Assembly (NCBI GenBank): GCA_947631445.1
Contig: CANRLN010000005.1
Span: 1 to 64,000, forward strand
Direction of reading: 5' to 3'
DNA: 64,000 nucleotides
Origin: an uncultured Clostridia bacterium
Lineage (GTDB): Bacteria > Bacillota > Clostridia > Oscillospirales > Ruminococcaceae
The notes under the pieces were generated by a model, which ran no database searches, was not told the DNA's origin, and worked only from the letters and a program-made list of their open reading frames with translations. Position numbers and translations under genes: made by a program. Below, piece by piece: positions 1 to 64,000 of this stretch. Numbering within the stretch: position 1 is the stretch's first letter; every line of letters begins with the position of its first letter.

Positions 1-2
1 AT

Positions 3-84
3 GCGGTAGTGCTGGAATAGGCAGACAGGCACGTTTGAGGGGCGTGTGTCGTATGACGTATGGGTTCAAGTCCCATTTACCGCA
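3..84 (+). tRNA. tRNA-Leu (anticodon GAG)
   Basis: Full cloverleaf with a long class II variable arm. The acceptor stem GCGGTAG (3-9) pairs with the segment ending TTACCGC (77-83), and A84 is the discriminator. The anticodon stem CACGT/GCGTG encloses loop TTGAGGG, which gives anticodon GAG. The variable arm folds as GTC-GTAT-GAC, and the T arm is ATGGG/CCCAT around TTCAAGT. No CCA is encoded. An intrinsic terminator-like hairpin follows directly. Confidence 0.93.
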
Positions 85-90
85 CTTGAT

Positions 91-121
91 AAGACTTCGG
101 ATTAATCCGAAGTCTTATTTT
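91..121 (+). terminator. Hairpin after tRNA-Leu(GAG)
   Basis: Ten-base perfect inverted repeat (AAGACTTCGG, 91-100, with CCGAAGTCTT, 107-116) with a 6-base loop, followed by a short T-rich tail. It is likely the 3' end of the tRNA transcript. Confidence 0.7.
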
Positions 122-164
122 AAACCAAAAATCCAATGCGGTTTTATTAAAATTAAATATTAAT

Positions 165-233
165 GCGGTAGTGCTGGAGCAGGCAGACAGGCACGTTTTG
201 GGTGTGTGTCGGGTTCAAGTCCCATTTACCGCC
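165..233 (+). pseudogene. Degenerate tRNA-Leu copy lacking the variable arm
   Basis: Nearly the same as the tRNA-Leu at 3-84 through the acceptor stem, D arm and 3' half. About a dozen bases are missing between the anticodon arm and the T arm, which removes the class II variable arm and breaks most of the T stem (only GGG/CCC remains). The anticodon region has changed. Read as a 7-base loop TTTGGGT, it would place TGG at the anticodon position, which does not fit a leucine tRNA. The acceptor stem still pairs. Most likely a decayed tandem duplicate; expression cannot be excluded. Confidence 0.7.
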
Positions 234-237
234 AAAC

Positions 238-270
238 AAAAAACTTCAGATTATTTCTGAAGTTTTTTTA
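238..270 (+). terminator. Terminator after tRNA-like copy
   Basis: Inverted repeat AAAAAACTTCAG / CTGAAGTTTTTT around a short loop, ending in a T run. A classical intrinsic terminator, also A-rich on the left side and so able to act in both directions. It can serve the minus-strand histidine kinase that ends at 340. Confidence 0.75.
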
Positions 271-339
271 TGTTATAATAAAATTAAATTGTTATTTTTA
301 ATAATAATGCTTTGGTTATGATTTTGCTGTGAATTTTTA

Positions 340-2907
340 TCAGTTTATATTTTTGTCTTTGTTCTGACAAACAACATATTTTTCAAGTATCCGCTCAACT
401 TCATCAATATCAATAGGTTTTGCAATATGTGCATTCATTCCACATTCAAGACACTTTTTCATATCTTCCGAAAAAGCGTCAGCGGTCATTGCTATTATTG
501 GAATACTGCCTGTTTTTCCATCAATTTTTCTTATTTCCTGTGTGGCTTCAAATCCGTTCATTATTGGCATTCGGATATCCATAAGCACTGCATCAAAATC
601 ATTTTCCCTTGCAAGCATATCAAGACAGATTTTTCCGTTTTCAGCTCTTTTGCAGGAAATTTTCTTTTCGCTTAACAAAACCTCTGCAATTTCCCAGTTT
701 AAATCATTGTCCTCGGCAACCAGTACTTTTAGCCCTTCAGTAATAGGTTTGGTTTCATTATGTATTTTTTCGGTTTCGGGGTTTTGATTGACAAATTGGT
801 TAAATGCTCGAATAAGGGTTGAACGGAACAGAGGCTTGGAAATAAAGTTGTCAATTCCTGCTTCTTTTGCATTTTCCTCAATGTCGCCCCAGTCGTAAGC
901 GGATATAAGCAAAACAGGAATTTTTTTCGTTAATTTCTTTCTAATACGTTTTACTGTTTCAATTCCATCAATATCCGGAAGCTGCCAGTCTATAATAATT
1001 ATATTATAAAAATCAGGATTTTCTTCAATTATTTTAAGTGTGCTTTTTCCGTCCGGCATACTGTCTGCATTTATTCCAAGCGAATTAAGAATGTCCACCG
1101 TACTTTTGCATATTATTTCATCGTCATCAACTACAAGCACATTCCAATTTGGGAAATCAGTTTTTTCTTCGTTTATCTTAGCTTTTTCAAAATCCAATGT
1201 TATTGTGAACTCCGTTCCCTTGTTCAATTGACTTTTTACCTCTATGGTTCCGCCCATTGTGTCAACAATATATTTTGAAATTGCCATTCCAAGTCCTGAA
1301 CCTTCTGTTTTATGAACACGTTTGGAATCTTCTCTTGCAAATGATTCAAAAACTATTTTCTGAAAATCTTCGCTCATTCCGATGCCGTTATCCTTTACCC
1401 TCATTTTCATACGGCAAAAATTATCGCCCTTTAAAGATTTTTCTTCGCTAACAGAAAAAATTATCCTGCCACCGATAGGAGTAAATTTTACAGCATTCGA
1501 TAAAAAATTTATTATAACCTGATTTAGTCTTACCCCATCGCAGATTATTTTTTCGGTTTTAAAATTTTCAAGATAAACATCAAATTTCTGATGCTTTTCT
1601 TTTGCCTGAAGTCTGATAATGCTTACAATAGAATCAATTTCTTCGTTTAATGAAACTATATCCATATTAAGTGTCATTTTTCCGTTTTCTATTTTTGACA
1701 TATCAAGAATATCATTGATAAGCCCCAGAAGATGTTTTCCTGAAATAGCTATTTTTCTAAGGCAGTTTTCCACCTGAATTTTATCGTCAATATTATTTTG
1801 AGCAATAGCTGTCATTCCCAAAACCGCATTCATTGGGGTTCTTATATCATGGCTCATATTGGAAAGAAACTCACTTTTTGCCTTGTTTGCCAGAATAGCC
1901 TTTTCTTTAAGTTCCTCATGTTTTTTCATTTGTAAATAAGAGGCTATAACATAACATATAAATGCAACAAAAAATACAATACACAAAATCTCCAAGCTTT
2001 TGTTAAATACATCGCTTCTTTTTTCATTGTTTTCTTCGAGTATTTCTTCCATTTCATTATAGTGCATAAATGTTATCAAATACCAGTCGGAATATGAAAA
2101 TGGTCTTGCATACATTATTCTGCGTTCACCATTGATTTTAAAAACTGATTTATATTCTCTGTTGTCTGCCATTGCGGTTTTTATTTCCTGAATATAATCT
2201 TCAGGCTTCATGCCATTATAATTTTCATATTTTTTATTTATATGGTCAAAATAGGTAGTACTTTGTGCATCCTCATTCTTTACAACAAAGTCGCTATCTT
2301 TTCTTCTTACAACAAAAGAATAAACCATTTCCTCGCCGTAAAATAAATTAAGCACAGTATTTAAAGTTTCTGGTTCAATGCCACACAATAAAGCACAATA
2401 GTTATTTTCTCCAATGGAAAAATTTTTAAACATCACCATTTCAAACATTCTTTTGTTTGAACCATCTGTAGTAAGAATAACTTTGTTTTTCTTTTCTTTC
2501 AATATAGTTTCAAAGGTTTGTAAATCAAGCGGGCGCAAATTTTTGTTGCCCTTTAAAATCTCTCTTTCTCCGTCATCTTTAAGCAGTGCAATATACGGCA
2601 CGTCCGAAGAAATTTCGTTTTTTATATAATCTTTTATTTCATTGGGCGTTCCTTCAATATTAATTGATGTATTAAGAGTTTGGTCGAGCGTTTCAAATTT
2701 GCTTTCAAAATAGGTTTTTGAATGATTTACCGTTTCCATTGTAAGACCGGACAAATATGTAAATCCCATTTTTTCAACAGTATCTTCATTAAATTCCTGA
2801 ATATTTCGGTTCATATTTCTAAAAACAGACAAAACCACAAATGCTAATGTGAAAAAACATATTATCAAAATGACTATTTTTTTTAAAATTTCAAATTTAT
2901 CTTTCAT
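340..2907 (-). CDS. Hybrid sensor histidine kinase with two receiver domains
   Basis: 855 aa. A membrane segment near residues 10-30 and another near 305-325 enclose an extracytoplasmic sensor region (about 35-300, Cache-like in layout, family not certain). HisKA follows with the H-box MSHDIRTPMN (His353), then a GHKL ATPase with N box NFLSNAVKFTP, G1 box DNGIGMS and G2 box EGSGLGMAI. Two receiver domains follow, with acidic clusters VVDDDE and VAEDND and phospho-acceptors Asp640 (IIIDWQLPD) and Asp777 (VLMDIRMP). It is last in a minus-strand operon after an HPt protein and an HD-GYP regulator, so phosphate probably moves His353 to a receiver to HPt His60 to the regulator. The ligand is unknown. 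Confidence 0.93.
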   Translation of the reverse strand: MKDKFEILKKIVILIICFFTLAFVVLSVFRNMNRNIQEFNEDTVEKMGFTYLSGLTMETVNHSKTYFESKFETLDQTLNTSINIEGTPNEIKDYIKNEISSDVPYIALLKDDGEREILKGNKNLRPLDLQTFETILKEKKNKVILTTDGSNKRMFEMVMFKNFSIGENNYCALLCGIEPETLNTVLNLFYGEEMVYSFVVRRKDSDFVVKNEDAQSTTYFDHINKKYENYNGMKPEDYIQEIKTAMADNREYKSVFKINGERRIMYARPFSYSDWYLITFMHYNEMEEILEENNEKRSDVFNKSLEILCIVFFVAFICYVIASYLQMKKHEELKEKAILANKAKSEFLSNMSHDIRTPMNAVLGMTAIAQNNIDDKIQVENCLRKIAISGKHLLGLINDILDMSKIENGKMTLNMDIVSLNEEIDSIVSIIRLQAKEKHQKFDVYLENFKTEKIICDGVRLNQVIINFLSNAVKFTPIGGRIIFSVSEEKSLKGDNFCRMKMRVKDNGIGMSEDFQKIVFESFAREDSKRVHKTEGSGLGMAISKYIVDTMGGTIEVKSQLNKGTEFTITLDFEKAKINEEKTDFPNWNVLVVDDDEIICKSTVDILNSLGINADSMPDGKSTLKIIEENPDFYNIIIIDWQLPDIDGIETVKRIRKKLTKKIPVLLISAYDWGDIEENAKEAGIDNFISKPLFRSTLIRAFNQFVNQNPETEKIHNETKPITEGLKVLVAEDNDLNWEIAEVLLSEKKISCKRAENGKICLDMLARENDFDAVLMDIRMPIMNGFEATQEIRKIDGKTGSIPIIAMTADAFSEDMKKCLECGMNAHIAKPIDIDEVERILEKYVVCQNKDKNIN

Positions 2908-2988
2908 TTGATATATTCATTCCTTAACAGTTTTTTGCTGTCTGTTCTAACCTATCTTTTTGTACAGAACAAACAGGTTTATAAAAAT

Positions 2989-3357
2989 TTATTGCTTTTC
3001 AATTACAGTTCTCAGTTCTTTTAAAGCAGAAATTGTAACAAGATAATCTTCCTTTAATCTGCCGAAAATTTCCACTGCTTTATCATCAATATTGCCTTGT
3101 CTGAGGTGTTCGGTCATTTCAACAGAGGTAAGACAAAGTCTGTCAAAACAAAGATTAAGACAAACACCCTTTAAAGTATGAGCTGCTCGGAATGCTTCAC
3201 TGCTGTTTTTTTCGTTAAATGATTTTTCAAGAAGTTCAAAACTTTTGTCGTCAATAAATTTAAGTGCAATTTTTCTCACCAGAACAGGACTTTTTAAAAG
3301 TTTAATAACCTTTTCATAATTTCCTCCAAGTTTAAAATAAGTTTCTTCAAGCGTCAT
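2989..3357 (-). CDS. Stand-alone HPt phosphotransfer protein
   Basis: 122 aa, all-helical, with the HPt signature AAHTLKGVCLN; His60 is the predicted phosphorylated residue. The ribosome binding site AAGGAG is well placed before the ATG. The gene lies 13 bases after the HD-GYP regulator and about 80 bases before the hybrid kinase on the same strand. It should be the shuttle between the kinase receiver domains and the response regulator. The family is small and divergent, so the assignment rests on the HxxKG motif and the context. Confidence 0.9.
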   Translation of the reverse strand: MTLEETYFKLGGNYEKVIKLLKSPVLVRKIALKFIDDKSFELLEKSFNEKNSSEAFRAAHTLKGVCLNLCFDRLCLTSVEMTEHLRQGNIDDKAVEIFGRLKEDYLVTISALKELRTVIEKQ

Positions 3358-3370
3358 AAAAAATTTCTCC

Positions 3371-4906
3371 TTAAAGTTCGATTATTTTTCCCACAACTCC
3401 GATGTATTTCGGCTTGTTGTCAAATGAATAAAGTTTTTTTAATATTACTTTTGCGGGTTTTGTTTCATTGCCGAATATAATATCACATTTATATTCGGTA
3501 ATAGTTTCCTTATCTTCCGATAAATATTCTTTAAAATCCTTTCTTGTGTTATGGGTAGCCTTTATTCTGTTTATTACAGCAGGTTCTTCAAGAGGATTTA
3601 CAATGGATTTATCCAGTCCGAGCCTTTCTGCACCAAAAGCAGATAATGTCAATATTGAAGGGTCGAGTTTGTATTCAAAAATTATATCATTGCAAAAATC
3701 CGACACAAATTTGTTCTTTTCTCTTTCACAGCCTAACATACACATAACACGTTTAAAAGACGAAAGTTCTCCCCGACTTAGAATTTCCGGTGTGATTTCC
3801 GGCATTTTTGCCTCCGGACTGCCGGCAGAAGAAATATGAACAAGTTCATTTTTTATATTGCCGGCGGAAGATTTAAGACATTCTTTTAAAATAGGATTGA
3901 ACTCTCCGCATTCTCCGTTTAAAATCATTTCAACAGCCTTTTCGTGGCTGAATGCTTTTTTGTAGCATCGTTCGCTTGTGAGTGCGTCATATACGTCCGC
4001 CATAGCGACCACCTGAGCGGAAATCGGAATATCATCTCCCTTAAGACCGTCGGGGTATCCACGGCCGTCAAAACGTTCATGATGCCAGCGACATATTTCA
4101 TATGCAGTCTTAACAAGTGGTTCGTTTTTATAAAGCGTAAGCTGTTCCAAAATTTCTGCCCCTGCCTTGGAATGGGTTTTCATAATTTTAAATTCTTCGT
4201 CGGTAAATTTTCCGGGTTTGTTCAAAACAGCGTCCGGAATAGAAATTTTTCCAATATCGTGAAGAGCCGAAGCAATTGAAATAATTGAAATTTCTTCAGA
4301 AGACAATTTATATTTATCAGTAATTGAAACAAGCGTTTTTAAGAGAATTTCTGTGAAAATTTTAACATGAATAATATGCAGTCCGCTTTCGCCGTTGCGA
4401 AATTCAACAATATGGCTTAAAATATTTACAAGCATATTGCTGTTCTTTTCCTTTTCATATATCTGATTGGCAACCATATCTTCAAGAAGCTTTTGCTTTG
4501 AATAAAGCATAATTGTATTGGTGGCACGTCTTTTTACAACTGCAGCATCAAACTGACGACCGATAAAGTCGGTAACTCCCATTTCATATGCCTTTTCTAT
4601 ATGTTCACCAGAATCATCTGAAGATATGATTATAACAGGAATATTATCTGACCAGTGCTTTTCTCTCATCACTTCAAGAACACCGAATCCGTCTATTTTA
4701 GGCATATAAATATCCAGAAAAACCAAAGTTATTTCTATTCCAAAATTCTCAAGAATTGCTATAGCTTCCGCACCGTTTTCAGCTTCAATTATTTCATATT
4801 CTTCGCCCAAAATATTCGAAAGAAGTGTTCTGTTTATTGGTGAATCATCAACAATAAGTATTTTAGGCTTTATTGTTCTGTTTTTCATAATTTTATTAAA
4901 CTCCAT
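3371..4906 (-). CDS. Response regulator with HD-GYP phosphodiesterase domain
   Basis: 511 aa. An N-terminal receiver (about 14-135) has acidic pair DD (20-21) and phospho-acceptor Asp65 in LVFLDIYMP. The usual KP lysine is replaced by Arg in FIGRQFD. An HD-GYP domain follows with HDIGK (His216-Asp217), the HHERFDGRGYP motif near 275-285 and MADVYDALT. HD-GYP proteins usually hydrolyse cyclic di-GMP. The last 150 residues or so form a domain I cannot name. First gene of the phosphorelay operon, under a promoter at 4951-4980. An internal ATG at codon 7 is an alternative start; no strong ribosome binding site decides between them. Confidence 0.92.
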   Translation of the reverse strand: MEFNKIMKNRTIKPKILIVDDSPINRTLLSNILGEEYEIIEAENGAEAIAILENFGIEITLVFLDIYMPKIDGFGVLEVMREKHWSDNIPVIIISSDDSGEHIEKAYEMGVTDFIGRQFDAAVVKRRATNTIMLYSKQKLLEDMVANQIYEKEKNSNMLVNILSHIVEFRNGESGLHIIHVKIFTEILLKTLVSITDKYKLSSEEISIISIASALHDIGKISIPDAVLNKPGKFTDEEFKIMKTHSKAGAEILEQLTLYKNEPLVKTAYEICRWHHERFDGRGYPDGLKGDDIPISAQVVAMADVYDALTSERCYKKAFSHEKAVEMILNGECGEFNPILKECLKSSAGNIKNELVHISSAGSPEAKMPEITPEILSRGELSSFKRVMCMLGCEREKNKFVSDFCNDIIFEYKLDPSILTLSAFGAERLGLDKSIVNPLEEPAVINRIKATHNTRKDFKEYLSEDKETITEYKCDIIFGNETKPAKVILKKLYSFDNKPKYIGVVGKIIEL

Positions 4907-4950
4907 TTTTAGACTTACAATTTAGCGGTTAAATTGATATGATATTTTAT

Positions 4951-4980
4951 ATTATACCATATTCATATACTAAAAGTCAA
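4951..4980 (-). promoter_or_regulatory. Promoter of the phosphorelay operon
   Basis: On the minus strand -35 TTGACT (4975-4980) and -10 TATAAT (4951-4956) with an 18-base spacer, about 45 bases upstream of the HD-GYP regulator start. Confidence 0.7.
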
Positions 4981-5191
4981 TAAGAAACAAAAAAGTTTTA
5001 GAAATTTTGAAATTTGTTAATATAATAAACATATAGACTTCTGCTAATATACATAAATTATAAAAAAGTATAAAATAATTACTGACATACTCCCCCGCTT
5101 TTTCAAACAAGAACCTTTTTGCTCTAAAATGATAAATATTAATAACCTGTTTATTATAATGAAAAAATTGTGAAAAATATCAAAAACAGCA
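4981..5191. other. Divergent intergenic stretch without a gene
   Basis: AT-rich spacer between the divergent promoters of the phosphorelay operon and pyrH. I see no open reading frame with a ribosome binding site and no strong hairpin in it. Confidence 0.5.
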
Positions 5192-5220
5192 TTGACATTT
5201 AAATTAATTTATGATATAAT
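5192..5220 (+). promoter_or_regulatory. Promoter of the pyrH cluster
   Basis: TTGACA (5192-5197), 17-base spacer, TATAAT (5215-5220): a consensus sigma-A promoter about 75 bases before the pyrH start. Confidence 0.85.
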
Positions 5221-5294
5221 ATTATAAGATATAGCAGCTTGATAAAATGCTGTTGATTTTTGCTAATATTTAATCATTGAAAGGGGTCGTTATT

Positions 5295-6005
5295 ATGACA
5301 GAACCAAAATACAAAAGAGTTATTCTTAAACTTAGTGGAGAGGCTCTCGCTGGCTCTCAACCAATGGGATTTGAATTTGATACAATCGAAGAAATCTGCA
5401 AAAGCATCAAAAAATGCGTTGATGCAGGTGTTCAGGTGGGTATTGTAGTCGGCGGGGGCAACTTTTGGAGAGGCAGAAGTAGTGGCAATATGGACAGGGT
5501 AACCGCTGACCATATCGGTATGCTTGCAACCGTTATGAACGCTCTTGCAGTTTCGGATACCCTTGAACAACTTGGTGTTGATGTTCGTGTTCAGACGGGC
5601 ATTGATATTGTAAAAGTAGCCGAACCCTATATCCGCAAAAGAGCTTTACGCCACTTTGAAAAGGGAAGAGTTGTAATTTTTGGTGCAGGAACAGGAAGCC
5701 CGTTTTTCTCTACCGATACCTGTGCAACCCTTAGAGCTTCCGAACTTAAAGCCGACGTTATTCTTAAGGCTACAATGGTTGACGGCGTTTATAACAAAGA
5801 CCCCCATGTATATGATGACGCTGTTAAATACGATACCCTTACTTTTAACGAAGTTATCGACAAACAGCTTAAAATTATGGATACAACCGCTGCCGCTATG
5901 TGTCAGGACAATAATATTCCGGTTCTTGTGCTTAACCTTGAACGCCCTGACAATATTTTTGATGCTGTTATGGGCAAGAATATTGGAACGGTTGTTACCA
6001 ACTAA
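5295..6005 (+). CDS. pyrH: UMP kinase
   Basis: 236 aa. Phosphorylates UMP to UDP in cytosolic pyrimidine nucleotide synthesis. Amino-acid kinase fold motifs are visible: KLSGEAL near the N terminus, GGGNFWRG, and the conserved [11 protein letters not shown] region. The reading frame opens at a TTG at 5277, but GAAAGGGG at 5279-5286 is the ribosome binding site and fits the ATG at 5295, so I start there. First gene of a plus-strand cluster with frr and uppS. The usual upstream rpsB-tsf pair is absent; a phosphorelay operon lies there instead. Confidence 0.96.
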
Positions 6006-6041
6006 TATAAATTTTATATAACTTGAAAAGAGGTAAATTCT

Positions 6042-6596
6042 ATGAAAACTATTCTTAATAAGGCTAAAGAAAAAATGGAAAAATCAATCAATGTAATGCT
6101 TGGCGACTTTGCAGCAATTCGTGCTGGCAGAGCAAACCCCAGTGTGCTTGACCATGTAATGGTGGATTATTATGGCACTCCCACTGCTATTAATGCGGTT
6201 GCGTCTGTTTCGGTTTCGGAAGCAAGAGTACTTGTTGTTCAGCCTTGGGACAAAACCATGCTTGTGCCAATTGAAAAGGCAATTCAGGCAAGCGATGTGG
6301 GAATTAATCCTACAAATGACGGAAATGTTCTCCGTCTTATCTTCCCACAGCTTACCGAAGAAAGACGTAAGGGACTTGTTAAGGACGTTAAAAAAATGGG
6401 CGAAGATGCAAAGGTTGCTATTCGTTCTATCCGCCGTGATGCAATGGATAAATATAAAGCAATGAAGAAAAATTCCGAAATCACAGAGGACGACCTCAAA
6501 GACCTTGAAAAGCAGGTTCAAGACTTGACCGACAAGTATATTAAGAAGATTGATGGTCATGTTGCAGACAAAGAAAAAGAAGTAATGTCTATTTAA
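6042..6596 (+). CDS. frr: Ribosome recycling factor
   Basis: 184 aa, the usual length. Splits post-termination 70S complexes with EF-G. Recognisable segments are the N-terminal helix with IRAGRANPSVLD, the domain II stretch YYGTPTAINAVASVSV, and the C-terminal three-helix region with RRDAMDKYKAMKK. Ribosome binding site GAAAAGAGG lies upstream. It sits 36 bases after pyrH and 12 bases before uppS, an arrangement conserved in Firmicutes. Confidence 0.97.
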   Translation: MKTILNKAKEKMEKSINVMLGDFAAIRAGRANPSVLDHVMVDYYGTPTAINAVASVSVSEARVLVVQPWDKTMLVPIEKAIQASDVGINPTNDGNVLRLIFPQLTEERRKGLVKDVKKMGEDAKVAIRSIRRDAMDKYKAMKKNSEITEDDLKDLEKQVQDLTDKYIKKIDGHVADKEKEVMSI

Positions 6597-6608
6597 GGAG
6601 CATATATA

Positions 6609-7367
6609 ATGGCTATTGGTAAGCTTTTTGGTGCGGATAAATCCGCAAAGATAAGCATTGACGATGAAAGAATTGTAATGCCCGAACATATCGGCGTTAT
6701 AATGGACGGAAACGGACGATGGGCTAAAAGCCGTGGTCTTCCTCGCAAGGTCGGTCATGCTCAAGGTGCTAAAAATTTCAGAAAAATTGCCCTTTATGCA
6801 AAGTCACTTGGGGTTAAAAACATTACATTTTATGCTTTTTCCACTGAAAACTGGAAACGACCTCAAGATGAAGTAAACGCTCTTATGGATATTTTTGATG
6901 AAAATTTGGACGATTTCGATGAATTTATCAAAGAAAAGGTTAGAATGCAGTTTGTTGGGGATATTTCTAAATTCCGCCCCTCTATTGTACAGAAAATGCA
7001 CCGCCTTGAGGACGCTTCCAAAGAGTTTACCACAATGACCCTTGGTCTTGCGGTAAACTATGGTGGGAGAGATGAAATTGTTCATGCAATGAAATTAATA
7101 TCACAGGATATTGAACAGGGCAAACTTACAAAAGAACAAATTACCGAAGAAGAAATCGGCAAAAGACTTTATACATACCCCTGCCCTGATGTTGACCTTA
7201 TAATCCGTCCCAGCGGAGAACTCAGACTTTCCAATTTCCTTATCTGGCAATCGGCTTATGCTGAATATTACTTTACAAATATTAACTGGCCTGATTTTTC
7301 CAAAAAGGATTTGGACGACGCTATAATTGAATTTAACAGGCGAAACAGAAGATTTGGCGGAGTATAG
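6609..7367 (+). CDS. uppS: Isoprenyl transferase (undecaprenyl diphosphate synthase)
   Basis: 252 aa. Condenses isopentenyl diphosphate units onto farnesyl diphosphate to make the C55 carrier for cell-wall synthesis. The cis-prenyltransferase signature MDGNGRWAKSRGL is at residues 32-44 with the catalytic Asp33. The C-terminal RPSGELRLSNFLIWQSAYAE and PDF segments are intact. Preceded by AAGGAG. The short lysine-rich N-terminal extension is common in clostridia. It lies in a cluster with cdsA and with dxr and ispG, which supply its substrate. Confidence 0.96.
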   Translation: MAIGKLFGADKSAKISIDDERIVMPEHIGVIMDGNGRWAKSRGLPRKVGHAQGAKNFRKIALYAKSLGVKNITFYAFSTENWKRPQDEVNALMDIFDENLDDFDEFIKEKVRMQFVGDISKFRPSIVQKMHRLEDASKEFTTMTLGLAVNYGGRDEIVHAMKLISQDIEQGKLTKEQITEEEIGKRLYTYPCPDVDLIIRPSGELRLSNFLIWQSAYAEYYFTNINWPDFSKKDLDDAIIEFNRRNRRFGGV

Positions 7368-7376
7368 ACAAAAAAT

Positions 7377-7406
7377 AGCAGCGAACGAATTTTTTTGTTC
7401 GCTGCT
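7377..7406 (+). terminator. Hairpin after uppS
   Basis: AGCAGCGAAC (7377-7386) pairs with GTTCGCTGCT (7397-7406) around a T-rich loop. There is no T run after the stem, so it may be a weak terminator or an RNA-processing or stabilising hairpin between uppS and cdsA. Confidence 0.5.
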
Positions 7407-7461
7407 TAAATTGATATAAAAATTAATAAAATTAAATCTATGACAGGAGAGGCAATTTTTT

Positions 7462-8295
7462 ATGAAAGAAAGAATTATTTCTGCCATTGTAGCTATTATT
7501 ATTGCAACGGTTATATTGATTTTCCATAGCACTATTGTATATAAAATAGCTATCGCCCTTATTATTGGGGGAATGCTTTTTGAACTTTTTAAGGCTGAAA
7601 AATGCCTTAAATATAAAAGCACGGTTGTAATTTGTATGCTTTTTGGCTTTATTATGCCATTTGCAGAGTATATTCAACAAACTATAGGAATATATATAGT
7701 TATGACCGCCTTAATTTTTGCAATGTTTATTACTTTTTTAAAACAATATGCGTTTTTAAAATTTGATAAGCTTTGCTTTATGATAACCTGCACAGTTCTT
7801 GGAACACTTTCCATGTCATCACTTATAAAACTGGAAGAAATCAACAAAACCTACGGCATATTCTGCGTCGTTATAACCCTTTGCGGAGCGTGGCTTGCCG
7901 ACACCGGAGCTTATTTTGCGGGAACATTTTTCGGCAAGCACAAGCTTTGCCCAAACATTAGCCCCAAAAAGACGGTGGAAGGACTTATTGGCGGAGTTAT
8001 ATGCAACGGCATATTTATGTTTATAATCTCGCTTATCTATCAGAATGTTATTATGAAAGGAAGTGTCAGCATAAACCTGCCGATTATGGGGGTTCTTGGA
8101 ATGATTTGTGCATTGCTCGGACTGCTCGGCGACCTTACCGCCTCGCTTATCAAACGACAATGCAAACTCAAAGACTATGGAAACATTATGCCGGGACATG
8201 GCGGTATTATGGACAGGTTTGACAGCGTTTTGTTTGTGTCGCCGTTTATGCTGGTGGCTTTTGAAAATCTTAATCTTATAACGCTTGTAAATTAA
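7462..8295 (+). CDS. cdsA: Phosphatidate cytidylyltransferase
   Basis: 277 aa integral membrane enzyme making CDP-diacylglycerol from phosphatidate and CTP for phospholipid synthesis. About eight hydrophobic segments, then the family signature in the C-terminal third (GDLTASLIKRQCKLKDYGN followed by MPGHGGIMDRFDS). Ribosome binding site AGGAGAGG. Directly followed by dxr after 15 bases, so the two are probably co-transcribed. Confidence 0.95.
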   Translation: MKERIISAIVAIIIATVILIFHSTIVYKIAIALIIGGMLFELFKAEKCLKYKSTVVICMLFGFIMPFAEYIQQTIGIYIVMTALIFAMFITFLKQYAFLKFDKLCFMITCTVLGTLSMSSLIKLEEINKTYGIFCVVITLCGAWLADTGAYFAGTFFGKHKLCPNISPKKTVEGLIGGVICNGIFMFIISLIYQNVIMKGSVSINLPIMGVLGMICALLGLLGDLTASLIKRQCKLKDYGNIMPGHGGIMDRFDSVLFVSPFMLVAFENLNLITLVN

Positions 8296-8310
8296 GGGAG
8301 GAATAAAAAA

Positions 8311-9471
8311 ATGATTAGTAAAACAATATCGGTGCTTGGCTCAACCGGTTCTATTGGAACACAAACTCTTGATGTAGCAAGAAAATATAATATGAAAATA
8401 GCTGCAATTGCCGCAAGAAGCAATGTTGAACTGCTTGCACAGCAGGTTGTTGAATTTAAACCGAAAATAGTATGCGTTTATGACAAGCAAAAGGCAGGGC
8501 AACTCCGAACACAGCTGAAAGGCTTTGACGTAAGGTATAATATTGAAATTGTAAGCGGAATGGACGGTCTTTGCAAGACAGCACAAGCCCCGTGCGATTG
8601 CGTTGTAAATGCGGTTGTGGGCATGGTTGGTCTTAAGCCTACTCTTATGGCAATTGAGGCAAAGAGAAATGTTGCACTTGCTAACAAAGAAACCCTTGTA
8701 ACTGGTGGGCATCTTGTTAATGCGGCTCTTAGAAAAAATGGGGTTAAACTTTATCCAGTAGATAGCGAACACAGTGCAATTTTTCAGTGTTTGCAGGGCA
8801 GAGCGAATAATAAAATTAAAAAAATTATTCTTACAGCATCGGGAGGTCCTTTTTTTGGAAAAACAGCCGAACAACTTAAAGATGTGACGGTGGAGCAGGC
8901 ACTCTCTCACCCCAACTGGAGCATGGGAAACAAAATCACAATAGACAGTGCCACCCTTATGAACAAAGGACTTGAATTTATTGAGGCAATCCAGCTTTTT
9001 GATGTTGCCCCCGAACAGATTGAAATTGTGGTGCATAGAGAAAGTATTATACATTCGGCGGTTGAATATGCTGACGGAGCAGTAATTGCCCAGCTTGGCT
9101 CTCCAGATATGAAAATTCCAATTCAATATGCCCTTACATATCCCGAGCGTGTGCCTTGCGATAGCAAACCGCTCAGCCTTACCGACTGCGGAAAACTTAC
9201 CTTCTATAAGCCGGATATTGAAACTTTTAGATGCCTTAAAGCCTGCATTGAAGCCTACAAACGAAAGAATGGTGCAACAACCGTTGTAAACGGTGCAAAC
9301 GAACAGGCGGTTGCACTTTTTCTGCAGGGCAAAATAAAATTTCTGGAAATCGGTGAGCTGGTTTGGTCAGCTCTTGAAAATTTGGAATTTCCTCTCCCCC
9401 ATACAGTAGAGGAAGTTTACGAAATTGACAAAAAAGCAAGGGAATATGTTTTAAAAAAATGCCAATTATAG
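8311..9471 (+). CDS. dxr: 1-deoxy-D-xylulose 5-phosphate reductoisomerase
   Basis: 386 aa, full length. Commits DXP to the MEP isoprenoid pathway, giving MEP with NADPH. NADPH-binding GSTGSIG at residues 10-16, the metal and substrate segment PVDSEHSA, the flexible-loop region with SHPNWSMG, and NKGLEFIEA are all present. Ribosome binding site GGGAGG. With ispG downstream, two MEP enzymes are encoded here; uppS uses their product. Confidence 0.97.
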   Translation: MISKTISVLGSTGSIGTQTLDVARKYNMKIAAIAARSNVELLAQQVVEFKPKIVCVYDKQKAGQLRTQLKGFDVRYNIEIVSGMDGLCKTAQAPCDCVVNAVVGMVGLKPTLMAIEAKRNVALANKETLVTGGHLVNAALRKNGVKLYPVDSEHSAIFQCLQGRANNKIKKIILTASGGPFFGKTAEQLKDVTVEQALSHPNWSMGNKITIDSATLMNKGLEFIEAIQLFDVAPEQIEIVVHRESIIHSAVEYADGAVIAQLGSPDMKIPIQYALTYPERVPCDSKPLSLTDCGKLTFYKPDIETFRCLKACIEAYKRKNGATTVVNGANEQAVALFLQGKIKFLEIGELVWSALENLEFPLPHTVEEVYEIDKKAREYVLKKCQL

Positions 9472-9487
9472 TAACATATTAATAAAC

Positions 9488-9525
9488 GCTGTTGTTTCAA
9501 AATTGCAGCAAAAGAAAACAACAGC
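9488..9525. repeat. Inverted repeat between dxr and rseP
   Basis: GCTGTTGTTT (9488-9497) and AAACAACAGC (9516-9525) can form a 10-base-pair stem with an 18-base loop. There is no T tract after it, so termination is doubtful. Confidence 0.5.
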
Positions 9526-9564
9526 TAAAAAAATCAAGAGAATATATGTAAAGAAAGGTGACTT

Positions 9565-10629
9565 ATGAGCATTGTAATTGCAGTTTTAGTATTTTCGGTT
9601 ATAATAGTTCTGCACGAACTGGGGCATTTTGCTGCTGCCAGAGCCTGCGGAGTCAAGGTTAATGAATTTGCTTTTGGAATGGGTCCTAAACTTGTTTCCA
9701 AACAAATCGGCGAAACGGTCTATTCGATAAGATGTTTTCCAATAGGCGGTTTTTGTGCCATGGAGGGCGAGGACGAGCAAAGCGAATCCAAAACAGCTTT
9801 TTGCAGCAAAAAGGTTTGGCAGAGAATGATTATTATTGCGGCAGGTCCAATTATGAACCTTGTGCTTGGATTTGTTCTGATTGTTATACTCACAATTATC
9901 GGCGGTTCTATAACAAGCACCCAAATAAGCTGGTTTGAACAGAACGAAAAGGGCGAAATTATCGCAAGAACTCACGAAACGGGTCTTGAAATCGGCGACA
10001 AAATAATTGAAATGAACGGCATGAAAATATGGACGGATATGGATATTTCCTATCAATTGACTTCGGATAAAGACGGGATTTTTGATATAAAAGTAATTCG
10101 TGATGGCAAAAAGGTTAATTTAAACGGCGTTGAATTTGCCAAGGATACTGTTAATGATAAAAGCACGGTTCACATTGATTTTAAGGTAAGCCCGATAAAA
10201 TTAAATCCACTTACGGTTACCTCCTATTCGGCAAGGTCAACAGCAAGCTATGCAAGACTTATTTGGATTTCACTTTCCGACCTTGTTTCTGGAAAATATA
10301 AGATTAACGACCTTTCCGGTCCTGTGGGAATTGTTGGGGCAATTGATGATGTTGTAGGTTCGCAAACAGGACAGCCTAAAATAAACTGGGCGGAACTGTG
10401 GTCAAATCTTCTCTCTATGGCTGCTTTTCTTTCTATAAACGTTGGAATTTTTAATCTTCTGCCAATTCCTGCCCTTGACGGCGGACGACTTGCATTTCTT
10501 GTTGTTGAGGGAATAAGACGCAAACCAATAAATCGTGAGGTTGAGGGATATATTCACTTTGTGGGTCTTGCTCTCTTTATGCTTCTTATGGTTGTTATAA
10601 CAATAAGCGATGTCAAAAAACTATTTTAA
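9565..10629 (+). CDS. rseP: RIP (site-2) metalloprotease
   Basis: 354 aa membrane protease of the RseP/YluC family that cleaves anti-sigma factors and remnant signal peptides within the membrane. The HELGH zinc motif (His17, Glu18, His21) lies in the first membrane helix. A PDZ domain occupies the middle (about 120-200), and the third zinc ligand motif LLPIPALDGGRL is near residue 305. Ribosome binding site AAAGGTG. Its position after dxr is typical of Firmicutes. Confidence 0.95.
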   Translation: MSIVIAVLVFSVIIVLHELGHFAAARACGVKVNEFAFGMGPKLVSKQIGETVYSIRCFPIGGFCAMEGEDEQSESKTAFCSKKVWQRMIIIAAGPIMNLVLGFVLIVILTIIGGSITSTQISWFEQNEKGEIIARTHETGLEIGDKIIEMNGMKIWTDMDISYQLTSDKDGIFDIKVIRDGKKVNLNGVEFAKDTVNDKSTVHIDFKVSPIKLNPLTVTSYSARSTASYARLIWISLSDLVSGKYKINDLSGPVGIVGAIDDVVGSQTGQPKINWAELWSNLLSMAAFLSINVGIFNLLPIPALDGGRLAFLVVEGIRRKPINREVEGYIHFVGLALFMLLMVVITISDVKKLF

Positions 10630-10650
10630 AAAATTAAACGAGGATATTTT

Positions 10651-11295
10651 ATGAACAAAGAAAAGTTAGAACAATTTGAAGAAATAGCACAAAAAGCACA
10701 GCATATAACAGCTATGGTAAAAGCAGAGGAAGAAAAAATGCTTGCAGAGATGACAAGCGGAGAACTTTATGATGCAAACAATGAATTTTTTTGCCACAAG
10801 CGTGCTTTGGCAAAAGATTTATGCTTTGAGCTTAACAATAAAACAAAACCGTCAGACGAAAAAAGAATTGACCAGCTTGTAAGAAAAATTATCGGAAAAT
10901 GCGGAAAAAACTGTTTTATAACACCGCCTTTCTATTGTGACTATGGATTTAATATAACGCTTGGCGATAATTTCTATTCAAACCACAATCTTGTTGTTTT
11001 GGACGGCGGAAAGGTAACTATCGGCGACAATGTTTTTATAGCTCCAAACTGTGGAATTTATACGGCAGGTCATCCGCTTGACTACAAGACAAGAAACACT
11101 TATTTGGAATATGGCAAACCAATTACAATTGGCGACAATGTGTGGATTGGCGGAAATGTTGTAATATGCCCAGGAGTGACAATTGGCAGTGGTTCGGTTA
11201 TAGGTGCGGGAAGTGTTGTTTGCAAGGATATTCCCGAAAATGTTCTTGCGGTGGGCAACCCCTGCAAGCCAATAAAAACTATAAATCAAGATTAA
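10651..11295 (+). CDS. Maltose/galactoside O-acetyltransferase-like hexapeptide protein
   Basis: 214 aa. The N-terminal helical maltose-acetyltransferase segment ([16 protein letters not shown]) is followed by left-handed beta-helix hexapeptide repeats (about 95-205) such as [24 protein letters not shown] and [13 protein letters not shown], with the catalytic-type histidine in TAGHPLD. Such enzymes move acetyl from acetyl-CoA to a sugar hydroxyl; the acceptor cannot be told. It sits 21 bases after rseP and 37 bases before ispG, between two genes that are normally adjacent, so it is an insertion into a housekeeping operon. A 30-40 residue extension precedes the usual start of the family. Confidence 0.88.
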
Positions 11296-11332
11296 GCAAT
11301 CAAGATTAAATAAAAAGAAAGGGTGATATTTT

Positions 11333-12379
11333 ATGAATAGAAAGGTAAGAGAGGTTAAAGTTAAAAATTTAACCCTTGGCGGAGAACGTAAAAAAATTTA
11401 TGTTCAATCCATGCTTAATATTCCTGCAAAGGATATTGAAGGGAATGTGAAACAGGCGGTAGAACTGGAAAAAGCAGGTTGTGAAATTATAAGAACCGCT
11501 ATTCCCGACCAGAACGCTGTGGCACTTATTCCAGCAATAAAATCAGCAGTTAAAATTCCTTTGGTTGCGGATATACATTTTGATTATCGTCTTGCAATTG
11601 CAAGCGTTGAGGCAGGTGTAGACAAGGTTAGAATAAACCCCGGAAACATAGGTTCAAAAGACCGGGTAAAGGCGGTCGCAGACGCCTGCAAGGCAAATGG
11701 CGTGCCAATAAGAATAGGTGTAAACGGCGGTTCGCTTGAAAAAGACCTGCTGGAAAAATATTCTCATGTTACCCCGCAAGCACTCGTTGAATCGGCAAAA
11801 AGACATATTAAACTTTTGGAGGATTGCGGATTTTATGATATTGTAATTTCTATAAAATCCTCTGATGTTAAGATTATGACCGATGCTTATAGACTTATGG
11901 CAAGCGAATGTGATTATCCACTCCACCTTGGAGTTACCGAAGCAGGCACACCCCGAATGGGACTTATCAAATCTTCTATTGGAATAGGTTCGCTGCTTTG
12001 CGATGGTATCGGAGAAACAATAAGAGTATCACTCACCGACAATCCAGTTAATGAAGTGTATGCTGCAAAGGATATTTTAAAGGCTTGCGGACTGGGTGGC
12101 GGAGTAAAAATAGTTTCCTGCCCCACCTGTGGCAGAACCAAAATAGATTTAATTTCGCTTGCAACTCAGGTTGAAAATGCCCTTAAGGACGTGGACAAGG
12201 ATATTACCGTTGCGGTTATGGGCTGTGTTGTAAACGGAATCGGAGAGGCAGGAGAGGCAGACCTTGGAATTGCTGGCGGGGACGGAAAAGCGGTTATTTT
12301 TGCTCATGGTAAAAAGCTTTTCACAGTTGACGAAAGCAAAGCTCTTGAATGTCTGCTGGAGCAGGTTGAAAAGCTTTAA
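11333..12379 (+). CDS. ispG: 4-hydroxy-3-methylbut-2-enyl diphosphate synthase
   Basis: 348 aa. Iron-sulfur enzyme of the MEP pathway converting ME-cPP to HMBPP. The TIM-barrel part begins with VQSMLN, and VADIHFDYRLA and RINPGNIG follow. The C-terminal [4Fe-4S] ligands are visible in SCPTCGRTKID and MGCVVNGIGEAGEAD. Ribosome binding site AGAAAGGGTG. Likely the last gene before the hairpin element at 12408-12457. Confidence 0.97.
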   Translation: MNRKVREVKVKNLTLGGERKKIYVQSMLNIPAKDIEGNVKQAVELEKAGCEIIRTAIPDQNAVALIPAIKSAVKIPLVADIHFDYRLAIASVEAGVDKVRINPGNIGSKDRVKAVADACKANGVPIRIGVNGGSLEKDLLEKYSHVTPQALVESAKRHIKLLEDCGFYDIVISIKSSDVKIMTDAYRLMASECDYPLHLGVTEAGTPRMGLIKSSIGIGSLLCDGIGETIRVSLTDNPVNEVYAAKDILKACGLGGGVKIVSCPTCGRTKIDLISLATQVENALKDVDKDITVAVMGCVVNGIGEAGEADLGIAGGDGKAVIFAHGKKLFTVDESKALECLLEQVEKL

Positions 12380-12407
12380 TCCATCACATACATAAAATAT
12401 TGGGTCT

Positions 12408-12457
12408 ATAAAAAATAATTTTTATTAATTGTTTTCCCTGCCATAGACGGGGAAAAC
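12408..12457. repeat. Bipartite palindromic element, copy 1
   Basis: An AT hairpin (ATAAAAA/TTTTTAT, 12408-12425) is followed by TAATT and a GC hairpin (GTTTTCCCTG / CGGGGAAAAC, 12431-12457). A right flank rich in AAAATATTTTT follows. It lies downstream of ispG and upstream of polC. Confidence 0.75.
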
Positions 12458-12558
12458 AAAAATATTTTTAGTTATTTTTAATATAGCCCCTAAAATATGC
12501 CAAAATTTGCAAATATTAATTTGATTGCTATAGAATTAAAAAAGTAAGGAGAATTTTT

Positions 12559-15500
12559 TTGGATATATATACAGTTAAGGATTTGTTCCCAAAATGTGAC
12601 GGTCAAATTCCTCAGAAAATAGCCATATCACAGGTGCTTAGGGTGGCAAAATCCAAACAACCTAATAAGCAACTAATAATTGAAATAAAACCAAATGAAG
12701 TTATTGATGTTAATATTATTATCCAATTTCAACAGCGTTTGGCAAACATTTTGCATTTTGAAAGGGTAGATGTTACACCAAAATATAACCCTACAATGTT
12801 AAATGCTGATTGCTTTAAAATGCTGGTTAATTTTATGGCTTTTAGTGGGCTTATTGACAAACAACATTTCAAATATTTTAAAGATTCTAAATTTGAATTT
12901 TCACAGGATAATTTTTTGTTTAAGGTAACCCTTGCATATGGCGGACTGGATATATTTAATGCTAATGGAAAATTTGAAAAGGATTTTGCAGCCACAACCA
13001 AAAAATTATTTATGGTTGAGGCAAAATTAAAATTTGAGGGTGTGACAACCGAAAATTCAAATTCGCAAAATATTCCAACCGAACGCCCCAAAAAATATGT
13101 AAAATATGAAAGTTCCAACTTTACCGAAAAGGAAATTGACGTTGATTTTTCAAGATATAATCTTATTGGAAAAAATTCCAAATTGGTTATGGGCAGTCCA
13201 ATAAGGTCGGATACCCAGATTGTTTCCATTTCTACCCTTAATCCAAGAAGTGAAAACGTAACCATTTGGGGAGATGTTTTTAAAATAGATACCACCACAA
13301 CCAGAAACGGAATGCGTATTGCAAGCATTTATATAACCGATTATGACGATGCTTTTATGATAAAACTTATTGGCTTTCCAAATGCTTATAAGGGCAAACT
13401 TTCAATTGAATTTATAGATAATTTGGTTGCAAAAATCAAAGGCAAACCGATTGTTGTAAAAGGTTCGGTAGATTATGATAGCTTTCTTAAAACGGATATA
13501 TTTACCCCAACTTCAATTATGATTGTTGCCAAAGAAAAGCGTGTGGATAAATCCGAGGCAAAACGTGTTGAACTGCACTGCCATACAAATATGTCGGCAA
13601 TGGACGCACTTGCCCCTGCGGACAAACTTATAAATCGTGCCTTTGAATGGGGACACAAGGCTCTTGCTATCACCGACCACGGAGTATGCCAGAGCTTTCC
13701 GCCCGCAACCAATACTGCACTATCCATAAGAAAAGGCGGAGGAGATTTCAAGGTTATTTTGGGTTGTGAAGCCTATCAGGTAAACGACCATGCCAAGGTG
13801 GTTTTCGGCGACAGCGACAAACTGCTCACCGATGAAATTATTGTGTTCGATATTGAAACAACCGGATTTTCGGCAGTGAATGAAAAAATAATTGAAATAG
13901 GTGCGGTCAAGCTTAGAAAATTAATCGAAGTGGAACGTTTTGATGAATTTATAAACCCCGAAAGAGAAATTCCGGAGCATATAACCAATCTTACTGGAAT
14001 AACCAACAAAATGGTTCAAAATGCAGATACTGAAGATGAAGTATTAAAACGTTTTATTGAATTTTGCGGAGAAAATCCCGTGCTTGTTGCCCACAATGCC
14101 GGTTTTGACACCACCTTTATTAATACACTCGCAAGAAAACTAAATATAAACTTTAAATATACCTATATTGATACCCTGCCTATGTCAAGAATAATGCTTA
14201 AAGAAAACAAAAAACATTCGCTGGACGCTGTGGCAAAAGCTTTAAGCGTTGGGGATTTTGACCACCACAGAGCCTCGGAGGACGCTGACGTTCTCGGAAG
14301 AATATTTAATGTGCTTTGCAAAAGAATACAGGAAGAACACGGCGAAAATGTAACGGTTGGGCAGATAAATGATATTTTAGGGGAAGTTCCAATAGAATCA
14401 ACAAGAGAATTTTATCACCAAATTATACTTGTTCGCAACAACACGGGTCTTAAAAATCTATACCGCCTTGTTTCAGATTCTAATCTTAAATATTATTATC
14501 GTTTTCCAAGAATACCCAAATCAGAACTTGCCAAACACCGTGAGGGTCTTATTATAGGGTCGGCTTGCGAGGCAGGCGAACTTTATAGAGCCGTATATGC
14601 GGGGAAAAGCCACCAAGAACTTGTAGAAATTGCAAAGTTTTATGATTATCTTGAAATTCAACCGACCGAAAACAATAATTTTATGTTAAGGGAAAACAAG
14701 GTAAATAGTGTTAAAGAACTTCAAGATTTTAATAGAACCATAGTTGAACTCGGTGACGAACTGGGAATACCTGTTTGTGCCACAGGCGATGTGCATTTTC
14801 TTGACCCTAAGGACGAAAAATTCCGTGCGGTTTTGCAAACCTCCAAAGGATTTAAGGACGCAAACAATCAGCCACCGCTTTATTTTAAAACAACTGATGA
14901 AATGCTTAAGGAATTTGCATATTTGGGCGAAGAAAAAGCTTATGAAATAGTTGTGGAAAATACAAATAAAATTGCTGATATGATTGACAGCGATTTAAAA
15001 GCCTTTCCCAATGGAACATTTACCCCTTATATTGAGGGAGCAGAAGAAGAACTTCAAGAAATTTGCTGGAATAGAGCAAAAGAAATTTACGGCGACCCGT
15101 TGCCCGAAATTGTTTCGGCACGACTTGACAGGGAGCTTACCTCTATTATTAAACATGGTTTTGCGGTGCTTTATATGATTGCACAAAAGCTGGTTGCAAA
15201 TTCGGTTGAACACGGCTATCAAGTGGGTTCAAGAGGTTCGGTTGGTTCGTCATTTGTTGCATCTATATCGGGGATTTCCGAAGTAAACCCGCTTTTACCA
15301 CACTATATATGCCCCAAATGCAAACATAGCGAATTTATAACAGATGGTTCATATGGTTCGGGGTTTGACCTGCCCGACAAAAACTGCCCTAAATGTGGAA
15401 CAGCTTTAAAGCGTGACGGACACAACATTCCTTTTGAAACATTCCTTGGATTTGATGGCGACAAAGCCCCCGATATAGATTTAAACTTTTCGGGAGATTA

Positions 15501-16920
15501 TCAATCTTCCTCCCACAAATACACCGAAGAACTTTTTGGTAGTGACCATGTTTTCAAAGCGGGGACTATCGGCGGTGTTGCCGAAAAAACCGCTTTCGGC
15601 TATGCAAGAAAATTCTATGAGGAAAATGGTCAAAATCCAGACGAAGTAAACAAGGCAACACTACTTTGGCTTGGAAGTGGTTGTATTGACGTAAAACGAA
15701 CCACAGGTCAGCACCCGGGAGGAATGGTGGTTATACCTGCTGACTATGAAGTTTATGATTTTACCCCCGTACAGCACCCCGCCGAAAAGGATTTTTCGGA
15801 TATTGTCACCACCCACTTTGATTTTAATTCACTGCATGACACCATACTAAAGCTTGACGAACTCGGTCATGATGTGCCGACAATATACAAATATCTTGAG
15901 GATTTTTCCGGACTGGATATAACCGAAGTGCCAATGTCCGACCCTGATGTTTATTCGCTTTTCACCTCTCCTAATGCACTTGGGGTGACAATTGATGATA
16001 TTATGTGTGAAACGGGAACACTGGGTATTCCCGAAATGGGAACGCCATTTGTAAGACAGATGCTACTTGACGCAAAACCGAAAAACTTTTCCGACCTGCT
16101 TCAAATTTCGGGACTTTCCCATGGAACAGATGTTTGGCTTGGAAACGCACAGGATTTGATTAAAAACGGCACCTGCACTATTTCAAACGTTATTGGAACT
16201 CGTGACAGCATTATGACCACACTTATTCAATATGGTGTTGAAAACTCTCTTGCATTTAAAATCATGGAGATAACCCGTAAGGGAAAAGCCCCAAAACTTT
16301 TGACCGAAGATATGAAAAACAATATGCGTGAACATGGCGTCCCCGAATGGTATATTGACAGTTGCCTTAAAATCAAATATATGTTCCCAAAAGCCCATGC
16401 AGCAGCCTATGTTACAGCAGGAATAAGGCTTGCTTGGTTTAAGGTGCATAGACCGCTTGAATTTTATGCAGCCTATTTTACCGTGCGTGGTGAGGATTTT
16501 GACGGTGCAACCTGTATGAAAGGAATAAACGCAGTAAGAGAACTTATTAACAATATAAAAGAAAATCCAAACCGTAGCCAAAAGGACGAAAAGGTGCTTG
16601 AAATAATGATGCTTGCAAATGAGTGCATGAGCCGTAAAATAGAAATTTTGCCGGTGGATATTGAAAAATCACATTCGTTTATTTACAAGATTGAGAACGG
16701 CAAAATAAGACTGCCTTTCTGCTGTATAAACGGAATAGGAGTAAATGCGGCAAAGCTTATTTTTGACACTGTGCAAAAAGGTACTGATTTCATTTCCATT
16801 CAAGAATTTAAAAATGCAAGCAATCTTGGAAATTCTATTGTAGATACACTGAAAGAAGCCGGAGTATTTGGCAACCTGCCTGAAACAAATCAGATTTCAA
16901 TGTTTGATTCGCTTTTCTAA
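12559..16920 (+). CDS. polC: DNA polymerase III PolC-type, alpha subunit with proofreading
   Basis: 1453 aa, the replicative polymerase of Gram-positives. Order: N-terminal domains, OB fold, PHP domain starting near 337 (VELHCHTNMSAMDA) with a 3'-5' exonuclease inserted from about 425 (VFDIETTGF), PHP remainder, zinc-binding segment near 917 (CPKCKH and later CPKCG), and palm with catalytic APDIDLNFSGDYQ near 970. The start is a TTG, since AAGGAG at 12546-12551 is spaced for it and no ATG lies nearby. The promoter upstream is not obvious. The proS gene often found between rseP/ispG and polC is missing. Confidence 0.97.
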   Translation: MDIYTVKDLFPKCDGQIPQKIAISQVLRVAKSKQPNKQLIIEIKPNEVIDVNIIIQFQQRLANILHFERVDVTPKYNPTMLNADCFKMLVNFMAFSGLIDKQHFKYFKDSKFEFSQDNFLFKVTLAYGGLDIFNANGKFEKDFAATTKKLFMVEAKLKFEGVTTENSNSQNIPTERPKKYVKYESSNFTEKEIDVDFSRYNLIGKNSKLVMGSPIRSDTQIVSISTLNPRSENVTIWGDVFKIDTTTTRNGMRIASIYITDYDDAFMIKLIGFPNAYKGKLSIEFIDNLVAKIKGKPIVVKGSVDYDSFLKTDIFTPTSIMIVAKEKRVDKSEAKRVELHCHTNMSAMDALAPADKLINRAFEWGHKALAITDHGVCQSFPPATNTALSIRKGGGDFKVILGCEAYQVNDHAKVVFGDSDKLLTDEIIVFDIETTGFSAVNEKIIEIGAVKLRKLIEVERFDEFINPEREIPEHITNLTGITNKMVQNADTEDEVLKRFIEFCGENPVLVAHNAGFDTTFINTLARKLNINFKYTYIDTLPMSRIMLKENKKHSLDAVAKALSVGDFDHHRASEDADVLGRIFNVLCKRIQEEHGENVTVGQINDILGEVPIESTREFYHQIILVRNNTGLKNLYRLVSDSNLKYYYRFPRIPKSELAKHREGLIIGSACEAGELYRAVYAGKSHQELVEIAKFYDYLEIQPTENNNFMLRENKVNSVKELQDFNRTIVELGDELGIPVCATGDVHFLDPKDEKFRAVLQTSKGFKDANNQPPLYFKTTDEMLKEFAYLGEEKAYEIVVENTNKIADMIDSDLKAFPNGTFTPYIEGAEEELQEICWNRAKEIYGDPLPEIVSARLDRELTSIIKHGFAVLYMIAQKLVANSVEHGYQVGSRGSVGSSFVASISGISEVNPLLPHYICPKCKHSEFITDGSYGSGFDLPDKNCPKCGTALKRDGHNIPFETFLGFDGDKAPDIDLNFSGDYQSSSHKYTEELFGSDHVFKAGTIGGVAEKTAFGYARKFYEENGQNPDEVNKATLLWLGSGCIDVKRTTGQHPGGMVVIPADYEVYDFTPVQHPAEKDFSDIVTTHFDFNSLHDTILKLDELGHDVPTIYKYLEDFSGLDITEVPMSDPDVYSLFTSPNALGVTIDDIMCETGTLGIPEMGTPFVRQMLLDAKPKNFSDLLQISGLSHGTDVWLGNAQDLIKNGTCTISNVIGTRDSIMTTLIQYGVENSLAFKIMEITRKGKAPKLLTEDMKNNMREHGVPEWYIDSCLKIKYMFPKAHAAAYVTAGIRLAWFKVHRPLEFYAAYFTVRGEDFDGATCMKGINAVRELINNIKENPNRSQKDEKVLEIMMLANECMSRKIEILPVDIEKSHSFIYKIENGKIRLPFCCINGIGVNAAKLIFDTVQKGTDFISIQEFKNASNLGNSIVDTLKEAGVFGNLPETNQISMFDSLF

Positions 16921-16945
16921 AATTTTCAAAAATAAAATATATGCA

Positions 16946-16976
16946 AAAAACCGCCCCTAAAGGAGCGGTTTTTTCT
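16946..16976 (+). terminator. Terminator of polC
   Basis: AACCGCCCCT / AGGAGCGGTT hairpin with one mismatch, followed by TTTTTTC. A clear intrinsic terminator 26 bases after the polC stop. The following 180 bases to mntP hold nothing I can identify. Confidence 0.85.
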
Positions 16977-17158
16977 TGACAATTTTCTTTTAAAAACTAT
17001 TTTTATCGAAAATATAATTATATGTTCGATATAGATAAGTATGTTAAAAGTCTAAATTCAAAAAATTATAAGAATCAACATTTAATAACCTTTGATTAAT
17101 TCTTTGTGGTCTGTCCGCTTTGGATACCTCAGCAATTTAATTCAGCTTAAGCAAAAAT

Positions 17159-17725
17159 TTAAAACACTCCAAGATGTTCAAGCAAAATCTTAAGACCCAT
17201 AAACACAAGTATTATCCCACCTGCCAATTCCGCTTTGGATTTATATTTTGCTCCAAAAATACTGCCAAGCTTTACTCCAACCGCTGAAAAACAAAAGGTT
17301 ACAAATGTAATAAGTCCCACGGCAAGCCATATATTGACGCTTGGAAGAAGTGCAAAGGTTATCCCGACCGCTAATGCGTCAATGCTGGTTGCTATTGCCA
17401 TAATGCTTAAATTTCCTGCTTTAAAGCAATCTTCTTTATTCTCTCTTTGCTCGGGGCTATAAGCCTCTTTTATCATATTAAAGCCTATTAAAGAAAGCAG
17501 AATAAACACAACCCAATGGTCAATCGCTCTTATATAATCTCCAAACATTGAACCTACAAAATATCCCAAAAGTGGCATAAGTCCTTGAAAGCCACCAAAC
17601 CATGCACCGCAAGCGGTCATATTAAGCGGTGAAACCTTTTCGGCACTAAGCCCCTTGCAGATGCTGACAGCGAAAGCGTCCATGGACAAACCAACCGCAA
17701 TAAGTATAAGCTCAAGAAAATTCAT
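17159..17725 (-). CDS. mntP: Manganese efflux pump MntP
   Basis: 188 aa with six hydrophobic segments, the usual MntP/YebN length. Conserved acidic membrane motifs: GLSMDAFAVSICKGL in the first helix and SIDALAVGI in the fourth. Exports Mn2+ across the cytoplasmic membrane. Ribosome binding site AAGGAAG. I searched its leader for a yybP-ykoY manganese riboswitch and saw none; only the palindromic elements lie upstream. Confidence 0.9.
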   Translation of the reverse strand: MNFLELILIAVGLSMDAFAVSICKGLSAEKVSPLNMTACGAWFGGFQGLMPLLGYFVGSMFGDYIRAIDHWVVFILLSLIGFNMIKEAYSPEQRENKEDCFKAGNLSIMAIATSIDALAVGITFALLPSVNIWLAVGLITFVTFCFSAVGVKLGSIFGAKYKSKAELAGGIILVFMGLKILLEHLGVF

Positions 17726-17799
17726 AATAACATCTTCCTTTGTTTCTTTTGTTAATGTTTATGCGGCTAAGTTTTTAATTATTACTATCTCAAAAATAT

Positions 17800-17850
17800 A
17801 TAAAAATTAATTTTTATTAATTGTTTGCCCCGCCGTAGGCGTGGTAAACA
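17800..17850. repeat. Bipartite palindromic element, copy 2
   Basis: A perfect 18-base AT palindrome (17800-17817) is followed by TAATTG-like sequence and a GC hairpin (TGTTTGCCCCGCC / GGCGTGGTAAACA, loop GTA, 17822-17850) with one mismatch. It lies between the YhgE gene end and mntP. Confidence 0.8.
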
Positions 17851-17872
17851 AGATGCTAAAGATTTTAAAAAA

Positions 17873-17899
17873 TATTCCCCCGCTGTCGGCAGGGGAATA
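17873..17899. repeat. Palindromic hairpin element, copy 3
   Basis: TATTCCCC / GGGGAATA arms with a GC-rich middle, 9 bases beyond the YhgE gene stop and followed by T- and A-rich flanks. It probably terminates the YhgE transcript on the minus strand. Confidence 0.65.
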
Positions 17900-17907
17900 A
17901 TATTTTT

Positions 17908-20853
17908 TTACATAAGGTCGGTATCCTTTATTCTTTCCTCAAAGAATTCTGCACCTCTTATCAGCGGACGACGAAGCACAAGACCTAAGAAAAGTGATGG
18001 AATAATAAATACAAGAATCTTAAGCAGGTCGATAATATAGTGATTTCCATAAACTCCCGCTACACATTCACGCATTGCATTTATTGAATAGGTGAAAGGC
18101 ATGAAAGGATAGAAATTACGGAAGAATTTTGGAACAACCTCAATTGGGAATGTTCCGCCCGAACCTGCAATCTGAAGCACAAGCAGGATAACAGCTATTG
18201 CCTTGCCAATATCTCCAAATGAAACCGTAAGACTATAAACAAGGATTACAAAGGACAAACTGCTCACCCAACCTGCAAGAATAAATTTAAATGGCTCTAC
18301 ACATTGAATTTCAAGGAAATATAAATCTCCAAGGCAGATTATAGTGGACTGAACAAGACCAATCAAAATAAACAATATCATTCTTCCAAGATATGCTTTG
18401 GTTGGTGAAATTTTGCCAAGTTTTTTATCCTCTTTAACATTTGTTTTAAGTATTGCAACAAGCACTATAGCACCAACCCATATTGCAAGGGTAGAATAGA
18501 ACGGGGTCATTGCCGAACCATAATTTTCAATTGGGTAAACATCTGTGCTTTCCAGCTCAACCGGTGAAGAAACAAACTCTGCAAGCGATTCAGGGTCGCT
18601 TACCATCTGGGTTAGCAAAGAAATAACCTTTGTGTTGCCAAGCAGATTATCGGCATTGGTTCTTATTTGGTCAATCTGTTTGGAAAAATCCCCAAGCATT
18701 TCTCCGGTTGAAACAAACACATCATGAATGGAATCCATGGACTTTCCTGCATTGTTAAAGGTTGTTACAATATCGGGAATGTCTTTATTAAATTGCTCCA
18801 AAATTCCCGACATACTGTTTATTGTTCCGCAGACACTGCTGTTAAGCATATTTATTGCCTGTGAAGCATTGTCAAGATACTTCCCCTTAAACTGGTCAAT
18901 ATTTCCTGCATTTTTAGAAACCTCATTACGCAAATCCTCAAGAATATTTATATCAATATTATTGTTTTTGGCATTTTCAAGAGCATTATTGATTGCATTA
19001 AGAGTGTTTTGTGTTCCCTCTGCCGATTTTTTAAGATTTTCTGCAAGAACCTTTGTATCTGGCATGATATTTTTTACTTGACCATAAATATTTACAGCCG
19101 AATTGGCAAACTGAGAAACGTTTGAAATTGTTTTAGAAGTATTATCAAGCATTTGTGACGCATTTTCGGCACTCTCTGACGCCATAACACCAACCTGTGA
19201 CATATTATTATAGGCATTCTGATAACCTTCATCAACCTTTGCGGAAATATCTGAATATTGTGAATATAAATTATCCACAAGTGCATTTAAATCATTTTTG
19301 CTATTTTCCAGCAAACCCGAAAGTTCTTCACGGGCATTTGCTGGAAGGCTCGAACCCGCATTGACCGATTCAATAATACGGTTAAGGCTGTCAATCTGTT
19401 CTTGTTGCTTGTTAATAAGCGAATCAAGCAGTGCATTGGTAACGGTAAAATCCGAACCAACCGAACCACTTAAATTTCCTAAATTTTCTTTTACAGAGTT
19501 ATAAGAATTTAAAATATTTTGATGTATTGCAACAATGTCAGAAAGTTTTTCAGCCGTCTGCTCGCCACTCTCGCCAACATTATCAAAAATAACACCAAGC
19601 TGTGCGTCAATTCCCGAATAAACCGAATCAATTGATTCTATAACCCCGAAAATCTGCGAATAGCTGTTTTTAACATAGCTGTCGGCGGTTTCTTTGGAGC
19701 TTGTAATAAGTTGGTTGATTTTATCGATTGTTTCCTGCGGAAGTTCTCCGCCATCTTTTAGCGTTTGGCTTGCACTGTTTAAAGCGTCAACAAGTTGCCC
19801 AGTAAAACCGTTAAAATTTTCTACTCCTTGATTTAATGCTCCCTCATCAACAACCGTTTGATTGCTAAGGCTTTCAACCGTCTGACTTATCATATTTTGA
19901 TAGTCAACTATCTGTTGTGCATTTTCGCTTGCTGCCTGAAGCTTTTCAATAGCTTTGTTTTTATCCGAATTTAAATCGTCCTGTGCCTGACCGACAAAAT
20001 TTTCAACATTGTTGTAAAGATTGCCGATATTTTTACCCGATTGCCCGATTGAATCCGAAAGCGAACCTACCGACACTTTTATAACATCAACGGCATTTTC
20101 AACATTATTTCCGGTTTGGTTTGCCTTTTCAATGCTGTTGCCTATTGTTGGCATAAGTTCGGCACTGTTGCCCATAAGAGTGCTTATATTATCCATGGTA
20201 ACGGCAAGGGTATCAACTGTAACCTTATAACCATTAATGGTATTCTGAGCAGTATCAAGAGCCTTGTCAACATTACCCTTAAAATCATACTTTCCTGTTT
20301 TCATATCATTTGTTACCAGATTAAGCGATTTTGCAATAGCATTTGTAACCGTTGAAACAAACATCTCGTTGGTTTGGGTTTCAATTGTATTTACCGCTGT
20401 GTTGGTAATTTTAGGAGCAATCGCATTACTTTTCTGATTTACATAGTATTCTATTTTAGGACGCTCATAAACCGGCGAAAGAACGCTTGAAAAGTTTCGG
20501 CTGAAATTTTTCGGTATTACTACACAAGCATAGTATTTTCCGCTTTTTACACCCTCCAAAGCTTCTTTTTTGGTGGTCAAAAACTGCCAATTTATATTTT
20601 CGTTACTTCTTAATTGCTCAAGTATCATATCTCCACAATTTAAATGCAGGCTTCCAATTGATGCTCCTCTATCCATACTAACAACAGCAACCTTAATGTT
20701 TCCGGTTGCGGCGTAAGGGTCCCAGTTGGCTGCAATGTTAAACCAAGCGTAAAGAGCCGGAAGAACCGATATACCGACTATAATAATCACCGCAATAATA
20801 TTGTGAGAAATTTTATGTACATCACGCTTGAAAATATTTAAAATTTGTTTCAT
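17908..20853 (-). CDS. YhgE/Pip family membrane protein
   Basis: 981 aa. An N-terminal membrane segment (about 17-37) is followed by the YhgE/Pip segment (NIKVAVVSMDRGAS). A very long helical, coiled-coil-prone extracellular region rich in Asn, Gln, Ser and Asp spans about 190-760. A C-terminal block of about six membrane helices resembling ABC-2 permeases closes it. Family members act as phage receptors, as in Lactococcus Pip, or are linked to type VII secretion; the role here is unknown. ATGA overlap with the upstream small membrane gene, and ribosome binding site AAAGGAG. Confidence 0.88.
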   Translation of the reverse strand: MKQILNIFKRDVHKISHNIIAVIIIVGISVLPALYAWFNIAANWDPYAATGNIKVAVVSMDRGASIGSLHLNCGDMILEQLRSNENINWQFLTTKKEALEGVKSGKYYACVVIPKNFSRNFSSVLSPVYERPKIEYYVNQKSNAIAPKITNTAVNTIETQTNEMFVSTVTNAIAKSLNLVTNDMKTGKYDFKGNVDKALDTAQNTINGYKVTVDTLAVTMDNISTLMGNSAELMPTIGNSIEKANQTGNNVENAVDVIKVSVGSLSDSIGQSGKNIGNLYNNVENFVGQAQDDLNSDKNKAIEKLQAASENAQQIVDYQNMISQTVESLSNQTVVDEGALNQGVENFNGFTGQLVDALNSASQTLKDGGELPQETIDKINQLITSSKETADSYVKNSYSQIFGVIESIDSVYSGIDAQLGVIFDNVGESGEQTAEKLSDIVAIHQNILNSYNSVKENLGNLSGSVGSDFTVTNALLDSLINKQQEQIDSLNRIIESVNAGSSLPANAREELSGLLENSKNDLNALVDNLYSQYSDISAKVDEGYQNAYNNMSQVGVMASESAENASQMLDNTSKTISNVSQFANSAVNIYGQVKNIMPDTKVLAENLKKSAEGTQNTLNAINNALENAKNNNIDINILEDLRNEVSKNAGNIDQFKGKYLDNASQAINMLNSSVCGTINSMSGILEQFNKDIPDIVTTFNNAGKSMDSIHDVFVSTGEMLGDFSKQIDQIRTNADNLLGNTKVISLLTQMVSDPESLAEFVSSPVELESTDVYPIENYGSAMTPFYSTLAIWVGAIVLVAILKTNVKEDKKLGKISPTKAYLGRMILFILIGLVQSTIICLGDLYFLEIQCVEPFKFILAGWVSSLSFVILVYSLTVSFGDIGKAIAVILLVLQIAGSGGTFPIEVVPKFFRNFYPFMPFTYSINAMRECVAGVYGNHYIIDLLKILVFIIPSLFLGLVLRRPLIRGAEFFEERIKDTDLM

Positions 20854-21215
20854 ATGTTATCTCCTTTCTTACTATATTCATTATCTCTATTATCTATATC
20901 ATCTTTATCCTCATCATCTTCTTTGGGGGTCTGCGAAATTCCAAGCAATTTTTTATACTTAAAATCTGTATATTCAATAGCAATTATAACACTCGATATT
21001 ATAATAATTGCACTTACCCACAGCACAAGGCAAATAATCTTACTTTCAAGGCTAAACATTAAAATCATCAAAATAAACGGAATAACCAGTATGCTTACAA
21101 AACCGAATTTTATGTATTTTTTTCGCTTTCTGCTGAAATCCTCAAACTCCGCTTTTATCTGCTTTACTATTTCTGAATCGTCAATACTCTGCTTGTTAAA
21201 ATCTTTTTTTAGCAT
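20850..21215 (-). CDS. Small two-helix membrane protein of unknown function
   Basis: 121 aa from the ATG at 21215. The frame also opens at a GTG 15 bases upstream, but GAGGGAG just before the ATG is the ribosome binding site. Layout: charged N-terminal helix, two membrane segments (about 40-60 and 66-88), then an Asp/Glu/Lys-rich tail (KEDDEDKDDIDNRDNE). Its stop overlaps the YhgE start as ATGA, so translation is coupled and a joint role is likely. I do not recognise the family. Confidence 0.75.
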   Translation of the reverse strand: MLKKDFNKQSIDDSEIVKQIKAEFEDFSRKRKKYIKFGFVSILVIPFILMILMFSLESKIICLVLWVSAIIIISSVIIAIEYTDFKYKKLLGISQTPKEDDEDKDDIDNRDNEYSKKGDNI

Positions 21216-21230
21216 TGTTATCTCCCTCAC

Positions 21231-21588
21231 TTTCCGACAAACACTTAATTGGTTATATTTTCATACAAAGTGTTCAATAAAATATTTTATGTATGTTTAT
21301 GTTATTTATTTTAGCATAATAATATTAAAATTCCATGTGTTTTATATTTATATTTTATGTATTAAAATATTATGTTAATTATATATATAAATTTTGATGA
21401 TTTATCAATATTGATGTACATTAAAATACATTTTAGATCTATTTGTTATATAAAAAATAACATTTTAAAACTGTAGAAATTGCTTAAAAAACAACTATAA
21501 TTTTTGTATATAAACACAATAAAACAATCATGCGGATTTTGCTGTTGTTTATCGGTCAAGCTTTAAACAATTTGTTCGGAAAACAACT
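21231..21588. other. AT-rich intergenic stretch
   Basis: About 360 bases between the YhgE operon start and the end of the ABC exporter operon. It should contain the YhgE-operon promoter, but I cannot assign a good -35/-10 pair. No open reading frame with a ribosome binding site is visible. Confidence 0.4.
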
Positions 21589-21617
21589 ATATTCCCCTGC
21601 TGGTGGCAGAGGAATAT
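21589..21617. repeat. Palindromic hairpin element, copy 4
   Basis: ATATTCC-CCTGC / GCAG-A-GGAATAT stem just after the stop of the ABC exporter gene ending at 21628. Probable terminator position. Confidence 0.65.
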
Positions 21618-21627
21618 ATTGGTTTTA

Positions 21628-23547
21628 TTATGCAGGACTGTTTCCAGTATAAAGTTGAAAATACTTACCTTTTTTCTCAATGAGTTGGTCGTGTGTGCCA
21701 CGTTCAATAACCCTGCCCTGCTCCAAAACCATAATACAATCAGAATTTTTGATTGTAGAAAGTCGGTGGGCAATAACAAAGGTTGTTCTGCCGTGCATAA
21801 GCTTATCCATACCGTCCTGAACAATTCGTTCGGTTCGGGTATCGATTGAACTGGTTGCCTCGTCAAGAATAAGAACAGGCGGGTCGGCAATAGCGGCTCT
21901 TGCAATTGCAAGTAGCTGTCTTTGACCCTGCGAAAGATTTCCGCCGTCTGCTGTAAGAACGGTATCATAGCCGTTTGGGAGTTGCTTTATAAAAGTATCT
22001 GCATTGGCAAGCCTTGCCGCCGCATAAACCTGCTCATCGGTTGCTGAAAGGTTTCCATATCTTATATTCTCTTTGACTGTAGTTGAAAACAGATGGGTAT
22101 CCTGAAGAACTATTCCCAACGAATGACGCAAATCAGCCTTTTTAATCTTGTTTATATTAATTCCGTCATAGCGGATTTTGCCGTCCTGAATATCATAAAA
22201 ACGATTTATAAGGTTGGTTATTGTGGTTTTGCCCGCACCAGTTGAACCAACAAAAGCAATCTTCTGACCCGGTGTTGCATACAGGTCAACATTGTGAAGT
22301 ACAATCTTTTCATCATTGTAACCAAAATCCACATCGTCAAACACAACATCACCAGTAAGCTTTACATAATCAACCTCGCCGGTTGCTTGGTGGGTATGTT
22401 TCCATGCCCACATTCCTGTGTGTTCTTCGGTTTCAACAAGCTTGCCATTTTGTTCCTTTGCATTAACAAGTGTAACGTAACCTTCGTCTGTTTCTGGCTT
22501 TTCGTCCAAAAGACCGAAAATTCTTTCAGCTCCTGCAAGAGCCATAACAATACTGTTAAGTTGCATAGAAATTTGATTAATAGGTTGTGAAAACTGCTTG
22601 TTAAAGCTAAGAAAACTTACAAGTTTTCCTGCGGTAAGACCGCCACCCATTCCCGACAGAACAGAAACTCCTCCGACAATAGCACAAAGCACATAGCTTA
22701 AATTGCCAAGCTGTGCATTGACCGGCATCAAAACATTGGCAAACTTGTTTGCATTATAAGCAGAGTTATAAAGCTTGTCGTTGAGTTTATCAAACTCATC
22801 AATTGCCTGCTGTTCGTGGCAGAAAACCTTTACTACTTTTTGTCCCTCAATCATCTCTTCAATATAGCCGTTAAGACCACCTAAATCCTTTTGTTGTGCA
22901 ACAAAATACTTTCCGCTAAGTCCTGCTATATTTTTAGATACTATAAGCACTACACCAACCATAACAAGGGTTACCACCGTAAGCGGAAGGCTGAGGGTAA
23001 ACATACTTATTAGAATACTTATAATAGTAATTGCTGAATTGAACATCTGCGGAATACTCTGGCTTATAAGCTGTCTTAAAGTGTCTGTATCGTTTGTATA
23101 AATCGACATAATATCGCCGTGGGGGTGGGTGTCGAAATATTTTATTGGCAGACTCTGCATATGGTTGAAAAGTTCTTTTCTTACATTGTCCAAAGTACCT
23201 TGGGTTACTGTTACCATTATTCTTGAATATATATAGGTTGCCAAAGCTCCCGAAAGATAGAATATAGCAACTTTTATAATAGCATGGAAAAGTCCGTCAA
23301 AGCTGACACTTTCGCCCAGTTTTGCCTTTTCAAGCAATGGCAGAATATATCCATCAACAAGTTTCTGCATAAACAGAGTTCCCTGAACATTGGCAATAAC
23401 ACTGAATATAATACAGACAAACACAATTATAATATGAATAGCATAATTTTTCATCAGCAAACCCATAACACGCTTTAAAAGTTGCATTGGGTTTTTAATT
23501 TTTGGTCTTGCTCCTCTTGCTCCTTTTGCTCTCATTGGTGCAGGCAT
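21628..23547 (-). CDS. ABC exporter half-transporter, second subunit
   Basis: 639 aa. Six membrane helices in the N-terminal half (ABC type 1 exporter fold) and a C-terminal ATPase with Walker A GSTGAGKTT, signature LSQGQ, Walker B ILDEAT and switch His in AHRLST. A 40-residue insert lies between helix 6 and the ATPase. Its start overlaps the stop of the other half-transporter by one base (TGATG) with AAGGAGG ahead, so the pair is a heterodimer of the BmrCD/LmrCD kind. A MarR regulator heads the operon, which suggests drug, bile or toxin efflux; the substrate is unknown. Confidence 0.93.
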   Translation of the reverse strand: MPAPMRAKGARGARPKIKNPMQLLKRVMGLLMKNYAIHIIIVFVCIIFSVIANVQGTLFMQKLVDGYILPLLEKAKLGESVSFDGLFHAIIKVAIFYLSGALATYIYSRIMVTVTQGTLDNVRKELFNHMQSLPIKYFDTHPHGDIMSIYTNDTDTLRQLISQSIPQMFNSAITIISILISMFTLSLPLTVVTLVMVGVVLIVSKNIAGLSGKYFVAQQKDLGGLNGYIEEMIEGQKVVKVFCHEQQAIDEFDKLNDKLYNSAYNANKFANVLMPVNAQLGNLSYVLCAIVGGVSVLSGMGGGLTAGKLVSFLSFNKQFSQPINQISMQLNSIVMALAGAERIFGLLDEKPETDEGYVTLVNAKEQNGKLVETEEHTGMWAWKHTHQATGEVDYVKLTGDVVFDDVDFGYNDEKIVLHNVDLYATPGQKIAFVGSTGAGKTTITNLINRFYDIQDGKIRYDGININKIKKADLRHSLGIVLQDTHLFSTTVKENIRYGNLSATDEQVYAAARLANADTFIKQLPNGYDTVLTADGGNLSQGQRQLLAIARAAIADPPVLILDEATSSIDTRTERIVQDGMDKLMHGRTTFVIAHRLSTIKNSDCIMVLEQGRVIERGTHDQLIEKKGKYFQLYTGNSPA

Positions 23548-25304
23548 CAGCTGTTCCCTCCTTCATCAAAATCTCCGCTTCCTTTGGTTTGAGAAGTGTA
23601 TACTTCGGAATAAATTTCATTGTTTTTAACAAGCTCATCATGTGTACCGATAGCATCAATTCTGCCTTCGTTCATAACAATAATTCTATCGGCAGATTGA
23701 ATACTTGAAATTCTCTGTGCTATAATAAACTTGGTTGTGTCGGGAATTTCGGTTGCAAAAGCATTTCGGATTTTAGCATCGGTTGCGGTATCAACAGCAG
23801 AGGTTGAATCGTCAAGTATTAAAATCTTTGGCTTTTTAAGCAAAGCTCTTGCAATACAAAGACGTTGTTTCTGCCCGCCCGAAACATTTGAACCGCCCTG
23901 TTCTATATATGTTTCATATTTCTTGGGCATTTTTTCAATAAATTCATCTGCACAGGCAAGCTGACAGGCTTTTCTGCATTCTTCCTCGCTTGCATCTGGA
24001 TTGCCCCAACGCAGGTTGTCAAGGATTGTTCCCGAAAACAGTACGTTTTTCTGAAGTACTACCGACACTTGATTTCTAAGCGAATCCATATCATAATTCT
24101 TAACATCAATTCCGCCGACAAGCACACTTCCGTTACTTGCATCATAAAGTCTTGAAATAAGATTTACAAGAGAGGATTTGGAACTTCCGGTTGCACCAAT
24201 AATTCCTATTGTTTCGCCCGATTTAACCTTAAAGCTTACATTATCAATAATATTAGCTTGTGCCGTATCGTTATATTTGAATGAAACGTTTTTAAATTCA
24301 ACGCTTCCGTTTGGAACTTCATAAACTGGTTCTACAGGATTGTGGATTGTGGATTGTTCGTTAAGAACTTCACAAATACGTCTTGCACTTGCCATTGACA
24401 TACTAATCATAACAAATATCATTGAAATCATCATAAGGCTCATAAGTATATTTCCGCAATACATAAACATACTTGTAAGGTCACCTGTGGTCATTTCAAT
24501 TCCCTTTGAACCAACTATAAGTTTTGCACCGAACCAGCTTACAAGAATCATGCAGGAATAGGCGGAAATTTGCATTACAGGACCATTAAGTGCAATAATG
24601 CTTTCGGCTTTGGTAAACATTTTTCTGATGTTTTCGCTTGCCTTTGCAAATTTATCCTTTTCATAATCCTCACGAACATAAGCCTTTACAACACGAACCG
24701 CCGAAACGTTTTCCTGAATACTTTCATTAAGTTTATCATATTTTTCAAAAACCTGTGAAAAATATTTCATAACACATTTAATAATAATTGCCAAAACAAC
24801 AGCAAGAATGACAATTGCGTACAAATAAATTTTTGCAATTTTTGCGTTTATGGTAAACGCCATAATCATTGCTGTAATCAAGCTTATTGGGGCTCTAACG
24901 CAAATTCTGAGTATCATCTGATAAGCATTCTGTACATTGGTAACGTCTGTTGTAAGACGTGTAATAAGTCCTGCCGTGGAAAACTTGTCTATATTGGCAA
25001 AAGAATATGTTTGAATGTTGCGGTACATTGCACTACGCAGGTTCTTTGCAAAACCCGCTGAAGCTTTGGCACCGTATTTTCCGCCCATATAACCAACAAG
25101 CAGGCTTATCAAGGCACATAATATCATAATTCCGCCATAAATCCAGACGGAAGAAATTTTTCCTCCGCTTATGCCTTCGTCTATGATTTTTGCGGTTATA
25201 AGCGGAATAAGCATTTCCATAACAACCTCCAAAATCATAAAAATAGGGGTTGCAATAGACGCTCCTTTAAACTCTTTTATATTTTTTGCAAGAGTTTTAA
25301 TCAT
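23547..25304 (-). CDS. ABC exporter half-transporter, first subunit
   Basis: 585 aa from the ATG at 25304, which has AAGGAGGAG at the right distance; the frame extends 14 codons further upstream inside the MarR gene but lacks a good site there. Six membrane helices and an ATPase with Walker A GATGSSKSS, signature VSGGQKQR and Walker B ILDDSTS. The residue after Walker B is Asp instead of the catalytic Glu, as in the degenerate site of heterodimeric exporters; the partner has the normal Glu. It overlaps the MarR stop by 8 bases. Confidence 0.93.
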   Translation of the reverse strand: MIKTLAKNIKEFKGASIATPIFMILEVVMEMLIPLITAKIIDEGISGGKISSVWIYGGIMILCALISLLVGYMGGKYGAKASAGFAKNLRSAMYRNIQTYSFANIDKFSTAGLITRLTTDVTNVQNAYQMILRICVRAPISLITAMIMAFTINAKIAKIYLYAIVILAVVLAIIIKCVMKYFSQVFEKYDKLNESIQENVSAVRVVKAYVREDYEKDKFAKASENIRKMFTKAESIIALNGPVMQISAYSCMILVSWFGAKLIVGSKGIEMTTGDLTSMFMYCGNILMSLMMISMIFVMISMSMASARRICEVLNEQSTIHNPVEPVYEVPNGSVEFKNVSFKYNDTAQANIIDNVSFKVKSGETIGIIGATGSSKSSLVNLISRLYDASNGSVLVGGIDVKNYDMDSLRNQVSVVLQKNVLFSGTILDNLRWGNPDASEEECRKACQLACADEFIEKMPKKYETYIEQGGSNVSGGQKQRLCIARALLKKPKILILDDSTSAVDTATDAKIRNAFATEIPDTTKFIIAQRISSIQSADRIIVMNEGRIDAIGTHDELVKNNEIYSEVYTSQTKGSGDFDEGGNS

Positions 25305-25809
25305 TAGTTTCTCCTCCTTTTCTACTTTTTCTACATTCTTCATCATTTGGGAATATAGGTTTTATTCCAGAACTTTCCACATTCTTTTTGATTTTGTCAA
25401 TCACAGTAAAAAATACTTCAAGTTCTTCGGGCGAAATATCCTTTTTAAGATATTCTTCGGTTTCTTTGAAAACCTCAACAATTTCCGAATGAATTTCTTC
25501 ACCCTCAGGGGTAAGGGTTATAATCTTTTTTCTTGCGTCATAGTCAACACTTTTTCTTTCGATATAGCCCTTTTTTTCCATGCTTTTAAGCATACTGGTG
25601 ACAGTAGATTTAGTTATCTTAAATTCGTCCTCAAAATCCTTTTGGCACACTTCTTTATCTGCATTATTATGAAGATAACCCATAATCCAGCCGTTCATAA
25701 CGGTAGTATCATCAATTTTATGCATTGACCATTCTCTTGTAAGGTAACGAAAAATAAGATTACCAACATTTTTTACTTCGTGAACAAGCAGTTTTTTCAA
25801 TGAAAACAA
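25297..25809 (-). CDS. MarR family transcriptional regulator
   Basis: About 170 aa. Winged-helix protein with the recognition region DFEDEFKITKSTVTSMLKSMEKKGYIERKSVDYDARK, a classical MarR wing. No ATG fits. AGAAAGG upstream is spaced 5 bases from a TTG at 25809 and 14 bases from a TTG at 25800, so I take 25809. The far-upstream ATGs lie at or before the predicted transcription start. It heads the operon with the two ABC exporter genes and probably represses it through the repeats at 25836-25878. Confidence 0.85.
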   Translation of the reverse strand: MFSLKKLLVHEVKNVGNLIFRYLTREWSMHKIDDTTVMNGWIMGYLHNNADKEVCQKDFEDEFKITKSTVTSMLKSMEKKGYIERKSVDYDARKKIITLTPEGEEIHSEIVEVFKETEEYLKKDISPEELEVFFTVIDKIKKNVESSGIKPIFPNDEECRKSRKGGETND

Positions 25810-25835
25810 ACACACCTTTCTTAAAATTTTAACAA

Positions 25836-25878
25836 AGTTCGACATCAAACAGTTTGATATAAAATAGTTCGAGTTCAT
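25836..25878 (-). promoter_or_regulatory. Putative MarR operator region
   Basis: The inverted repeat ATCAAA-CAG-TTTGAT is flanked on both sides by AGTTCGA copies (near 25836 and 25867). This symmetric arrangement sits just downstream of the predicted transcription start of the MarR-ABC operon, where bound repressor would block transcription. Confidence 0.5.
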
Positions 25879-25896
25879 ACTATTTATCATATATAT

Positions 25897-25925
25897 ATTA
25901 TACAACAATAAAAAATTTTTGTCAA
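25897..25925 (-). promoter_or_regulatory. Promoter of marR-ABC exporter operon
   Basis: Minus strand TTGACA (25920-25925), 17-base spacer, TATAAT (25897-25902). Confidence 0.85.
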
Positions 25926-26038
25926 GAGGCGAATAAGCCTAATCTTTTAAACATTATCAGCATTAAACTGTTGATATTCCACAAAAAACATTTCCGTTAT
26001 TTGTATAAAATACACATATAACAAGTCACTTTTAGTAA

Positions 26039-26069
26039 TTGTTTTCTCCGCCTTAAGTGGGAAAAACAA
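26039..26069. repeat. Palindromic hairpin element, copy 5
   Basis: GTTTTCTCCGCC / GTGGGAAAAAC stem with one mismatch. The left flank TAATTG and right flank AAAGATATTTTA are shared with other copies. It lies beyond the cysK terminator. Confidence 0.7.
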
Positions 26070-26092
26070 AGATATTTTAGAAATGCAAAATA

Positions 26093-26135
26093 ATATAAAA
26101 AATTCGCCGTATCAAAATATGATACAGCGAATTTT
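26093..26135 (-). terminator. Terminator of cysK
   Basis: AAAATTCGC-x-GTATCA / TGATAC-x-GCGAATTTT hairpin. Read on the minus strand it is followed by TTTTTTATA. It sits 40 bases after the cysK stop. Confidence 0.85.
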
Positions 26136-26176
26136 CAGAAAAGAATGAGTTTATGATAACAAAATTTGTATCACGC

Positions 26177-27106
26177 TTAGTCAAAAACACCTGTGGAGAG
26201 ATATCTTTCTCCGGTGTCGGGGAGAAGTGCAACAATAGTTTTTCCCTTGTTTTCGGGAAGTTTTGCAAGCTGGGTTGCAGCCCAAACAGCCGCACCACTG
26301 GAAATACCAATCAAAATGCCTTCCGATTTAGCAACAGCATTTGTTGTTTCATAAGCTGCGTCGTTGGAAACGGTAATAATTTTGTCATACACCTGTGTGT
26401 CAAGCGTTTCGGGAACAAATCCTGCACCAATTCCCTGAATTTTATGTCCGCCTGCCTTGCCCTGAGAAAGTACAGGAGAGCTTTCGGGTTCAACAGCAAC
26501 AATCTGAATATTTGGATTTTGCGATTTAAGATAACGTCCAACACCTGTAACAGTACCACCCGTGCCAACACCTGCAACAAAAATATCAATCTTACCGTCC
26601 GTGTCGTTCCAGATTTCAACACCTGTTGTTGCCTCATGAACAGCAGGGTTAGCAGGATTTACAAACTGACCAAGAATAACACTGTTTTCAATTTCCTTGT
26701 TAAGTTCGTTTGCTCTTGCAATAGCACCTTTCATTCCGCTCGAACCGGGAGTGAGAGAAATTTCAGCACCATAAGCCTTAAGAAGATTTCTACGTTCGAT
26801 TGACATGGTTTCAGGCATGGTAAGAATTGCTTTATAACCCTTAGCAGCAGCAACGCTTGCAAGTCCAATACCTGTATTACCGCTTGTAGGCTCGATAATA
26901 GTAGCTCCCGGCTTTAAAATGCCCTTTTTCTCTGCGTCCTCAATCATTGCATAAGCAACCCTGTCCTTAACGCTTCCGGCAGGGTTAAAAAGTTCGAGTT
27001 TTCCGAGAATTTTAGCATCAACATTAGCCGACTTTGTATAATTGGCAAGTTCCAGCAAAGGAGTCTTTCCGATAAGGTCGGTAACTGATTTTGCTATGTT
27101 AGACAT
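26177..27106 (-). CDS. cysK: Cysteine synthase (O-acetylserine sulfhydrylase)
   Basis: 309 aa. PLP enzyme joining O-acetylserine and sulfide to give cysteine. PLP lysine Lys47 in NPAGSVKDR, the substrate loop PTSGNTGIG, the phosphate-binding [15 protein letters not shown] and the C-terminal GISSGAA are intact. The ATG at 27106 has AAAGGTG ahead; the frame opens four codons earlier at TTG without a site. It follows metY on the same strand with a palindromic element between, so it may be transcribed by read-through. Confidence 0.96.
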
Positions 27107-27170
27107 AATAAACAACACCTTTCATAAATAAAATATTACTATAAAAAATTTATCTATACTAAAAATATTT

Positions 27171-27200
27171 TTGTATTCCCGCCAATGGCAGGGAATACAA
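27171..27200. repeat. Palindromic hairpin element, copy 6 (reverse orientation)
   Basis: TTGTATTCCC-GCC-AAT-GGC-A-GGGAATACAA, almost perfect. On the minus strand its flanks (TAATTAATTTT before, AAAAATATTTTTAG after) match the consensus of the family. It lies between metY and cysK. Confidence 0.75.
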
Positions 27201-27221
27201 AATTAATTAAAATTTTTTAAA

Positions 27222-28520
27222 TTACTTTTCTAAAGCCTTAAACGCTTCGTCCAAATCAAAGATAATATCATCAATATTTTCAATGCCAATTGACAAACGA
27301 ATTGTATTTGGTTTAATGCCTTGGTCGGCAAGCTCCTGTTCGTTAAGCTGAGAATGGGTTGTGGTTGCGGGGTGAATAACCAATGATTTAGCATCAGCAA
27401 CATTTGCAAGGAGCGAGAAAATCTCAAGACTGTCAATAAATTTCTTAGCGTCATCTGTTGTTCCCTTGATTTCAAATGTAAATATAGAACCTGCTCCATT
27501 TGGGAAATATTTATTATAAAGGTCTTTATATTTAGGGTCAAGCGAAGGGTGGTTTACCTTTTCAACAAGTGGGTGATTGTTAAGATATTCAACAACCTTA
27601 AGTGCATTTTGAACATGACGTTCAACCCTCACTGCAAGAGTTTCAAGACCCTGCAGGAAAATAAACGCATGGAAAGGAGAAAGGGTTGCACCCTGGTCAC
27701 GCAGGAGCAATGCTCTAATATAAGTAACAAAAGCTGCACTGCCCACTGCATCATAAAAGCTTACACCATGATAGCTTGGATTTGGCTCAACAAGCTGTGG
27801 GAATTTTCCGCTTGCTCTCCAGTCAAATTTACCGCCTTCAACAATAACACCACCAATTGCTGTTCCATGTCCGCCGATAAATTTTGTAGCAGATTCAAAA
27901 ACAATATCTGCACCGTGTTCAAGGGGTCTGAAAAGGTAAGGTGTAGCAAAAGTATTGTCCACAACAAGTGGGATTTTGTGTTTGTGTGCAATTTCTGCGA
28001 TTGCCTCAATATCGGCAATGTTTGCATTTGGGTTGCCAATAGTTTCAAGGAAAAGTGCCTTGGTATTTTCTTGAATTGCCTTTTCAAAATTTTGCGGGTC
28101 GTCTGGGTCAACAAAGGTTGTTGAAATGCCAATATCCTTATAAGTATGCTCAAGAAGATTGTATGTGCCACCATAAATTGTTTTAGCACTTACAATATGG
28201 TCGCCGTTCTTTGCAAGGGTTCTAAAAGTATAGTCGGCAGATGCCGCACCCGATGCAACCGCAAGAGCAGCTGTACCGTTTTCAAGAGCAGCAATTCTCT
28301 TTTCAAAAATTTCCTGTGTTGGGTTGGTAAGTCTGCCATAGATATTCCCTGCATCGCTAAGATTAAATCTTGCTGCTGCATGGTCGCTGTTGTGGAAAAC
28401 ATAAGAAGTTGTGGCATAGATTGGAACGGCTCTTGCATCGGTCACAGGGTCAGCCTGTTCCTGTCCGACATGAAGTCCAAGGGTTTCAAAACCCAATTTT
28501 CTTTCGCTAAATTTGTTCAT
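27222..28520 (-). CDS. metY: O-acetylhomoserine sulfhydrylase
   Basis: 432 aa, typical length for the MetY branch of the Cys/Met PLP family. Makes homocysteine from O-acetylhomoserine and sulfide. [11 protein letters not shown] at the N terminus, [26 protein letters not shown] and PLP lysine motif [12 protein letters not shown] are present. Ribosome binding site AGAGGAAA. Its leader encodes a 15-residue Cys-Cys peptide (28581-28628), which suggests control by cysteine supply. Confidence 0.95.
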
Positions 28521-28580
28521 AAATAATTTCCTCTTTTCTAATATATTTTGGTTTGTGTATTCTTTCTTAAATTTTTAAAA

Positions 28581-28628
28581 TTATATGCAACATCGCATGG
28601 AAAAAATATTTTTCAAAACTGCTTTCAT
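28581..28628 (-). CDS. Leader peptide MKAVLKNIFSMRCCI upstream of metY
   Basis: 15 codons: ATG with the ribosome binding site GAGGA six bases upstream, reading MKAVLKNIFSMRCCI, stop TAA. It lies between the metY promoter and the metY start, 60 bases before the gene. Two adjacent Cys codons one residue after Met-Arg are what a cysteine-sensing leader would need. A TTTTTTCC stretch just before them could pair with the GGAAA of the metY ribosome binding site, so a stalled ribosome might free that site. The peptide and site are seen; the mechanism is inference. Confidence 0.6.
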   Translation of the reverse strand: MKAVLKNIFSMRCCI

Positions 28629-28675
28629 AAAATTTCCTCATTTCCGATAAGGTTACTATGTTTTAGCTTTATTAT

Positions 28676-28704
28676 ATTATACACCATAATCCTTACTTTG
28701 TCAA
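28676..28704 (-). promoter_or_regulatory. Promoter of metY leader
   Basis: Minus strand TTGACA (28699-28704), 17-base spacer, TATAAT (28676-28681), giving a leader of about 150 bases before metY. Confidence 0.85.
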
Positions 28705-28803
28705 TAGGATTTAGCAAAAAAATTATTTTTTGTCCAAATGCACAATTTAAAACATATTATTTTGACTTTATATATACTTTTTTCCGAAAATGTACAAATA
28801 CTC

Positions 28804-28832
28804 TTGACAAATCAAAAAATTCATGCTATAAT
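28804..28832 (+). promoter_or_regulatory. Promoter of tRNA-Leu(CAA)
   Basis: TTGACA (28804-28809), 17-base spacer, TATAAT (28827-28832), 13 bases before the tRNA. Confidence 0.85.
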
Positions 28833-28845
28833 ATATAGGTAATAT

Positions 28846-28932
28846 GCCGGTGTGATGGAATTGGCAGACGTGCCAGACTCAAAATCTGGTGGTGGTGACA
28901 CCGTGTCGGTTCGACCCCGACCACCGGCACCA
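28846..28932 (+). tRNA. tRNA-Leu (anticodon CAA)
   Basis: Acceptor stem GCCGGTG / CACCGGC, discriminator A and encoded CCA (28930-28932). The anticodon stem CCAGA/TCTGG around CTCAAAA gives CAA. A long variable arm is present (GGTGGTGACACC), and the T arm GTCGG/CCGAC surrounds TTCGACC. Confidence 0.95.
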
Positions 28933-28943
28933 ATAAACAATTA

Positions 28944-28978
28944 ATGCTGTATTTTTTGAAATACAGCATTTTTTTTAT
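28944..28978 (+). terminator. Terminator of tRNA-Leu(CAA)
   Basis: ATGCTGTATT / AATACAGCAT hairpin followed by eight T residues. Confidence 0.88.
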
Positions 28979-28998
28979 TTATTTTTTGAAGCAACAAT

Positions 28999-29187
28999 AT
29001 GATTATAAGAAAATATACACAATTGAATTTGAATGAAATTATAGAATTGTTTTACAATACAGTTCACACGATAAACGCAAAGAACTATACAAATCAGCAG
29101 CTTAACGCATGGGCGGACGGAAATGTAAACCAAAGTGAATGGAATATCTCTTACAAATTATATTATGCAAAAGCAGAACAATTATAG
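28999..29187 (+). pseudogene. N-terminal remnant of a GNAT acetyltransferase
   Basis: 62 codons reading MIIRKYTQLNLNEIIELFYNTVHTINAKNY and on to WADGNVNQSEW, which is the start of a common family of GNAT acetyltransferases. The acetyl-CoA binding core expected after residue 60 is absent; the frame stops and the next gene on the other strand begins. There is no clear ribosome binding site, and a tRNA terminator lies just upstream. Probably a decayed 3'-truncated copy. Confidence 0.65.
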
Positions 29188-29211
29188 CAATGCTATTAAT
29201 ATTTGCAACTT

Positions 29212-29817
29212 TTAAGTATTTTTTTCCTGCTGTTCAATTCGTTCTATTTTTTGGGTTATATCCTCCCAACTGTAAACCCTTGTTATATTTTCATGCTCTA
29301 CTTCCCTGTTGTATCCTGTGTCAAACAATAGCACTTTTATTCCTTTTTGTGCAATATAAAGGGCAATTTCGGGACTATCGTCAATCATAACATCAACACT
29401 ATATTTTTTGCAAGCTCTATATTTGGACTTTTCGGTTGCCTTTTCCGAACAAAAATAAACCTTTTCAAAATTAAAATTATTATTTTTTATCCAGTGGCGA
29501 AAAAGGTGCCTGCTATATTCGCCAATCAGATTTTTTCGGGTGGTAAACATTCTTGCGGTTATTGAATAAATCTGGTTGTTTTTGCTCAGTTTATCAAGTG
29601 CATCAATTGCTCCCTCACGGGGCGGGAAACTTCGGCAGTAAGGAAAAAAATATCTAAGTCCAAATTTAAATTCTTCGTCTTTTGTGCAACCGAAAGCTTC
29701 GGTTGCCTCTTTTGCGTTAGGATTTATTGGTTTTCTTTTAAACCATTTTTCACCGTATTTGCAGATATATGCGTTAAGGTCGGTTAAAACTCCGTCACAG
29801 TCCACACCTATTATCAT
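29212..29817 (-). CDS. HAD-superfamily nucleotidase-like hydrolase
   Basis: 201 aa. HAD motif I DCDGVLTD at residues 6-13 (nucleophile Asp), motif II Thr/Ser region in YSITARM, and motif IV MIDDSPEIA near residue 150. The layout resembles 5'(3')-deoxyribonucleotidase-like proteins (NT5C type), which act on nucleoside monophosphates; the substrate is not certain. It starts 22 bases after the end of the acyltransferase fusion gene on the same strand, so co-transcription is likely. Confidence 0.78.
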   Translation of the reverse strand: MIIGVDCDGVLTDLNAYICKYGEKWFKRKPINPNAKEATEAFGCTKDEEFKFGLRYFFPYCRSFPPREGAIDALDKLSKNNQIYSITARMFTTRKNLIGEYSRHLFRHWIKNNNFNFEKVYFCSEKATEKSKYRACKKYSVDVMIDDSPEIALYIAQKGIKVLLFDTGYNREVEHENITRVYSWEDITQKIERIEQQEKNT

Positions 29818-29839
29818 ATAATTTTCCGCCTTTCTATTA

Positions 29840-32413
29840 TTACTTATTTTTATTATATTTCGCCTTGCATTTTCTAATTTGCTTTTCTATTTCGCCTGTT
29901 ATTTGTTCAACGCTTTTGCCGTTAGGGTCAATCGGTTTGCCATAGTGAATTTCAAGCGGGTATCTTCTAAAATGCTCTTTGTCAAAAATTCTCGGCTTTT
30001 CAATATCTGGCGGGAAAATATCCCTTGCACCGTTTATGCACACTGGAATAATTTTAAGCCCCGATTTAATTGCAAGGTCTGCCGCACCCGATTTAAATTT
30101 TCCAAGTTTGCCGTCCCTTGTTCTTGTTCCCTCGGGATGGATAAGCAGGTTGTAACCCTCGTTTGTAATACATTCACAAGCACGTTTCATTGCGGTGGTT
30201 GTATTTCCGCTTCTATGCACAGGAATACCGCCCATAAGCACAACCCCCTTGCGGAAAGACTTGTCTTTGAAAAGATAGTCCGCCGCAACCGAACAAAAAT
30301 TATTTCTAAATTCATCGGGAAGATTTCCCATAACCCACATACCGTCAAAATGACATTCATGGTTGGGGCAGAAAATATATCTTTCTCCCGATTTTACGTT
30401 TTCTGTGCCAAACAGCTTAGTATTATATAAAAGCCTGCTCAAGGCAATAAAAGTTTTAAACATTTGATTGTCTTTTTTAGTGCGTTTTATTGGGAAATTT
30501 CTTGTATCGTCAATATTTTTGCCTGTATTTGGTGTGCCATTTTGAACAAGCTGAATAATCCTGCCGACAGTAAGTTTGTTGTTTACATAAGGTTCAAGCG
30601 AAACCGAATAGATACTATCAAGTTCGCTACAAAGTTCAAAAATACCAAGGGAATCCATGCCAATATCCTTTTGAATATTGTGTTGTTCAAGAATTTCAAA
30701 ATCTTCATCAAGTGATGCAATTTGACGAATTTTAATTTTAACTGTATTTTCAATATCGCTTGTATCAGCTATTTGTACAGATTGTTCAGAAACTGGCTTT
30801 TTTGTAATTTCCTCGTCCGAATTTTCTTTAAGCAAAAATCTTTTCGCCTTGCCTATTGCGGTTCGTGGAATTTTATTTATAAAATGCACCTTTTGAATTT
30901 TAAAGTTTGCAGGGGCTTTGCGTGAAATGTTAAGCAACTTTTTTTCAATTGCGGATTTTTCTGAATCTTCTTCTACTTCCACCCAAATATGCACCTCGTC
31001 AAAAGTGCCATCAGAGCTAAGCACTCCCCTGCTTACAACCTCGGCACAACCAAGCCTTGAAAAATAATAGTCGTCAATTGCCGATGCTGAAACCTTTTCG
31101 CCATTTGAAAGATGTATACTTTCTTTTATTCTTCCGGTTATATGAATACGGTTGTCCTCTATATAACCAAGGTCGCCAGTTTTAAAAAAGCCGTATTCGT
31201 CAAAAGCATTTTTGGTTGCCTGCTCGTCCCTAAAATATCCAATCATAAGCGTGTCGCTTTTAACGGCAATCTCTCCTGTTCCTGTGCTATCGGGAGAAAT
31301 TATTTTAATTTTAATATCATCAAAATAATCAACCCTGCCAAATACGGGGTATTTATCATCATGGGTTGTGGTTACAATTGGCATATTTGCCTCGGTGGAG
31401 GCATAGTTATTAATCCAAGTGTAGCCAAGATTAAGGTAAAATTCCGCCATTTCTGGTTTTACAAGGCTTCCTCCAAGAGCAATAGTCTTTAAATTTCCGC
31501 CGAAAGCCTGCTTGTTTATCGACCTAAATATATATCTGCCTATATTAATACCGAAATTTTTTCTTAAAAAGCCGTTTAATTTCATAAGCGGAAAGATAAT
31601 TTTTTCAGCATTTTTTTCTTTTATAGAATTTTCTATTTTTTCCTGAATAATTTCAAAAACCTTTGGAACCATTCCAAAAGTGTTGGGTTTAAGTACCTGC
31701 AACGCATTTTGAATTTTGTTGGTATTAAAATTCTCTACCATGTCCATCTCTGCACCAACCATAAGCAAGGAAAGTGCCACGGTAAATCCAGAAATATGAA
31801 AAAACGGCAGAACGGTTAAAAAGCTAAGTTTATTTGTTCCAAAAGCTTTATACATATGACCGGTAGAATTTGCCTGACCATGGTAAGAAATAACCACGCC
31901 TTTGTTGGTGCTGGTTGTTCCCGAAGAAAACAGAATAGCCGCAGCATCAGGGTTGGGGTCGGTCGTTTTTGGAATAATATATTTTTGATGTCCATGAATT
32001 TTCATAGAATAAATATTAATAACTGGCATCTTCAATATATATTTAATGGCATAATCATTATAGGACTGGTCGTCCGCCACAATCCCCCTTACGTCTGCCT
32101 TTTCAATCATGCAGTCGATTTCAGCGGTTGGCAATTGTGAATCAATAACCACCGTTGTAAGACCCGCAAAAACCGCTGCCATATAGGTCATATAGCAGTA
32201 GGGGGAAAGGTTTGCAAGCAGAACAATTCTATCCCCTTTGTTAAAAATTCCTTTTAGTATTTCCGCCCTTGTTTGAACGGCATCATAAAATTTAGAATAG
32301 CTACATTTTACAATCTTCCCACTATCCAGCAAATATTTTATAGCGGTTTTATCGGTAAAAGTCTTGCAACTTCTTTCAAATTTATACATAAATATTTTTC
32401 TTTGTTTTGACAT
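29840..32413 (-). CDS. Acyl-AMP ligase / acyl carrier protein / acyltransferase fusion
   Basis: 857 aa with three domains. 1-530: AMP-binding acyl ligase with A3 motif LFSSGTTSTNKG (161-172), YASTEAN (337-343), KTGDLGY (411-417) and GRIKES (427-432). 555-625: acyl carrier domain with DIGMDSLG, phosphopantetheine Ser588. 650-857: PlsC-type acyltransferase with NHECHFD (His685, Asp690) and PEGTRTRDGKLGKFKSG (760-776). It could activate a fatty acid, hold it on its own carrier and pass it to a lysophospholipid or glycerol-phosphate acceptor. E. coli Aas has ligase and acyltransferase in the opposite order and no built-in carrier. Own promoter at 32437-32465; ribosome binding site GGGAG. Confidence 0.9.
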   Translation of the reverse strand: MSKQRKIFMYKFERSCKTFTDKTAIKYLLDSGKIVKCSYSKFYDAVQTRAEILKGIFNKGDRIVLLANLSPYCYMTYMAAVFAGLTTVVIDSQLPTAEIDCMIEKADVRGIVADDQSYNDYAIKYILKMPVINIYSMKIHGHQKYIIPKTTDPNPDAAAILFSSGTTSTNKGVVISYHGQANSTGHMYKAFGTNKLSFLTVLPFFHISGFTVALSLLMVGAEMDMVENFNTNKIQNALQVLKPNTFGMVPKVFEIIQEKIENSIKEKNAEKIIFPLMKLNGFLRKNFGINIGRYIFRSINKQAFGGNLKTIALGGSLVKPEMAEFYLNLGYTWINNYASTEANMPIVTTTHDDKYPVFGRVDYFDDIKIKIISPDSTGTGEIAVKSDTLMIGYFRDEQATKNAFDEYGFFKTGDLGYIEDNRIHITGRIKESIHLSNGEKVSASAIDDYYFSRLGCAEVVSRGVLSSDGTFDEVHIWVEVEEDSEKSAIEKKLLNISRKAPANFKIQKVHFINKIPRTAIGKAKRFLLKENSDEEITKKPVSEQSVQIADTSDIENTVKIKIRQIASLDEDFEILEQHNIQKDIGMDSLGIFELCSELDSIYSVSLEPYVNNKLTVGRIIQLVQNGTPNTGKNIDDTRNFPIKRTKKDNQMFKTFIALSRLLYNTKLFGTENVKSGERYIFCPNHECHFDGMWVMGNLPDEFRNNFCSVAADYLFKDKSFRKGVVLMGGIPVHRSGNTTTAMKRACECITNEGYNLLIHPEGTRTRDGKLGKFKSGAADLAIKSGLKIIPVCINGARDIFPPDIEKPRIFDKEHFRRYPLEIHYGKPIDPNGKSVEQITGEIEKQIRKCKAKYNKNK

Positions 32414-32436
32414 TTTTCATCACTCCCATGTCTAAT

Positions 32437-32465
32437 ATTGTAACATATAGGCAAAAAAATGTCAA
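32437..32465 (-). promoter_or_regulatory. Promoter of the acyl ligase fusion gene
   Basis: Minus strand TTGACA (32460-32465), 17-base spacer, TACAAT (32437-32442), 24 bases before the start codon. Confidence 0.75.
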
Positions 32466-32565
32466 GCAATTATTTAATAAACATTGGCAATATAATTTGT
32501 ATATTTTAAACAAAGCGTCACATATATGTATATAATAATTATTATTTTTAATAAATTTTATAAAA

Positions 32566-34230
32566 TTAGTCCTCACTTATATTGGTAAGGCTTTCGTGAA
32601 TATCGTTGGTCAGCAGATTAAGCCTTTGCATACAAATAGAAATACTGTCCGAACTGGTGCAGGCATCATCAATATTAACCTTTAGTGTGTTGAAAGCATC
32701 TTGGGTGCTTTCAAGTATTCTTGCAAGTTGGGCAACCGTGTTTTTGTTCATGGTTTCTTTAGACCTGCAAAAATTTATAATATTGGTCAAAAGACCACTC
32801 AAAATTTGAGTTTTTTCAATAGCCTGCTTGCGTATTTCGTCCACCTCAATAAGATTGCTTGCCACCGTGTTTATCTGTTCCCGAATGTTGAGAGAAATTA
32901 CAAGACAGTCATTTACAAACTCACTATAACGACTGCTTAAAGTGTCGTCCTCTTTAATTATCTCAATGGTTTGTTTGTTTTGTATGCAGTTTTCGGTAAC
33001 ATTCAGTTTTCTATATATAGCACACGCCATTTCATGACAGGTTTTATAGCCACAAGCCCCACAATTTATATTTTTTTCTTGCTTGGTGTTTTTCTTCATG
33101 GATTTAAAAATCTCGTCCAATTCGCTATTGGACGGCACAGCAGACGGCTGATATGATTTATATTTTCTAAAAAAGTCAAGTGGATTTAGGTCTGCGTCAA
33201 ATTTCCTGAAAAACTTTTCATTTTTAAGATTGCTTTTTCTGCTTTGCAAAAGTTCCTTTTCTATATTCCACATGGTGGAACAAACCTCAAATTCCGATAG
33301 ATTTTTAGCAGTTCCTGCTCCCATATTACAACCACCCTCGCAGGATAAAAGCTCTAAAATTTTAGGACGCTTTTGTTCGGGTGTTTTATCGTAACTATCA
33401 ATTTTAGAATAAACTCTTTCCACTCCGTCAAAAGATGCAATGTTTACATCAACATCACGATACCATATATTATCCCTAATTCCGGCAGGACGAGAAATAA
33501 GCGTTCCGAAATGCCCTTGTTCGTTGTCAAAATCATAACTGAAATTATCCGTTTCGTTGGTTGGAATTCTTATATCATTAAGGTTAAAATACTCCTCAAG
33601 TTTTCTGAAGGTAATATTATAATCCGCAAGTCCGGTTTCGTCAAACTCCTTTCTTTTGGCAATACAAGGGGACAGATAGACAACAGGATTGTTTCTTCTG
33701 GCATAATTTTTAGCATATATTATTGCACACGCCGCAGGACTGTGAACAGGCGAAATATAGGGCAACATTTCCGGATTGTAAATTTCCGTGTAATTTACTA
33801 TTGCAGGGCAAGCCTGAGAGATTACATTAACCAGTTTTCTCTGTTCAATCGCTCTTACAGTCACCCAAATATAAATATCCGCACCAAAAGACACATCATA
33901 TATAAGACAACCTTTTTTTCTGAACCAATTTAAAATTCCTTTCCATTTTGTAGGAAAAGCAGTTTTTATTGCAGGGTCAGCCATAACCAACATTTTTTCA
34001 CTGCTCATTTGGGTTATACAAGCTTCGGTATCATCAATATAATCCCTTGCACCCTGCGGACAGGTTTTAAGGCATTTTCCGCAGGCAATACATTTTTCCG
34101 AATTAACCCTTGTTATATTCTTTCTGTTTTCCAGAGCCACTACAATATTAGCCTCTGGGGCGGGACAAGCTCTTATACAAGCGTTACAGCCAATACATTT
34201 ATCCGGTTTTACAAAAATAATATCACCCAT
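32566..34230 (-). CDS. HsfB-like putative sensory [FeFe] hydrogenase
   Basis: 554 aa. Two [4Fe-4S] ferredoxin motifs (Cys12/15/18/22 and Cys47/50/53/57) lead into an [FeFe] hydrogenase core. H-cluster ligands: Cys141 in SQACPAIVNY, Cys189 in SPCIAKRKE, Cys297 and Cys301 in LSCEGGCNMG. The proton-relay Cys next to the first ligand in active enzymes (TSCCP) is Ala here, as in the sensory HsfB group. A further CGACGYKTC cluster (390-415) follows. The last 125 residues are helical and resemble a methyl-accepting or signalling coiled coil, not the PAS domain I would expect. The partner kinase or phosphatase is not next to it. Ribosome binding site AAGGAG. Confidence 0.85.
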   Translation of the reverse strand: MGDIIFVKPDKCIGCNACIRACPAPEANIVVALENRKNITRVNSEKCIACGKCLKTCPQGARDYIDDTEACITQMSSEKMLVMADPAIKTAFPTKWKGILNWFRKKGCLIYDVSFGADIYIWVTVRAIEQRKLVNVISQACPAIVNYTEIYNPEMLPYISPVHSPAACAIIYAKNYARRNNPVVYLSPCIAKRKEFDETGLADYNITFRKLEEYFNLNDIRIPTNETDNFSYDFDNEQGHFGTLISRPAGIRDNIWYRDVDVNIASFDGVERVYSKIDSYDKTPEQKRPKILELLSCEGGCNMGAGTAKNLSEFEVCSTMWNIEKELLQSRKSNLKNEKFFRKFDADLNPLDFFRKYKSYQPSAVPSNSELDEIFKSMKKNTKQEKNINCGACGYKTCHEMACAIYRKLNVTENCIQNKQTIEIIKEDDTLSSRYSEFVNDCLVISLNIREQINTVASNLIEVDEIRKQAIEKTQILSGLLTNIINFCRSKETMNKNTVAQLARILESTQDAFNTLKVNIDDACTSSDSISICMQRLNLLTNDIHESLTNISED

Positions 34231-34297
34231 AAAAATTCTCCTTTTTTATATGGCTTTGTGACCTTTCAATAATTAATTTGTTTTTAACTATAATATA

Positions 34298-34326
34298 ATT
34301 ATACAACAATTTATTTAATTTGTCAA
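34298..34326 (-). promoter_or_regulatory. Promoter of the HsfB-like gene
   Basis: Minus strand TTGACA (34321-34326), 17-base spacer, TATAAT (34298-34303). Confidence 0.85.
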
Positions 34327-34492
34327 TAGTTTGTAACTCATTTTAATAATTACATATTTTAAAAGAAAACTTTTCATCTATATATAAATATATATACTTA
34401 ACATAAAAAATGTTATATTACCAAAAAATCGCTTTACGATTTGTGCAAAATAACTATTTTTTTGAGATTTTTAACAAAATTTCAGAAAAATA

Positions 34493-34521
34493 TTGACAAA
34501 CCTAATCAAAAGTGCTATAAT
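34493..34521 (+). promoter_or_regulatory. Promoter of cstA
   Basis: TTGACA (34493-34498), 17-base spacer, TATAAT (34516-34521). Between this and the divergent promoter at 34298-34326 lies only AT-rich sequence. Confidence 0.85.
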
Positions 34522-34582
34522 AAATTTATAATCTAATTTAAAACTATGAAAAAGCACCAAATGAATGGAGGGGATTTAGATT

Positions 34583-36031
34583 ATGATTACATTTATTATA
34601 GGACTTGTTTTACTTGTTGCCGGCGGGTTTATTTATGGCGGAATTTGTGACAAGGTTTTTGCACCCGACAGACGAGAAACACCAGCAGTAAAGTTTAATG
34701 ATGGGGTAGACTATATTCCTATTAAAAAATGGAAAAATTGTATTATGGAATTGCTTACAATTGCAGGAACAGGACCTATTTTAGGACCTATACAGGGTGC
34801 TTTGTTTGGACCTATCGCCTTTATAACCATTCCTGTTGGTTGCATTATTGCAGGGGCATTCCATGACTATATGATTGGCATGATGTCGGTAAGAAATGAA
34901 GGTTCTCAAATTGCAGGTCTTGTTAAAAAGTTCCTCGGAAAGAAGATTTCATCAATATATAATATATTTGTATGTATTATGCTTCTTTTGGTTGGTACTG
35001 TATTTCTTTACACCCCCGGAGATATTTTTTTAAGTCAGGTTCTTAATCAAAGCGGAAACGATGCTAAAAATCCTCTTTTCTGGATTATATGTGCTGTAAT
35101 TTTTGTTTATTATCTGCTTCAGACAATTCTCCCAATTGATAAAATTATAGGTAAAATTTACCCTATTTTTTCAGCAATTGTTCTTGTTGCAACCATCTGT
35201 ATTTTTGGCGGTATTTTCTTTAAAGGCTATCAACTTAACGAAATATGGTCGGTTGGCAATATTTTCACTCAACACCCTAAAAATCTTCACTTTGTTCCTA
35301 TCTTCTTTGTAACGGTTGCCTGCGGTATCGTTTCGGGATTTCATTCCACACAGTCAACCCTCGTTGCAAGAACCCTTGAAAAGGAAAGCGATGGACGAGA
35401 TACTTTTTACAACATGATGATTTGTGAAGGTATTATTGCTATGATATGGGCAGCTGCCACAATGGGAGCAATAAACAACAACGTTGCTACTGTAGACACC
35501 GCTCCAACCGCTATGGTTGGCAAAGTTGCAAAGGATATGCTTGGAAATGTATTTGGCATCATTGCCATTATAGGCGTTATTCTTCTTCCACTAACATCAG
35601 GTGGAACAGCACTTCGTTCAATGAAAAATATTCTTTCGGACGCATTACATATCAATATTAGAATCAAGCGTAACGAAATTTTCCTTATAAGCATTATATT
35701 TGCATTGGTTGGAGGTATTACAGCGTTTGCTAAAATCAACAGTGATGGTTTCAATATTCTTTGGAGATATTTTGCATGGGCAAATCAGGTTACAGCAGTT
35801 TTTGCATTCGCAACCATAACCGTTTATATGATTCACGAAAGAAAACCTTTCCTTATGGCTCTTATTCCTGGAACATTCTATATGTTTGTTGTTTCGGCAT
35901 TTATTTTAAATGCAAATATCGGCTTTAATCTTCCTTGGATTATAAGCTATATAGTAGCGTTCCTTCTTACAATAGGTTTTGTTGCACTGGTTATTATGCG
36001 TGGCAAAATGATTAAAAACAAAGAATTATAA
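34583..36031 (+). CDS. cstA: CstA-family carbon starvation / pyruvate transporter
   Basis: 482 aa with about 14 membrane helices. CstA/BtsT proteins import pyruvate or small peptides. Conserved blocks: LTIAGTGPILGPIQGALFGP near residue 60, AGAFHDYMIGMMSVRNEG near 93 and SGFHSTQSTLVARTLEKE near 255. It is the short clostridial form, much smaller than E. coli CstA. Ribosome binding site GGAGGGG. Single-gene transcript on this strand. Confidence 0.92.
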   Translation: MITFIIGLVLLVAGGFIYGGICDKVFAPDRRETPAVKFNDGVDYIPIKKWKNCIMELLTIAGTGPILGPIQGALFGPIAFITIPVGCIIAGAFHDYMIGMMSVRNEGSQIAGLVKKFLGKKISSIYNIFVCIMLLLVGTVFLYTPGDIFLSQVLNQSGNDAKNPLFWIICAVIFVYYLLQTILPIDKIIGKIYPIFSAIVLVATICIFGGIFFKGYQLNEIWSVGNIFTQHPKNLHFVPIFFVTVACGIVSGFHSTQSTLVARTLEKESDGRDTFYNMMICEGIIAMIWAAATMGAINNNVATVDTAPTAMVGKVAKDMLGNVFGIIAIIGVILLPLTSGGTALRSMKNILSDALHINIRIKRNEIFLISIIFALVGGITAFAKINSDGFNILWRYFAWANQVTAVFAFATITVYMIHERKPFLMALIPGTFYMFVVSAFILNANIGFNLPWIISYIVAFLLTIGFVALVIMRGKMIKNKEL

Positions 36032-36065
36032 AAAAGCTTTCTACACGTGTTTTTCATATTTAACC

Positions 36066-36120
36066 TCCTTTCGGCAAGACCCGTTTGATATTTCCCTTGG
36101 ATTTATCGGACGGGCTTTGT
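36066..36120. repeat. Long hairpin downstream of cstA
   Basis: CCCGTTTGATA (36080-36090) pairs with TATCGGACGGG (36104-36114) over 11 base pairs including G-T pairs. A weaker outer helix GCAAGA / CTTTGT extends it. No T run follows. It could protect the cstA mRNA 3' end or be a small structured RNA. Confidence 0.5.
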
Positions 36121-36125
36121 TAGGT

Positions 36126-36166
36126 GAAAAAAACTAAACCGCCACGGCATCAGCCATAACGGTTTA
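36126..36166 (-). terminator. Terminator of the small lipoprotein gene
   Basis: TAAACCG / CGGTTTA outer stem with an inner GGC-ATCA-GCC stem. On the minus strand it is followed by AGTTTTTTT. It lies directly after the lipoprotein stop. Confidence 0.8.
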
Positions 36167-36176
36167 TAATTTTCTC

Positions 36177-36413
36177 TTATCTTACTATATCCGAAACAAC
36201 GTCCTCAACGGTAGAAACAGCATCGTTTACAATATCTCCTGCACCGTCCACAGCGTCATTAACAGCATCTCCAACCCTATTTCCATTGTTGTCATTTCTA
36301 ACAATAGAAGATGTGTTGTTATGATTGTTACGGTCGTCATCATCACGGCTGGAGCAGGACGCAAAAGCCGCACAAATTGACAAGGCAGCAACCAAAGCTA
36401 AATACTTTTTCAA
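36177..36413 (-). CDS. Small secreted lipoprotein of unknown function
   Basis: 78 aa from a TTG start (AAAGGG is 8 bases upstream; a GTG nine bases earlier overlaps that site). The signal peptide MKKYLALVAALSICAAFAS ends in a lipobox with Cys20, followed by an Asp/Asn-rich stretch. A short amphipathic region with the imperfect repeat DAVNDAVDGAGDIVNDAV closes the protein. It should be anchored on the outer face of the membrane. No function recognised. Confidence 0.75.
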   Translation of the reverse strand: MKKYLALVAALSICAAFASCSSRDDDDRNNHNNTSSIVRNDNNGNRVGDAVNDAVDGAGDIVNDAVSTVEDVVSDIVR

Positions 36414-36520
36414 AAAAATCACCCTTTCAAAATTTCAAAGCGTCAAATCCGCTTTTATGGAAATTATTATATCCATTAAAATTGTGATTATTCAAAAAAA
36501 TAATTTTTTTAAAATTTTAA

Positions 36521-36557
36521 ACACCCGCTTAGGATATATAAGCGGGTGTGTCTTTTT
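36521..36557. terminator. Bidirectional terminator hairpin
   Basis: ACACCCGCTT (36521-36530) and AAGCGGGTGT (36540-36549), perfect arms, with TCTTTTT after it on the plus strand and T-rich sequence on the minus strand. It separates the lipoprotein gene from the membrane protein gene ending at 36660. Confidence 0.75.
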
Positions 36558-36562
36558 GGGTT

Positions 36563-36613
36563 AAGGGGCAACGCTCACTCCCTTTTTTTGAGAGGATAAA
36601 AGGCGTTGCCTTT
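36563..36613. repeat. Long-loop inverted repeat
   Basis: AAGGGGCAACGC (36563-36574) and GGCGTTGCCTTT (36602-36613) form an 11-base-pair stem with a loop of nearly 30 bases containing its own CCTTTTTTTGAGAGG turn. Function unknown. Confidence 0.5.
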
Positions 36614-36659
36614 CAATTCTGTTACCATGTACAATGCCCTTTGAAAACCCTTTTTTAAA

Positions 36660-37508
36660 TTAAGAATAAATTCCTATAAATTCAAAATATTGTTTTGCGG
36701 GCATTTCTTCAATGGTGGTAACATTAAGCTTGTCGGTATCGCTAAGGCGGAATTGAAGCTGATTGTTATCCGTCCAGCCTACTTCTGGAACAACGCCCCT
36801 TGTGCCTTTGGTAGAAACCGTTTTGCGAATACCTTTTTGCTTTAAGGTGAAAAATTTAAGGGTTTTATCCTCATTGCAGGGAACAACATAGATTTTAACC
36901 GCACCGGCAATCGAGTTGTCCTGACAGTCCACAATATAAAACTGAAGTTTTCCATCGGGGGAAACAGTGTTTTTGTCGGAAGTAACCTGAGCTATTTTAT
37001 CCATCGAATTTTCATAAAGAGCATAAACACTGCTTTTTTTGTCCATATCGGGAGAAAGCTTTGTTTCGTTGGCATTTCCGGGCATTATAATTGTAAGAAC
37101 AATATATGCAATAATTCCAAGAACATAGATAAGCAGATAAATCGTGCCAAGAATTACTTTAGAGGTTGGATTTGTGTTGCAGGTGAAAAATCCCACAAGA
37201 GCCACAACAAGCGGAACAGCAAACAACAGCCAGTTGTTAATATTAAGTATCAGAAGGCAGAAGACAAGCGGTAGCATTACAACATTTATAATTTTGGTAA
37301 CAAGTCGCTCCTTTGTGTAGATAAGCAACAACATAAATACAAGTCCCGCAACCGAATACATTATAAAAAACGAAGTTTGCATTCCCTCGTTAAAAACAAG
37401 CTGATATTCAAAGGTGGCATAGGTCATTATTGCAACCACCGCAAGATATATCAGATTAAAAACCGATACACAGCGTTTAACCCAGATATCGGAAAAAAAT
37501 TGTTTCAT
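36660..37508 (-). CDS. Membrane protein of unknown function
   Basis: 282 aa. The first 150 residues hold about five hydrophobic segments in close succession. A soluble C-terminal domain of about 125 residues, beta-rich in appearance, follows (LQFYIVDCQDNSIAGAVKIYVVPCNEDK). AAAGGA favours the ATG at 37508 over one nine bases upstream that touches the site. It has its own promoter and leader hairpin. I do not recognise the family; the C-terminal part may face the outside. Confidence 0.75.
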   Translation of the reverse strand: MKQFFSDIWVKRCVSVFNLIYLAVVAIMTYATFEYQLVFNEGMQTSFFIMYSVAGLVFMLLLIYTKERLVTKIINVVMLPLVFCLLILNINNWLLFAVPLVVALVGFFTCNTNPTSKVILGTIYLLIYVLGIIAYIVLTIIMPGNANETKLSPDMDKKSSVYALYENSMDKIAQVTSDKNTVSPDGKLQFYIVDCQDNSIAGAVKIYVVPCNEDKTLKFFTLKQKGIRKTVSTKGTRGVVPEVGWTDNNQLQFRLSDTDKLNVTTIEEMPAKQYFEFIGIYS

Positions 37509-37537
37509 TTTGTTCATTCCTTTCGTATCACATTTAT

Positions 37538-37576
37538 AATATTCAAGGGTATGGATATTTTTTGTCCCTGAATATT
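37538..37576 (-). repeat. Leader hairpin of the membrane protein gene
   Basis: AATATTCAAGGG and CCCTGAATATT arms form a stem with one bulge at the start of the predicted transcript, 30 bases before the gene. Confidence 0.5.
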
Positions 37577-37579
37577 TCT

Positions 37580-37608
37580 ATTATAACATGATTACACCTA
37601 ATAAACAA
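37580..37608 (-). promoter_or_regulatory. Promoter of the membrane protein gene
   Basis: Minus strand TTGTTT (37603-37608), 17-base spacer, TATAAT (37580-37585). Confidence 0.65.
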
Positions 37609-37692
37609 GATTAATTTTGTATTTTTATATAATCTCGATTTAAAATTTGTATGTTTGCACAAAATATATATGATAAATATATGAAAAATTTC

Positions 37693-37722
37693 TATCTTTT
37701 CCCGCTTTAAGCAGATAAGATA
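37693..37722. repeat. Palindromic hairpin element, copy 7 (degenerate)
   Basis: TATCTT / AAGATA outer arms with CCCGC / GC inside, several mismatches, directly after the stop of the CpsB-type gene. Position and pattern fit the family, but the stem is decayed. Confidence 0.35.
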
Positions 37723-37725
37723 AAA

Positions 37726-38463
37726 TTAAAAAACGTCCAGCACCTGTTGGGTTGAACCGTCCGCAAGCAAAATCTCGCCAGCCTGCTCAACAAGTTCCAT
37801 AACGTCCTTGCCAACCTTTTTGGAGATTATCTTTTCAACCTGACCAATAAGAATATCCCCACGGTCAATTCGGTGATAGTCTGTTCCAAGCACCTGCACA
37901 TATCCACTTTTAATAAGATTAAGAGTTTCTTTTCGTGTCTTTCTGACAAACAGCGATTTACAGTTAATCTGCCCAAGCACGTCCATTTCCATAAGTTTCA
38001 TAAGTTCGTCAAGCGAAGTAAAAAAAAGATAGCGTTCAATATGGGCAATCAAAAATTTTATTCCATGTTTTTTCTGCCAAATGTTTATAAGTTCCTGCAC
38101 ATTTCCAAGAAGTTCATCGGTAAGCTGACAATAAGGCATTTCCAACAGAACATAATTAGTCCCCTCAAGGCAAAGAGCCTTAGGATTGCTTATATTAATT
38201 AGCGTTTCGGAAAAAAGCACCTCTCCGCCCAAAAGAATTTTAGGGGCATCGGCTGGCAAACTTTGCTTTAAAAGTTCATATGCCTTGTTGCGGTTTTCAA
38301 TAAAGCTTTCAAAAGACTGCTGAGTGTTGTAAAAATGAGGGGTTGCACAAACTATATCCACTCCATCTTTGGTCATTTCGCTTAAAATCTGCAAGGACTC
38401 GTCAACGTTTCTTGAACCGTCATCTATTCCCGGAAGAATGTGAGAATGAAAATCTATTTTCAT
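37726..38463 (-). CDS. CpsB/CapC (YwqE)-type tyrosine-protein phosphatase
   Basis: 245 aa, PHP-fold metal-dependent phosphatase. The N-terminal metal motif IDFHSHILPGIDDGS is at residues 3-17. ATPHFY, a GGEV segment, AHIERY and the C-terminal GTDYHR supply the other metal ligands. Such enzymes dephosphorylate bacterial tyrosine kinases that control capsule or exopolysaccharide synthesis. No kinase or polysaccharide gene is next to it here. Ribosome binding site AAAGGAG; it follows prs on the same strand after a terminator-like hairpin. Confidence 0.9.
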   Translation of the reverse strand: MKIDFHSHILPGIDDGSRNVDESLQILSEMTKDGVDIVCATPHFYNTQQSFESFIENRNKAYELLKQSLPADAPKILLGGEVLFSETLINISNPKALCLEGTNYVLLEMPYCQLTDELLGNVQELINIWQKKHGIKFLIAHIERYLFFTSLDELMKLMEMDVLGQINCKSLFVRKTRKETLNLIKSGYVQVLGTDYHRIDRGDILIGQVEKIISKKVGKDVMELVEQAGEILLADGSTQQVLDVF

Positions 38464-38488
38464 TTTTTTCTCCTTTCATATATTATAG

Positions 38489-38515
38489 TTCCCTCCGTCC
38501 ATATGACGGAGGGAA
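38489..38515. repeat. Palindromic hairpin, copy 8 (variant core)
   Basis: TTCCCTCCGTC / GACGGAGGGAA, 11 perfect base pairs with loop CATAT, 16 bases after the prs stop. The core differs from the CCCCGCC family, but the TTCCC..GGGAA edges and the position agree. Likely terminator of prs. Confidence 0.6.
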
Positions 38516-38530
38516 AATCAAGAACTTTAA

Positions 38531-39676
38531 TTATTTCTTTTCAAAGCCATACTTTTTGAAAAGGGCTGTAATCTTTTCATGGGGGTCAAGGATTGTGGAA
38601 ACCGACTTGTCATGATTAAGAGCCATAATATAATATGCAAGATACTTGGAAACATCAACATCGTGATACCATTCACGACTGAGAAGTTCGGGGGTTCTGT
38701 ATGTAAGGTTTGTTCCAAACACACCAGTAAGAATACCATCTGCAACCGCTTTATCAAAGCTTTCAAGACCGTTTGTATAGATAGGATAGGTAGCGTAAGC
38801 ATAAACCTTTCTTGCATTTCTTTTGTGAAGTTCCTTTGCAATGTCAAGAACCGATTCACCCGAAGAAATAATATCATCAGCAATAAATACATCTTTGCCG
38901 GAAACATCATTTCCAAGATATTCATGTGCAACAATTGGGTTTCTTCCGTTTACGATAACAGAATAGTCACGGCGTTTGTAGAAAAAGCCGAGGTCAACGC
39001 CGAGAACCGAAGCATAATACATATTACGATTGATAGCACCTTCATCGGGCGAAATAATCATAAATTCGTCCTTGCTGGGGTGAAAGTTTGGAATGTCTTT
39101 AAACATCTTCTTAAGCACCTGATAGGAAGGAATAATATTATCAAATCCCATAAGAGGAATAGCATTCTGAACTCTGGGGTCGTGTGCGTCAAAAGTAAGA
39201 ACGGACGAAACACCCAATGTTTCAAGTTCCTGCAAAGCCACAGCACAATCAAGTGACTCACGATAGTTTCTTCTGTGCTGTCTGCCACCGTAAAGAATAG
39301 GCATAATAACATTAATTCTGTGTGCCTTACCGCTTGCAGCTTGAATAATTCTCTTCAAATCCTGAAAATGGTCGTCGGGTGACATAGCGTTCTGATTACC
39401 AAACATATCATACTTGCAGTTATAGTTGCCAACATCGACAAGAATAAAAAGGTCCAGACCTCTTACGGAAGATTTGATAAGACCCTTGCCATCGCCGGAA
39501 GAAAATCTCGGGCAGGCAACATCAATCAAATAGGAATTATCGTCCGAGCAGTTGAGCATATGTGCAAGATGACGGTCAACCTTTTCGCCCAGTTCCTGAG
39601 TTCCATTCATAGCAATAAAACCAAGAGGTGCAACGCTTGTTTTTTCATCATACATAATATTAACTTGTGAATTCAT
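38531..39676 (-). CDS. prs: Ribose-phosphate pyrophosphokinase
   Basis: 381 aa from the ATG at 39676, which has GGAAAGGA ahead; the frame opens six codons earlier without a site. Makes PRPP from ribose 5-phosphate and ATP. Visible: the catalytic flexible-loop region YYASVLGVDLGFFYKRRDYS and the PRPP-binding loop VFIADDIISSGES. The family is usually about 315 aa; this one is longer at both ends, a form I associate with clostridia. Its leader carries a strong hairpin (39761-39790). Confidence 0.9.
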   Translation of the reverse strand: MNSQVNIMYDEKTSVAPLGFIAMNGTQELGEKVDRHLAHMLNCSDDNSYLIDVACPRFSSGDGKGLIKSSVRGLDLFILVDVGNYNCKYDMFGNQNAMSPDDHFQDLKRIIQAASGKAHRINVIMPILYGGRQHRRNYRESLDCAVALQELETLGVSSVLTFDAHDPRVQNAIPLMGFDNIIPSYQVLKKMFKDIPNFHPSKDEFMIISPDEGAINRNMYYASVLGVDLGFFYKRRDYSVIVNGRNPIVAHEYLGNDVSGKDVFIADDIISSGESVLDIAKELHKRNARKVYAYATYPIYTNGLESFDKAVADGILTGVFGTNLTYRTPELLSREWYHDVDVSKYLAYYIMALNHDKSVSTILDPHEKITALFKKYGFEKK

Positions 39677-39760
39677 AATAACAATCCTTTCCAATTTTTG
39701 TTTTGATTCACTTTTGGTAGATTAGTACCTTAATAATTAAGATAATAAGACATACAGTTT

Positions 39761-39790
39761 GTTTTGTGGCAAAGTCGGTCGCCACAAAAC
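39761..39790 (-). promoter_or_regulatory. Leader hairpin of prs
   Basis: GTTTTGTGGC and GCCACAAAAC form a perfect 10-base-pair stem with a 10-base loop. It lies near the 5' end of the prs mRNA, just after the promoter at 39804-39832. There is no T run, so it is not a simple terminator; it may stabilise the mRNA or be a regulatory fold. Confidence 0.5.
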
Positions 39791-39803
39791 AATATCCTTT
39801 ACT

Positions 39804-39832
39804 ATTATACAACATAATTTTAAATTTTACAA
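39804..39832 (-). promoter_or_regulatory. Promoter of prs
   Basis: Minus strand TTGTAA (39827-39832), 17-base spacer, TATAAT (39804-39809), leaving a leader of about 120 bases. Confidence 0.65.
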
Positions 39833-40304
39833 GCTTTTTTTAAGAATTAAAATAAATTTCAGAATTTTTCACATATTTACTAATTGTATTCGCTCAAAAA
39901 TTCACACCACCCCACCCACACAACTTAAAAAAATTCCAATTCAAACAACCGTTCGGAATTTTTTCATACTATTATAAATATATATCAACAAATTTAAAAG
40001 ACAAGGTTTATTTTAACTTAAGACCAACATATTTACAACACAAAACATTCAACCATATTGTTCACAATTGCTAAAAAAGAATTGATAAACAAGTTTAGTA
40101 ATATAAATCATTTATGATTGTAAAAAAATAATCTGTCATATTTTAGATTTTTTTGTTATGAAAAACAAAAATAAAAAAAATACTTTATTTCGATGATTGT
40201 TGAAAAGATAATATTTTTTTGTGAGAGTTGCACAAATCACACCATTTCATTTTATATATCCATACAAATTTAAACGAAGATTGATAAAAATTTCTCAATA
40301 TCTC
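39833..40304. other. Gene-free divergent region between prs and the sugar importer
   Basis: About 470 AT-rich bases. The one distinct structure is AAAAATTCC (39929-39937) / GGAATTTTT (39955-39963), a terminator-like hairpin with A and T runs on both sides and no gene next to it. I see no convincing open reading frame. Confidence 0.5.
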
Positions 40305-40333
40305 TTGACTATTTGAAAAAAAAGTTATATAAT
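40305..40333 (+). promoter_or_regulatory. Promoter of the sugar ABC importer operon
   Basis: TTGACT (40305-40310), 17-base spacer, TATAAT (40328-40333). Confidence 0.8.
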
Positions 40334-40342
40334 ATGTTTAGT

Positions 40343-40362
40343 GCTTAATAAAACCGTTAAGC
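40343..40362 (+). promoter_or_regulatory. Candidate operator at the importer transcription start
   Basis: GCTTAA (40343-40348) and TTAAGC (40357-40362) form a symmetric repeat with an 8-base spacer, right at the predicted transcription start. The position suits a repressor such as a LacI-family protein; the identity of the regulator is not shown. Confidence 0.35.
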
Positions 40363-40402
40363 CAACATATCAAATAGTTTTCAGACTAGGAGGAATATTT
40401 AA

Positions 40403-41788
40403 ATGATGACAAAAAAACTTCTCGCAACAACTACAGCTCTTACTCTTTTAATGGGTACTATTGCTGCATTCACATCTTGTACTGACAAGAACGGCGGCGA
40501 TGACAGCCAGACAACTTCTACCGCCACAAACGATTCTACTACAACAGGCACTAACGACAACAAGAACAACGGAAAAAAAGTAACTCTTGAAGTTCTTACA
40601 AACAGAACCGACCGTGACCAGGACGGAACTCTTGACAAACTCGTTGAACCTTTTGAACAGGCAAACAACTGCGAAATTAAATGGACCAGTTATTCAGACT
40701 ATTCCAAAGACGTTCCTACAAGAATGAGTACAGACGATTACGGCGATGTTCTCTTTATTCCTGATGAAGTTGACGTTAACGACCTCGGCGATTTCTTGGT
40801 TCCTCTCGGAACTTACGACGAACTTAAAGATAAGTACAATTGGGTATCCAAAAAGATGGATTCTAAAAAGAATGTATATGGTCTTGCTTACGGCGGTAAC
40901 GCTATGGGTATCCTTTATAACAAGAAGGTTTGGGCTGACGCTGGAATCACAGAACTTCCTAAGACTCCTGAAGATTTCCTTGCTGACCTTAAGCTTATCA
41001 AGGAAAAGACAGAAGCTATTCCTTACTATACAGAATATGCTGACTCTTCTTGGACAATCAATCAGTGGTGTAACCTTCTCGTTTCTGCTTCCGGAAACCC
41101 TGGTCTTGAAAACGACCTTCTTACAGAAAAGACAGACCTTTTCACACCCGGAAATGGTTACTATGATGTTATGAAGCTTATGTATGATGTATTCTCTGAC
41201 CCTGACCTCCACGAAGCAGACCCAATGACAACCGAATGGGAATCTTCAAAGACATGGTTCGGTGAAGGCAAAATCGGTACTATCGTTTTAGGTTCATGGG
41301 CTATATCTCAGTTTGAAGAAAAAGCTGGTGACAAAGCAGCTGACGTTGGATATATGCCTGCTCCTTTCACAGCAGCAGACGGCAAGCAGTATGCTCAGAC
41401 AGACGCTGACTTCTGCGTTGGTGTAAGCAAACACTCCAAGGATATTGACCTCAGCAAGAAGTTTGTTGAATGGTTTGTTTCGGAAAGCGGATTTGCATTT
41501 GATGAAGGAATGATTCCTACACCTAAGGGTTCTGAAATTCCTTCAAATCTCGACAACTTTAAAGATTGCGTTCTCTTTGAAAAGGACGTTGCTCCTGATG
41601 ATTTGATTGGTAAGTATGCAGCTATTGACACAGCTTCCGAAGTTGGCATTTGGCTCGGTGACACAGGTAACTTTAAAATTCAGCTCGCTGAAGCAGCTTT
41701 TGGTAACAAGGGCGAAGAAGGTTTCAAGGCAATTATTGACGAGCAGAACAAAAAGTGGGCTGACGCAAGAGATGCTGAACTTGGCTAA
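40403..41788 (+). CDS. Sugar ABC transporter substrate-binding lipoprotein
   Basis: 461 aa, family 1 extracellular solute-binding protein. Signal peptide with lipobox AAFTSC (Cys26), then a Thr/Asn/Asp/Gly-rich spacer of about 45 residues, then the binding domain (LEVLTNRTDRDQDGTLDKLVEPFEQANNCEIKW). The abundance of Trp and acidic residues fits oligosaccharide binding. Ribosome binding site AGGAGG. First gene of an operon with two MalFG-type permeases; no ATPase gene follows. The sugar cannot be named; cello- or galacto-oligosaccharides would fit the nearby enzymes. Confidence 0.93.
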   Translation: MMTKKLLATTTALTLLMGTIAAFTSCTDKNGGDDSQTTSTATNDSTTTGTNDNKNNGKKVTLEVLTNRTDRDQDGTLDKLVEPFEQANNCEIKWTSYSDYSKDVPTRMSTDDYGDVLFIPDEVDVNDLGDFLVPLGTYDELKDKYNWVSKKMDSKKNVYGLAYGGNAMGILYNKKVWADAGITELPKTPEDFLADLKLIKEKTEAIPYYTEYADSSWTINQWCNLLVSASGNPGLENDLLTEKTDLFTPGNGYYDVMKLMYDVFSDPDLHEADPMTTEWESSKTWFGEGKIGTIVLGSWAISQFEEKAGDKAADVGYMPAPFTAADGKQYAQTDADFCVGVSKHSKDIDLSKKFVEWFVSESGFAFDEGMIPTPKGSEIPSNLDNFKDCVLFEKDVAPDDLIGKYAAIDTASEVGIWLGDTGNFKIQLAEAAFGNKGEEGFKAIIDEQNKKWADARDAELG

Positions 41789-41927
41789 TATATAATTTAA
41801 CAATTTATTTACACTTGCAAATTAAATTTAATAAATCTCTAATGTACTAACAAATTAGGGGGGAACTTATAATTCCCTCCTAATTCATGTACTTAATTTA
41901 GAGAATGTGAAAAGAGGAGGTCACTCA

Positions 41928-42881
41928 ATGCAGGAAAAACGCAGTTTTTTCGAGTGGTTGAAAACTTATGATGGTCAAAAGTTTACCACCACTATTTTAT
42001 TCTTATTAATACCATTGGTTCTTCTTGTGTTATTTACTTTTGTTCCAGCTTTCAATATGCTTATTTATAGCTTCCAAAGTCGTGACTTGTTTAAAGTTAA
42101 AGGCTGGCTTGGTTTTGACAACTACATAAGAGTATTCACAGACAAAGAATTCTTGACCACATTTAAAAACAGTTTATATTATCTGGTAGGTTCATTCTTC
42201 CAACAGGGTTTTGCACTTCTTGTTGCTGCAATTCTTTGTGCTGAAATCCGCTTTAAAGGATTTTTCAAGGGAGTTTTGTTCTTCCCATACCTTATGAACG
42301 GCGTTGCTGTATCCATCATCTTCCAGAGATTTTTCCTTAAGGGTAACCCTCCTGTTTCTCCAGAAGGTACTCTTAACTCAATTATCACAGCATTCGGCGG
42401 CGAATCTATAAAATGGCTTTCCGACACCGAAAGACCTTGGCTTGTTAATATCTGCCTTGTATTTGTTTCTATATGGAGATATATTGGTTTCGATATTATC
42501 ATGTATATGGGTGCTATTCAGTCAATCAGCCCTGATATTTATGAGGCTGCCGACCTTGACGGTGCTAACCCATGGCAAAGATTTGTCTATATCATATTCC
42601 CAGGAATCAAGCCTATTATTTCCTTGCAGTTGATTTTGGCTGTTAAAGGTGCTATATCTGTATTTGAAATTCCTTACATTATCACAGGTGGTAACTTTGG
42701 TACTTCCACATTCGTTATCAAGACCATTGAAATGGCGTTCCAAAAGAAAAAATTGGGCGTTGCATCTGCGATGGGTATTGTGCTTCTGATTATCACTATC
42801 ATTGTAACTGTAATTCAGGATTACTTCTTTGCAGATAAGCCGGTCAAAAAGAAGAAAGCTCTTCCAAGGGCATCAAAGTAA
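41928..42881 (+). CDS. Sugar ABC transporter permease, MalF-like
   Basis: 317 aa from the ATG at 41928, chosen because GAGGAGG lies just before it; a GTG seven codons earlier opens the frame. Six hydrophobic segments and the EAA loop (EAADLDGANPWQRFVYIIFPGIKP) that contacts the ATPase. It partners with the permease starting at 42894. Confidence 0.93.
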   Translation: MQEKRSFFEWLKTYDGQKFTTTILFLLIPLVLLVLFTFVPAFNMLIYSFQSRDLFKVKGWLGFDNYIRVFTDKEFLTTFKNSLYYLVGSFFQQGFALLVAAILCAEIRFKGFFKGVLFFPYLMNGVAVSIIFQRFFLKGNPPVSPEGTLNSIITAFGGESIKWLSDTERPWLVNICLVFVSIWRYIGFDIIMYMGAIQSISPDIYEAADLDGANPWQRFVYIIFPGIKPIISLQLILAVKGAISVFEIPYIITGGNFGTSTFVIKTIEMAFQKKKLGVASAMGIVLLIITIIVTVIQDYFFADKPVKKKKALPRASK

Positions 42882-42893
42882 TGGAGGTAAATT

Positions 42894-43775
42894 ATGGCTA
42901 AAAAAGACGATTTTAAAGTTGTTCAAGCCGGTGCAGTAAAATCTAACAGCCCTACTGCTGTTGCACTCAGAGTTGGACAGTATGCGGTGCTTGTAATTGC
43001 CTGTTTGTTGGTTTTCATTCCAATTATGGTTATTCTCCTGGGTTCTTTGAAAACCGATGACTTCTTCTCAAATTCTGGTGTTTTCCAGTTTCCCGACAAG
43101 CTTGAATTCAGCAACTATGCAACAGCATTATCCAAGGGTAATATCTTTACTGGTTTGAAAAATACAGCTATTCTTATTATTGTATCCTGTGCAGGTACTA
43201 TCATCACAGGTACTATGACAGCATTTGTTATGCAGCGTTTCACATCTGTTCTTACAAAGGTTGTTTCAAATCTGTTTATGATTGCTATGCTGCTTCCTAA
43301 CATTTCAATGCAGGTAACAGTATTCGGTATCATCAACAAGATGCACCTTTACAACACAATGTGGGCTCCTATTATTCTTTGGGTTGGTACTGATATTATT
43401 TCTATCCGTATCTTTATCCAGTTCCTCAATCAGATTTCTGTATCTCTTGACGAAAGCGGTATCGTAGACGGAGCTTCTTATCCGAAGATTTATTTTACAA
43501 TTATTCTTCCTAACCTTACACCTGCTATCGCTACAGTACTTATCATTAAGTTTGTAAGTATTTACAACGACTTCTATACTCCTCAGCTCTATATGACCGA
43601 TGACAAACTCGCCGTTGTATCTACAGCTTTGTATAGAATTATGAATGAAACAACCATTCATTGGCCGGTTGTATTTGCAAGTATTATCATTTGTATTTTA
43701 CCTACACTTATAATCTTCCTTTTCTTACAAAGATATATCTATTCGGGACTTGTTTCCGGTGCGGTTAAGGAATAA
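42894..43775 (+). CDS. Sugar ABC transporter permease, MalG-like
   Basis: 293 aa, six hydrophobic segments, EAA-loop region DESGIVDGASYPKIYFTIILPNLTP and a short cytoplasmic tail. Ribosome binding site GGAGG, 12 bases after the MalF-like gene. Last gene of the importer operon, closed by a strong terminator. Energy must come from an ATPase encoded elsewhere (MsmK/MsiK type). Confidence 0.93.
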   Translation: MAKKDDFKVVQAGAVKSNSPTAVALRVGQYAVLVIACLLVFIPIMVILLGSLKTDDFFSNSGVFQFPDKLEFSNYATALSKGNIFTGLKNTAILIIVSCAGTIITGTMTAFVMQRFTSVLTKVVSNLFMIAMLLPNISMQVTVFGIINKMHLYNTMWAPIILWVGTDIISIRIFIQFLNQISVSLDESGIVDGASYPKIYFTIILPNLTPAIATVLIIKFVSIYNDFYTPQLYMTDDKLAVVSTALYRIMNETTIHWPVVFASIIICILPTLIIFLFLQRYIYSGLVSGAVKE

Positions 43776-43780
43776 AAATT

Positions 43781-43818
43781 ATATCCTCAGAAAGTATTCT
43801 TTCTGAGGATATTTTTTA
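43781..43818 (+). terminator. Terminator of the sugar importer operon
   Basis: ATATCCTCAGAAAG / CTTTCTGAGGATAT, 14 perfect base pairs with loop TATT, followed by TTTTT. Confidence 0.93.
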
Positions 43819-43828
43819 TATTGATGCT

Positions 43829-43880
43829 ATAAAAAACACATTTTTTATTTAAGTATTTCCCCGCCGTAGGTGGGGAAATA
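43829..43880. repeat. Bipartite palindromic element, copy 9
   Basis: An AT hairpin ATAAAAAA-CACA-TTTTTTAT (43829-43848) is followed by a GC hairpin TATTTCCCCGCC-GTA-GGTGGGGAAATA (43854-43880). It lies between convergent genes, after the importer terminator, so the importer does not need it to stop transcription. Confidence 0.85.
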
Positions 43881-43944
43881 TCAGAACTTTTTTGTAATTT
43901 TAACTGAATTTGCTTCTTAAGCAAAAGAATTTTGAAAATTGATT

Positions 43945-44745
43945 TTATACTTCTTGACCTATTTTTTCTTCCTGCCGTTTTTCAACATAATCATTATATT
44001 CATTTGGATTAATCTTCTGTGAAAATATCTTTCTTATATAATCGTCCATATCCTTATCTGACAATTGTTCACCGTCCCTGATTATTTTGGTTATCTCGGT
44101 TCTTTGAAAACAAAAGCCATCAAATCTAATTTCAAAATAAATCTCAACAGGAACGCCACCCCGTTGCTTTTCGTTACCACCGCATACAACTATATATTTA
44201 TTTCTGCTCTCCTGTTCCTTTAAAATCCATTTGGGTTTGGCTGAAAAATATTTTGAAAAAAATACATCAGCTGAATACTTAAGATTGTCAGAAGAATAAT
44301 GCTGAAGATTTTCAATTTCAGAAGAATATATATAGTTTTGACAATACCCTGCAAAATTCTCTTTGTTTATCAAAGCAATATTGCTAAGACTTGTAAAAAC
44401 CAAAGCACCAACCGAAAATATTAAAAACATAACCGACTTGGTCTGCCGTTCATGCAGAATCAACTGCCTTTGAAACATATAAAGCAAAGGAAAAGCCAAC
44501 GCAAGACCTTTCATTCCGCTTCTGGCAAGTCCCTTTTCTTTCAGTATATTATAATCCTTAACACAGATTGCTGGGCATAGAACAAGCACCGCTACCCATA
44601 CGGCAATTGCAATATATTTGTTTGTTGCCATTCCCTCGCAAAGTAAACCAACAAGTGGCAAAAAAACTACATACCATAATGACGGATTTTTTACCCTATC
44701 TTTATTGCTGTAATCCTCCTCAAAAACATAAATATTATTATCCAT
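43945..44745 (-). CDS. Membrane protein of unknown function
   Basis: 266 aa. Four hydrophobic segments in the first 130 residues (one near ERQTKSVMFLIFSVGALVF). A soluble C-terminal half follows with charged stretches (FEIRFDGFCFQRTEITKIIRDGEQLSDKDMDDYIRKIF is split across this region). Ribosome binding site AAGGAG. It follows pcrA on the same strand with a palindromic element between. I do not recognise the family. Confidence 0.75.
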   Translation of the reverse strand: MDNNIYVFEEDYSNKDRVKNPSLWYVVFLPLVGLLCEGMATNKYIAIAVWVAVLVLCPAICVKDYNILKEKGLARSGMKGLALAFPLLYMFQRQLILHERQTKSVMFLIFSVGALVFTSLSNIALINKENFAGYCQNYIYSSEIENLQHYSSDNLKYSADVFFSKYFSAKPKWILKEQESRNKYIVVCGGNEKQRGGVPVEIYFEIRFDGFCFQRTEITKIIRDGEQLSDKDMDDYIRKIFSQKINPNEYNDYVEKRQEEKIGQEV

Positions 44746-44769
44746 AATATCTCCTTTTCCATGTTTTAT

Positions 44770-44818
44770 AAAATAATTATTTTTTTCAATTTTTTCCCCG
44801 CCGTGGGCGGGAAAAAAA
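44770..44818. repeat. Bipartite palindromic element, copy 10
   Basis: A short AT palindrome (AAAATAATTATTTT, 44770-44783) is followed by TTTTTCCC-CGCC-GTG-GGCG-GGAAAAA (44790-44818). It sits 20 bases past the pcrA stop. Confidence 0.75.
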
Positions 44819-44838
44819 TCATTAATAAAGCTAACAAC

Positions 44839-47154
44839 TTATTGGATAACAGTAAAAGTATTTTTCAAAAACTTAGGCATAATCATTTTCGTTCCCACCT
44901 CGTCAAAGGCAACTTCAAGAATATAATCACCGCCACTGGGGGTTACAGCAAGTATTGTTCCCTCGCCAAACTTCTTGTGCTTTACCCTTTGCCCAACCTT
45001 ATATTCAACCTTTGGTTGTTCTTCCTGCTTAAGCTCGGCAAACTGGGAATCAAAGGTCATGGCGTATGCTCTTGCAACTGGTCTTTGCTCCTCAACATTT
45101 TCAATGCAATTTTTATCCATTTCGTCAACAAATCTTGAAACCTCATTGGAATTTATATTTCCGAAAATCATTCTTGAATCAGCATGGACAACATAAAGCT
45201 TTTGTTTAGCTCGGGTTATTGCAACATATGCAAGACGGCGTTCCTCCTCCAAATCTTCGGGAAAGGTTGTGCTTCGATAGGACGGGAAAATGTTCTCCTC
45301 CATTCCAACAAGAAATACAGTTGGAAACTCAAGACCCTTTGCCCCATGCACCGTCATAAGCACAATATAATCCTCATTTTCATCAAGTGAATCAACGTCC
45401 GTATAAAGTGCTATTTCTTCCAAAAAACCGGATAAACCATAGTTTTCCTGCTCACTGTTTTCTGTTTCGTATTGTAGCATGGTGGATTTTAATTCTTGAA
45501 TATTTTCCAGTCTATCCTCGCCCTCGTCACCTTGATTTCTAAGCATCTGTTTATATCCAGTTATATCCAAAAGACTATCCAACAGATTGTCAAGACTCAC
45601 ACTGTCCTTTCTTTCCTGCAAATACACTATAATCTGTGCAAACTCTTTCATAGACTTTGACGCCCTTTTAAGTGGAGCATATTCATCAGCGTTACGCATA
45701 ATTTCCAGCGGAGAAAGATTAAGACTATCGGAAATTTCAATCAATCTATCAACGCTCGCCTGTCCTATTCCTCTTTTTGGCTCGTTGATAATACGACTAA
45801 GCCTTTGGGTATCCCATGGATTATCAATGAACTGTAAATATGCAAGCATATCTTTAATTTCCTTTCGGTCATAAAACTTAACTCCGCCTATAACCTTATA
45901 GGGCATACTCCGCAATGCTCTTTCAATTGAATTTGACTGTGCATTCATTCGATAAAGTACTGCAAAATCCGAATATTTAGCTCCTTTTTCAATCTCCTGT
46001 TCAATCACACTGCGGATATATTCCGCCTCGGTTCGCTCGTTCAGGGCTTTATAAACCGTAACATTTTCTCCGCCCTCCTGCTTTGTCCAAAGTGCTTTTG
46101 GATTTCGCATTATATTATTTTCAATAACGCTGTTGGCACAATCAAGTATTTTTTGGGTGGAACGATAGTTTTGTTCCAGCTTTATAACCGTGCTGTTCTC
46201 AAACTGGCTTTCAAAAGAAAGTATATTTTGAATGGTCGCCCCACGGAATTTATAAATGCTCTGGTCATCATCACCAACAACACAAATATTTTTATATTTT
46301 TCCGAAAGCAAGGAAATTAATTCAAACTGTGCCTTGTTGGTATCTTGATATTCGTCCACCATTATATATCTGTATAAATTGCTGTAATGGTCAAGAACAT
46401 CGGGATTGTTTTCAAAAAGCTTAACGGTGTTAAAAATTATATCGTCAAAATCCATTGCCCCCGCCTTAAATAGTTTTTGCTGATATAACTTGTATATTTT
46501 GGCAACAATAACTTCATAATAATCTTCAGCAGGTTCAACCTGCTCATAGCCAATTAAATTATCTTTAAAATGTGAAATTCTTGACATAATCGCCCTTGCA
46601 TTAAACTGTTTTTCGTCAAGATTAAGTTCTTTAAGGCAAGCCTTTATAACCCTTTTGGAATCTTCTGTATCATAGATTGTAAAAGAACTGCTGTAACCTA
46701 TATGTTCACATTCACGGCGAAGTATTCGGCAACAAGCCGAATGAAAGGTTGCCGCCTGAACCACTTTTCCACGCTCACCAAGCATATTTTCAATACGCTG
46801 TTTAAGCTCTTTGGCTGCCTTGTTGGTAAAGGTTATTGCAAGAATATTCCATGGATTTATAGGACGGAAAGCTATAATATCAGCAAGCCGGCTGATATCG
46901 TCTGTTTCATCATTTATGTAATCAACAAGAAATTGGGTATCTTCTGGCAAAAGCCTTGCATTTTCGCTTTGATAAAAAGCATCGCCGAAATAAATCATAT
47001 TTGCAATACGATTTACAAGCACTGTTGTTTTTCCGCTTCCTGCTCCTGCAAGAATAAGCACTGCACCGCCGACAGTAAACACTCCCTGCTGTTGCATTGG
47101 ATTAAGATGTGAAAAATATTTTTTCATTGCCTGCTGAATAAGATTGTTTTCCAT
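44839..47154 (-). CDS. pcrA: ATP-dependent DNA helicase PcrA/UvrD
   Basis: 771 aa, superfamily 1A 3'-5' helicase for repair and replication restart. Q motif and Walker A GAGSGKTT near residue 37, Walker B DEYQDTN, motif III GDDDQSIYKFRGA, motif IV QNYRST, motif V VHGAKGLEFP and motif VI VAITRAKQKLYV are all intact. The C-terminal 60 residues form the PcrA-type Tudor-like RNA polymerase-binding domain (VGQRVKHKKFGEGTILAV). Ribosome binding site AAGGAG. It lies downstream of the LacI gene. Confidence 0.95.
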   Translation of the reverse strand: MENNLIQQAMKKYFSHLNPMQQQGVFTVGGAVLILAGAGSGKTTVLVNRIANMIYFGDAFYQSENARLLPEDTQFLVDYINDETDDISRLADIIAFRPINPWNILAITFTNKAAKELKQRIENMLGERGKVVQAATFHSACCRILRRECEHIGYSSSFTIYDTEDSKRVIKACLKELNLDEKQFNARAIMSRISHFKDNLIGYEQVEPAEDYYEVIVAKIYKLYQQKLFKAGAMDFDDIIFNTVKLFENNPDVLDHYSNLYRYIMVDEYQDTNKAQFELISLLSEKYKNICVVGDDDQSIYKFRGATIQNILSFESQFENSTVIKLEQNYRSTQKILDCANSVIENNIMRNPKALWTKQEGGENVTVYKALNERTEAEYIRSVIEQEIEKGAKYSDFAVLYRMNAQSNSIERALRSMPYKVIGGVKFYDRKEIKDMLAYLQFIDNPWDTQRLSRIINEPKRGIGQASVDRLIEISDSLNLSPLEIMRNADEYAPLKRASKSMKEFAQIIVYLQERKDSVSLDNLLDSLLDITGYKQMLRNQGDEGEDRLENIQELKSTMLQYETENSEQENYGLSGFLEEIALYTDVDSLDENEDYIVLMTVHGAKGLEFPTVFLVGMEENIFPSYRSTTFPEDLEEERRLAYVAITRAKQKLYVVHADSRMIFGNINSNEVSRFVDEMDKNCIENVEEQRPVARAYAMTFDSQFAELKQEEQPKVEYKVGQRVKHKKFGEGTILAVTPSGGDYILEVAFDEVGTKMIMPKFLKNTFTVIQ

Positions 47155-47191
47155 TGTTACTCCTTTTTATTTAAATTTAAACTAATCAAAA

Positions 47192-47223
47192 TATTTTCCC
47201 TGCCTAAAAAGACAAGGAAAATA
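47192..47223. repeat. Palindromic hairpin element, copy 11 (partly decayed)
   Basis: TATTTTCC (47192-47199) / GGAAAATA (47216-47223) with CTGCC and mismatches inside, between the LacI stop and pcrA. Confidence 0.5.
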
Positions 47224-47244
47224 ATTAACCACTTTTATCCAATA

Positions 47245-48240
47245 TTAATCTCCTGTAGATTCACGCAAAATTATTTTGTGTGGCATTGTGTGATACTCAC
47301 GATTAAATTTGTTGGTTCGTATATCGGTTATAAGTTCGCTCATAACATACTGCCCCATCTCCTTTGCCGGCTGGTTTACGGTGGAAAGAGAGGGCGAAAA
47401 CATTTCGCAGAAGGTTATATTGTCAAACCCCATAACGGCTATATCCCTGCCAACCTGCAAACCAGCCTGACCCGCTCTTTTCATAAAGGTTGCGGCAAGC
47501 AGGTCGGAAACACAAAAAACAGCGGTCGGCGGATTTGGCAGGCTTTTAAAATAATCAAAAGCAAGTTCGCCGTTTTTAGGGTCATAGGTTCGGGAGAATA
47601 TTAAATCCTCATCACATTCAATATTATGCTCCTCCAATGCCTTTTTATACCCTTCCTTGCGGTAACGGCAGGACAACGCCCAGTCGCCACCTGTCACAAG
47701 CCCAATTCGTGTATGCCCTTTTTCAATAAGACATTTTACAGCATCGTAAGCAGCTTGTTTGTCGTCCACAACCACAGTTAAAATATTTGCATCTTCCACA
47801 GCTTCTCCAACCAGTGCAACATGATAAGAATCAGCAATTTTGTTAAGAAAATCCGCCTTGTAGTGTGTGCCAATCAAAACCACTCCGTCAACAGTTCGAT
47901 TAAAAAGCATACTAAATCTTCTTAAATCGTCCCTTTCGTTGTAATTAACAGAGGTTGAAATAATATCATATCCCTCTTGCCAAGCGACCTTTTCCATGCC
48001 TGTTATAAATTGAGAATACATGGAATGTTCGCAAGAATGAGCAATAACCAAAATAATATTTGTTTCACGCTTTCTAAGATTTCTTCCCAAAAAGTTTGGG
48101 TTATAGGACATTTCTTCCACAACCTTAAGCACCTTTTTAGTTGTTGCTTCAGCTACATTTGAATTTCCGTTAAGAACCCTTGAAACGGTTGCAACGGAAA
48201 CCCCTGCTCTTTTTGCAACGTCTTTTATTGTTGAACTCAA
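47245..48240 (-). CDS. LacI family transcriptional regulator
   Basis: 331 aa. The N-terminal helix-turn-helix TIKDVAKRAGVSVATVSRVLNG and hinge helix region are followed by a periplasmic-binding-protein-like effector domain (about 60-330). GGGAGG is spaced correctly for a TTG at 48240; another TTG two codons upstream is too close, and there is no ATG. Divergent from the GH9 cellulase gene and with its own consensus promoter, it is a good candidate for sugar-dependent control of the glycoside hydrolases or importer. The ligand is unknown. Confidence 0.9.
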   Translation of the reverse strand: MSSTIKDVAKRAGVSVATVSRVLNGNSNVAEATTKKVLKVVEEMSYNPNFLGRNLRKRETNIILVIAHSCEHSMYSQFITGMEKVAWQEGYDIISTSVNYNERDDLRRFSMLFNRTVDGVVLIGTHYKADFLNKIADSYHVALVGEAVEDANILTVVVDDKQAAYDAVKCLIEKGHTRIGLVTGGDWALSCRYRKEGYKKALEEHNIECDEDLIFSRTYDPKNGELAFDYFKSLPNPPTAVFCVSDLLAATFMKRAGQAGLQVGRDIAVMGFDNITFCEMFSPSLSTVNQPAKEMGQYVMSELITDIRTNKFNREYHTMPHKIILRESTGD

Positions 48241-48275
48241 AATCAATTCCTCCCATAAATATTCTTTTATTTTTA

Positions 48276-48304
48276 ATTATAACAAAAAAACAATAAAAAG
48301 TCAA
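48276..48304 (-). promoter_or_regulatory. Promoter of the LacI gene
   Basis: Minus strand TTGACT (48299-48304), 17-base spacer, TATAAT (48276-48281). Confidence 0.8.
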
Positions 48305-48321
48305 GTATATTTAAAAAAAAT

Positions 48322-48335
48322 TTAAAACGATTACA
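48322..48335 (-). promoter_or_regulatory. cre-like / LacI-type operator candidate
   Basis: Minus strand TGTAATCGTTTTAA resembles the LacI/CcpA operator pattern TGNAANCGNNNNCA in most positions, including the central CG. It is located just upstream of the LacI promoter in the divergent region. Confidence 0.3.
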
Positions 48336-48458
48336 TTATTTTGTATTGTTTAACATCAATTTTACAGCTTTTTTCTAAAAATATTTTTTATAAATCATTA
48401 AAAAATGTTAAAAATATTTACTAATTTGTCAAATAAAAAACATATTTGTTTTTTTGAT

Positions 48459-48483
48459 TTTCCTTGCCACAAGCAAGAAAAAA
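48459..48483. repeat. Palindromic hairpin element, copy 12
   Basis: TTTTCCTTGC / GCAAGAAAAA with loop CACAA and one mismatch, followed by AAAATATATTTTAG like the family right flank. It lies in the divergent LacI-GH9 region, not at a gene end. Confidence 0.55.
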
Positions 48484-48540
48484 TAATAAAAATATATTTT
48501 AGCCGTATTTATAGAATTTATATAAATTGAAAATAACTAA

Positions 48541-48606
48541 AGAAATTGTTTATAATTTTTTGTAGTGTTTTCTCGCCGTAGGCGGGGAAACACACAAGAT
48601 TTTTTA
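48541..48606. repeat. Palindromic hairpin element, copy 13 with long flanks
   Basis: GTGTTTTCTCGCC-GTA-GGCGGGGAAACAC (48565-48593), 13 base pairs with two G-T pairs. Flanking TTGTTTATAATTTTTTGTA and ACAAGATTTTTTAAATT match, in inverted orientation, the flanks of the copy at 54530-54606. It lies upstream of the first GH9 gene. Confidence 0.8.
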
Positions 48607-48754
48607 AATTAATTTTGTAAATATAATTAGACGCAAATTGAGCAATCCCTATAAATTCAAGCCAAATTAATACAGCATTATTGTTATAAATATGTATGTT
48701 ACATATTTTATTATCAACCTTTTTGTAAAATCTATAAAAGAATGTGATAATCTA

Positions 48755-48783
48755 TTGACAAACTTTTGTATAAGTGTTATACT
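48755..48783 (+). promoter_or_regulatory. Promoter of the first GH9 cellulase
   Basis: TTGACA (48755-48760), 17-base spacer, TATACT (48778-48783), about 60 bases before the start codon. Confidence 0.8.
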
Positions 48784-48844
48784 ATATTATAGGATATTAT
48801 GATATATAAATTTCAAAAAAATAATTTAATAGGAGGAATTTTAT

Positions 48845-51718
48845 ATGCAAATCAAAGCTGTTCTTAAAACATCTGTTTCACTCGCTCTTGCCTCTGCCAT
48901 GGCTTTTTCAATGGCAAGCCTTTTTCCAAATGAAACAACAATTTCCGCTTTTGCCGAAAGCGAATATGATTACGGCAGAGCTTGGCAACAAACACTTATG
49001 TTTTATGAATTTCAAAAATCGGGTAGAATTTCCGAAGATGACCCCGATTGCAATCGCAACAACTGGAAAGGGGATTGCGAATGGAATGACGGCTCGGACG
49101 TTGGTCTTGACCTTACAGGTGGCTGGCATGACGCAGGCGACCATGTAAAATTTAATCTTCCAATGGAATATGCTATTTCCATGCTTGCTTGGTCTTATAT
49201 TGAATACAAGGATACATATGATAAAGCAGGTCAAAGCAAGTATATGCTTAATCAAATCAAATGGGTAAACGATTACTTAATCAAATGCCACGCCGAAGAA
49301 AATCTTTTCTATTATCAGGTTGGTGACGGAGAGGTTGACCACCAATTTTGGGGGGCTCCCGAACTTATTGACGAACCAACGGTTAGAGAACTCCAGATGC
49401 CCAAAATATCCCGTCCGTCCTATTATGTAACCAATAAACCCGAACAGGGCGGTTCTGCTGTTTGTGCTGGTGCGGCAGCCTCACTTGCAACGGCAGCTAT
49501 TGCTTTTGAAACAATCGACCCCGACTACTCCGCCCTTTGCCTAAAACACGCAAAAGAACTTTACCAAATGGCTCTTGATGCACAAAGTGACGTGGGATAT
49601 ATGCAACACGCTGAAGGATTTTATACCTCCAACCACTTTGAGGACGAACTTTCTTGGGCAGGAGCTTGGCTTTGCAAGGCAACCGGCGACAAAAAATATC
49701 TTGAAATAGCCGAATCTTATGGTCACAAATGGGGTGGAGAAGTAATAGAAGGCAATCTTAAGGGAAACGTTTGGACACAATGTTGGGACGACGTTCGATA
49801 TGGTGCAATGCTTCTTATTGCACAGCTTGATGATACCGAAGCAGGGCTTGAATACAAAGAGGGTATTGAATATAATTTGGACTACTGGAGCAGTGGCACA
49901 GAGGATGGAAGCAGAGGAAAATTCTCTCCAAAGGGTCTTGTTATGATTGACGATTGGGGTTCGATGCGTTATGCCACAACACAAGCCGATATAGCTATGT
50001 TCTATGCAAACTGGGACGGAGCAGACCCAAAACGTGCCGAAAATTATGTTGAATTTGCAAAATCTCAAGCGGATTATCTGCTTGGTAGCACCGGTAGAAG
50101 TTTTATTGTCGGCTATGACGAAACCTCACCACGAAACCCTCACCACAGAACCGCTGACGGTCCTTGGAAAAATTCACCGCTTGTAGCTCCGTATATCTCA
50201 AGACATACCCTTGTGGGTGCGGTTGTTGGAGGTCCTGACGGCAAAGAATTTTACGACGACGACCGCAATAACTATTGTACAAACGAAGTCGCAAATGATT
50301 ATAATGCAGGTGCGGTTGGTCTTTTGGCTGCCATGTATGAAAGATACGGCGGAACAATCGACCCCGATATGAACGCAATTGAAGAAGTCGGCGAAGAATA
50401 TCTTGTGCAGGGGTGCAACTATGACAAGGGGCAAAATCACGATGGACAAAGCTATTGTGAGGTAAAACTTAGGATTGAAAACCACACCGCATGGCCTGCT
50501 CGTCCGTCCAACAATATGAAATTCAGATATTTTGTTAATATTAAAGACGCTCTTGAACAAGGTGCAAAACCCGAAGATTTTCAGGTTATGTCTTACTATA
50601 CACAAAGAAAATCTATTATAAGCGGTCTTATTCCATGGAACGAAGAAGAAGGCATTTATTATGCCGAGGTTTCGCTTGGTCAAGATGAAGAAACTATCAA
50701 TGCTTATAAAAAAGCGGGCATTTCTTATACATTGGTTGGACAGGATATAGCCTATATGTACCCCGGCGGAGATGTTGAATGTAGAGCGGATATGCAGCTT
50801 AGAATTGCTTCCCCCAGTGGCATTAAATGGGATTACACTCAAAATCCGTCCTATATTGAAATTGCTGATACTACAAAAGATTATAAAAAAATTCAAAATA
50901 TTCCAATTTACGAAAATGACAAGCTTGTAAGTGGAATTGAACCTAACAAAACCGGCAAGGTTTCGCTTGAAATTCCCGATGTAAAGGTAACAGATGTTGT
51001 ACTTGGCGAAATTCCTAAAGAGGGAGCAGCAACCCAAACAATCAACTATTCAATCAAAAAGGGTGAAAAATTCACCCCAACCGTTTCACTTTACCCAGAC
51101 TATGCAACCGACAAGTCGCTTACATGGCAGTCTATGAACACAAATGTTGCTACGGTTGATGCAAACGGCGTTATAACTGGTGTTGGAAAAGGAAGTACTT
51201 CCATTGTTGTTTGGGCAAACGGTGGCGGAAAGCCTGCTAATTTGGTTGTGGACGTTGACGGCGGCGTTGAAGATTTATACGGCGCTAAGGTTCTTGGCAA
51301 AAAGATTGACTGGACACCCCCTGCCGTGCAAAAAGGCGAAAAAGTTTCCACTTCAGAAATTAGGGACGATAGCAGTAGTTCTAAGATTGACAACAGTTCA
51401 AAAATTGATAGCAGTTCTAATAGCAACAGTTCCAAAACTGACAGCTCCAAAACAGATAGTTCTAAAACAGACAGCAATTTAAATAGCGATACACCAAAAC
51501 CCACTCCAACACCAGATTTAAATTATGGTGATGTGGACGACAATGGCGTTATTAATACACTTGATGCACTTAAAGTATTAAAGCATATTGTTGGACTTGA
51601 AAAACTTGACGATGAGCATATTGAGATAGCTGATGTTGACTTTGACGGAACAATTACCTCTGGGGACGCATTGCTTATTCTCAAAAAAGTTGTTGGTTTG
51701 ATTAATAGCTTTAAATAA
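48845..51718 (+). CDS. GH9 cellulase with CBM3-like, Ig-like and dockerin domains
   Basis: 957 aa secreted enzyme. Signal peptide to about residue 37 (AFA). GH9 catalytic domain about 40-505 with catalytic GGWHDAGDH (Asp96, Asp99), the substrate-binding PHHRTADGPW and the acid Glu near 481 in TNEVANDYNAG. A CBM3-type module (about 510-690) is followed by a bacterial Ig-like Big_2 domain (about 705-800), a Ser/Lys/Asp linker, and a C-terminal type I dockerin with two calcium loops (DVDDNGVINTLD and DVDFDGTITSGD). Acts on cellulose as a cellulosome component; the attached CBM3 suggests a processive endoglucanase. Ribosome binding site AGGAGG. Confidence 0.95.
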   Translation: MQIKAVLKTSVSLALASAMAFSMASLFPNETTISAFAESEYDYGRAWQQTLMFYEFQKSGRISEDDPDCNRNNWKGDCEWNDGSDVGLDLTGGWHDAGDHVKFNLPMEYAISMLAWSYIEYKDTYDKAGQSKYMLNQIKWVNDYLIKCHAEENLFYYQVGDGEVDHQFWGAPELIDEPTVRELQMPKISRPSYYVTNKPEQGGSAVCAGAAASLATAAIAFETIDPDYSALCLKHAKELYQMALDAQSDVGYMQHAEGFYTSNHFEDELSWAGAWLCKATGDKKYLEIAESYGHKWGGEVIEGNLKGNVWTQCWDDVRYGAMLLIAQLDDTEAGLEYKEGIEYNLDYWSSGTEDGSRGKFSPKGLVMIDDWGSMRYATTQADIAMFYANWDGADPKRAENYVEFAKSQADYLLGSTGRSFIVGYDETSPRNPHHRTADGPWKNSPLVAPYISRHTLVGAVVGGPDGKEFYDDDRNNYCTNEVANDYNAGAVGLLAAMYERYGGTIDPDMNAIEEVGEEYLVQGCNYDKGQNHDGQSYCEVKLRIENHTAWPARPSNNMKFRYFVNIKDALEQGAKPEDFQVMSYYTQRKSIISGLIPWNEEEGIYYAEVSLGQDEETINAYKKAGISYTLVGQDIAYMYPGGDVECRADMQLRIASPSGIKWDYTQNPSYIEIADTTKDYKKIQNIPIYENDKLVSGIEPNKTGKVSLEIPDVKVTDVVLGEIPKEGAATQTINYSIKKGEKFTPTVSLYPDYATDKSLTWQSMNTNVATVDANGVITGVGKGSTSIVVWANGGGKPANLVVDVDGGVEDLYGAKVLGKKIDWTPPAVQKGEKVSTSEIRDDSSSSKIDNSSKIDSSSNSNSSKTDSSKTDSSKTDSNLNSDTPKPTPTPDLNYGDVDDNGVINTLDALKVLKHIVGLEKLDDEHIEIADVDFDGTITSGDALLILKKVVGLINSFK

Positions 51719-51770
51719 AATTTTTATTTTATGCAAAAAAGATTTTTTTAAGGAACGTTACCAAAAAGCT

Positions 51771-51824
51771 ATAAAAAAGTACTTTTTTATTAATTATTTT
51801 CCCCGCCTATGGCGGGGGAAATAA
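51771..51824. repeat. Bipartite palindromic element, copy 14
   Basis: A perfect 20-base AT palindrome (arms ATAAAAAAGT, 51771-51790) is followed by a 14-base-pair GC hairpin TTATTTTCCCCGCC-TAT-GGCGGGGGAAATAA (51795-51824) and AAGATATTTT. The clearest copy of the family. It lies between the two GH9 genes. Confidence 0.88.
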
Positions 51825-51906
51825 AGATATTTTGTTAAATTACCTCCTATGGGGCATTACCTCTTAACTCAAAATTAATTTTATTATATAGAAAGAGTGA
51901 TAAAAA

Positions 51907-54441
51907 ATGATTTTAAAGAAAAGCATTAGCCTGCTCACCAGTGCTGTTTTGGGACTGGGACTGGTCAAAACACTCCCACAAAATATGGCAACTGCTGAGG
52001 ATAACACAGACACCACTTCCACTATACCAGTAGGTTCAGGACTTGACTATGACTATGCAAGAGCATTGCAATACTCCATGTATTTTTATGACGCTAATAT
52101 GTGTGGTACTGAAGTTTCAGAAAACACCCTCTATTCTTGGAGAGGCGATTGCCATACATATGATGCAAAAGTTCCGCTCCAACCAATGGACGACAAGAAA
52201 AATGGCACAAATCTTTCACAGGAAATTATAAATAAATACAAGGACGTTTTAGACCCTGATGGTGACGGCTTTGTGGACGTGGCAGGCGGTTTCCATGATG
52301 CAGGCGACCATGTAAAATTTGGTATGCCAGAAAACTATTCCGCCTCAACACTTGGCTGGGGTTACTATGAATTTAGAGATTCTTATGAAAAACTTGGACA
52401 GACAAAACATATTGAAACACTCTTAAGATATTTTAATGACTATCTTATGAAATGTACTTTTAGGGATAAAAATGGCAAGGTTGTAGCACATTGCTATCAG
52501 GTAGGTGACGGCGACATTGACCACGCTGTTTGGGAAGCTCCCGAAGTGGATACAATGGCACGTCCTGCCTTTTTCCTCACCGCCGAAAAACCTCAAACAG
52601 ATTATGTTGTTTCGGCGGCTGCATCACTTGCACTAAACTATGTTAATTTTAAGGACACCGACCCCGAATATGCAGCTAAATCTCTTGATTATGCAAAAGC
52701 ACTTTGGAAATTTGCAAACGAAAACGAAAAACAACTTTCGGATAACGCAGACGGTCCAAAACAATACTATACCTCTAACAAATGGGAAGATGACTATTGT
52801 TGGGCAGGAGTTTGGCTTTATAAGGCAACTGGCGATAAGACCTATCTTGAACAGCTTATGCCTTATGTTGACCTGTACGCTCCCTCTGGTTGGGCTTATT
52901 GTTGGAACGATATGTGGAGCGGTGTGCTTACAATGCTTGGCGAAATTGATATGCAAAACCCCGAACTTGATTTGCAGAATATGTACCGCAAAGCACAAAA
53001 CAAAACACAATATGACGATGCCGACTTTTGGGCACAGATTAAAAAAGCTATAAACACATGGGAAAACAACTATACAACCCCTGCTGGCTATGCCTTTTTG
53101 CTTGTTTGGGGGTCGGCAAGATATGACACAGCTATGCAGTTTGTAACGCTTATATATGAAAAATATAACAATCCAAACGGAAAAGAACCATCAAGTGATG
53201 CAAAATGGGCAGAAGGTCAAATGAAATATCTTATGGGAGATAACCCACTTGGTCGTTCTTATATTGTTGGATACAATGATAAATCGGTTAAATATCCTCA
53301 TCACCGTGCTGCCTCTGGTCTGCTTTCGGCAGAGGATACAAGAGAACAAAAACACGTTCTTTATGGTGCATTGGCAGGTGGTCCAGACGGCAAAGACGAA
53401 CACCAAGACACAACCGCCGATTGGGTATACAACGAGGTTACAATTGACTATAACGCCGCCTTTGTCGGTGCTTGTGCAGGTCTTTACCATTTCTTTGGAA
53501 CACCGGATATGGCGATAACAGAAAATTTCCCACCTGCTGACAAATCCGCAGGAGAATCGGGCGGAAAAGATTATTGGGTTGAAGCTTTTGCGGTTGATGA
53601 TTTAAACGCAAATGGTGCAGGAGTGACAAAAATTTCTCTTAAGGTTATGACAGATGCCCCAGAAGTTAGAAAGGATATTTCTGTTAGATATTTCTTTAAT
53701 TCTGAAGAAATTGCAGATGTAAATAATGTTAAGGTTAGCGAGCTTTACGACCAAGCAAGCGTTGAGGTGGAAAATGCAGACGGGGTTATTTCAGGACCTT
53801 TCAAATATGATGGTGCAGAAAATACCTATTATTTTGAAATTAAATGGGACGGCTATAATATCGCAAACTCTGGCAAGAAATATCAATGCACAGTTGGTAT
53901 GTATTATGGCGACAACTGGAACCCTAAAAACGATTATAGCTATGATGGACTTCCTGTTCTTAAGGATACCGAAATGTTTGGAAACGGCAACGAACAGCGA
54001 ACCGACAAAATTTGTGTTTACTCAAATGGTAAGCTTATTGGCGGTGTTGAACCGGACGGAACAAAGCCAGATGTTTCTGATAGTTCTTCTGCATCTGACA
54101 GCAAGATTGACAGTTCTTCCGTAGCCGAAAGCAAGCCTGACAGTAAGATTGACAGTTCTTCCGTAACCGAAAGCAAGCCTGACAGCAAGGTTGACAGTTC
54201 TTCCATAGCCGAAAGCAAGCCTGACAACTCAAGTAATATAACCAGTGAGTATAAATTAGGTGATGTGGACATGAACGGCACAATAAACACACTTGATGCC
54301 CTTATGGTGCTTAAAAATGTTGTTGGACTAACAAATCTCACCCCTGAACAAACCTTGCTTGCAGACCTTAACAAGGATAATTCTGTAGATTCGGCTGATG
54401 CCCTTGAAATACTTAAAATAGTTGTTGGAATAACAAAATAA
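51907..54441 (+). CDS. GH9 cellulase with CBM3-like domain and dockerin
   Basis: 844 aa secreted enzyme. Signal peptide about 1-30. GH9 domain about 38-540 with GGFHDAGDHVKF near 123-134, YPHHRAASG and the acid Glu near 508 in VYNEVTIDYNA. A CBM3-like module (about 555-705) is followed by a linker with three near-copies of a 14-residue SKIDSSSVAESKPD unit and a C-terminal type I dockerin (DVDMNGTINTLD, DLNKDNSVDSAD). It differs enough from the first GH9 (inserts near residues 75-120) that it is not a recent duplicate; probably a complementary endoglucanase. Ribosome binding site GAAAGAG is modest. Confidence 0.94.
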   Translation: MILKKSISLLTSAVLGLGLVKTLPQNMATAEDNTDTTSTIPVGSGLDYDYARALQYSMYFYDANMCGTEVSENTLYSWRGDCHTYDAKVPLQPMDDKKNGTNLSQEIINKYKDVLDPDGDGFVDVAGGFHDAGDHVKFGMPENYSASTLGWGYYEFRDSYEKLGQTKHIETLLRYFNDYLMKCTFRDKNGKVVAHCYQVGDGDIDHAVWEAPEVDTMARPAFFLTAEKPQTDYVVSAAASLALNYVNFKDTDPEYAAKSLDYAKALWKFANENEKQLSDNADGPKQYYTSNKWEDDYCWAGVWLYKATGDKTYLEQLMPYVDLYAPSGWAYCWNDMWSGVLTMLGEIDMQNPELDLQNMYRKAQNKTQYDDADFWAQIKKAINTWENNYTTPAGYAFLLVWGSARYDTAMQFVTLIYEKYNNPNGKEPSSDAKWAEGQMKYLMGDNPLGRSYIVGYNDKSVKYPHHRAASGLLSAEDTREQKHVLYGALAGGPDGKDEHQDTTADWVYNEVTIDYNAAFVGACAGLYHFFGTPDMAITENFPPADKSAGESGGKDYWVEAFAVDDLNANGAGVTKISLKVMTDAPEVRKDISVRYFFNSEEIADVNNVKVSELYDQASVEVENADGVISGPFKYDGAENTYYFEIKWDGYNIANSGKKYQCTVGMYYGDNWNPKNDYSYDGLPVLKDTEMFGNGNEQRTDKICVYSNGKLIGGVEPDGTKPDVSDSSSASDSKIDSSSVAESKPDSKIDSSSVTESKPDSKVDSSSIAESKPDNSSNITSEYKLGDVDMNGTINTLDALMVLKNVVGLTNLTPEQTLLADLNKDNSVDSADALEILKIVVGITK

Positions 54442-54461
54442 ATTTTTAGTTCAAAAAATGC

Positions 54462-54492
54462 TTGTTTTCCCCGCCATTGGTGAGGAAAATAA
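54462..54492. repeat. Palindromic hairpin element, copy 15
   Basis: TTGTTTTCC-CCGCC-ATT-GGTG-A-GGAAAATAA with one mismatch and a right flank AAAAATATTAT, 20 bases after the second GH9 stop. Confidence 0.75.
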
Positions 54493-54529
54493 AAATATTA
54501 TGGACTGGTCAATTTGAGTTGTTTAAAAC

Positions 54530-54606
54530 CAAATTATAAAAAATCTTGTGTGTTTCCCCGCCTACGGCGGGGAAACACTACAAAAATAAAAAAATTATAA
54601 ACAACT
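54530..54606. repeat. Palindromic hairpin element, copy 16 with long flanks
   Basis: GTGTTTCCCCGCC-TAC-GGCGGGGAAACAC, 13 perfect base pairs (54550-54578). Together with its flanks it is a near-identical inverted copy of 48541-48606, so the two GH9 genes lie between an inverted repeat pair. Confidence 0.85.
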
Positions 54607-54659
54607 TAGCCACTCCTAAATATTATAATAAAATAGTTTTATAAATAAGGTGGTTTTTG

Positions 54660-56696
54660 ATGAAAAAAATACTTGCTTTTACCCTCTCACTTCTTCTTGC
54701 CTGTCAAACCTTTTCGGCTTTTGCCTTGCCTTCACAAAAGCTTGGCGATGTGGACGGTGACGGGCAATACACTTCAAGTGATGCCCTTATGATTTTAAAA
54801 TATGTTGTTGGGATAGACACTCCTAACGAACAACAATTTAAAATTGCTGATATAAACCAAAACGGCAAAATTGAAACTTTAGACGCTTTAAAAATATTAA
54901 AAATCGTTGTTGGTCTTGAACAAGCTCCAGATGATAGCGTTGTTGATAGCAGTAGTGAAAATAGCGTTATTGATAGTAGTAGCGAAAACAGCATTGTTGA
55001 TAGTAGTAGCGAAAATAGCATTGTTGATAGTAGTAGTGAAAACAGCATTGTTGATAGCAGTAGCGATATAGAAATTAATTTTCCACCAATAGAAAAGGTT
55101 AATGTTAAAACGGTTAATTTTGGTGATTTTGATAAAAGCATAAATAATGGTGAACCAATAAAGGGTGTTGATATTTCTTCTATAATTTCTCTTGAAGATG
55201 CAGGGGTTATATTCCGTGACCAAAACGGCAAACAACAGGATATTTTTAAAACCCTTGCAGAACATGGTGTAAATTATATCCGTGTGCGTGTATGGAACCG
55301 ACCCTATTCAAATGACGGCACAAGCTATGGTGGGGGAAATTGTGATGTAAACACAGCGGCGGAAATTGGCAGACGTGCAGCAGAATATAATATAAAATTG
55401 CTTGTGGATTTTCACTATTCCGACTTCTGGGCAGACCCCGCCAAACAACGTGTTCCTAAGGATTGGGAAAACTATTCGCTTGAACAGAAAAAAACCGCAA
55501 TTTACGACTACACCATACAAAGCCTTGAAACCATTGCAAACAGCGGAGCTAAAATAGGAATGGTTCAGGTTGGAAACGAAACCAACTGTAATTTCTGTGG
55601 CGAAAAGGATATGTATAAAATTTGTGAGATGTTCTCAAGCGGTTGCAAGGCGGTCAAAGACTTTGACCCCTCTGTTATGCGTGTGCTTCACTTTGCAAAC
55701 CCAAACAAAGCCGAAAATTATGAATGGTATGCAAAGGTTTTAAACGAATGTAATGTTGACTATGACGTTTTCGCAACCTCATACTATCCATATTGGCATG
55801 GCACACTTGAAAATCTTACAAATATACTTACAGAAATTGCTTATAGCTATAATAAATATGTTATGGTTGCCGAAACTTCTTATCCTTACACAAATGACGA
55901 TTGCGATGGATTTGCAAATTCTGTTTCTAAAGACAGTGATGATGTTGTTTTTAATTATGATATATCCCCACAAGGTCAAGCCGACTGCCTTTCAGACGTA
56001 TTTCAAGCAGTAGCAGATGTTGGAGAAAAGGGACTGGGCGTGTTCTATTGGGAACCCGCTTGGATTGGTCTTAACGGACTTGACCATGATAAGCAAACAG
56101 AAATTTGGGAAAAACACGGCAACGGCTGGGCAACCCAAAAAGCTATAGAATATGACCAATCGGCAAAATGGGCGGGCGGTTCTTCTTATGACAATCAAGG
56201 ACTTTTTGATTTTTATGGCAGACCGCTTGAATCCTTAAAGGTTTTTGAAAACATAACCGCTAATCCCAACCCAAACCAAAATATCAATTATTTTGATGTT
56301 CAAGAAGGCAAATATGCACTAAAAAATAAAAACAGCGGACTTTATCTTTCTTGTGACGATAACGGTAACGTTGCTCAATGGGGCGACAAAACCTATTGGG
56401 ATATAAAAAAGCAGGGTGATTACTATACACTTAGCTATTACGGCAAAAATCTTGTAATCTGTGATACAGATGATAACAACGCTTCCGTCCAGCTTTGGGA
56501 GGATAACAGTAACACTCAGCAGATTAAGTTTATTAAAAACTCTGATGATACCATTTCTATTGTATTTCTTAAAAGCGGTGGAAAATATTGCATTGATATA
56601 TTAAACCAAAGTGAATACAGCGGAGCATGGGCAACCTATAACACCTCTAACTTTAAAACATTTATGGCAAGCCAAAAGTTTGAACTTGAACAATAA
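54660..56696 (+). CDS. GH53 endo-beta-1,4-galactanase with N-terminal dockerin
   Basis: 678 aa secreted enzyme. ATG at 54660 after AAGGTGG. Signal peptide about 1-23 (AFA), then a type I dockerin (DVDGDGQYTSSD, DINQNGKIETLD), then a linker of five VDSSSEN-type repeats. The GH53 catalytic domain (about 165-535) has acid/base Glu307 in QVGNETN and nucleophile Glu405 in VAETSYPY. A C-terminal beta-trefoil or ricin-like carbohydrate-binding segment (about 545-678) follows. It cleaves the beta-1,4-galactan side chains of pectin. The dockerin is N-terminal, unlike in the two GH9 enzymes. Confidence 0.94.
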   Translation: MKKILAFTLSLLLACQTFSAFALPSQKLGDVDGDGQYTSSDALMILKYVVGIDTPNEQQFKIADINQNGKIETLDALKILKIVVGLEQAPDDSVVDSSSENSVIDSSSENSIVDSSSENSIVDSSSENSIVDSSSDIEINFPPIEKVNVKTVNFGDFDKSINNGEPIKGVDISSIISLEDAGVIFRDQNGKQQDIFKTLAEHGVNYIRVRVWNRPYSNDGTSYGGGNCDVNTAAEIGRRAAEYNIKLLVDFHYSDFWADPAKQRVPKDWENYSLEQKKTAIYDYTIQSLETIANSGAKIGMVQVGNETNCNFCGEKDMYKICEMFSSGCKAVKDFDPSVMRVLHFANPNKAENYEWYAKVLNECNVDYDVFATSYYPYWHGTLENLTNILTEIAYSYNKYVMVAETSYPYTNDDCDGFANSVSKDSDDVVFNYDISPQGQADCLSDVFQAVADVGEKGLGVFYWEPAWIGLNGLDHDKQTEIWEKHGNGWATQKAIEYDQSAKWAGGSSYDNQGLFDFYGRPLESLKVFENITANPNPNQNINYFDVQEGKYALKNKNSGLYLSCDDNGNVAQWGDKTYWDIKKQGDYYTLSYYGKNLVICDTDDNNASVQLWEDNSNTQQIKFIKNSDDTISIVFLKSGGKYCIDILNQSEYSGAWATYNTSNFKTFMASQKFELEQ

Positions 56697-56713
56697 TAAA
56701 AACAACACAACAA

Positions 56714-56746
56714 AAATAATCCCCTGCCTTGGCAAGGGATTATTTT
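56714..56746. repeat. Palindromic hairpin element, copy 17
   Basis: AATAATCCC-C-TGCC-TT-GGCA-A-GGGATTATT, followed by TTTTTT on the plus strand and by T-rich sequence on the minus strand. It lies between the convergent GH53 and YfhO-type genes and probably terminates both. Confidence 0.75.
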
Positions 56747-56750
56747 TTAT

Positions 56751-59489
56751 CTATTTTGCAATATAAGGAACATATTTCATTTTTTCAATAAGTGACATTG
56801 CAACCGGCAGAATGTAGAACATAAATATTGTAGCTACAAACGCACACAGCACCATAATTCTGCTGACCTTTTCAAAAGTGCCAAACTGTTTAAGTTTGAA
56901 AAGTTTCTTATAATTAAGTGCAAATACAATCATTCCTGCAAGTCCGCAAAGGGATAATACGGCACTTAACTTAAAGCCTTTTGGAGAGGAAGTAAGCGAA
57001 ATGTTTCCGCTTCCTGCTGGCAGTTTAACCGCTACCATATCATCAAAAACAGGCTGATAATCGCATTTTTTACCATTCACCTTAAGATTATAGCAATCTT
57101 TATAGGGAATAGAAATAAGACACCATTTTTCACTGTCAAGATTATAATCGCCATATATTTTTCCACCCTTATATTTAAGTCCAAGGGTCTGGGTGTTTGC
57201 AATATTTTCTTCAAGTTTCTGTTCATCTGTGCTAAACAGATTGAAATATCTGTATTTAAAAGTTTTATTTACCACAAGTCTGACGCAAACATCTGTATCG
57301 GTAAATTCACCAAGCAACAATAATCCGTCCTTGTTGTCGGTAGGATATTCTTTGCATATCATATTTTCATTGCAATATACATCAAAAGCTCCGAAACAAT
57401 CCATGGAAAGTTCGTTGTGTGGCTGGGTGAAAACATCAAAATAAAGCTTTTGTTTTCCGTCCACATGAATATTGTAAACAATTTCGCCTGTGGTTCGGTT
57501 GCTGTTAAGTTTAACCTTCATAATATAATCTTCATTTTCGGTGTTGTCCTCATCGTCATACCAGTGTATTATCTGACAATCATTCATTGTGTCAAAATCA
57601 TATTTTGTAACAAATCCATTTTCGCCGTATACTCCTGAATAAATATATTCCTGAATATCTGCACGGTCGCTGTCATGGTCAAGGTTTTCAAACTGCGAAA
57701 GGTCGGTATTGGTCAGAATACCAAGCGGAAGAAAATTATTGTTTTCCACAAGGGTAAAACTATCATTTGAATAAATATTAGGTATTGTTTTTATTTTTGT
57801 AAGGGTATACTTGTTTGAAAAAATTGCGTCACAAAGAGAGGTTGAGCCGTTGCTTTGAGATTTAAGCCAAACGTTTGAATAGCCCATATATTGTGCCATA
57901 TACATAAAATCTTTATCGGTTATACTTGTATAGTGACTAAGGCTGTTAAACCCTATTCCACCCATCAGACAATCGTCAAAATATTTTTCCTCGCTTTTAA
58001 CACGATAAAATTCATCATCGTCTTTAGGAAGTTTTCCCGAAAGGTCGGTTATATCAGAATAGGAGGATTTAGGCGTAAGGTCGGTTACGCTTGCACAATA
58101 TACATTAAAGAAAAATGTTGCTTCGGTAAAAACAAGAAATACTAAAATTACAGAAAATACAGAAGTATTTATTTTAAATTTTCTATAAAATATAAATGCA
58201 AGTGCATATATAAGCACTGCCACAGAACAGAAGGTAAGAATACCATATAGTGCATTGTTGTTAGAATATAGACCGCCTGCACCATATGCCGCAATAGTTC
58301 CTCCGTCAGCAAGGTAATATTTGTTTGAAAATACATTACAGAAGATTGCAAGGGCAAGCAGAGCAATGCACCAAAATACGCTTACATTGCTGGTATATTT
58401 TTCTTGATTGCGTATTATATGTGGCTTTATATACAAGGCACAAAGTATTATAGAAAGGAAAATGGTAATAAAGGTATATCGACCGCTGAATGCCATATAG
58501 TCGCCGGTATGCCACATTTTATTGATAGGTTCAATAAATACAGGAACAAGCATTAAAGCATACATAATAAGCAAAAACTTTATGCGAACATTCTTTTTAT
58601 CCCCAACAAGCAAACAAATCAGCAACACGGCAGGAATAAAAGAATTAAGCAGGATAAGAGGGAGAATGGTTGGAATATCCGAAATAAATTTTATACTCTG
58701 CATATTTTCAATAAAGTTTTTGGTTCGCCCCGAACCTAAATATTGAATAAAGCACGGCAAAAGAACCACCGCCGCTGTTACCCCAGAAATTATTGATGAG
58801 ATAACAAAAAGGGTGGAAGTGCCGTGGGTTTTAGTTTTTTTATAGGCAATAAAAAGACCCATAAACAAAATTGCAAAGAACACAAGCATATATCCCAAAT
58901 AGAAATTAAGTATAAGACAAACACTAAGGGTTATCATATACATAATTGGCTTTTTCTTACGCATAAGTCGGTCGAATCCAAGCATCAAAAGTGGGAACAT
59001 ATACATAATATCCAGCCACATATGATTCTGATAGAATATAAAACCATATCCACAAAAAGCATACATCATTGAAAGCGGAAAAGAAAATGCAAATTTTAAT
59101 TTTGTATAACTTTTTTGCAAAAATATATTGGCGGTAAACGCTGCCGTTGCCATTTTAAGGGCAATAAGAACGTTCATAAAACAATACATATCCTCGTTTT
59201 TAACAAGCAAAGTTAAAAGCGTAAAGGGACTTGCCATATAGTAAAAAATAACACCCCACATATTCATTCCAGCTGCATTCTGCATATTAAGAAATATTCC
59301 CTGATTGCCCTTGAATATATCTTTCAGCTGCATATAAAGTGGAACGGATTGCTGACGTAAATCGCACCATGCAATAGTTTTGTCGCCAAACGGATACATT
59401 TCCACAAAACTGAAGCACCAGCCCAACAGAACCAGCACAGCAACAGGCGGAAGTATGTAGCCGAGTACTTTTTTCAGCTTTTCATTCAT
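56751..59489 (-). CDS. YfhO-family membrane protein
   Basis: 912 aa. About a dozen membrane helices in the first 470 residues with a glycosyltransferase C-like layout, an extracytoplasmic beta-rich domain (about 480-840) and one or two C-terminal helices. The N-terminal motif WCDLRQQSVPLYMQLKDIF fits the YfhO family. In Bacillus and Listeria, YfhO-type proteins take part in glycosylating lipoteichoic acid. The substrate here is not known. Ribosome binding site AAGGAG; own promoter. Confidence 0.88.
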   Translation of the reverse strand: MNEKLKKVLGYILPPVAVLVLLGWCFSFVEMYPFGDKTIAWCDLRQQSVPLYMQLKDIFKGNQGIFLNMQNAAGMNMWGVIFYYMASPFTLLTLLVKNEDMYCFMNVLIALKMATAAFTANIFLQKSYTKLKFAFSFPLSMMYAFCGYGFIFYQNHMWLDIMYMFPLLMLGFDRLMRKKKPIMYMITLSVCLILNFYLGYMLVFFAILFMGLFIAYKKTKTHGTSTLFVISSIISGVTAAVVLLPCFIQYLGSGRTKNFIENMQSIKFISDIPTILPLILLNSFIPAVLLICLLVGDKKNVRIKFLLIMYALMLVPVFIEPINKMWHTGDYMAFSGRYTFITIFLSIILCALYIKPHIIRNQEKYTSNVSVFWCIALLALAIFCNVFSNKYYLADGGTIAAYGAGGLYSNNNALYGILTFCSVAVLIYALAFIFYRKFKINTSVFSVILVFLVFTEATFFFNVYCASVTDLTPKSSYSDITDLSGKLPKDDDEFYRVKSEEKYFDDCLMGGIGFNSLSHYTSITDKDFMYMAQYMGYSNVWLKSQSNGSTSLCDAIFSNKYTLTKIKTIPNIYSNDSFTLVENNNFLPLGILTNTDLSQFENLDHDSDRADIQEYIYSGVYGENGFVTKYDFDTMNDCQIIHWYDDEDNTENEDYIMKVKLNSNRTTGEIVYNIHVDGKQKLYFDVFTQPHNELSMDCFGAFDVYCNENMICKEYPTDNKDGLLLLGEFTDTDVCVRLVVNKTFKYRYFNLFSTDEQKLEENIANTQTLGLKYKGGKIYGDYNLDSEKWCLISIPYKDCYNLKVNGKKCDYQPVFDDMVAVKLPAGSGNISLTSSPKGFKLSAVLSLCGLAGMIVFALNYKKLFKLKQFGTFEKVSRIMVLCAFVATIFMFYILPVAMSLIEKMKYVPYIAK

Positions 59490-59594
59490 TTTGATTTCTC
59501 CTTAAATTAAAATAATTTTTTTGGTATATTTTCCGCATATATCAAAGAATTATATAAGCAAACTAATATTACTTTTAATTGCCTATACTATTAA

Positions 59595-59623
59595 ATTATA
59601 CTATAATCTGCCCAAAAAGTCAA
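59595..59623 (-). promoter_or_regulatory. Promoter of the YfhO-type gene
   Basis: Minus strand TTGACT (59618-59623), 17-base spacer, TATAAT (59595-59600), leaving a leader of about 100 bases. The rest of 59490-59741 is AT-rich with nothing else visible. Confidence 0.8.
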
Positions 59624-59727
59624 TAAAAAATACAATTTTTGTTTAAATAATTAATTTTAATATTAAAAGCAATTAATATTTGTACAGGCTGTTGAAAAAT
59701 TTTTTTAAAAAAATATCCATAGCACTG

Positions 59728-59775
59728 CAAAAAAATATTATAAAATGCCCTTTGCCATTTGGCAAAGAGCATTTT
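59728..59775 (-). terminator. Terminator of folT
   Basis: AAAATGCCCTTTGCC / GGCAAAGAGCATTTT hairpin with loop ATTT and one mismatch. On the minus strand it is followed by ATAATATTTTTTT. Confidence 0.85.
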
Positions 59776-59810
59776 TGTTTTGTGGGGAGAAAAACAGTCG
59801 TTACTTGTCG

Positions 59811-60374
59811 TTATCTTTTGCAGATTTTTTCAAGTTGCCTGCAAAAAGCCTTGTTTTTTATCAAGGTGAAGATAATGTAAAACTCAAGACAACCCGTTAC
59901 AATATCCACAGGTATTCTAAGGGCAAGCACCTGAATTGGAGTATGAAAATAGATATACATACCAATGGATTTTATGGTAAGCGAACCAATAAGACGGGCA
60001 AGACCAATAGAAAATGCAATGTTAAGAAACTTGTTGTTTTTAAACAGCATCATGGAAAAAAGACCCGAGAAAAAGCCAAGACAAAAAGCCCCAAAGGTTA
60101 TAACAGGATTGATTGAATAGCCAACAATAATACAGCCGACAATATCCGCACAAGCAGCAACCGCACCTCCGACAAAAGGTCCAAAAAAGATGCCTGCCAT
60201 AAGCAGTGGCAGATTTTCAAAGCTTATTCTTATGCTGTTGCCAATATTAAAAGCAAGCATTTTGCCAAGAACAATGCTCATTGCCACGAGCAATGCCGAA
60301 ACGGTAAGCACCTTTGTGTTTCCAAGAAGCCTTAATCTTCCGAATGTTTCCTGTTTGTTTTTTGCTGAAATCAT
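59811..60374 (-). CDS. folT: Folate ECF transporter S component
   Basis: 187 aa from the ATG at 60374, which has AAAGGAGG ahead; the longer frame extends upstream into the riboswitch and is not used. Six hydrophobic segments of the ECF S-component fold. The block RISFENLPLLMAGIFFGP followed by GAVAACADIVGC matches the FolT group. It binds folate for uptake by a shared ECF module (EcfA/A'/T) encoded elsewhere. A THF riboswitch in the leader strongly supports the folate assignment. Confidence 0.9.
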   Translation of the reverse strand: MISAKNKQETFGRLRLLGNTKVLTVSALLVAMSIVLGKMLAFNIGNSIRISFENLPLLMAGIFFGPFVGGAVAACADIVGCIIVGYSINPVITFGAFCLGFFSGLFSMMLFKNNKFLNIAFSIGLARLIGSLTIKSIGMYIYFHTPIQVLALRIPVDIVTGCLEFYIIFTLIKNKAFCRQLEKICKR

Positions 60375-60387
60375 AAAAAAATACCTC

Positions 60388-60415
60388 CTTTTCCTCACCT
60401 CTATGACAAGAAAAG
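60388..60415 (-). promoter_or_regulatory. Hairpin next to the folT ribosome binding site
   Basis: CTTTTCTT (60408-60415, read on the minus strand) can pair with AGGAAAAG (60388-60395) immediately before and partly over GGAGG of folT. It could be the expression platform that hides the ribosome binding site. Confidence 0.45.
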
Positions 60416-60444
60416 AAAGCATGATTATCTTATAGTTGTCGTAC

Positions 60445-60545
60445 GAAGCGGGATGCAAAATACGAACCGCAAGCCATTAAAAACTTTTCGTTCGACCGAC
60501 AACTCCCCGTTCGGTCAACACTTAACGAACGTATTTTTACTCTTC
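60445..60545 (-). ncRNA. THF (tetrahydrofolate) riboswitch
   Basis: The roughly 100-base leader element matches the known class: P1 GAAG / CTTC, AGAGTA, P2 AAAATACG / CGTATTTT, the conserved CGTTAAGTG, P3 TTGACCG / CGGTCGA, the GGGGAGTTGTC loop, ACGAA, and the conserved TGCATCC before the 3' P1 strand. THF riboswitches usually repress folate transport or synthesis genes when folate is bound. Here it precedes folT. An 8-base segment just downstream (CGACAACT) is complementary to AGTTGTCG in the core and could form the alternative fold. Confidence 0.88.
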
Positions 60546-60576
60546 TGCCGGCATTAAAGATTTTACCGACAAGTTT

Positions 60577-60605
60577 ATTATAACATATATTTTAATGCTT
60601 GTCAA
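60577..60605 (-). promoter_or_regulatory. Promoter of the THF riboswitch-folT transcript
   Basis: Minus strand TTGACA (60600-60605), 17-base spacer, TATAAT (60577-60582). Confidence 0.88.
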
Positions 60606-60703
60606 CTGTCGATTTAAAATAATTATTCTGCAAACAAAAAAATATTTAAGTAATAATGCACAATCTACAAATTTTTTTAATAAAAAATATATTTCAAAAT
60701 GAC

Positions 60704-60732
60704 TTGACAATATATTTATTATATGTTATAAT
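60704..60732 (+). promoter_or_regulatory. Promoter of the DUF5662 gene
   Basis: TTGACA (60704-60709), 17-base spacer, TATAAT (60727-60732), about 38 bases before the start. Confidence 0.85.
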
Positions 60733-60769
60733 AAATATATAAATAATAAATGATATGAAAGGAAAAATC

Positions 60770-61294
60770 ATGAATATCATAGGTCATTTTAAAACCATTA
60801 CAACCCACCGTCATGGTGTTATAAAAAATTGTTTCAAAGCAGGAATAGGCTTTCAGGGGCTTTTTCACGACCTCTCTAAATATATGCCATCAGAATTTAT
60901 ACCCGGAGCTTTATACTATCAAGGCAACCGCAGCCCGAATGAAAAGGAAAGAGAACTCTTTGGCTACTCTCATGCGTGGTTGCACCACAAGGGCAGAAAC
61001 AAGCATCATTTTGAGTATTGGTGCGATTATAATACCAAAACCAAACTTATGGAACCTGTCAAAATGCCTCTTAAATATGTAAAAGAAATGTTTTGTGATA
61101 GAGTGGCTGCAAGCAAAATTTATATGAAAGAAAACTATACCAATTCTTCCGCACTTGAATATTTTTTAAGGTCAAAGTCAAAGCGTAAAATTCACCCCGA
61201 AACCTCTCATCTTATTGAAAAAATGCTTAGAATACTTGCAAAATACGGAGAAAAAACCGCATTTTATTATGTAAAACATTTAAAGGAATATTAA
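60770..61294 (+). CDS. DUF5662 family protein
   Basis: 174 aa. GAAAGGA fits the ATG at 60770; another ATG five codons earlier overlaps that site. Rich in histidine motifs: THRHGV, LFHDLSKYMPSEF and HAWLHHKGRNKHHFEYW. These resemble metal-binding HD-type layouts, which is the basis for the DUF5662 assignment; no activity is known to me. Helical throughout, cytosolic. Followed after 4 bases by a small membrane protein gene. Confidence 0.8.
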   Translation: MNIIGHFKTITTHRHGVIKNCFKAGIGFQGLFHDLSKYMPSEFIPGALYYQGNRSPNEKERELFGYSHAWLHHKGRNKHHFEYWCDYNTKTKLMEPVKMPLKYVKEMFCDRVAASKIYMKENYTNSSALEYFLRSKSKRKIHPETSHLIEKMLRILAKYGEKTAFYYVKHLKEY

Positions 61295-61298
61295 AATT

Positions 61299-61706
61299 AT
61301 GAAAGTAAAATTCACTAAAATCATACTGGGAGTATTTATACTATCCTATCTTGCCTTTTTGTTTGTTCCAAACATCGGCATATACTATACACACAACTAT
61401 ATAAACTCTACCATTTTGGGTTCGTTTTTTTCTTATAAGCTTGGGGGAATAGTTCTTCCGGGGATTGCATTTCCAGTTGCACTTATACTAAACCAATTGG
61501 TTCATTTTATTGAGGATAAACAGAAATATTCTTCTCTTATAACCGTGTGGTGTTTGCTTTGTATTTCGGGCGGAATAATTTTAAGCTTTGTTCCTGAAAA
61601 ATTCTGCTATGATATTTTAAACTATATAATACCATTTTTGTACTTTTTCTCCTGCACTTCAATACTAATACTTAATCTTTCCTATCGCAAAAAAGAAAAA
61701 CAATAA
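61299..61706 (+). CDS. Small four-helix membrane protein
   Basis: 135 aa with four hydrophobic segments (near 8-25, 42-62, 78-97 and 105-125) and a Lys-rich C terminus. Starts 4 bases after the DUF5662 stop with AAAGGAA ahead, so it is co-transcribed and probably coupled. I do not recognise the family. Confidence 0.75.
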   Translation: MKVKFTKIILGVFILSYLAFLFVPNIGIYYTHNYINSTILGSFFSYKLGGIVLPGIAFPVALILNQLVHFIEDKQKYSSLITVWCLLCISGGIILSFVPEKFCYDILNYIIPFLYFFSCTSILILNLSYRKKEKQ

Positions 61707-61730
61707 TATATTTTTATAAATTATAAAAGC

Positions 61731-61767
61731 TGCCGCATAGTTGCATAATGCGGCAGTCTTTTTTTGA
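61731..61767 (+). terminator. Terminator of the DUF5662 operon
   Basis: CTGCCGCAT (61731-61739) / ATGCGGCAG (61749-61757) followed by TCTTTTTTTG. Confidence 0.9.
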
Positions 61768-61799
61768 AATTCAAAGGGATTTGATTTTAAATTATTAAA

Positions 61800-62201
61800 C
61801 TATTTAAGCTGTTCACCTGCTTTTCTTGCATTTTCAAGGTCGGCATCGCTCGGAGTTTCATTTACAATAATTCCATCGCAAACAAGAACAGCTCCATCAT
61901 TTTTGGCTCTTTCCTGCCAGTTTCTCATCCATTCGCCGTCGCCCCAGCCGTAAGAACCAAACAAAATCAATTTCTTGCCCGAAAGCTTGCTTTCAATTCC
62001 TGCAAAAAACGGTTCAAATTCGCTGTCCTCAAGCTCCTCTGCTCCCATTGCAGGGCAACCGAGAGCAAGGGCATCAAATTCAGCTACATCTGAGCTAAAA
62101 TCGCTTACATTTGTTGCCTCAACTCCTGCACCCTCTGCAATAGCCTGTGCAATCTGTTCGGTGTTTCCCGAACCGCTCCAATAAACAACCGCTGTTTTCA
62201 T
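61800..62201 (-). CDS. Flavodoxin
   Basis: 133 aa, short-chain flavodoxin. The FMN phosphate loop WSGSGNTEQIA (residues 8-18) and the second FMN loop FGSYGWGDGEW are clear. A small electron carrier that replaces ferredoxin when iron is scarce. Third gene of a minus-strand operon with DUF2325 and DUF3793 genes whose promoter carries DtxR/IdeR-like boxes, which fits an iron-limitation response. Ribosome binding site GAGGAGG. Confidence 0.92.
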   Translation of the reverse strand: MKTAVVYWSGSGNTEQIAQAIAEGAGVEATNVSDFSSDVAEFDALALGCPAMGAEELEDSEFEPFFAGIESKLSGKKLILFGSYGWGDGEWMRNWQERAKNDGAVLVCDGIIVNETPSDADLENARKAGEQLK

Positions 62202-62227
62202 AACAAAACAACCTCCTCAATTATATA

Positions 62228-62788
62228 TTAATAAAATTCTGCTAAAAAATCAAGACTTTGGTCAAGACCAAGCGTTTTGGGCAGAATTTTTCTGCATTTG
62301 GTAATCTCATCAAAAAGCTGTTTTCTGGAATTTAAATCGGCATATACTTTCCAATAACCGCTATAAATATAGTTTTCGCCGGAATTTTGTATAAATCCCG
62401 AAACGTCCTGCGGAGGATAACCTAAAAACAAACCGATTTCATGCGGAAAATCTTTATTTTGTTTAAGCCTTGATTTCAGCTTTTCAATCATTGCAGAGGT
62501 AGTAAATTCACTATATCCACAAGCTTTGAGAATTTTTAGCGAATTTTTATCCCCAAGGTTCTGCACAAGCTTTTTTCTGCTATACACATAAATAAGACTG
62601 CTGTTTTTATCCTCTCTTAAAACAGTAAGGTCAAGTTGTCTTTTTTTTAAAACGCTTTTAACCTGTTTTAAATCCTGCTCAAAATTAGGATAATCTTTAT
62701 TTTTTATGGTAAAAATATTTCCTGCCATAACCCCCGCAAGGGTGGAAGTGCAGAATACAATTATTCTGCTTTCAAGAGATGTTGTCAT
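62228..62788 (-). CDS. DUF3793 family protein
   Basis: 186 aa cytosolic protein. The motif FPHEIGLFLGYPPQDVSGFI is characteristic of DUF3793. Its start overlaps the DUF2325 stop (ATGA), and it is followed after 26 bases by flavodoxin. Function unknown; the repeated association with DUF2325 and flavodoxin suggests a role in redox or metal stress. Confidence 0.85.
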   Translation of the reverse strand: MTTSLESRIIVFCTSTLAGVMAGNIFTIKNKDYPNFEQDLKQVKSVLKKRQLDLTVLREDKNSSLIYVYSRKKLVQNLGDKNSLKILKACGYSEFTTSAMIEKLKSRLKQNKDFPHEIGLFLGYPPQDVSGFIQNSGENYIYSGYWKVYADLNSRKQLFDEITKCRKILPKTLGLDQSLDFLAEFY

Positions 62789-63078
62789 GCTTCATTCTCC
62801 TTAACAAAATCGTTTAAAATTTCTTTAAGTGCATGGGCGGAACTGGAATGGGAATGTTTTATAACCGCAAAGGTTTTTTTCGCCTGTTCGGTAGCACTTA
62901 TCGCCATTTTGTGAGAAACTGTTGAGGTAAAAAGTATCATAAGGTCGGGACTTCCTATCTGAGATTTAAAATTTCCGGGAATTTGGGTAAACACTTTCGG
63001 CTTACATTTATATTGCTTGCAAATCTGCTTATAATGAGAAACCATTCGGTCGTGACCGCCTACTATAACAACACTCAT
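62785..63078 (-). CDS. DUF2325 family protein
   Basis: 97 aa. Starts VVIVGGHDRMVSHYKQICK, the usual DUF2325 opening, with a Rossmann-like alternation and a HSHSSS segment near the end. First gene of the operon with DUF3793 and flavodoxin. Ribosome binding site AAAGGA. Biochemical function unknown. Confidence 0.87.
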   Translation of the reverse strand: MSVVIVGGHDRMVSHYKQICKQYKCKPKVFTQIPGNFKSQIGSPDLMILFTSTVSHKMAISATEQAKKTFAVIKHSHSSSAHALKEILNDFVKENEA

Positions 63079-63142
63079 AGTTTTAAATATCCTTTCATAA
63101 CAAATAATTTTATGTATTCTTAAAAGTTGTTGACCTCGTTAA

Positions 63143-63188
63143 GTTAGTTTTTGCTAACTCTATATTTATAGGTTAGCACATTCTAACC
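63143..63188 (-). promoter_or_regulatory. Pair of DtxR/IdeR-like operator boxes
   Basis: Two symmetric sites: GTTAG-N6-CTAAC (63143-63158) and GGTTAG-N6-CTAACC (63171-63188). The second matches the TTAGGTTAG/CTAACCTAA pattern bound by iron-dependent DtxR/IdeR repressors, although its spacer is longer. It lies between the -35 (TTGACA, minus strand 63193-63198) and the probable -10 region, the first just downstream, so bound repressor would block the promoter. Confidence 0.6.
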
Positions 63189-63192
63189 ATTT

Positions 63193-63198
63193 TGTCAA
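63193..63198 (-). promoter_or_regulatory. -35 box of the DUF2325 operon promoter
   Basis: Minus strand TTGACA. At a 17-base spacing the -10 would be TAACCT (63170-63175), a poor match inside the operator; TATAAA lies five bases further. The rest of the 350-base gap up to the aguA promoter is AT-rich with no other structure seen. Confidence 0.55.
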
Positions 63199-63369
63199 GG
63201 GTTTTTAAAAATTATTTTTAAATTTTGGATATTTATATAATTTTATTTTAGCCTAAAAAAATATATTTGTAGATATTATCAATCTTTTTAAATTAGGTAA
63301 GCTTAAGATAATTCGTATCAAAATATCTTTGTTTTTTCTGTGTTAAACAAATAAAAATTGCAATTACAC

Positions 63370-63398
63370 TTGAAAAATTCAAAAAACTATGTTATAAT
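63370..63398 (+). promoter_or_regulatory. Promoter of aguA
   Basis: TTGAAA (63370-63375), 17-base spacer, TATAAT (63393-63398). Confidence 0.75.
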
Positions 63399-63432
63399 AA
63401 TAAAAAGAATTGATTTGAAAGGGGAAAACTTT

Positions 63433-64000
63433 TTGAAGATACTAAACACTTGTGCAAAAAATGACGGATTTTTTATGCCTGCCGAATTTTCGCCACACTA
63501 TGGAACAATTGTTATTTGGGCGGAGCGGAGCGATTCATGGCAGTACGGAGGATACAAGGCAAGAGAAGCTTTTGCAAAGGTTATAAACGCTATAGCCAAA
63601 GACGAAAAGGTTATAGTACTTTGTAGCTTTCAGCAGTATGACAATGCAAGAAAAATGCTTGATTCAAGCGTTAAAATTGTTGAAATGTCCACCGACGACG
63701 CATGGGCAAGGGACGTATGCCCAACCTTTGTTGTGGACGGCAAGGGAGGTATCCGTGGAAATGACTGGGGCTTTAACGCTTGGGGCGGACTGGTTGACGG
63801 CTTGTATTTTCCGTGGGATAAAGATAATAGGGTGGCAAGAAAGGTTTGCGACCTTTTGGATATTGATTGTTATAACAAAAGGGATTTTATTCTTGAGGGC
63901 GGTTCGATACATAGTGATGGCGAAGGAACAATTATTACAACAAAAGCCTGTCTTTTAAGCGAAGGGAGAAATCCTCAGCTTTCACAAGCCGAAATTGAAC
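63433..64000 (+). CDS. aguA: Agmatine deiminase, N-terminal part (cut by window end)
   Basis: Open from a TTG at 63433 (AAAGGGG 8 bases upstream) to the last base, about 189 codons. MPAEFSPHYGTIVIWAER near the start, STDDAWARDVCPTFVV and EGGSIHSDGEGT are hallmark segments of agmatine deiminase, which converts agmatine to N-carbamoylputrescine in polyamine synthesis. Full-length enzymes have about 360 residues, so half the gene is missing here. N-carbamoylputrescine amidase would be expected next. Confidence 0.92.
   Translation, partial: MKILNTCAKNDGFFMPAEFSPHYGTIVIWAERSDSWQYGGYKAREAFAKVINAIAKDEKVIVLCSFQQYDNARKMLDSSVKIVEMSTDDAWARDVCPTFVVDGKGGIRGNDWGFNAWGGLVDGLYFPWDKDNRVARKVCDLLDIDCYNKRDFILEGGSIHSDGEGTIITTKACLLSEGRNPQLSQAEIE

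Follow-up and report, generated by a model that had tools for sequence, protein, structure and literature searches.

In Gram-positive bacteria the control of sulfur amino-acid genes is usually credited to SAM riboswitches, T-boxes and repressors. Among leader peptides, trpL and hisL act through transcription termination and runs of control codons, with no single fixed sensitising codon ahead of these, and the stalling of TnaC responds to tryptophan. Closer to the present case, candidate cysteine leader peptides have been proposed for cys operons of Mycobacterium and other actinobacteria, according to the portions of the sources consulted (PMC1262725; PMC4633059). The locus described here lies in the window, that is, in the whole stretch of 64,000 nucleotides analysed, from an uncultured Clostridia bacterium, and its upstream open reading frame (uORF) looks like a divergent member of a putative family of Clostridia leader peptides in which a CGA codon stands before a Met or a Cys codon.

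A sequence-only reading had placed a frame of 15 codons, with its own Shine-Dalgarno (SD) site, between a consensus promoter and metY, and both its coordinates and its translation were confirmed (Table 1). The stop codon of this uORF lies 60 nt from the metY start (28520), and its CGA 75 nt from the same point; the stretch TTTTTTCC (28606-28599) is complementary to the GGAAA of the metY SD. The gene cysK, whose likely start is the ATG at 27106, follows metY at a distance of 118 nt, with a terminator-like inverted repeat in between. When metY leaders are shuffled, the combination of an SD-led uORF and an in-frame CGA-TGY turns up in about 0.7% of them. Elsewhere in the window, a perfect TTGACA-17-TATAAT promoter with an extended -10 diverges from this locus and stands ahead of a tRNA-Leu (CAA) and of a terminator-like hairpin at 28943-28970 (28804-28970, + strand), and the sole riboswitch of the window is a THF riboswitch at 60444-60546 (- strand, 82.6 bits).

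Table 1. Features of the metY-cysK locus in the window and the basis on which each was assigned.
Feature	Position	Strand	Basis
Sigma-70-type promoter TTGACA-17-TATAAT	28676..28704	-	12/12 consensus positions; predicted from the consensus match alone
SD site of the uORF, GAGGAAA	28633..28639	-	Sequence; a few nt 5′ of the ATG
15-codon uORF, MKAVLKNIFSMRCCI and stop	28581..28628	-	Translation
Core CGA-UGU-UGC (Arg-Cys-Cys), Cys-type CGA-X-UGN motif	28587..28595	-	Family statistics
Candidate anti-SD stretch UUUUUUCC within the uORF	28599..28606	-	Complementary to GGAAA in the metY SD
SD site of metY, GAGGAAA	28527..28533	-	Sequence
metY (O-acetylhomoserine sulfhydrylase family), presumed target	27222..28520	-	ORF; Pfam PF01053 Cys_Met_Meta_PP, E=1.3e-133
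Inverted repeat TGTATTCCC...GGGAATACA then AAAATATTTTT, in the metY-cysK gap	27172..27199	-	Terminator-like, imperfect; read by eye
cysK (cysteine synthase family), possible co-target of the leader	26177..27118	-	ORF; Pfam PALP, E=3.2e-76

The genus of the window is represented by this genome alone, and the metY upstream regions of relatives (137 in total) were therefore drawn from the same family and order. In a strict count, 85 of these 137 leaders contain a uORF that is preceded by an SD site and has CGA-AUG (Arg-Met) in frame, a structure found in about 0.4% of the same leaders when shuffled in ten rounds (about 1.1% if either CGA-AUG or CGA-TGY is accepted), and around 38% of the metY leaders are without the motif. 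The string CGAATGTG is present in 71 of the 137 leaders (-300..0), with a single occurrence as reverse complement, and it is absent from reversed sequences, from gene starts and from more distant upstream regions; CGAATG, wherever it occurs, is in frame within a short SD-led uORF in 98 of 109 cases. Examples of these uORFs, each closed by a stop codon, are MFASINKTKPITDAVFRMCC, MRKRTVKVLSLRMCC and MENYFEKLVRANFRFGRMCRCI, as well as MKNIFEELVRHNFRFGRM, which is entirely devoid of Cys. The distance from motif to gene is constrained (median 77 nt, quartiles 68-98), the value in the window falling at the mode of the family. Conserved upstream frames were found before both metY and cysK in the relatives, where the earlier reading had suggested looking for them, and its proposal of a candidate leader peptide controlling metY is supported. 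In the genome of the window itself, the canonical CGA-AUG uORF gave 13 matches elsewhere, not above the control (12). Close metY relatives that carry neither this uORF nor an Rfam element at metY also exist (L031, L035, L036, L037 and L053), and in one locus (L147) a short frame comes after the canonical leader uORF; it fuses the first part of metY to the last part of cysK, as if by internal deletion, and is followed by a gene for an Rrf2-type regulator.

The constraint on these leaders is found principally at the level of the codon. The tandem Cys codons singled out at first are not the conserved element, the core being instead the CGA codon for Arg with a codon for a sulfur amino acid directly after it. 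In an order-level search that left the Arg-type codon free at each of the three Arg positions, the third of them, the one before AUG, was CGA in 68 of 68 unbiased pattern matches, with all six codons in use at the other two positions; among the 30 leaders of the unbiased metY set that contain NxRxG-Arg-Met, this Arg was again CGA without exception (30/30), the second being written with six codons and the Gly with four. NxRxG is conserved in these 30 leaders with varied codons, and is absent from many others, and the last Arg is fixed as a codon. Arg before Cys is encoded by CGA in 40 of 67 cases inside uORFs, against 41 of 447 before other codons (p = 1e-19), the share of CGA before Cys in ordinary genes being 11%. 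When the stop follows Arg-Met directly it is always UGA (43/43; 20/20 in the order-level search), often in the context UGAC, which is a weak termination context. A scan for CGA-X-UGA in which X was left free, meant to gauge generality, was swamped by ordinary gene starts. In a Salmonella his-leader assay, ribosomes read CGA poorly in comparison with the rest of the CGU/C/A box, and NNU codons more slowly than NNC (PMC4046918), which matches the choice of CGA and UGU in the leaders.

A Cys version of the same arrangement precedes the cysK of some relatives in which this gene stands alone, rather than second after metY. Here the uORFs (MRQYFGRKRC, MKIYLKKRC, MNIIVRRIMRC, MCKRC and MNPFPYSRRCCAAA, all ending at a stop) carry an in-frame CGA-UGU, mostly 57-87 nt upstream of cysK, and the Cys codon after CGA is UGU in 18 of 18, never UGC. 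Met-type uORFs outnumber Cys-only ones by 85:2 ahead of metY, and ahead of cysK the ratio is 1:12 (Fisher p = 1e-12), in a count in which 57 of 70 cysK regions have neither type, many of them being second genes of operons. The frame of the window reads AUG-CGA-UGU-UGC, so that its Arg is likewise CGA and adjoins Cys, and nine of its bases, CGATGTTGC, are identical in the cysK uORFs of two relatives (L285 and L227); we therefore assign it to the family's Cys branch. The window leader, which has no canonical CGA-AUG, is thus, on present comparison, a divergent metY example within an operon-like metY-cysK pair.

The distribution of the pattern extends to other genes and taxa. A genome scan returned at least 120 stretches, and among the 80 loci listed nearly all are of Clostridia, the taxa including Oscillospiraceae, Ruminococcaceae, Lachnospiraceae, Christensenella and Erysipelatoclostridium. 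Behind the pattern lies metY in 111 of 162 distinct places, some of which end at contig ends or may be due to chance, and most of the classifiable targets other than metY are NlpA/MetQ lipoproteins, a MetN-type ABC ATPase with a NIL domain, other solute-binding proteins and a URO-D-type protein. The genome of the window has no clear MetQ above the cut-off. In one locus (L209) the protein under the family leader, of 550 aa, combines an SBP_bac_3 domain with an NlpA/MetQ lipoprotein domain; in another (L224), on a contig labelled Treponema sp. (MAG), the leader precedes a URO-D-type protein, which would be a case either of transfer or of misbinned Clostridia.

The frame and the metY SD had been suggested to pair in the window; such pairing stands as a property of the family and is weak in the window itself. 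The duplex between the end of the uORF and the SD region has an energy of z = -8.5, beaten by none of 5000 permutations, against z = -1.3 for a control segment further upstream; and in partition-function folds the metY SD and the uORF pair at 0.405 in native leaders, as compared with 0.221 in chimeras, that is, in leaders joined to genes of different species. The profile of the pairing partner in the family peaks 9-14 nt 5′ of the CGA, and where the anti-SD codon for Phe has become one for Tyr, GGTR tends to replace GGAA in the SD (covariation p = 0.003), although the kinship of the sequences inflates these tests of pairing and covariation somewhat. With a ribosome over the motif the predicted accessibility of the SD is at its highest, 0.52 versus 0.35 without a ribosome, a modest effect, other ribosome positions giving up to 0.49. 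For the metY SD of the window the predicted pairing falls from 0.54 without a ribosome to 0.19 with a ribosome on the motif; its leader folds no more stably than shuffled sequences (z = 0.01), and the hairpin is weak. In the cysK leaders (n=18) the test of SD pairing was not significant (428/5000).

Several candidate forms of control were rejected. No Rfam covariance model for a riboswitch or T-box matched the metY leader of the window, bearing out what had been read from its letters about T-boxes and SAM riboswitches, and none of either kind was found at metY in 40 related loci. Transcription attenuation was discarded because terminator-like elements between motif and gene are rare (6 of 193 leaders) and no intrinsic terminator was found between the uORF and metY in the window. 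A fusion of uORF and metY through frameshifting was rejected on the unbiased frame of the gene relative to the uORF (75/62/56), and the idea that the motif is kept through downstream pairing was rejected on the near-equal energies of native leaders and reversed-motif controls (-5.57 and -5.28 kcal/mol), so that such pairing does not account for its conservation.

With these observations, the uORF of the window is probably a ribosome-mediated translational attenuator. Unless a ribosome is slowed there, pairing of the SD region of metY with the end of the uORF would keep the translation of this gene low. A ribosome engaged on the uORF would meet CGA, a slow codon read by I-A wobble, and directly after it the codon of a sulfur amino acid, which is UGU (Cys) in the window and AUG (Met) in most relatives; were the charged Met or Cys tRNA scarce, the ribosome would linger at CGA-X, cover the anti-SD segment just upstream and so free the ribosome binding site (RBS) of metY. 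Reading of the sensed codon would be hampered by the CGA, by the wobble needed for UGU and by the pyrimidine that follows AUG, and the leader would consequently be more sensitive; the divergent copy in the window may be supposed to act in the same way. Against this reading it has to be said that the model explains neither the invariable UGA after Arg-Met nor the conservation of NFRFG at the level of the amino acids, and that in the window there is no CGA-AUG and the fold does not exceed that of shuffled sequences. The Cys-free uORFs of the family, the metY leaders without the motif, the modest gain in SD accessibility and the non-significant pairing test of the cysK leaders weigh against it as well.

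Alternatively, a small molecule would cause the nascent chain itself, as (x)RxNFRFGRM, to halt the ribosome at the UGN codon from inside the exit tunnel, the charging of tRNA then not being the signal. Such an arrest, which we consider unlikely, would agree with the Arg and Gly of NxRxG-Arg-Met being kept across synonymous codons, with the exclusive UGA of the Arg-Met-stop class, and with a start codon located exactly 48 nt 5′ of the CGA in about 70% of leaders; but NFRFG is missing from the window and from most leaders of its own family, and a peptide signal explains neither the strict CGA codon nor the change from Met to Cys before cysK. That codon is equally left without a role if stalling occurs at tandem Cys codons during cysteine shortage, as in conventional attenuation, with CGA incidental, a proposal to which we give very little credence. 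It does draw on the two Cys codons of the window and on the proportion of Cys among residues, which is 20.7% after Arg-Met and 2.0% before it; however, CGA is near-invariant and far above background, and 40 of 193 family uORFs contain no Cys codon at all, so that Cys cannot be the signal for all of them. The window belongs to the rarer Cys type.

A different use of Cys would arise from a programmed +1 frameshift in which a ribosome holding CGA in its P site would choose between AUG in the 0 frame and UGY in the +1 frame, the latter opening the region of the metY RBS. The base after CGA-AUG is a pyrimidine in 93 of 93 cases (30/30 in those other than TG, p = 2e-9), and the +1 codon is therefore always Cys; the +1 frame, unlike the -1 frame, remains open for longer than in shuffles (37.1 versus 30.1 nt, p = 6e-6), and in yeast a P-site CGA causes +1 shifts through A-site competition (PMC6301793). 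Nevertheless, the openness of the +1 and -1 frames differs at p = 0.04 only, metY shows no preferred frame with respect to the uORF, and the Cys type of the window and of cysK does not fit, its +1 codon being GUN. This shift appears highly improbable; it is just as doubtful that the CGA-A-UGY site weighs charged Met-tRNA against Cys-tRNA and that the metY leader thereby measures their ratio. Finally, the frame of the window could be due to chance, or to the decay of a uORF, and now be without regulatory effect, the functional family being retained in the relatives. The lack of CGA-AUG, the fold of its leader and the want of a congener genome are compatible with this, yet the promoter, the SD, the length of the frame, CGA-UGU-UGC and the 75-nt spacing all fit the family, and the chance expectation given above is low; a chance or decayed frame is quite unlikely.

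The family apparently is an undescribed one. It has no match in Pfam or NCBIfam, no description of CGA-AUG/CGA-UGU leaders was found in Rfam, Pfam, NCBIfam or the literature searched, whose scope left out most subscription journals and preprints, and the peptide strings FRFGRM, NFRFGR and RNGRMC do not occur in that literature. A large group of gut Clostridia appears to use one leader-peptide design in place of SAM riboswitches, T-boxes or repressors, with the sensed codon exchanged within this design between methionine and cysteine genes, and the strict CGA beside it would be a natural effect of synonymous codons or codon pairs that tunes the sensitivity of the sensor.

Among known systems, the proposed arrangement would be similar to translational attenuation of the ErmC/ErmB type, with an SD-led uORF, a target RBS sequestered by pairing and its release by the ribosome on the uORF; arrest there depends on an antibiotic, in contrast to the CGA beside Met or Cys codons before sulfur genes found here. 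With the trpL and hisL attenuators it shares control codons cognate to the pathway. A pause at UGA after a conserved peptide, as in arrest peptides of the TnaC type, is conceivable, although in the window family the constraint is on codons, Met and Cys are interchanged, and no ligand is known. The Rhodobacterales motif uORFC-8-2 before cysS also has tandem Cys codons in a uORF, but it acts by transcription attenuation with an intrinsic terminator and its target is a tRNA synthetase (PMC8632094). The RCC of the window and the RC of the cysK uORFs resemble the actinobacterial Cys leaders in their cluster of Cys near the end, and those leaders, in the consulted parts of their sources, likewise have Cys codons near the uORF end before sulfur genes and no terminator found; they differ, in those same parts, in a Cys-rich tail, in belonging to another phylum, and in presenting no fixed CGA, Met version or evidence of SD pairing (PMC1262725; PMC4633059). 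Thus, the kind of mechanism is known, and what would be new is the fixed sensitising codon together with a sensed codon that changes from methionine genes to cysteine genes.
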